Origin: Aquisalimonas sp.
GTDB lineage: Bacteria > Pseudomonadota > Gammaproteobacteria > Nitrococcales > Aquisalimonadaceae
Direction of reading: 5' to 3'
Length of the DNA stretch: 14,774 nucleotides
Assembly: GCA_007127625.1 (NCBI GenBank)
Contig: SKYZ01000175.1
Span: 1-14,774, forward strand
In this document: positions 1 through 14,774 of the stretch, piece by piece
How the letters are laid out: every line of letters starts with the position of its first letter
Numbering within the stretch: the stretch's first letter is position 1
Program-made: the position numbers and the translations under genes
Notes under the pieces: model-generated
The model's database searches: none
Told to the model about the DNA's origin: nothing
Seen by the model: only the letters and a program-made list of their open reading frames with translations

Positions 1-498
1 CCATCACTGCACAAAGCCAGGGAGCGGACTGAGAGAAGAGGTGATCAGTTAGAGTGGGTTTCGGCTGATATTCTCCAGCTTCCTCTGCGCGATGCGGTTG
101 CGGACGGCATTCTCTGCTTCGGTGTCATGCAGGCGCTATCCGAGCCCGGCCCGGCTCTTGCGGAGCTTCATCGCGTCCTCAGGCCTGGCGGTGAGCTCTG
201 GGTCGATGCGTTGAATGCCCGGTGCGCACCCACACGGGTTGCCGAGTGGCGCCGCCGCCGCAGTGGGCATCCTGCGCATCTTCGCTACGATGCCCCGGAC
301 GCGTTCAGGGAGATGGTGTCTGAGGCTGGGCTCCGGGTCCACAGCCAGCACTGGTTACCGATTCTCCCCGGGCGCTTCCAGCGCTGGCAGTGGATGCTCG
401 AAACCCCGGGTACCCGCGGGTTTCTGCAGCGTTTCCAGCCTATTGGCGCACTCCTCAGTCACTCCCTGATTGTGCGCGCCTTCCGCGCGGATTCCTGA
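1..498 (+). CDS. Class I SAM-dependent methyltransferase, C-terminal part (5' end outside window)
   Basis: The frame is open from base 1 to the TGA at 496-498, giving 165 visible residues with no start inside the window that must be used. The visible part carries the second half of a Rossmann-type methyltransferase: an acidic strand ending with SADILQLPLRD, then a strand and loop DGILCFGVMQALSEP, then ELHRVLRPGGELWVDALN, the typical motif III region of Methyltransf_11/25-like enzymes. The SAM-binding glycine motif I would lie upstream and cannot be seen. The Arg-rich tail (VAEWRRRRSGH) and the Trp/Arg-rich C-terminus may bind the substrate, which cannot be named. It probably modifies a small molecule, lipid or sugar in the cytoplasm. 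A likely terminator follows 15 bases after the stop, so it does not appear to be co-transcribed with the next gene. Confidence 0.85.
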   Translation, partial: PSLHKARERTERRGDQLEWVSADILQLPLRDAVADGILCFGVMQALSEPGPALAELHRVLRPGGELWVDALNARCAPTRVAEWRRRRSGHPAHLRYDAPDAFREMVSEAGLRVHSQHWLPILPGRFQRWQWMLETPGTRGFLQRFQPIGALLSHSLIVRAFRADS

Positions 499-512
499 TC
501 CCGTCCGGTACC

Positions 513-534
513 TTGATGCCGGGCGTCAAATTTT
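513..534 (+). terminator. Putative rho-independent terminator after the methyltransferase
   Basis: TTGATGC (513-519), a three-base loop CGG, and GCGTCAA (523-529) form a 7-bp stem with one G-U pair, followed directly by ATTTT. It starts 15 bases after the methyltransferase stop codon. The T-run is short, so the efficiency is uncertain. Confidence 0.5.
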
Positions 535-705
535 CTGACATTCCCGTTGCGCTCCACTATCTGCCACTGGATTGTTTCCTCGATGGAAAGTCGAGATGGC
601 GAGGGTGCGGTGTCAGCATTGTTTACGCTTCTCGGTCCGCTCTTTAATCGGCGCGCGCGGGCGGCCTGTAGGGGGGCGGCCCACGGCGCCGATCACGGTC
701 ACCCC

Positions 706-721
706 GGGCGCAGAGGTTGCA
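706..721 (+). promoter_or_regulatory. Candidate sigma-54 (-24/-12) promoter upstream of the autotransporter
   Basis: GGGCGCAGAGGTTGCA has GG (707-708) and GC (719-720) separated by exactly ten bases, with a complete TTGCA at the -12 box and GGC-C at the -24 box. It is close to the consensus TGGCACGRNNNTTGCW. The start of transcription would fall near 732, leaving a leader of about 195 bases before the ATG at 928. This is a pattern match only. Confidence 0.35.
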
Positions 722-796
722 TGTCGTTGTAGCACGACGCCCATGTGTGCGGTGGCGAACAGAGGCTCGGTGTCCTAGCACTCAGCATCAACGATA

Positions 797-814
797 CGCC
801 CGATCGTTCGGGCG
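797..814. repeat. Perfect inverted repeat (7-bp arms, 4-base loop)
   Basis: CGCCCGA (797-803), TCGT, TCGGGCG (808-814). The arms pair perfectly. It is not followed by a T-run, so it is not a standard terminator. It lies between the sigma-54-like site and the autotransporter start and could be an operator or a leader hairpin. Confidence 0.5.
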
Positions 815-927
815 CAGTCATCGCAAAGCTGACAGGGACGTCCCACTGCGCGCGCACGTGCATTCAGGCACGTCAGGGCGAGAGGGGACAAGCAGCCGGT
901 CAGGCGAGCGCGTACTCGGGGGAGCTT

Positions 928-3219
928 ATGGTACTGCAGCAATCCGCACGACTCGTAGTTTCCCTTGCCGTTACCGCCCTGGTTACCACCGCATGTTCAT
1001 CCGGCGGCGGCGGTGGAGGCGGAGGTATCGGGGATTCCGACTCCCTGCCCTGGGGAACCAAGGATGGCCATCTGGACAGGGTCAATCTCCCGCCAAGGGA
1101 AGAGTTGGAAGACCAGTTCGACGGGCGTGGCGACTTCGCCGCCGACCAGACCATCGCGATTCTCAGTACCGACCTGGGCGAGGAGCACACGGAGTACCGG
1201 ACCGAGGATGGCAACGGGAGCCGGATCAGTGGTAACAGTCGTCGCCTTTATGAGGGAGCCGACAACGTGAGTGGGCGCGCGGTCAATCCTGGCAATGCCG
1301 TGGCGAGTCTCGCTGCCGGCCGAGAGTTCGGTGTCGCGCGGGATGCGACCATCCTCGGGGTGGGTGTCGTGCAGCCGGAAGGTTATCAGGATAGACCTGG
1401 CGGCGGGTTTGATCTCACCATCAAGCCGGAAGACATGTTGAGTGGCATCGATCATGCCAGAGGCAATGGCGCCGATGTGCTCGCCATCCACTCTGTGGTA
1501 ACGGATCCGGATACCACCCAGGCGCAGGAGCTTGGGGCAAAGATTAGCGAGGCCCAGGATGACGGAATCATCGCTGTCGTGCCTGTTCCCGTCGAGGGCG
1601 AGCTTCGCGACGACAACGGGAATAGCATCGGGGTGGACGCGACCACGGAGTTCGACTCGGCCACGATGGATCGGTTGCTCGTTGTCGGCGGGATCAAGTC
1701 CGATGATTCCCGTCCTGACGGGGCCGGTCTGCCGCACTCGGATAGCCGCGACCGCTTCATTGTTGCGCCCGGAGACCCTGTGTTCGCGGCGTTCGGCAAC
1801 GACAGCGCCGACGCCCAGTATGCCGGCCCGTTTACGGCAATGGGGCTTGTCTCCGGTGGGGCGGCGCTCCTTAACAGCTATTACGAGGATGTAACCGGCA
1901 GCTCGCCCACGCCGAAGGATGTTGCCGACCGTTTGCTGGCTACAGCAGACAAGTCCTTCTCTGGCTATGATCCGGATCAGCACGGCCAGGGCGTACTGGA
2001 CATGCGGGAAGCGTTGACAGCCCAGGGCGCGCTGACCCTGCCCGGCATGAGCAGCACGTCGGTCCGGAACACCCAGATGGAGTTGAGCAGCGCCTTCGGC
2101 GATGCCCTGACGGGCCAGGACGCGCTGGCGGATGTCCTGACCTTCGATTCCACCGACTGGCCGTTCCGGGTGGACTTGCGCTCTCGGGTCCGGCAGCAGG
2201 AATCACGGTACCTGGACCGGCACATGGACCGTCTCGCCAACATGGGGCCGCAGTACGCCGAGAGCACGCCCTACGGCGGGTATCAGATCACCAGTGGCCA
2301 ACCGGCGGGTTTCGCCCACGGCAGCTACCAGCGGGGCTACGAGTCCATGTCGCTGTGGGTGGACCAGGGGCCCTGGACGATGACGCTGCAAAGCCATGCT
2401 GACCCGTATCTGGCCACGGCGTATCAGAGCATGCCGCAACTGGACGGCCTGCGCCTCATGGGGGGTGGCCCCGGCCGGGCCCACATGGCGAGCTGGCGGG
2501 AAGCCAGCGGAGCATCCCTGGCCTGGTCCCTGGGGGATGCCTTGACCGTCGGTAGTCAGGTATGGACGGGGCGCGATGGCGAGAGCCGCTACCAGTCGCT
2601 GGAGGACGCGCCCCGCGTGCATCGCGCCGAGGTGATGGCGTCCGTCCGGCCGTACTCCGGGGTCACGCTGGGCGTCGATGTTGCCCGTCAGTATCAGCCG
2701 GAGGGCCTGTTCGGCAGCTCTGGATCGGCCGGATTGCAGCCGGGCGGCGGCGCGGATACCACTGCTGCCGGCGTCACGCTGCAGTGGCAGGCACTGGCGC
2801 CGCTGACGCTGTTCTCCCGGTATGAGCACGGCTGGACGGAGGTGGATGGGACCGGCGGGCTCGTCAGCGACTTCGATCGCCTGCAGACGCAGTCCACGTC
2901 CATCGGCGGTGTCTGGGAGGACGCCTCGGCGAAACGCTGGGGGCTGGTGTACAGCCAGCCGCTGCGGGTGCGCTCGGGTGATGTGCAGCTCTCCGTTCCC
3001 CATGCCCTGGACGGTAGTGACGGGGTACAGTTTCAGCGTTACTCGGTGGATGCCTCGCCCTCTGGCCGCGAGCAGAACTTCGAGGTATTCCTGGATATGC
3101 CCCTGGAGGCCCGCCAGAGCGCGGTGCGCCTGAACCTGCTGTATCAGCTCGAGCCCGGGCACGTGGCGGATGCCGCGCCTGCCTGGGGGGCTGCGGCCGG
3201 GTATCAGACGCGCTTCTGA
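928..3219 (+). CDS. Lipoprotein autotransporter with inactivated subtilase-like passenger (pseudoprotease)
   Basis: A protein of 763 residues. The ATG at 928 is chosen because GGGGGAG lies just before it and it yields a lipoprotein signal peptide (hydrophobic residues 8-22, then TTA-Cys23) followed by eight glycines, as in NalP/SphB1-type autotransporters; a GTG at 745 in frame would bury this signal. Residues 75-365 follow the peptidase S8 fold: TIAILSTDL (75-83), NPGNAVASLAAG (120-131), GVARDATILGVGV (135-147), GADVLAIHSVV (181-191), FTAMGLVSGGAALL (302-315) and a closing GQGVLDMREAL (353-363). The expected catalytic Asp is Ser80, the HGTH His is Pro121 and the GTSMAAP Ser is Ala304, so protease activity is very unlikely. 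Residues from about 410 to 763 look like a beta-barrel translocator and end in Phe. It converges on the nucleotidyltransferase gene with a 42-base gap. The family and topology are well supported; the role (binding, adhesion or scaffold) is unknown. Confidence 0.85.
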   Translation: MVLQQSARLVVSLAVTALVTTACSSGGGGGGGGIGDSDSLPWGTKDGHLDRVNLPPREELEDQFDGRGDFAADQTIAILSTDLGEEHTEYRTEDGNGSRISGNSRRLYEGADNVSGRAVNPGNAVASLAAGREFGVARDATILGVGVVQPEGYQDRPGGGFDLTIKPEDMLSGIDHARGNGADVLAIHSVVTDPDTTQAQELGAKISEAQDDGIIAVVPVPVEGELRDDNGNSIGVDATTEFDSATMDRLLVVGGIKSDDSRPDGAGLPHSDSRDRFIVAPGDPVFAAFGNDSADAQYAGPFTAMGLVSGGAALLNSYYEDVTGSSPTPKDVADRLLATADKSFSGYDPDQHGQGVLDMREALTAQGALTLPGMSSTSVRNTQMELSSAFGDALTGQDALADVLTFDSTDWPFRVDLRSRVRQQESRYLDRHMDRLANMGPQYAESTPYGGYQITSGQPAGFAHGSYQRGYESMSLWVDQGPWTMTLQSHADPYLATAYQSMPQLDGLRLMGGGPGRAHMASWREASGASLAWSLGDALTVGSQVWTGRDGESRYQSLEDAPRVHRAEVMASVRPYSGVTLGVDVARQYQPEGLFGSSGSAGLQPGGGADTTAAGVTLQWQALAPLTLFSRYEHGWTEVDGTGGLVSDFDRLQTQSTSIGGVWEDASAKRWGLVYSQPLRVRSGDVQLSVPHALDGSDGVQFQRYSVDASPSGREQNFEVFLDMPLEARQSAVRLNLLYQLEPGHVADAAPAWGAAAGYQTRF

Positions 3220-3226
3220 GCCTCGT

Positions 3227-3249
3227 GCAGGGATGCTGCGCAGGGATGC
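3227..3249. repeat. Short direct repeat between convergent genes
   Basis: GCAGGGATGC occurs at 3227-3236 and again at 3240-3249, separated by TGC, inside the 42-base gap between the convergent autotransporter and nucleotidyltransferase genes. No T-run or strong hairpin is visible in this gap, so termination here is not explained. Confidence 0.5.
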
Positions 3250-3261
3250 GCCCGTGCCCGA

Positions 3262-4392
3262 TTACCGGGCCCAGGGCTCGGCGGGGTCTTGCTCGCCGAA
3301 CAGAGGGACAACCACGCTTTTTTGCAGCACGTGCCGGGCGAGCAGGGGCAGCGGCATGCGTAGCCAGTGGCCGCGTAGGAATATGGCGGCCCCGGCTGCC
3401 CATTGTCCCGGTGTGAGCGACGCATCAGGGAGGGTTGGCACGAGCAGCCGCCGATAGCAGGCGTCCAGTATGCGTTGTGTCGCTGCCCCTGGCCCGGCTG
3501 TCGCCATGTCGGAACTGCAGGGCGCGGGCACCGGGGTGCCCAGAAACTGCTGGCAGTAGCGCAGGGCAAGAAACGTTGGCAGTTCCAGGTCCAGTTCCCG
3601 CGCGCGCACCGGGAGCGTAGCCCAGAACGTCGGGTTGTCGCCAAAATGGCGCAGCAGCGCGTCCAGGTCCAGAAGATCCCGGAAGCCGTGGGGAATCTCG
3701 CCTTCGACGAACAGATGGGTCGCGCTGTGAATGACCATGTCCTCGGGTGCCAGCACGGCCAGGCTATCGTCTTCCGGGAGCGTTCGGGCAGCGCACAGCA
3801 AGGCATCCGGGTTCGGGTGGAACCGGGCCGTCTCCGGGAGAATGGTGTGGTGTACATCCAGGGTGGAGCCGCGCTGCGGGTGGCGCAGCGGCGGCAGTTC
3901 ATGCATCCATTCCCGGTAGTACCGCTGGTCGTAGCTGCCGTGATGGCTCGCGAGCCAGCCGGCCCAGTTCAGGCGCGCCTCCACCTGCCCCAGCACCTGC
4001 CGCGGTACCAGGATATCGATGTCGGAGAACTGGCGACCGTGAGCAGGAGGCAGTCCGGTGAATGCGTAGGCCGCGCCCTTGAGCAGCACGACCCGGGAGG
4101 TCACGCCCCGCAGCAGCTTGAGCAGGTAGGCAACTTCCCGGCCGATCGCCCGCCGCTGTGCTTCCGCCGCGATCCACGCGGACTCCAGGTGGGCCGCCGG
4201 GCCGTTCGGTATGGTTGTCAGCGCGCCCGCCTCTTGCGCCACCCAGTAGAGCCGGCCGAGCAGATTGAACTCCCGCCCCGTGGCGATGATCTGTTCCCAG
4301 GTGCGCGGGTCTATCTGCTCCGCGCGCTCGGGGGCGCGGAACAGGGAGATCAGCTCACGGCCCGGGTGACTACTGTCGCGCGATCTGGGCAT
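3262..4392 (-). CDS. Nucleotidyltransferase-fold protein (PF14907-like), cassette 1
   Basis: A protein of 376 residues and the last gene of cassette 1. The ATG at 4392 overlaps the end of the kinase gene by 23 bases; the paralogue of cassette 2 (8639-9772) starts with exactly the same overlap, which supports this start. The core is VVLLKGAAYAFTGLPPAHGR followed by QFSDIDILVPR, the LKG...DxD signature of the NTP_transf_5 family, with putative metal-binding Asp124 and Asp126. A block YDQRYYREWMHELPPL (154-169) followed by TLDVHH (177-182) and ILPET (184-188) is almost identical in the paralogue and probably marks the substrate or partner site. The C-terminal part is helical and shares FLRGHWL-MP with the paralogue. 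By family it may transfer a nucleotide or use ATP, but no reaction is established. It is soluble, with no signal peptide seen. Confidence 0.85.
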   Translation of the reverse strand: MPRSRDSSHPGRELISLFRAPERAEQIDPRTWEQIIATGREFNLLGRLYWVAQEAGALTTIPNGPAAHLESAWIAAEAQRRAIGREVAYLLKLLRGVTSRVVLLKGAAYAFTGLPPAHGRQFSDIDILVPRQVLGQVEARLNWAGWLASHHGSYDQRYYREWMHELPPLRHPQRGSTLDVHHTILPETARFHPNPDALLCAARTLPEDDSLAVLAPEDMVIHSATHLFVEGEIPHGFRDLLDLDALLRHFGDNPTFWATLPVRARELDLELPTFLALRYCQQFLGTPVPAPCSSDMATAGPGAATQRILDACYRRLLVPTLPDASLTPGQWAAGAAIFLRGHWLRMPLPLLARHVLQKSVVVPLFGEQDPAEPWAR

Positions 4393-5290
4393 GCAGTTGC
4401 CGGATGAGTGCCTTGCCGTCGTCCATTGTACCGTACTGGAGATCGTAGGCCGGTACACGAGTGACGAGGCTGGACGCCAGCCGGAACCCGCTTTCCCCGA
4501 GAATCTGGTAGTTGAAGCTCTGGTTCACCAGGGCGAGAAAAGTTTCATGGGGCGCTCGCGGGGTAAAATCTGCCGTCGCACCGCGCCGGAATCGGGGGAA
4601 GAAGATTCCTGCCGCCGTGCCCCGCTCCTCTCCGCGCCGGATGCTGTCGGCGTCCGGCCGCAGATGGGCCACGAGGCCCTTGGTCGTATCCCGCACCTGG
4701 TGCCCCACGACGGCGTGGTCATGTGCCCTCTGGATGATGGCGATGGCATCGTTTTTCAGCCCGACGGGGCGCGGAAATGGCTGAACGGATCCATCCTGCG
4801 CATCCAGCAGAACCAGTTCGTCGGTCAATAGGCGCCAGCCGGAAAGCATCAGGCTCGCGACCAGAGTGCTCTTGCCGCTGCCCGATTCGCCGGGAAACAA
4901 ATAGGTCAAGCCGTCTTTCTCCGCTGCAGCCGCATGGACCACCAGATAGCGGTGCATGCCTGACGACACGCACCAGTTCATGCCCCATTCCAGCATGGCC
5001 AGGGCGTGATGCGCGGGGAGGGGCAGAAACGGGGCAGTGGTGCCCAGATAGAACTGGGCCTGAGGTCGAATCCAGCGCCTGGGGCCAGGCGGTGCATCGA
5101 TGCGTACCCGGAAATCGGCGAATTCGTCCAGTTCGAGTACCGGGTAGTCCGCGTACGCGGCCGGCAGCCCCTGGTGGATTGCCGGCATGCGGGAGAGGAT
5201 CCGCATGCCCAGCGAGCCAATCCGCAGGCCGAGGCCGTCCCCTTGCAGGCGGGTTTTTACTTCGGGCGCGGGCAATGTCCCAACGGTCAT
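4370..5290 (-). CDS. HprK-related kinase A, cassette 1
   Basis: A protein of 306 residues, close to the usual length of the HprK-related kinase A family (about 300). The ATG at 5290 overlaps the PqqD-like stop as ATGA. The start is confirmed by alignment with the cassette 2 copy (MTVGTLPAPEVKTRLQGDGL against MTLIDLGESTVQERLRGEGL). An N-terminal part of unknown role contains EWGMNWCV (101-108), identical in both copies. It is followed by VVHAAAAEKDG and a complete Walker A motif GESGSGKST (134-142), then SGWRLLTDELVLLD with the acidic pair Asp157-Glu158 that replaces the HPr kinase P-loop-downstream acidic site. GLKND, AHLRP and FNYQILG later in the chain are shared with the paralogue. It lacks the N-terminal HPr kinase domain. 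Likely a cytoplasmic ATP-dependent kinase whose target may be the neighbouring PqqD-like or exported protein; this is inference. Confidence 0.88.
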   Translation of the reverse strand: MTVGTLPAPEVKTRLQGDGLGLRIGSLGMRILSRMPAIHQGLPAAYADYPVLELDEFADFRVRIDAPPGPRRWIRPQAQFYLGTTAPFLPLPAHHALAMLEWGMNWCVSSGMHRYLVVHAAAAEKDGLTYLFPGESGSGKSTLVASLMLSGWRLLTDELVLLDAQDGSVQPFPRPVGLKNDAIAIIQRAHDHAVVGHQVRDTTKGLVAHLRPDADSIRRGEERGTAAGIFFPRFRRGATADFTPRAPHETFLALVNQSFNYQILGESGFRLASSLVTRVPAYDLQYGTMDDGKALIRQLHAQIARQ

Positions 5291-5583
5291 ACGCCGGGGC
5301 ATTGTTCCACTATTCCTGCCTGGTGGAGATCGTTCAGGAACTGCTCCGCCACGTCCGGATCCTGAAGCAGTGCCTCGGCGCACGCGTGGCTGATCGCCCG
5401 AGCGGACAAGGGCTCGCCGTCGTGGCTCAACAAAGCCATGACGAGGTGGCCGGCCGGCGATGCGAGTACATGGGTGTTCTCGTCGCGCCGCGAGAACACC
5501 AGCAGGCGGTCACCGGCCCAGCAGGTAACCAGCGCATCGGCCGGTATGCGATAGTACGGCGATGCGCCTTGAGTTTCAGCCAC
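5287..5583 (-). CDS. PqqD-like protein of the HPr-rel-A set, cassette 1
   Basis: A protein of 98 residues. I prefer the GTG at 5583 because the preceding gene ends in TAG whose last base is the first base of this GTG, and the paralogue in cassette 2 also starts with GTG at the same place relative to the domain. Another GTG at 5628 would add 15 residues and overlap the upstream gene by 46 bases. The chain has the PqqD layout: short strands (YRIPADALVTCWAGDRLLVF), then ASPAGHLVMALL helix, a connecting segment, and a C-terminal helix FLNDLHQAGIVEQ typical of winged-helix PqqD proteins. PqqD relatives bind leader peptides for modifying enzymes. No radical SAM partner is seen here, so its client is probably handled by the kinase and nucleotidyltransferase next to it. 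Confidence 0.75.
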   Translation of the reverse strand: MAETQGASPYYRIPADALVTCWAGDRLLVFSRRDENTHVLASPAGHLVMALLSHDGEPLSARAISHACAEALLQDPDVAEQFLNDLHQAGIVEQCPGV

Positions 5584-6449
5584 TATGCAAAGTTGGCCGG
5601 GTTGTAATTCCGGGCATCCAGCACACACGCTTGATCGTTGGCCTCGGCGAGCTGCTCGGTGAGTTCCTCCAGCGCCGTTGTGTCCGCCATGTTGCTGTTG
5701 AATGCCGCTTGCGGCTCACGGGAGCTTATCCGCGACTGCCCGGTAATGACGTCGTCGTTACGCCCGTTACCGGATCTGGGAGCCTGGTCGCCACCGCCAC
5801 TGCCGTCGAGGCTTGCCTGGTAGCTGCTATACGCTCTCCGGAACTCGTCAGCGATCATGTCGCGGCTGTACATTCTCAGGCCGTTAACGCTGAACCCGTC
5901 GGAAAGGACAGGGTGGGATGCATTGAGGTACGCAGCGGTTACCTGTGCCATGCACTGGTCCACTATCGAGTTGGACGCAGGATTGACCCCGGCGACCCGG
6001 GCCGTCGACCCACCCCCCGAGAGCGCTTCGAGGAGTGTGAAATCACTCCCGACGAGCAGGGCCGCAGGCCCGCTGCTCTGTTCTCGGTTTCGGTTCATGC
6101 CGAAAACCTGTGCAAAACTCGATTCCGGGAGAACCCCACAATCCTGCCAGGCCTGGTACCACTCCCGGCTGCCCGCCGGATTGACGTGCCCGTCACCCCG
6201 CCAGAACGCCACGGAGCACCCGAGGGCGCAGCTTTGCACGCCCGGATTCAGCGAGGTGTTGGCAGAGGCTACCGCGGAGCCACTGCAGTCGGCGGCCCAG
6301 ACAGGCCGGTGAGCGAGAGTCATGACCACGGGGATGCCACCCGCCAGACCTTGCGTCAATCGGCGCCGGCCCTGATCCACCTGATCGAGCGTCCGGTCTG
6401 ACTGCGATGCAGAGCGCTGCTCTTCGATCTGTCTATCCTTGCTTGTCAT
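5583..6449 (-). CDS. Secreted Cys-containing protein, putative substrate of cassette 1
   Basis: A protein of 288 residues leading cassette 1. The ATG at 6449 has GGGGTGG four bases upstream. The N-terminus is polar and long (27 residues), then GRRRLTQGLAGGIPVVMTLAHRPVWAA, a Tat-like or Sec signal with likely cleavage near residue 52. The mature part has six cysteines (55, 74, 78, 104, 166, 275). It matches the pattern of exported proteins with a CTxGYWK-like domain: VQSCALGCSVAFWRGDG (71-87), a Trp-containing stretch, FAQVFG, LLEALSGGG and AAYLNA (172-177). The cassette 2 leader gene shares QSC, W-GD, VF and AAYLNA and the final P-x-x-F-A. Residues 210-255 are a Gly/Ser/Asn/Asp-rich linker followed by a short helix, absent from the paralogue. 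The family name is my recognition of the pattern, not a search result; function is unknown. Confidence 0.72.
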   Translation of the reverse strand: MTSKDRQIEEQRSASQSDRTLDQVDQGRRRLTQGLAGGIPVVMTLAHRPVWAADCSGSAVASANTSLNPGVQSCALGCSVAFWRGDGHVNPAGSREWYQAWQDCGVLPESSFAQVFGMNRNREQSSGPAALLVGSDFTLLEALSGGGSTARVAGVNPASNSIVDQCMAQVTAAYLNASHPVLSDGFSVNGLRMYSRDMIADEFRRAYSSYQASLDGSGGGDQAPRSGNGRNDDVITGQSRISSREPQAAFNSNMADTTALEELTEQLAEANDQACVLDARNYNPANFA

Positions 6450-6781
6450 GGAACCACCCCTTTCGAAACGCAACCCGATCCCATTATGTATGATGCCACT
6501 CTTCCTTAAAGACCAGCACACCGAATCGGGAGCATTCGCTCACCAATGGTCTTCAACTGCTCTAAATTAATGCAAGAAATACGCCTCATCGCCGTGCATG
6601 GCCGTCTGACGCCCTTTCCGGCCCGCCCGTGGCCATCCTGGTCCGCACGGGCCAATCGCGTCGCCCGGTTTCCAGGACGGAGTGACAAAAATGCTGACAC
6701 CGGGTTCTTTTCCTGGCGCTTGCTGCCATACTTGTAGATCAGACTGAGGTCCATGGGAAGCGTCTCTCACCAAGGTGGAGC
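6450..6781. promoter_or_regulatory. Divergent control region between the two cassettes
   Basis: A 332-base region between the two divergent leader genes (starts at 6449 on the minus strand and 6782 on the plus strand). It is visibly richer in A/T at 6475-6580 than its surroundings. It holds a sigma-54-like element facing cassette 1 (6571-6586), and an inverted pair CCAGGA (6672-6677) / TCCTGG (6711-6716) on the cassette 2 side. A clear ribosome binding site AAGGTGGAG (6772-6779 region) precedes the ATG at 6782. I found no convincing sigma-70 promoter for cassette 2; CATACT near 6727 is a weak -10 candidate. No gene is supported here. Confidence 0.6.
6571..6586 (-). promoter_or_regulatory. Candidate sigma-54 promoter for cassette 1
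   Basis: On the minus strand the site reads AGGCGTATTTCTTGCA: GG and GC separated by exactly ten bases, with a complete TTGCA. The -24 half is a weaker match to consensus than the one at 706-721. Transcription would start near 6560, about 110 bases before the ATG at 6449. Confidence 0.25.
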
Positions 6782-7417
6782 ATGAGCGAGAATAAGCAGG
6801 TTCACGGAACTGGCAAGCCCGGTAGTGAGGCGACGAACGCCACGGATGCGGCTGATCGGCCTGCAAGCTGGTCACGACGTCGATTCGGCGTCGCCGCAGT
6901 GTCCACCTCGGTCATCGTTGGCCTCCACTCACAGCCCCTTCGCGCTGCTGGGGGCGGTGGCAACTGCACCCCTTCGGGGTGGGTGTCGGGCAATGTCTCG
7001 CTTCACGGTGAAGCGCAGTCCTGCGGCGGCATGACGCCGGAGGCCTGGGCGGGTGGTGATCCCCCGGCCGAACGTGAGCGGTGGGCCGACGCACACTTTA
7101 ACAGTGTCTTTAAAGGTACACCGCCTTACTCGGTCGAGGAGTCAGGCGATCCGGCCACGATGCTCGATGCCGTGAGTCAGGACGTCAGGCTCGGCAGTGT
7201 GGGTGATATGGAGCGACAGGTCATCCGGCTCGGCGCTGCCGCGTATCTCAATGCAGAGTATCTCGTCTACCCGATGACTCCGCAGACCGTCATCGAGATG
7301 GTCCGCCCGACCCTGGTCGATGGTCAGTACATAACGCAGTCGGGGGATGTGCTCAATGCGGAACAGGTTAAGGATTTCCTTGGCAACACCATGGAAGCTC
7401 CTGGCTTCTTCGCATAG
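6782..7417 (+). CDS. Secreted protein with Tat-like signal, putative substrate of cassette 2
   Basis: A protein of 211 residues leading cassette 2. The start is set by AAGGTGGAG one base before the ATG. The N-terminus is a 30-residue polar region followed by SRRRFGVAAVSTSVIVGL, a good twin-arginine motif, with cleavage likely after LRAA near residue 56. The mature protein begins with four glycines and NCTPSGW (61-67), then QSCGGMTPEAWAGGD (79-93), a Trp/Phe segment ending in VF, AAAYLNAEY (152-160) and VIEMVRPTL. This is the same order of features as in the longer cassette 1 protein, so the two are paralogues. Only two cysteines (62 and 81) remain, against six in the other. The last residues APGFFA resemble NPANFA at the end of the cassette 1 protein. 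If Tat is used, the protein folds before export, which would allow a cytoplasmic modification by the cassette enzymes. This last step is inference. Confidence 0.72.
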   Translation: MSENKQVHGTGKPGSEATNATDAADRPASWSRRRFGVAAVSTSVIVGLHSQPLRAAGGGGNCTPSGWVSGNVSLHGEAQSCGGMTPEAWAGGDPPAERERWADAHFNSVFKGTPPYSVEESGDPATMLDAVSQDVRLGSVGDMERQVIRLGAAAYLNAEYLVYPMTPQTVIEMVRPTLVDGQYITQSGDVLNAEQVKDFLGNTMEAPGFFA

Positions 7418-7483
7418 TCGTAACGATGCCGCATCGCTCTGTTGTGACTGGTCTTCGTTGTCAGCGTAATAGGTCGGCGTCAG

Positions 7484-7753
7484 GTGACTGTCTATCTCGT
7501 CAATCAGGAATGCGATTTCCGTCCGATGGATGACGCCATGCTTATCTTCCACGGAGGGTCCGGCGAGACCTATCAGCTTGCCGGTGTGCCGGCATGTCTC
7601 GTTGCCGAATTGCTGCGGACTCCGGAAGCTTCGACGTTGGAGTCCCTGGTCATCCGCTTGAGTGACCCGGAGTCCCAACCCCCGGTCGTTCTTGTGGAGG
7701 AAGCGCTGGAGCAACTCCGAAAGGCCGGAGTAGTCTCGGTCCGCCATCCATGA
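7484..7753 (+). CDS. PqqD-like protein of the HPr-rel-A set, cassette 2
   Basis: A protein of 89 residues beginning with GTG at 7484; no other start is available in frame before the stop at 7445. The ribosome binding site is poor, so translation may depend on coupling. The gene starts 66 bases after the exported protein and its stop overlaps the kinase start as ATGA, as in cassette 1. The order of strands and helices matches the cassette 1 protein: VYLVNQECDFRPMDDAMLIF, a Gly-rich turn HGGSGETYQL, the helix CLVAELL, a central region, then VVLVEEALEQLRKAGVVSV, the typical PqqD C-terminal helix. Probably a small cytoplasmic binding or chaperone protein for the exported partner. The family is inferred from size, layout and neighbours. 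Confidence 0.72.
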   Translation: MTVYLVNQECDFRPMDDAMLIFHGGSGETYQLAGVPACLVAELLRTPEASTLESLVIRLSDPESQPPVVLVEEALEQLRKAGVVSVRHP

Positions 7754-8661
7754 CGTTGATCGACCTTGGTGAGTCCACAGTACAAGAGCGCCTCCGCGGC
7801 GAGGGGCTGATTCTGAAGACCGGGCCTTTCGCGGCTCGTATTCGTACCCGCATTCCAGTGGTGGCCGCCGCACTAATGCAGGTCTATCAGGATTTCCCGG
7901 TTCTGGATGCGTCAGCATTCGCCGATTTCGAATGCCACCTGCGCCGACCGTTGACGTTTCGCCGCTGGCACCGACCTCAGGTGCTGTTCCTCGCCGATGG
8001 ACGCAGCGTTTTCAAGCCGCTTCCCCTTCACCAGGCCTTTCCGGTGCTGGAGTGGGGTATGAACTGGTGTGTTGCGAATCAGGTGCATGACCGCCTGGTC
8101 TTTCACGCCGCCGCCGTCGAAAGAAACGGCAAGGCGCTGATCCTTCCGGCGCCGCCAGAGTCGGGAAAGAGCACCCTTTGCGCCGCCCTGGTTGCCAGTG
8201 GATGGCGGCTTATCACCGACGAATCAGTCTTGTTCGACCTGAGGCTGGACGAAGTCACCGGGCCGGTGCGCCCCGTCAGCCTGAAGAACGCATCCATTGA
8301 CGTGATCAACGACTTTGCGGGGAACGTCATGCTCAGTGACGTGTGTCGCGATACGCTGAAAGGAACGGTGGCCCACATGCGTCCCCCGAGCAGTAGCGTC
8401 GATCGCGCTGACGAGCCCGCAACCCCGGCGTGGGTCGTCTTTCCTGAGTACCGTGCCGGCGCGGCCACGTTGCTGAAGCCACTCGCAGCCGGAAGCGCCT
8501 TCATGCAAATCGTGAAGAGTGCCTTCAACTACCCGGCATTGGGGCGTCGGGCATTCCACCGCACGGCGGACTTGATCGACCAGGCGGATGCGTACACGTT
8601 CGTCTATAGTCGGCTGGAAGAGGCGATCGAGACTTTCGATGCACTCGCCGCTGGACGGTAA
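7750..8661 (+). CDS. HprK-related kinase A with variant P-loop, cassette 2
   Basis: A protein of 303 residues, paralogous over its full length to the cassette 1 kinase (shared EWGMNWCV, FHAAAVE, SGWRL-TDE, LKN, AH-RP and FNY-LG blocks). The ATG at 7750 overlaps the preceding stop as ATGA. The nucleotide-binding loop reads LPAPPESGKSTL: the GKST end (139-142) is intact but the first Gly of Walker A is Ala134, with two prolines behind it. The acidic pair Asp157-Glu158 is at the same number as in the paralogue. The family is known to have PP-containing loops, so the enzyme may still bind ATP, perhaps with different geometry. The last 23 bases overlap the start of the nucleotidyltransferase gene. 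Likely a cytoplasmic kinase with an unknown target. Confidence 0.86.
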   Translation: MTLIDLGESTVQERLRGEGLILKTGPFAARIRTRIPVVAAALMQVYQDFPVLDASAFADFECHLRRPLTFRRWHRPQVLFLADGRSVFKPLPLHQAFPVLEWGMNWCVANQVHDRLVFHAAAVERNGKALILPAPPESGKSTLCAALVASGWRLITDESVLFDLRLDEVTGPVRPVSLKNASIDVINDFAGNVMLSDVCRDTLKGTVAHMRPPSSSVDRADEPATPAWVVFPEYRAGAATLLKPLAAGSAFMQIVKSAFNYPALGRRAFHRTADLIDQADAYTFVYSRLEEAIETFDALAAGR

Positions 8662-9772
8662 TCAAGCGCTTAGGCTCGCGCTCGCACGCCCGGAGTCCAT
8701 GACGGAGAGAACGCCGGCGGAATGGACGGTGCTCGTCGCCGCGGCGCGGGAAACCTCACTGCTCGGGACCCTATGGAATCTGGCGACGCTTGCCGGTGTG
8801 GCTGAGCGGTTGCCCGAGCCTGTGGGAAGGCATCTCTATGGTGGGTTTCTGAAAGCGGACCGCAATGCAGAAGCCATTCAATGGGAACTGCAGACTCTCC
8901 AGTCCGGGATGCTCCAGCGCCTGGATCCGCCGGTTGTTCTGAAGGGTGGCGCCTACCTGTTGGCCGGATTGCCCAATGCGTCGGGGCGGATTTGCAATGA
9001 TGTGGATCTGCTGTTTCCGCGCGCTGATCTGGAAAGGGCAGAGTCGTTGTTGTTCTTTGAAGGCTGGGGCACCACGCATCACGATCCCTACGACCAGCGC
9101 TATTATCGCGAATGGATGCATGAGCTCCCGCCGCTGGAGCACTGGCGTCGGGGAACAACGCTGGACGTTCACCACAACATCCTTCCCGAAACGTTTGCAG
9201 TGCGGACCGATCCGGTGCGCCTTCTCGCATCAGCGTGTGACCTTCCCGCACCCTGGCGCTACCGGGTGCTGCGTCCGGCGCACCTGGCGCTGCACGCGAT
9301 TGTACACTTGTTCTCCGAGACTGAATGGGATCGCGCCCTGCGTGACTTGTACGATATCAAGGTCTTGCTGGAACACTTCGGAGGGCGGGGGGGTGATTCG
9401 TTCTGGCGTGATCTCGTCGACGAAGCCAGCAGCCTCGGGGTGACTTGGCTGGCGGCGTATGCGCTGGATTGCTGTGAACAAAGTCTGCATGCAGGGGTTC
9501 CGCTTGAGGTGCGTGAAGCGCTGTTGGGGAGTCGGATAACGACGCTCAAGCGGAGAGCCGCACGGCCGCTTTTTCTGCACGGATTGAATACCCGTGCCTC
9601 GGCAACGCCGAAACGAGACAGCGTGGCACGTGCACTACTCTTTCTGCGAGGGCATTGGTTGAAGATGCCCCCGCGGCTGCTCGCGCGACACCTGTTCTAC
9701 AAGGCGTTTCTGGCCCCGAAGGAAGACGTGACGAACAGCCGTACAGATCCCGCAGGCGGAGGGGTTCGATGA
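8639..9772 (+). CDS. Nucleotidyltransferase-fold protein (PF14907-like), cassette 2
   Basis: A protein of 377 residues, full-length paralogue of the cassette 1 protein. The ATG at 8639 gives a 23-base overlap with the kinase, the same as in cassette 1. The signature is VVLKGGAYLLAGLPNASGR followed by ICNDVDLLFPR with Asp121 and Asp123 as the likely metal ligands. YDQRYYREWMHELPPL (151-166), TLDVHH and ILPET are the same as in the paralogue. The C-terminal FLRGHWLKMPPRLLARHL (335-352) is also shared. The stop overlaps the start of the outer-membrane protein gene as ATGA, so here the cassette continues into one more gene. Soluble and cytoplasmic by appearance; the reaction is unknown, nucleotidyl transfer being the family expectation. 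Confidence 0.85.
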   Translation: MHSPLDGNQALRLALARPESMTERTPAEWTVLVAAARETSLLGTLWNLATLAGVAERLPEPVGRHLYGGFLKADRNAEAIQWELQTLQSGMLQRLDPPVVLKGGAYLLAGLPNASGRICNDVDLLFPRADLERAESLLFFEGWGTTHHDPYDQRYYREWMHELPPLEHWRRGTTLDVHHNILPETFAVRTDPVRLLASACDLPAPWRYRVLRPAHLALHAIVHLFSETEWDRALRDLYDIKVLLEHFGGRGGDSFWRDLVDEASSLGVTWLAAYALDCCEQSLHAGVPLEVREALLGSRITTLKRRAARPLFLHGLNTRASATPKRDSVARALLFLRGHWLKMPPRLLARHLFYKAFLAPKEDVTNSRTDPAGGGVR

Positions 9773-11580
9773 AGCGCAATCGGTTTTCCGGGCTTTGCCC
9801 GTGGGGTGGACTTTTTCTCCTGGCGCCAACCCTGGGGGCGGCCGACCAGTGCTTGCCTCTGGAACAGGCCGAGCAGCAAGCAGAAGCGTATCAAAGTGAA
9901 GGTCGGGATGTGATCGTTGCCTCTCACACCTGTCCGCAGATGTCGTACGCGGTACTGATCGGAGGGCTGGCGGGGGAGGAGGAACAGCACGAGGCCATCG
10001 CGCGGCTTGGGGAAGAAGGCATTGAGGCAGCGCCTGCGGCCGGTACATCCGTCTGGGTGGGCGAGTTCAGGCACGAAGACGACGCCGAAGACAGGCTCCT
10101 GAACATGCTCGGATACGGCTTTCGCTCGATCGAGATCGTCTACAAGGAGGAGGAACTCAGGCTTTATCAGGTGGTTGCTGCGGACGATGCGCCACCGGAA
10201 CCGGATGTTGATCGGGAGCGCCATTCGGCGGATGAGCCCGAGTCGTTCACATTTGGCGATGATGACGACGAGACCCAACCCGAGACCGATGACCGGACCG
10301 ATGACAGCGACGTCGCCTGGGACTTGGACGATCTCCGCTTGACAAGTGGTTATCTGCCGAGCGGCGATCAACCGGTGGAAACCTACCTTGACGGCACTAT
10401 GAGTGCTTCGCTGCGTTGGCAGCCGGCGGGCCCCTGGGAACTCAGGGCTGGCGCGCGGTTTGATGCGCAATCGCAATCGGCGCGGCCTGACGACGATGAC
10501 GATGTCGCCACAACGTGGGGCGCGGCCGACTATACGGAGAACTGGGTTCGATATCGGGCCAATTGGGGACGGCTTACGGCGGGGACCCAGACCGTTTCGT
10601 GGGGGGCAATGGATTTTCTTCCCCCGGGGGATCGGCTCAGTGCGCAGGATCTGACCCGTGGGCCCCTGGAGTTCATCGATGACAGCCGGCGAGCGAGTCC
10701 GTCCCTGCGCCTCCAAACGTATGGTTCGATCTCGCTCGACCTGGTGCTGACTCCGGTCTTCCGGGCAGCCGAATTGCCGCGCCGGGAGACGCTCTGGCAT
10801 CCCGTGGACCAACGACGCGGCCGCCTGTTGGGTGTGCCGGATGATCCACGAGTTCGCACTCTGGTCCAACAGGGTACTTTCGACCACGAACCCAGAAGCG
10901 CCGAGCGAGATTCTGTGGGAGGGATGCGATTAATCGAGTCAAGACGCTCCTATGATGTCGGCGTGACTGTCCAATCCGCCCGACGCAGTGCCCCGTATTA
11001 CGCGCTCAGTGATCGCGCCCGGGAGGCTGCTCTGGAGGGGGATCTGGAAGGGGCTGTTCAGGCGGATGGAGACACATTTATTGCCAGACATCCGCGCGCG
11101 TTGATCATTGGCGGGGACTACACTCTGGACGCCGTCGGGGCGACCTGGCGCCTGGAAGGCGTATGGTCCAGTGACGAGCCGGCGACCCGCGAGGATGATC
11201 TTCGCTTCGTCACGCGATCGGGTCTGGATTGGGCTGCCGGTGTCGAGTTCTTTCCCGGCGATGGCGACCTGCGCACCTCGCTCCAGTTGACAGGCCAGCA
11301 CCTGCTGGATGCAGGCGACGTGCTTGACCCGACGGAAACCTACCAACTGGGGGGCGAACTCGAGCAGCCTTGGGCACGCGAGCGTTGGCACACACGGCTC
11401 CGATTCAATGTCGGGCTGGATCGCACCGATGTCTATATCAATCCTGAATTGGCATGGACCATCAGCGATGCTCATGAGGTGACGGTGGCGGGCCATTACT
11501 TTCGAGGCACCGATGACACCCTCGGCGGCTATTTTGAAGATCATCGCATTGTCACGCTTGGCTGGCGGCTTAGCCTTTAA
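9769..11580 (+). CDS. Outer-membrane beta-barrel protein with N-terminal SPOR-like domain
   Basis: A protein of 603 residues. The ATG at 9769 is chosen because GGAGGGG (9758-9764) precedes it, it overlaps the previous stop as ATGA, and it gives a signal peptide (residues 1-25, ending GAA). Residues 58-125 have two repeated strand-helix units (SYAVLIGGLAGEEEQHEA... and SVWVGEFRHEDDAEDRL...), the layout of a SPOR domain, which in known cases binds glycan strands lacking stem peptides. An acidic linker (140-190, with DDDDE and DDDDD runs nearby) leads into a barrel of roughly 400 residues with alternating aromatic strands; WGRLTAGTQTVSWGAMDFLP recalls DUF1302-like proteins. It ends with GWRLSL. 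It is co-expressed with cassette 2 and may be its surface or export component. The barrel is fairly sure; the SPOR and DUF1302 labels are inferences. Confidence 0.78.
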   Translation: MKRNRFSGLCPWGGLFLLAPTLGAADQCLPLEQAEQQAEAYQSEGRDVIVASHTCPQMSYAVLIGGLAGEEEQHEAIARLGEEGIEAAPAAGTSVWVGEFRHEDDAEDRLLNMLGYGFRSIEIVYKEEELRLYQVVAADDAPPEPDVDRERHSADEPESFTFGDDDDETQPETDDRTDDSDVAWDLDDLRLTSGYLPSGDQPVETYLDGTMSASLRWQPAGPWELRAGARFDAQSQSARPDDDDDVATTWGAADYTENWVRYRANWGRLTAGTQTVSWGAMDFLPPGDRLSAQDLTRGPLEFIDDSRRASPSLRLQTYGSISLDLVLTPVFRAAELPRRETLWHPVDQRRGRLLGVPDDPRVRTLVQQGTFDHEPRSAERDSVGGMRLIESRRSYDVGVTVQSARRSAPYYALSDRAREAALEGDLEGAVQADGDTFIARHPRALIIGGDYTLDAVGATWRLEGVWSSDEPATREDDLRFVTRSGLDWAAGVEFFPGDGDLRTSLQLTGQHLLDAGDVLDPTETYQLGGELEQPWARERWHTRLRFNVGLDRTDVYINPELAWTISDAHEVTVAGHYFRGTDDTLGGYFEDHRIVTLGWRLSL

Positions 11581-11618
11581 TCATGATGTCCGGGAACTGC
11601 TGCGCCATATCGACGCTG

Positions 11619-11647
11619 CCTGTCCCTGTGTGGTGACAGGTTTCTTT
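11619..11647 (+). terminator. Putative rho-independent terminator after the beta-barrel gene
   Basis: CCTGTC (11619-11624), a ten-base loop, GACAGG (11635-11640), then TTTCTTT. The perfect 6-bp stem and following T-rich run lie 38 bases after the stop at 11580. It would end the cassette 2 transcript before the acyltransferase gene. Confidence 0.5.
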
Positions 11648-11698
11648 AAAACGTTTCTTTGGGTAGATTGCTGATCGGTAGTCCTAGTGCGTGGCCCC

Positions 11699-11713
11699 GG
11701 AGCCAGGGGCTCC
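11699..11713. repeat. Small inverted repeat upstream of the acyltransferase
   Basis: GGAGCC (11699-11704), AGG, GGCTCC (11708-11713): a perfect 6-bp stem with a three-base loop and no T-run after it. It lies about 110 bases before the acyltransferase start and might be an operator or leader hairpin. I found no convincing promoter in 11641-11821. Confidence 0.35.
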
Positions 11714-11821
11714 TGAGTTTCGTTGATCGTCGCTCTCCCACTGACACTGTCAAGGGTGCTTTCAGACGCTCATGCCAACCGGGCACAAGGCGTTTTGTTC
11801 TTATATCGGGGGTTCAAACGA

Positions 11822-12643
11822 ATGGATAAGCTGCCTTCGCTTTACCGCGATGTGCTGTCTGCTGAGGTTGCGTGTGATCCGGCAACGCAGGAGGACGCGT
11901 TCCGTCTTCGCTACCAGGTTTATTGCCTGGAGAGGGGCTTCGAGGATGCTTCGGCGTTTCCAGAAGCGATGGAAACGGACCCGCATGACATCTACGCCAG
12001 GCATTTTGTCGTCAGGAGTCGAAATGCCGGTTTGACACTGGGGGCCTCCAGGTTGGTTCTTGATTCGCCTTCCGGCGTGGGGTTGCCCATTGAAATGCAC
12101 GGCTCCATGAGCGTTGCCCGGCATATCGAGCGGGTACGCTCTAGGGAATCAACGAAACTGGCGGAGGTATCACGTCTCGCGGTGACGCGATGCTTACCGA
12201 CGTTGATCGATCAGCGGTCTGTCGCCCCGGCACCGGTGCAGTTCTCCGAGTTGCGTGACCACTGCTGCGCGCTTGAGGGTCCGACCGTGCCGCGCCTGCC
12301 TGTTCGGTCGTACCACGTCTCCATGGGGCTTCTGGCTTTGCAGTTTCAGCAGAGTTGGAGCGATGGGGTGACACACTGGGTCGCACTGTTGGATCAAGGG
12401 CTTCTGCGCTTCCTCAAGCGGGTGGGGATCCATTGCCAGCCAATCGGTCCAGTGCTCGCCCATCGCGGCTCAAGGCAGCCCGTGATGGGTGTGGTAACTG
12501 ATGTCTGGTCAGACGTTCGCAAGGAGGGTGTTGCGCTGGCGCGTCTCGTTGAGCAACTCGGTGAACAGGTTGCAACGGCGCAGGCAGGGATTGGTTCCGC
12601 CTTCGCAATGGGCGAACTGCGGAATGCATCCGAGCCAGGTTAG
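11822..12643 (+). CDS. PEP-CTERM/exosortase-associated acyltransferase (FeeM-like, GNAT fold)
   Basis: A protein of 273 residues. The ATG at 11822 follows a GGGGG stretch by nine bases and begins MDKLPSLYRD; the frame is open further upstream to a TTG at 11723, which adds no family sequence. The N-terminal half carries the family pattern: AFRLRYQVYCLERGFE (26-41), a Pro/Glu/Asp stretch ETDPHDIYARHFVV (51-64), LGASRLVL (73-80), LPIE (88-91) and EVSRLAV (115-121). This is the signature of the acyltransferase found with exosortase/EPS loci and related to N-acyl amino acid synthases, which use acyl-ACP or acyl-CoA. Length is normal for the family. It would act in the cytoplasm, possibly making an N-acyl amino acid. 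No exosortase gene is in the window. It stands alone between a terminator and a strong stem-loop. Confidence 0.88.
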   Translation: MDKLPSLYRDVLSAEVACDPATQEDAFRLRYQVYCLERGFEDASAFPEAMETDPHDIYARHFVVRSRNAGLTLGASRLVLDSPSGVGLPIEMHGSMSVARHIERVRSRESTKLAEVSRLAVTRCLPTLIDQRSVAPAPVQFSELRDHCCALEGPTVPRLPVRSYHVSMGLLALQFQQSWSDGVTHWVALLDQGLLRFLKRVGIHCQPIGPVLAHRGSRQPVMGVVTDVWSDVRKEGVALARLVEQLGEQVATAQAGIGSAFAMGELRNASEPG

Positions 12644-12665
12644 CGGGCCGCTGGGGATGTTGCTC

Positions 12666-12698
12666 CTAACGGCCGGGAACACCGTCCTGCCGTTAGGT
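12666..12698 (+). terminator. Strong stem-loop downstream of the acyltransferase
   Basis: CCTAACGGC (12666-12674) and GCCGTTAGG (12690-12698) form a perfect 9-bp stem with a 15-base loop, which itself can add three pairs (CGG with CCG). It starts 23 bases after the stop codon. There is no clear T-run after it, so it may protect the 3' end or assist termination rather than terminate alone. Confidence 0.45.
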
Positions 12699-12723
12699 CG
12701 CGGGTTGTTGATTGCCGGGCTTG

Positions 12724-12757
12724 TGGCCGCGTCCATGCGGCCGGCGGCCAGCTCTTT
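12724..12757 (+). terminator. Possible rho-independent terminator between convergent genes
   Basis: TGGCCGC (12724-12730) pairs with GCGGCCA (12744-12750) over a 13-base loop, followed by GCTCTTTTC. It lies between the convergent acyltransferase and lipoprotein genes. An alternative pairing GGCCGC/GCGGCC (12725-12742) competes with it. Confidence 0.35.
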
Positions 12758-13630
12758 TCAGTCGATAATCGTCGATGCTTCTTCGGAGAGTTCGCTTACC
12801 AGTCCATTCTGATCGAAGACACGCACGGCGAAATAGTATCTTTCCCCGGACGTTAGCGAGTTGATGGTTGCCGAGTTGTTGATTAGATCCTCGACGACCT
12901 CGGTGTATTCCCCGCTTTCTTTGCCGTAGGCGACTTCGTAGTGGCTGACCTCGCTTGCGAGGAATGCCGAGCCGTCCTCGCGTGTCTCAGGCGTTTGCCA
13001 GGACAGGGTCACCTCGCCGCTGTTGTCGGTTCCTGAATCCTTATCCCCAGCGTCGTCGCCGTTGTCTGCGTCTGTATCGTCCTCCTTGTTACCGGAGTCA
13101 TTGTCGGCGTCTGAATCCGAGCCTTCATCGGTGTCGGAGTCCGAGCCGTCATCGGCGTCTGAATCTGAACCGTTATCGGTGTCGGAATCCGAGCCGTCAT
13201 CGGTGTTGGAATCTGAACCGTCACCGGTGTCGGAATCCCAACCGCCACCGGTGTCGGAATCCGAGCCGTCATCGGCGTCTGAATCTGAACCGTCATCGTT
13301 GTCGGAATCCGAGCCGTCATCGGTGCTGCCATTATCGGTTCCGGAATCGCTGTCTCCTTTGCCGTTTCCGGAATCATTGTCGGCATCTTCGTTTCCATTG
13401 TCGGCGTTTGTGTTGTCTTCCTCGTCACCTGAGTCACTGCCATTGTCAGGATCCGAACCATTGTTAGTGTTCCCACCATCCGTGCCTGTTTCATTGCTCC
13501 CGCCACCAGTGTTGCCATCATCATTCTCTTCGAGGCAACCAGCGAGCAGCAGAGACAAAGACAGTACAAGCACGGCGAAGAGGCGGCGAGCCCGCGTATC
13601 ACGGCTGGTGATAATGGTGGTTTCGAGCAC
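12758..13630 (-). CDS. Lipoprotein with Asp-Ser repeat stalk and fibronectin type III domain
   Basis: A protein of 290 residues. The start is a GTG at 13630 with GAGGAG six bases before it. Residues 14-31 are a typical lipoprotein signal (RARRLFAVLVLSLSLLLAG) with Cys32 as the lipidated residue. A very acidic, low-complexity region runs from 33 to about 203, with nine eight-residue units of the type DDGSDSDx at 104-175. Residues 205-290 look like one fibronectin type III domain (VTLSWQTP at the first strand, HYEVAYG in the middle, INSLTSGERYYFAVRVFDQNG near the end). So the protein would be anchored in a membrane by lipid and hold the FnIII domain away on an extended, charged, possibly calcium-binding stalk. 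The sorting residue at +2 is Leu, which would allow outer-membrane placement. The binding partner is unknown. Confidence 0.85.
   Translation of the reverse strand: MLETTIITSRDTRARRLFAVLVLSLSLLLAGCLEENDDGNTGGGSNETGTDGGNTNNGSDPDNGSDSGDEEDNTNADNGNEDADNDSGNGKGDSDSGTDNGSTDDGSDSDNDDGSDSDADDGSDSDTGGGWDSDTGDGSDSNTDDGSDSDTDNGSDSDADDGSDSDTDEGSDSDADNDSGNKEDDTDADNGDDAGDKDSGTDNSGEVTLSWQTPETREDGSAFLASEVSHYEVAYGKESGEYTEVVEDLINNSATINSLTSGERYYFAVRVFDQNGLVSELSEEASTIID
13106..13321 (-). repeat. Nine tandem 24-bp units coding for DDGSDSDx
   Basis: The stretch encodes nine consecutive eight-residue units (protein residues 104-175), for example DDGSDSDN, DDGSDSDA, DDGSDSDT, GGGWDSDT and DEGSDSDA. At DNA level the units are close but not identical, with alternating TCTGAA/TCGGAA-type variants suggesting duplication of unit pairs. 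Being in frame, gain or loss of units would change stalk length only. Confidence 0.85.
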
Positions 13631-13821
13631 AAAGCACTCCTCGGCCGACGGCCGTTGCTGAAAATGAGTCGGAGGGCTTTGAGGCTAGAAGGTGGAGCCA
13701 TGTGACGATGTGCTCGCCATCGCAAATGTCGTGTGACGAACTTCACAGCACCAGTGATTGGTGGGTCACCCGTAAAAAATGTACTTTCCGGCGAGCTAAA
13801 ATGTTGCTAGGAGGAGACAGG

Positions 13822-13854
13822 AACAGCTCCATTTTGATCGTTTAATGGAGTGTT
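13822..13854 (-). terminator. Stem-loop downstream of the VanZ-like gene
   Basis: CTCCATT (13827-13833) pairs with AATGGAG (13844-13850), and AACA/TGTT extend the stem beyond a one-base bulge. On the minus strand it starts 23 bases after the VanZ stop codon. The sequence after it (CCTGTCTCCTCC) is pyrimidine-rich but not a T-run, so its role as terminator is uncertain. The rest of 13631-13876 is non-coding, and I see no clear promoter for the lipoprotein gene in it. Confidence 0.35.
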
Positions 13855-13876
13855 GATGTTGGCTGCTGGGCAGCGA

Positions 13877-14774
13877 TTACTCGCTGAGGCGGACCCGATC
13901 CAGGAACAGCACTCGTGGTTCTTCAAGGTTTGAAGTGAAGATGGCGAACTCGACCAGATCATCCAGGGCTTGCTGGCGTTCCGCGGGGGCGTCGCGTACG
14001 TCGCTGACGCGGATAGATAGATCGTTCCACCCTGACTGCAGTAGAAAACGCCGATTGAAACGGTCCCGGTAGGCCCGGTCGCCATCGTAATGCGCATGGT
14101 CGCTGATGGAGACCGTCACGGGGAGGGGGGCAGGGTCGGGGATGTAGATGCTGAATTCCAGCGTTTCGTGTCGGGTCCAGTTGCCCAGGGATCGGCGCAT
14201 GGTTGTCCCCGCATACCGCGAGGGCTTGAGTTCGACCCGCAGAGACTTTTCTCCAGCGCGTGCGACGGTGGAATCGGGCTTCCCTGAGGACCAGCGATGG
14301 TGTTCAAAGGCGGTGCTGAAATCCGATAGCACCGGGAACTGAATGCGTGCCACGCCACGATCCCACAGAGATATGACGGGGTATTGCATTTCGAGGAAAA
14401 GGACCACGGCAACGAGGGTTGTAAGGATGCGCCTGGGCACGCGAGCGGGGGCTGCGAGCGCGACAGTGATGGACGCACCGAGCACGTTCTGCCAGACGTC
14501 CCTGATGGCGGCGGAACGCCCGAAATAAGGCTGGATCAGCTCAATCATGCCGCCCAGCACAAGCGCGCCCACAAGCACGATGGCCGCACGCGCAGGGTAC
14601 GAGTATCGCCGCACCGGTGGCAGTTGCAGCCCCACCCAGGCCAGGACGGCGAAGAAAAAGAGATGACCGAAGGCGTGCACCTCCGGCGCGAAAATCCGCC
14701 GGTACGGCCCGAGATCAATGAAGAACAGCGGGACGATGCCGGCGACGACAGCGATTGCGAGATAGTAGTAGAAG
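13877..14774 (-). CDS. VanZ-like membrane protein with C-terminal beta-sandwich-like domain (5' end outside window)
   Basis: The frame is open from the right edge (14773) to the TAA at 13877-13879, giving 298 visible residues. A GTG at 14680 is in frame but lies inside the membrane region, so the true start is upstream. Hydrophobic segments are FYYYLAIAVVAGIVPLFF, HAFGHLFFFAVLAWVGL, AAIVLVGALVLGGMIELIQ and LTTLVAVVLFLEM. The pattern GGMIELIQPYFG followed by RDVWQNVLGA is the VanZ signature (E--Q....R---D---N--GA). After the last membrane segment, about 155 residues form a soluble beta-rich region (FSTAFEHHRWS, LRVELKPSRYAGTTM, LEFSIYIPDP, VTVSISDH, VLFLDRVRLSE) that looks like a carbohydrate-binding jelly-roll domain. 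It would lie outside the cytoplasmic membrane. VanZ-like proteins are frequent in polysaccharide/exosortase loci. The C-terminal domain assignment is inference. Confidence 0.82.
   Translation of the reverse strand, partial: FYYYLAIAVVAGIVPLFFIDLGPYRRIFAPEVHAFGHLFFFAVLAWVGLQLPPVRRYSYPARAAIVLVGALVLGGMIELIQPYFGRSAAIRDVWQNVLGASITVALAAPARVPRRILTTLVAVVLFLEMQYPVISLWDRGVARIQFPVLSDFSTAFEHHRWSSGKPDSTVARAGEKSLRVELKPSRYAGTTMRRSLGNWTRHETLEFSIYIPDPAPLPVTVSISDHAHYDGDRAYRDRFNRRFLLQSGWNDLSIRVSDVRDAPAERQQALDDLVEFAIFTSNLEEPRVLFLDRVRLSE

Follow-up and report, generated by a model that had tools for sequence, protein, structure and literature searches.

In a 14,774-nt stretch of an Aquisalimonas sp. genome (contig SKYZ01000175.1; hereafter, the window), two paralogous four-gene cassettes diverge from a 332-bp gap, and many Proteobacteria carry the four-gene set that they represent, most often alongside an exosortase elsewhere in the genome. 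Each cassette encodes, in the same order, a predicted exported leader protein, a PqqD-like RRE, an HprK-related kinase A (HprK_rel_A), and a PF14907 nucleotidyltransferase. By analogy with peptide-modifying systems, the enzymes of each set probably tag the exported protein with phosphate, and perhaps with a sugar, before its export. ORF and profile scans confirmed the gene order and the divergent arrangement claimed in the original prediction, with cassette M on the minus strand and cassette P on the plus strand. The source assembly is a draft MAG with 497 contigs totaling 3.04 Mb and a completeness of 83%. The annotated features of the window are as follows:

1-498: methyltransferase, C-terminal part; the same gene adjoins the P-type leader in relatives
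745..3219, plus strand: autotransporter-like relative of subtilases, gene convergent to the M cassette; G280 counterpart 60.7% over 726 aa
3262..4458, minus strand: PF14907 nucleotidyltransferase, M cassette, 177 bits
4370..5383, minus strand: HprK-related kinase A, M cassette, TIGR04352 328 bits
5287..5628, minus strand: PqqD-like RRE, M cassette, TIGR04353 29.4 bits, below the cut-off of 35
5583..6449, minus strand: leader M, putative substrate, predicted exported, twin-arginine signal (RRRLTQGLAGGIPVVMTLAHRPVWA), conserved C55, S58, and S62; from the family profile and neighbors
6450..6781, no strand: intergenic gap of 332 bp from which the two leader genes diverge
6571..6586, minus strand: predicted sigma-54 -24/-12 site AGGCGTATTTCTTGCA, 137 nt upstream of leader M, PWM 14.6 bits
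6782..7417, plus strand: leader P, putative substrate, predicted exported, twin-arginine signal (SRRRFGVAAVS...), conserved C62, S65, and S69; from the family profile and AF2 model
7484..7753, plus strand: PqqD-like RRE, P cassette, TIGR04353 22.7 bits, below the cut-off of 35
7750..8661, plus strand: HprK-related kinase A, P cassette, TIGR04352 372 bits
8588..9772, plus strand: PF14907 nucleotidyltransferase, P cassette, 161 bits; family alignment starts at 8660
11723..12643, plus strand: PEP-CTERM/exosortase system-associated acyltransferase (context), TIGR03694 144.8 bits, cut-off 112

The ORF of leader M extends beyond 6449 to 6521.

Both kinases and both nucleotidyltransferases scored above the cut-offs of their models (200 bits for TIGR04352 and 31 bits for PF14907). 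Both PqqD-like proteins fell below the cut-off of TIGR04353 (PqqD_rel_X), and their assignment therefore rests on their place in the cassette and on the family alignment. In that alignment, 28 of 29 members, hand-picked from 111, matched TIGR04353 at E≤1e−3, and a profile search with it matched the lasso RRE TbiB1, although a designed helical protein (E=3e−4) outscored the lasso RREs. The kinase alignment contained invariant H/K/D/E residues, and the PF14907 alignment contained an invariant LKG, DxD, and later D, which corresponds to the nucleotidyltransferase fold with DxD and a third Asp that defines the superfamily. Judged from these alignments, the catalytic motifs are intact and the PqqD-like proteins are RRE-like.

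TIGR04352 was matched above its cut-off in 27 of 274 genomes of the class, 12 of 54 of the order, and 61 of 398 of the phylum (the genome of the window included each time), and in none of 14 control genomes. From 26 loci of the class, the loci of the order, 80 of 585 confirmed named contigs, and the window, we assembled 115 non-redundant cassettes. A leader gene lay upstream of the kinase in 112 of these, and the nucleotidyltransferase was present in 114, in 110 on the same strand. The three cassettes without a leader were L055, at a contig edge; L119, from a Nitrosospira MAG in which the PqqD was unreadable; and L149, where a first cassette without a leader is followed by a second with one. 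Among 20 more distant loci, most of them chosen from the lower-scoring entries among the 61 kinase-positive genomes of the phylum, a protein with an RR signal was found upstream in 18 and was not found at L224 or L239. These results support the proposition that an exported protein accompanies the three-enzyme set, as a nearly constant fourth gene in the loci examined.

The leaders, mostly 190-270 residues long, are predicted Tat substrates, with an RR pair, a hydrophobic stretch, and an A-x-A-like site; R occupied the two twin-arginine positions in 110 and 111 of 112 leaders. The consensus of class A runs from about 30 residues through RR[RK][LF]xKAG, a hydrophobic stretch, and TLxSRPVxA, and continues after the signal with C-x(2,3)-S-G-x-x-S-G-N-x-S, C-x-G-x-S-P-G-Y-W, and then a helical domain. 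The C-x(2,3)-S...S pattern was found in 103 of 114 class A leaders; a strict C-x-x-S close to the signal is not a general feature, occurring in 64 of 130 leaders versus 35 in shuffles, and neither is a C-terminal Ser conserved (15 of 107 class A leaders). Classes B and C retained the RR signal with different mature parts, and 14 of the 16 leaders in these classes, nine of which are near relatives of one another, carried C-x-x-[ST] within their last 26 residues. At L050, some 13 residues are all that follows the signal of the leader, whose gene may be truncated. In the AF2 model of leader P (pLDDT 78), residues 81-200 were confident (block means 86-98) and the Ser segment was lower (64-77), and no match to a solved structure was found. 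Leaders M and P matched no Pfam or NCBIfam family, and 74 leaders yielded no credible match in these libraries, each match being limited to a single member (best E 0.009). No PEP-CTERM model was among the matches, and inspection of the leader C-termini by eye showed no C-terminal PEP motif, transmembrane helix, or basic tail.

When the leader profile alone was searched, it matched 29 of 274 genomes of the class, and the matches covering both signal and domain occurred in 21 genomes, all kinase-positive. The six kinase-positive genomes without a full-length match comprised five with class B-type or short leaders and one contig edge. As for partial matches, that in G057 lay at its own kinase locus, G015 had a signal-part match at the kinase locus and a domain-only match elsewhere, the signal-part matches in G101 and G184 lay near weak HprK-like matches, and G080, G084, G099, and G215 had the mature domain alone and no kinase above the cut-off.

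An exosortase was encoded in 25 of the 27 kinase-positive genomes of the class, the exceptions being G052 and G057, versus 59 of the 247 others, a comparison that ignores kinship. Within the flanking sequence available, an XrtA/EPS marker was present at 43 of 133 loci, as was a trypsin-like protease gene, also in 43 of 133, of which 25 were upstream on the same strand. The gene of PepA, an RpoN-dependent PEP-CTERM/exosortase floc-formation protein, has a mapped -24/-12 promoter (PMC9850573). The leaders resemble PepA in this promoter type (predicted for the leaders), a surface-related role (putative for the leaders), and the exosortase setting, but differ in lacking, by eye, a PEP-CTERM tail and in being accompanied by a kinase and a nucleotidyltransferase.

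In its members (kinase, PqqD-like chaperone, nucleotidyltransferase) and in their order, the trio corresponds to the HPr-rel-A system (TIGR04352/TIGR04353 plus nucleotidyltransferase), a name used in a Sphingomonas plasmid record; the window passes the kinase and PF14907 cut-offs of that system but misses the PqqD-like one. In the Vibrio and Sphingomonas plasmid records, the leader is present as the gene before the set, with its RR signal, but it is annotated as "hypothetical protein." The closest working models, by analogy, are the lasso kinases and LppK, which all modify Ser and occur together with an RRE and an NTP transferase. In the Paenibacillus alginolyticus lpp cluster (PMC13381572), which makes linear polyphosphorylated peptides (LPP), LppK phosphorylates a Ser just after the leader, and the nucleotidyltransferase had no visible activity in a published test. 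The lpp cluster and the cassettes share a discrete RRE, an HprK-like kinase, an NTP transferase, the absence of a lasso cyclase, precursors with a conserved N terminus and a variable C terminus, an acceptor Ser after the leader (putative here), and polysaccharide loci. The lpp cluster differs in having its own SpI peptidase and MsbA-like exporter, and a YxxPxV motif in the leader, whereas the cassette leaders have a Tat-type signal, and most are longer precursors with a modeled domain. The RRE-binding motif of lasso and LPP precursors, [YW]xxPx[LVIFA], occurred in 0 of 130 leaders, so recognition must differ from that in those systems. No SpI-like peptidase or MsbA-like exporter was found among the 14 window proteins scanned, and the flanks of the other loci were sampled. 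The cassettes probably work in the manner of LPP systems, but the absence of the motif, and of such a peptidase or exporter among the window proteins scanned, bars their classification as LPP.

In lasso peptide tailoring of the paeninodin/pseudomycoidin type (PMC9266682), an HprK-like kinase and then a nucleotidyltransferase act on Ser, and PsmN is reported to decorate the phosphate with a sugar or a nucleotide. The cassette RRE resembles lasso B1 proteins, but the lasso kinases target a C-terminal Ser, which class A leaders do not conserve, and neither a macrolactam synthetase (C) nor a B2 leader peptidase was found among the 14 window proteins scanned. The statement in the original prediction that the trio has no established reaction calls for a caveat: activity has been published for this trio in lasso and LPP systems, although the LPP nucleotidyltransferase displayed none in the published test.

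Because an RRE, an HprK-like kinase, and an NTP transferase constitute the lasso/LPP kit, we read the Tat signal as a RiPP-like leader and the Ser pair as the acceptor; the leader is probably the substrate, with its signal recognized and a nearby Ser modified. What we infer for these cassettes covers the substrate role, the acceptor, the sequence of steps, the nature of the second group, export by Tat, and the surface role, as follows. Each cassette would be a self-contained export-and-modification unit whose first gene encodes the substrate, with the twin-arginine signal region doubling as a RiPP-type leader. The PqqD-like RRE would bind this region in the cytoplasm, and the kinase would phosphorylate, perhaps polyphosphorylate, one of the near-invariant Ser pair just past the signal. 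In P the candidates are S65 and S69, in M they are S58 and S62. The nucleotidyltransferase would then add a sugar or a nucleotide to the phosphate, as reported for PsmN, after which the Tat pathway would export the modified protein and signal peptidase would trim it. Its likely workplace would be the exopolysaccharide/exosortase surface.

It is unlikely, by comparison, that the exported protein merely serves as a common secreted component of the matrix, with the enzymes co-regulated but modifying something else, such as a lipid, a PEP-CTERM protein, or the repeat unit of an EPS. The XrtA/EPS markers, the exosortase co-occurrence, and the occurrence of the mature domain without a kinase, for example, in a 1352-residue frame, all favor such a role. 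However, the leader gene directly precedes the RRE gene, and in both lasso and LPP systems the leader peptide is what an RRE binds. Furthermore, the mature parts of classes B and C differ, yet the RR signal and the RRE, kinase, and nucleotidyltransferase are kept, a pattern that recognition of the signal region would predict. A quite improbable alternative is that the kinase, which matched the HPrK/P profile weakly (E=5e−4), is a regulatory Ser kinase/phosphorylase like HPrK/P that senses metabolism and switches the cassette without leaving a stable modification; no HPr-like gene was found among the 14 window proteins scanned, the DD of HPrK/P is DE in the cassette kinases, and their relatives by context, PadeK, PsmK, and LppK, are peptide kinases.

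If the leader is the substrate, each enzyme set may serve its own leader, as originally predicted. On the proposed check of leader trees against enzyme trees, leader and kinase distances correlated (Spearman 0.57; Mantel r 0.71, 0 of 999 permutations), as did kinase and nucleotidyltransferase distances (0.70). In 71 of 111 cases, the closest relative of a leader also ranked among the five closest to its kinase. Leader C-terminal types, assigned by our own patterns with 28 of 112 leaders untyped, changed 9 times on the kinase tree versus 19.6 when shuffled (0 of 500). Leader P is type i and leader M type ii, and the nearest typed relatives of each share its type. Leaders and enzymes are thus inherited together, which fits dedicated pairs; joint inheritance alone would give the same patterns, and co-inheritance does not demonstrate specificity.

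The two cassettes are themselves old paralogues rather than a recent duplicate, since in blastp among the eight window proteins the M and P kinases shared 41% identity, the nucleotidyltransferases 40%, and the leaders 28% (E=0.001); the two PqqD-like proteins did not match within this set. Both leaders also matched leaders of third genomes, for example, L034. The description of the cassettes as duplicated therefore stands as paralogy and not as a recent, local back-to-back event. Apart from this stretch itself, a genome-wide DNA search returned nothing but short cross-matches of 75% identity between the two halves of the stretch, so the pair is not the assembly copy that had been named as a possible refutation.

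The P cassette keeps a setting known from related genomes: its leader type adjoins the methyltransferase gene in seven related loci (L153, in G280; L154, in G279; L155; L157; L159; L161; and L073, in Thioalkalivibrio). In the window, the autotransporter-like gene and the M cassette stand between the two. In G280, of the same genus, the M-type cassette lies on a separate contig from the P-type (identities with M of the window: kinase 62%, nucleotidyltransferase 66%, leader 51%) and is likewise convergent with the autotransporter-like gene, which occurred in two of five same-genus genomes (that of the window included), both carriers of the M cassette. Given this separate contig, shared neighbor, and distribution, the autotransporter-like gene and the M cassette most likely entered beside P as a unit. 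In a quick kinase tree (SH-aLRT support only, several long branches flagged), the M kinase grouped with the M copy of G280 (100) and the P kinase fell among Thioalkalivibrio and relatives from the order (97). It is very improbable that the pair reflects a recent duplication in inverted orientation or a misjoin of the contig, even in a draft MAG of 497 contigs and with the two types on different contigs in G280, as the 40-41% identity rules out the former and the latter would need two independent misjoins, the M unit being bordered by the methyltransferase and the P leader, which are neighbors in relatives.

Among the 109 leaders with enough upstream DNA, 59 had a consensus -24/-12 site (at least 10 of 12 positions) within 300 nt, versus 0 of 109 in the reverse-complement control and 0.6 in shuffles. 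With a PWM built from 56 sites, the window excluded, 77 of 107 leaders exceeded the 99% shuffle level and none of the 107 reverse complements did, figures that are partly circular and in which related species repeat each other. The site facing M scored 14.6 and the next best anywhere in the window 6.2; no recognizable site preceded leader P (best PWM 2.7), although six of seven testable P-type relatives had one, and the M-type cassette of G280 had none. The "shared control region" is accordingly a 332-base gap with one recognizable sigma-54 site, facing M only. The window would thus hold P in its usual setting and M, probably arrived with the autotransporter-like gene, carrying the only recognizable sigma-54 site.

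For a three-gene set to which NCBI has given no more than a system name, these results put forward a candidate family of substrates, and they turn an "unknown reaction" into one directly testable by mass spectrometry. If the proposed mechanism is true, RRE-guided phosphorylation, so far a matter of Bacillota peptides, also acts on Tat-type exported proteins in Pseudomonadota and is tied to exosortase/EPS biology. More tentatively, Tat signals across a wide range of Pseudomonadota might double as RiPP leaders read by an RRE, with the kinase and nucleotidyltransferase building a phospho-sugar on a Ser beside the cleavage site of a folded protein; once exported by Tat, this protein would be a sigma-54-controlled anchor or primer for exosortase-associated exopolysaccharide. 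In that case, the two paralogous units of a single genome would supply two anchors under different control.

Two genes of note lie downstream of the P cassette in the window, and a third stands beside the M cassette, with a counterpart at the kinase locus L164 of another genome.

745-3219 (+), autotransporter-like subtilase relative; counterpart at L164:11967-14237 (-)
9655-11580 (+), large ORF that follows the P cassette
12758-13630 (-), gene encoding a long repeat rich in Asp, Ser and Gly, together with a fibronectin type III domain

The subtilase relative scored 69 bits against the mycosin model, below the cut-off, and by eye its catalytic His and Ser motifs were apparently replaced in both genomes. 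It is perhaps a pseudo-protease travelling with the M cassette. The large ORF gave an impression of being porin-like; it had no match in Pfam or NCBIfam and no relative at E ≤1e-10 among the other 132 loci.

A leader-profile search detected the mature SPGYW...LNA domain without a kinase above the cut-off in four genomes (G080, G084, G099, and G215), in one instance within a 1352-residue frame. Two further genomes carry pairs that perhaps represent a sister system, and one locus carries a short leader.

G101:C1:4579-6316, RR-signal leader-like match beside a weaker HprK-like match (65 bits)
G184:C15:50433-52107, RR-signal leader-like match beside a weaker HprK-like match (48 bits)
L050:4332-4553, 74-residue leader, with approximately 13 residues beyond the signal (AGSACISCNASLI)

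The L050 leader is the shortest candidate substrate among those seen. Separately, a Thiobacillus MAG contains a tandem pair of kinase cassettes (L149:2629-8000), the first of which lacks a leader.

A gene for a trypsin-like exported protease occurred close to the cassette at 43 of the 133 loci, on the same strand and upstream in 25 of these, and its product is a possible processing enzyme.
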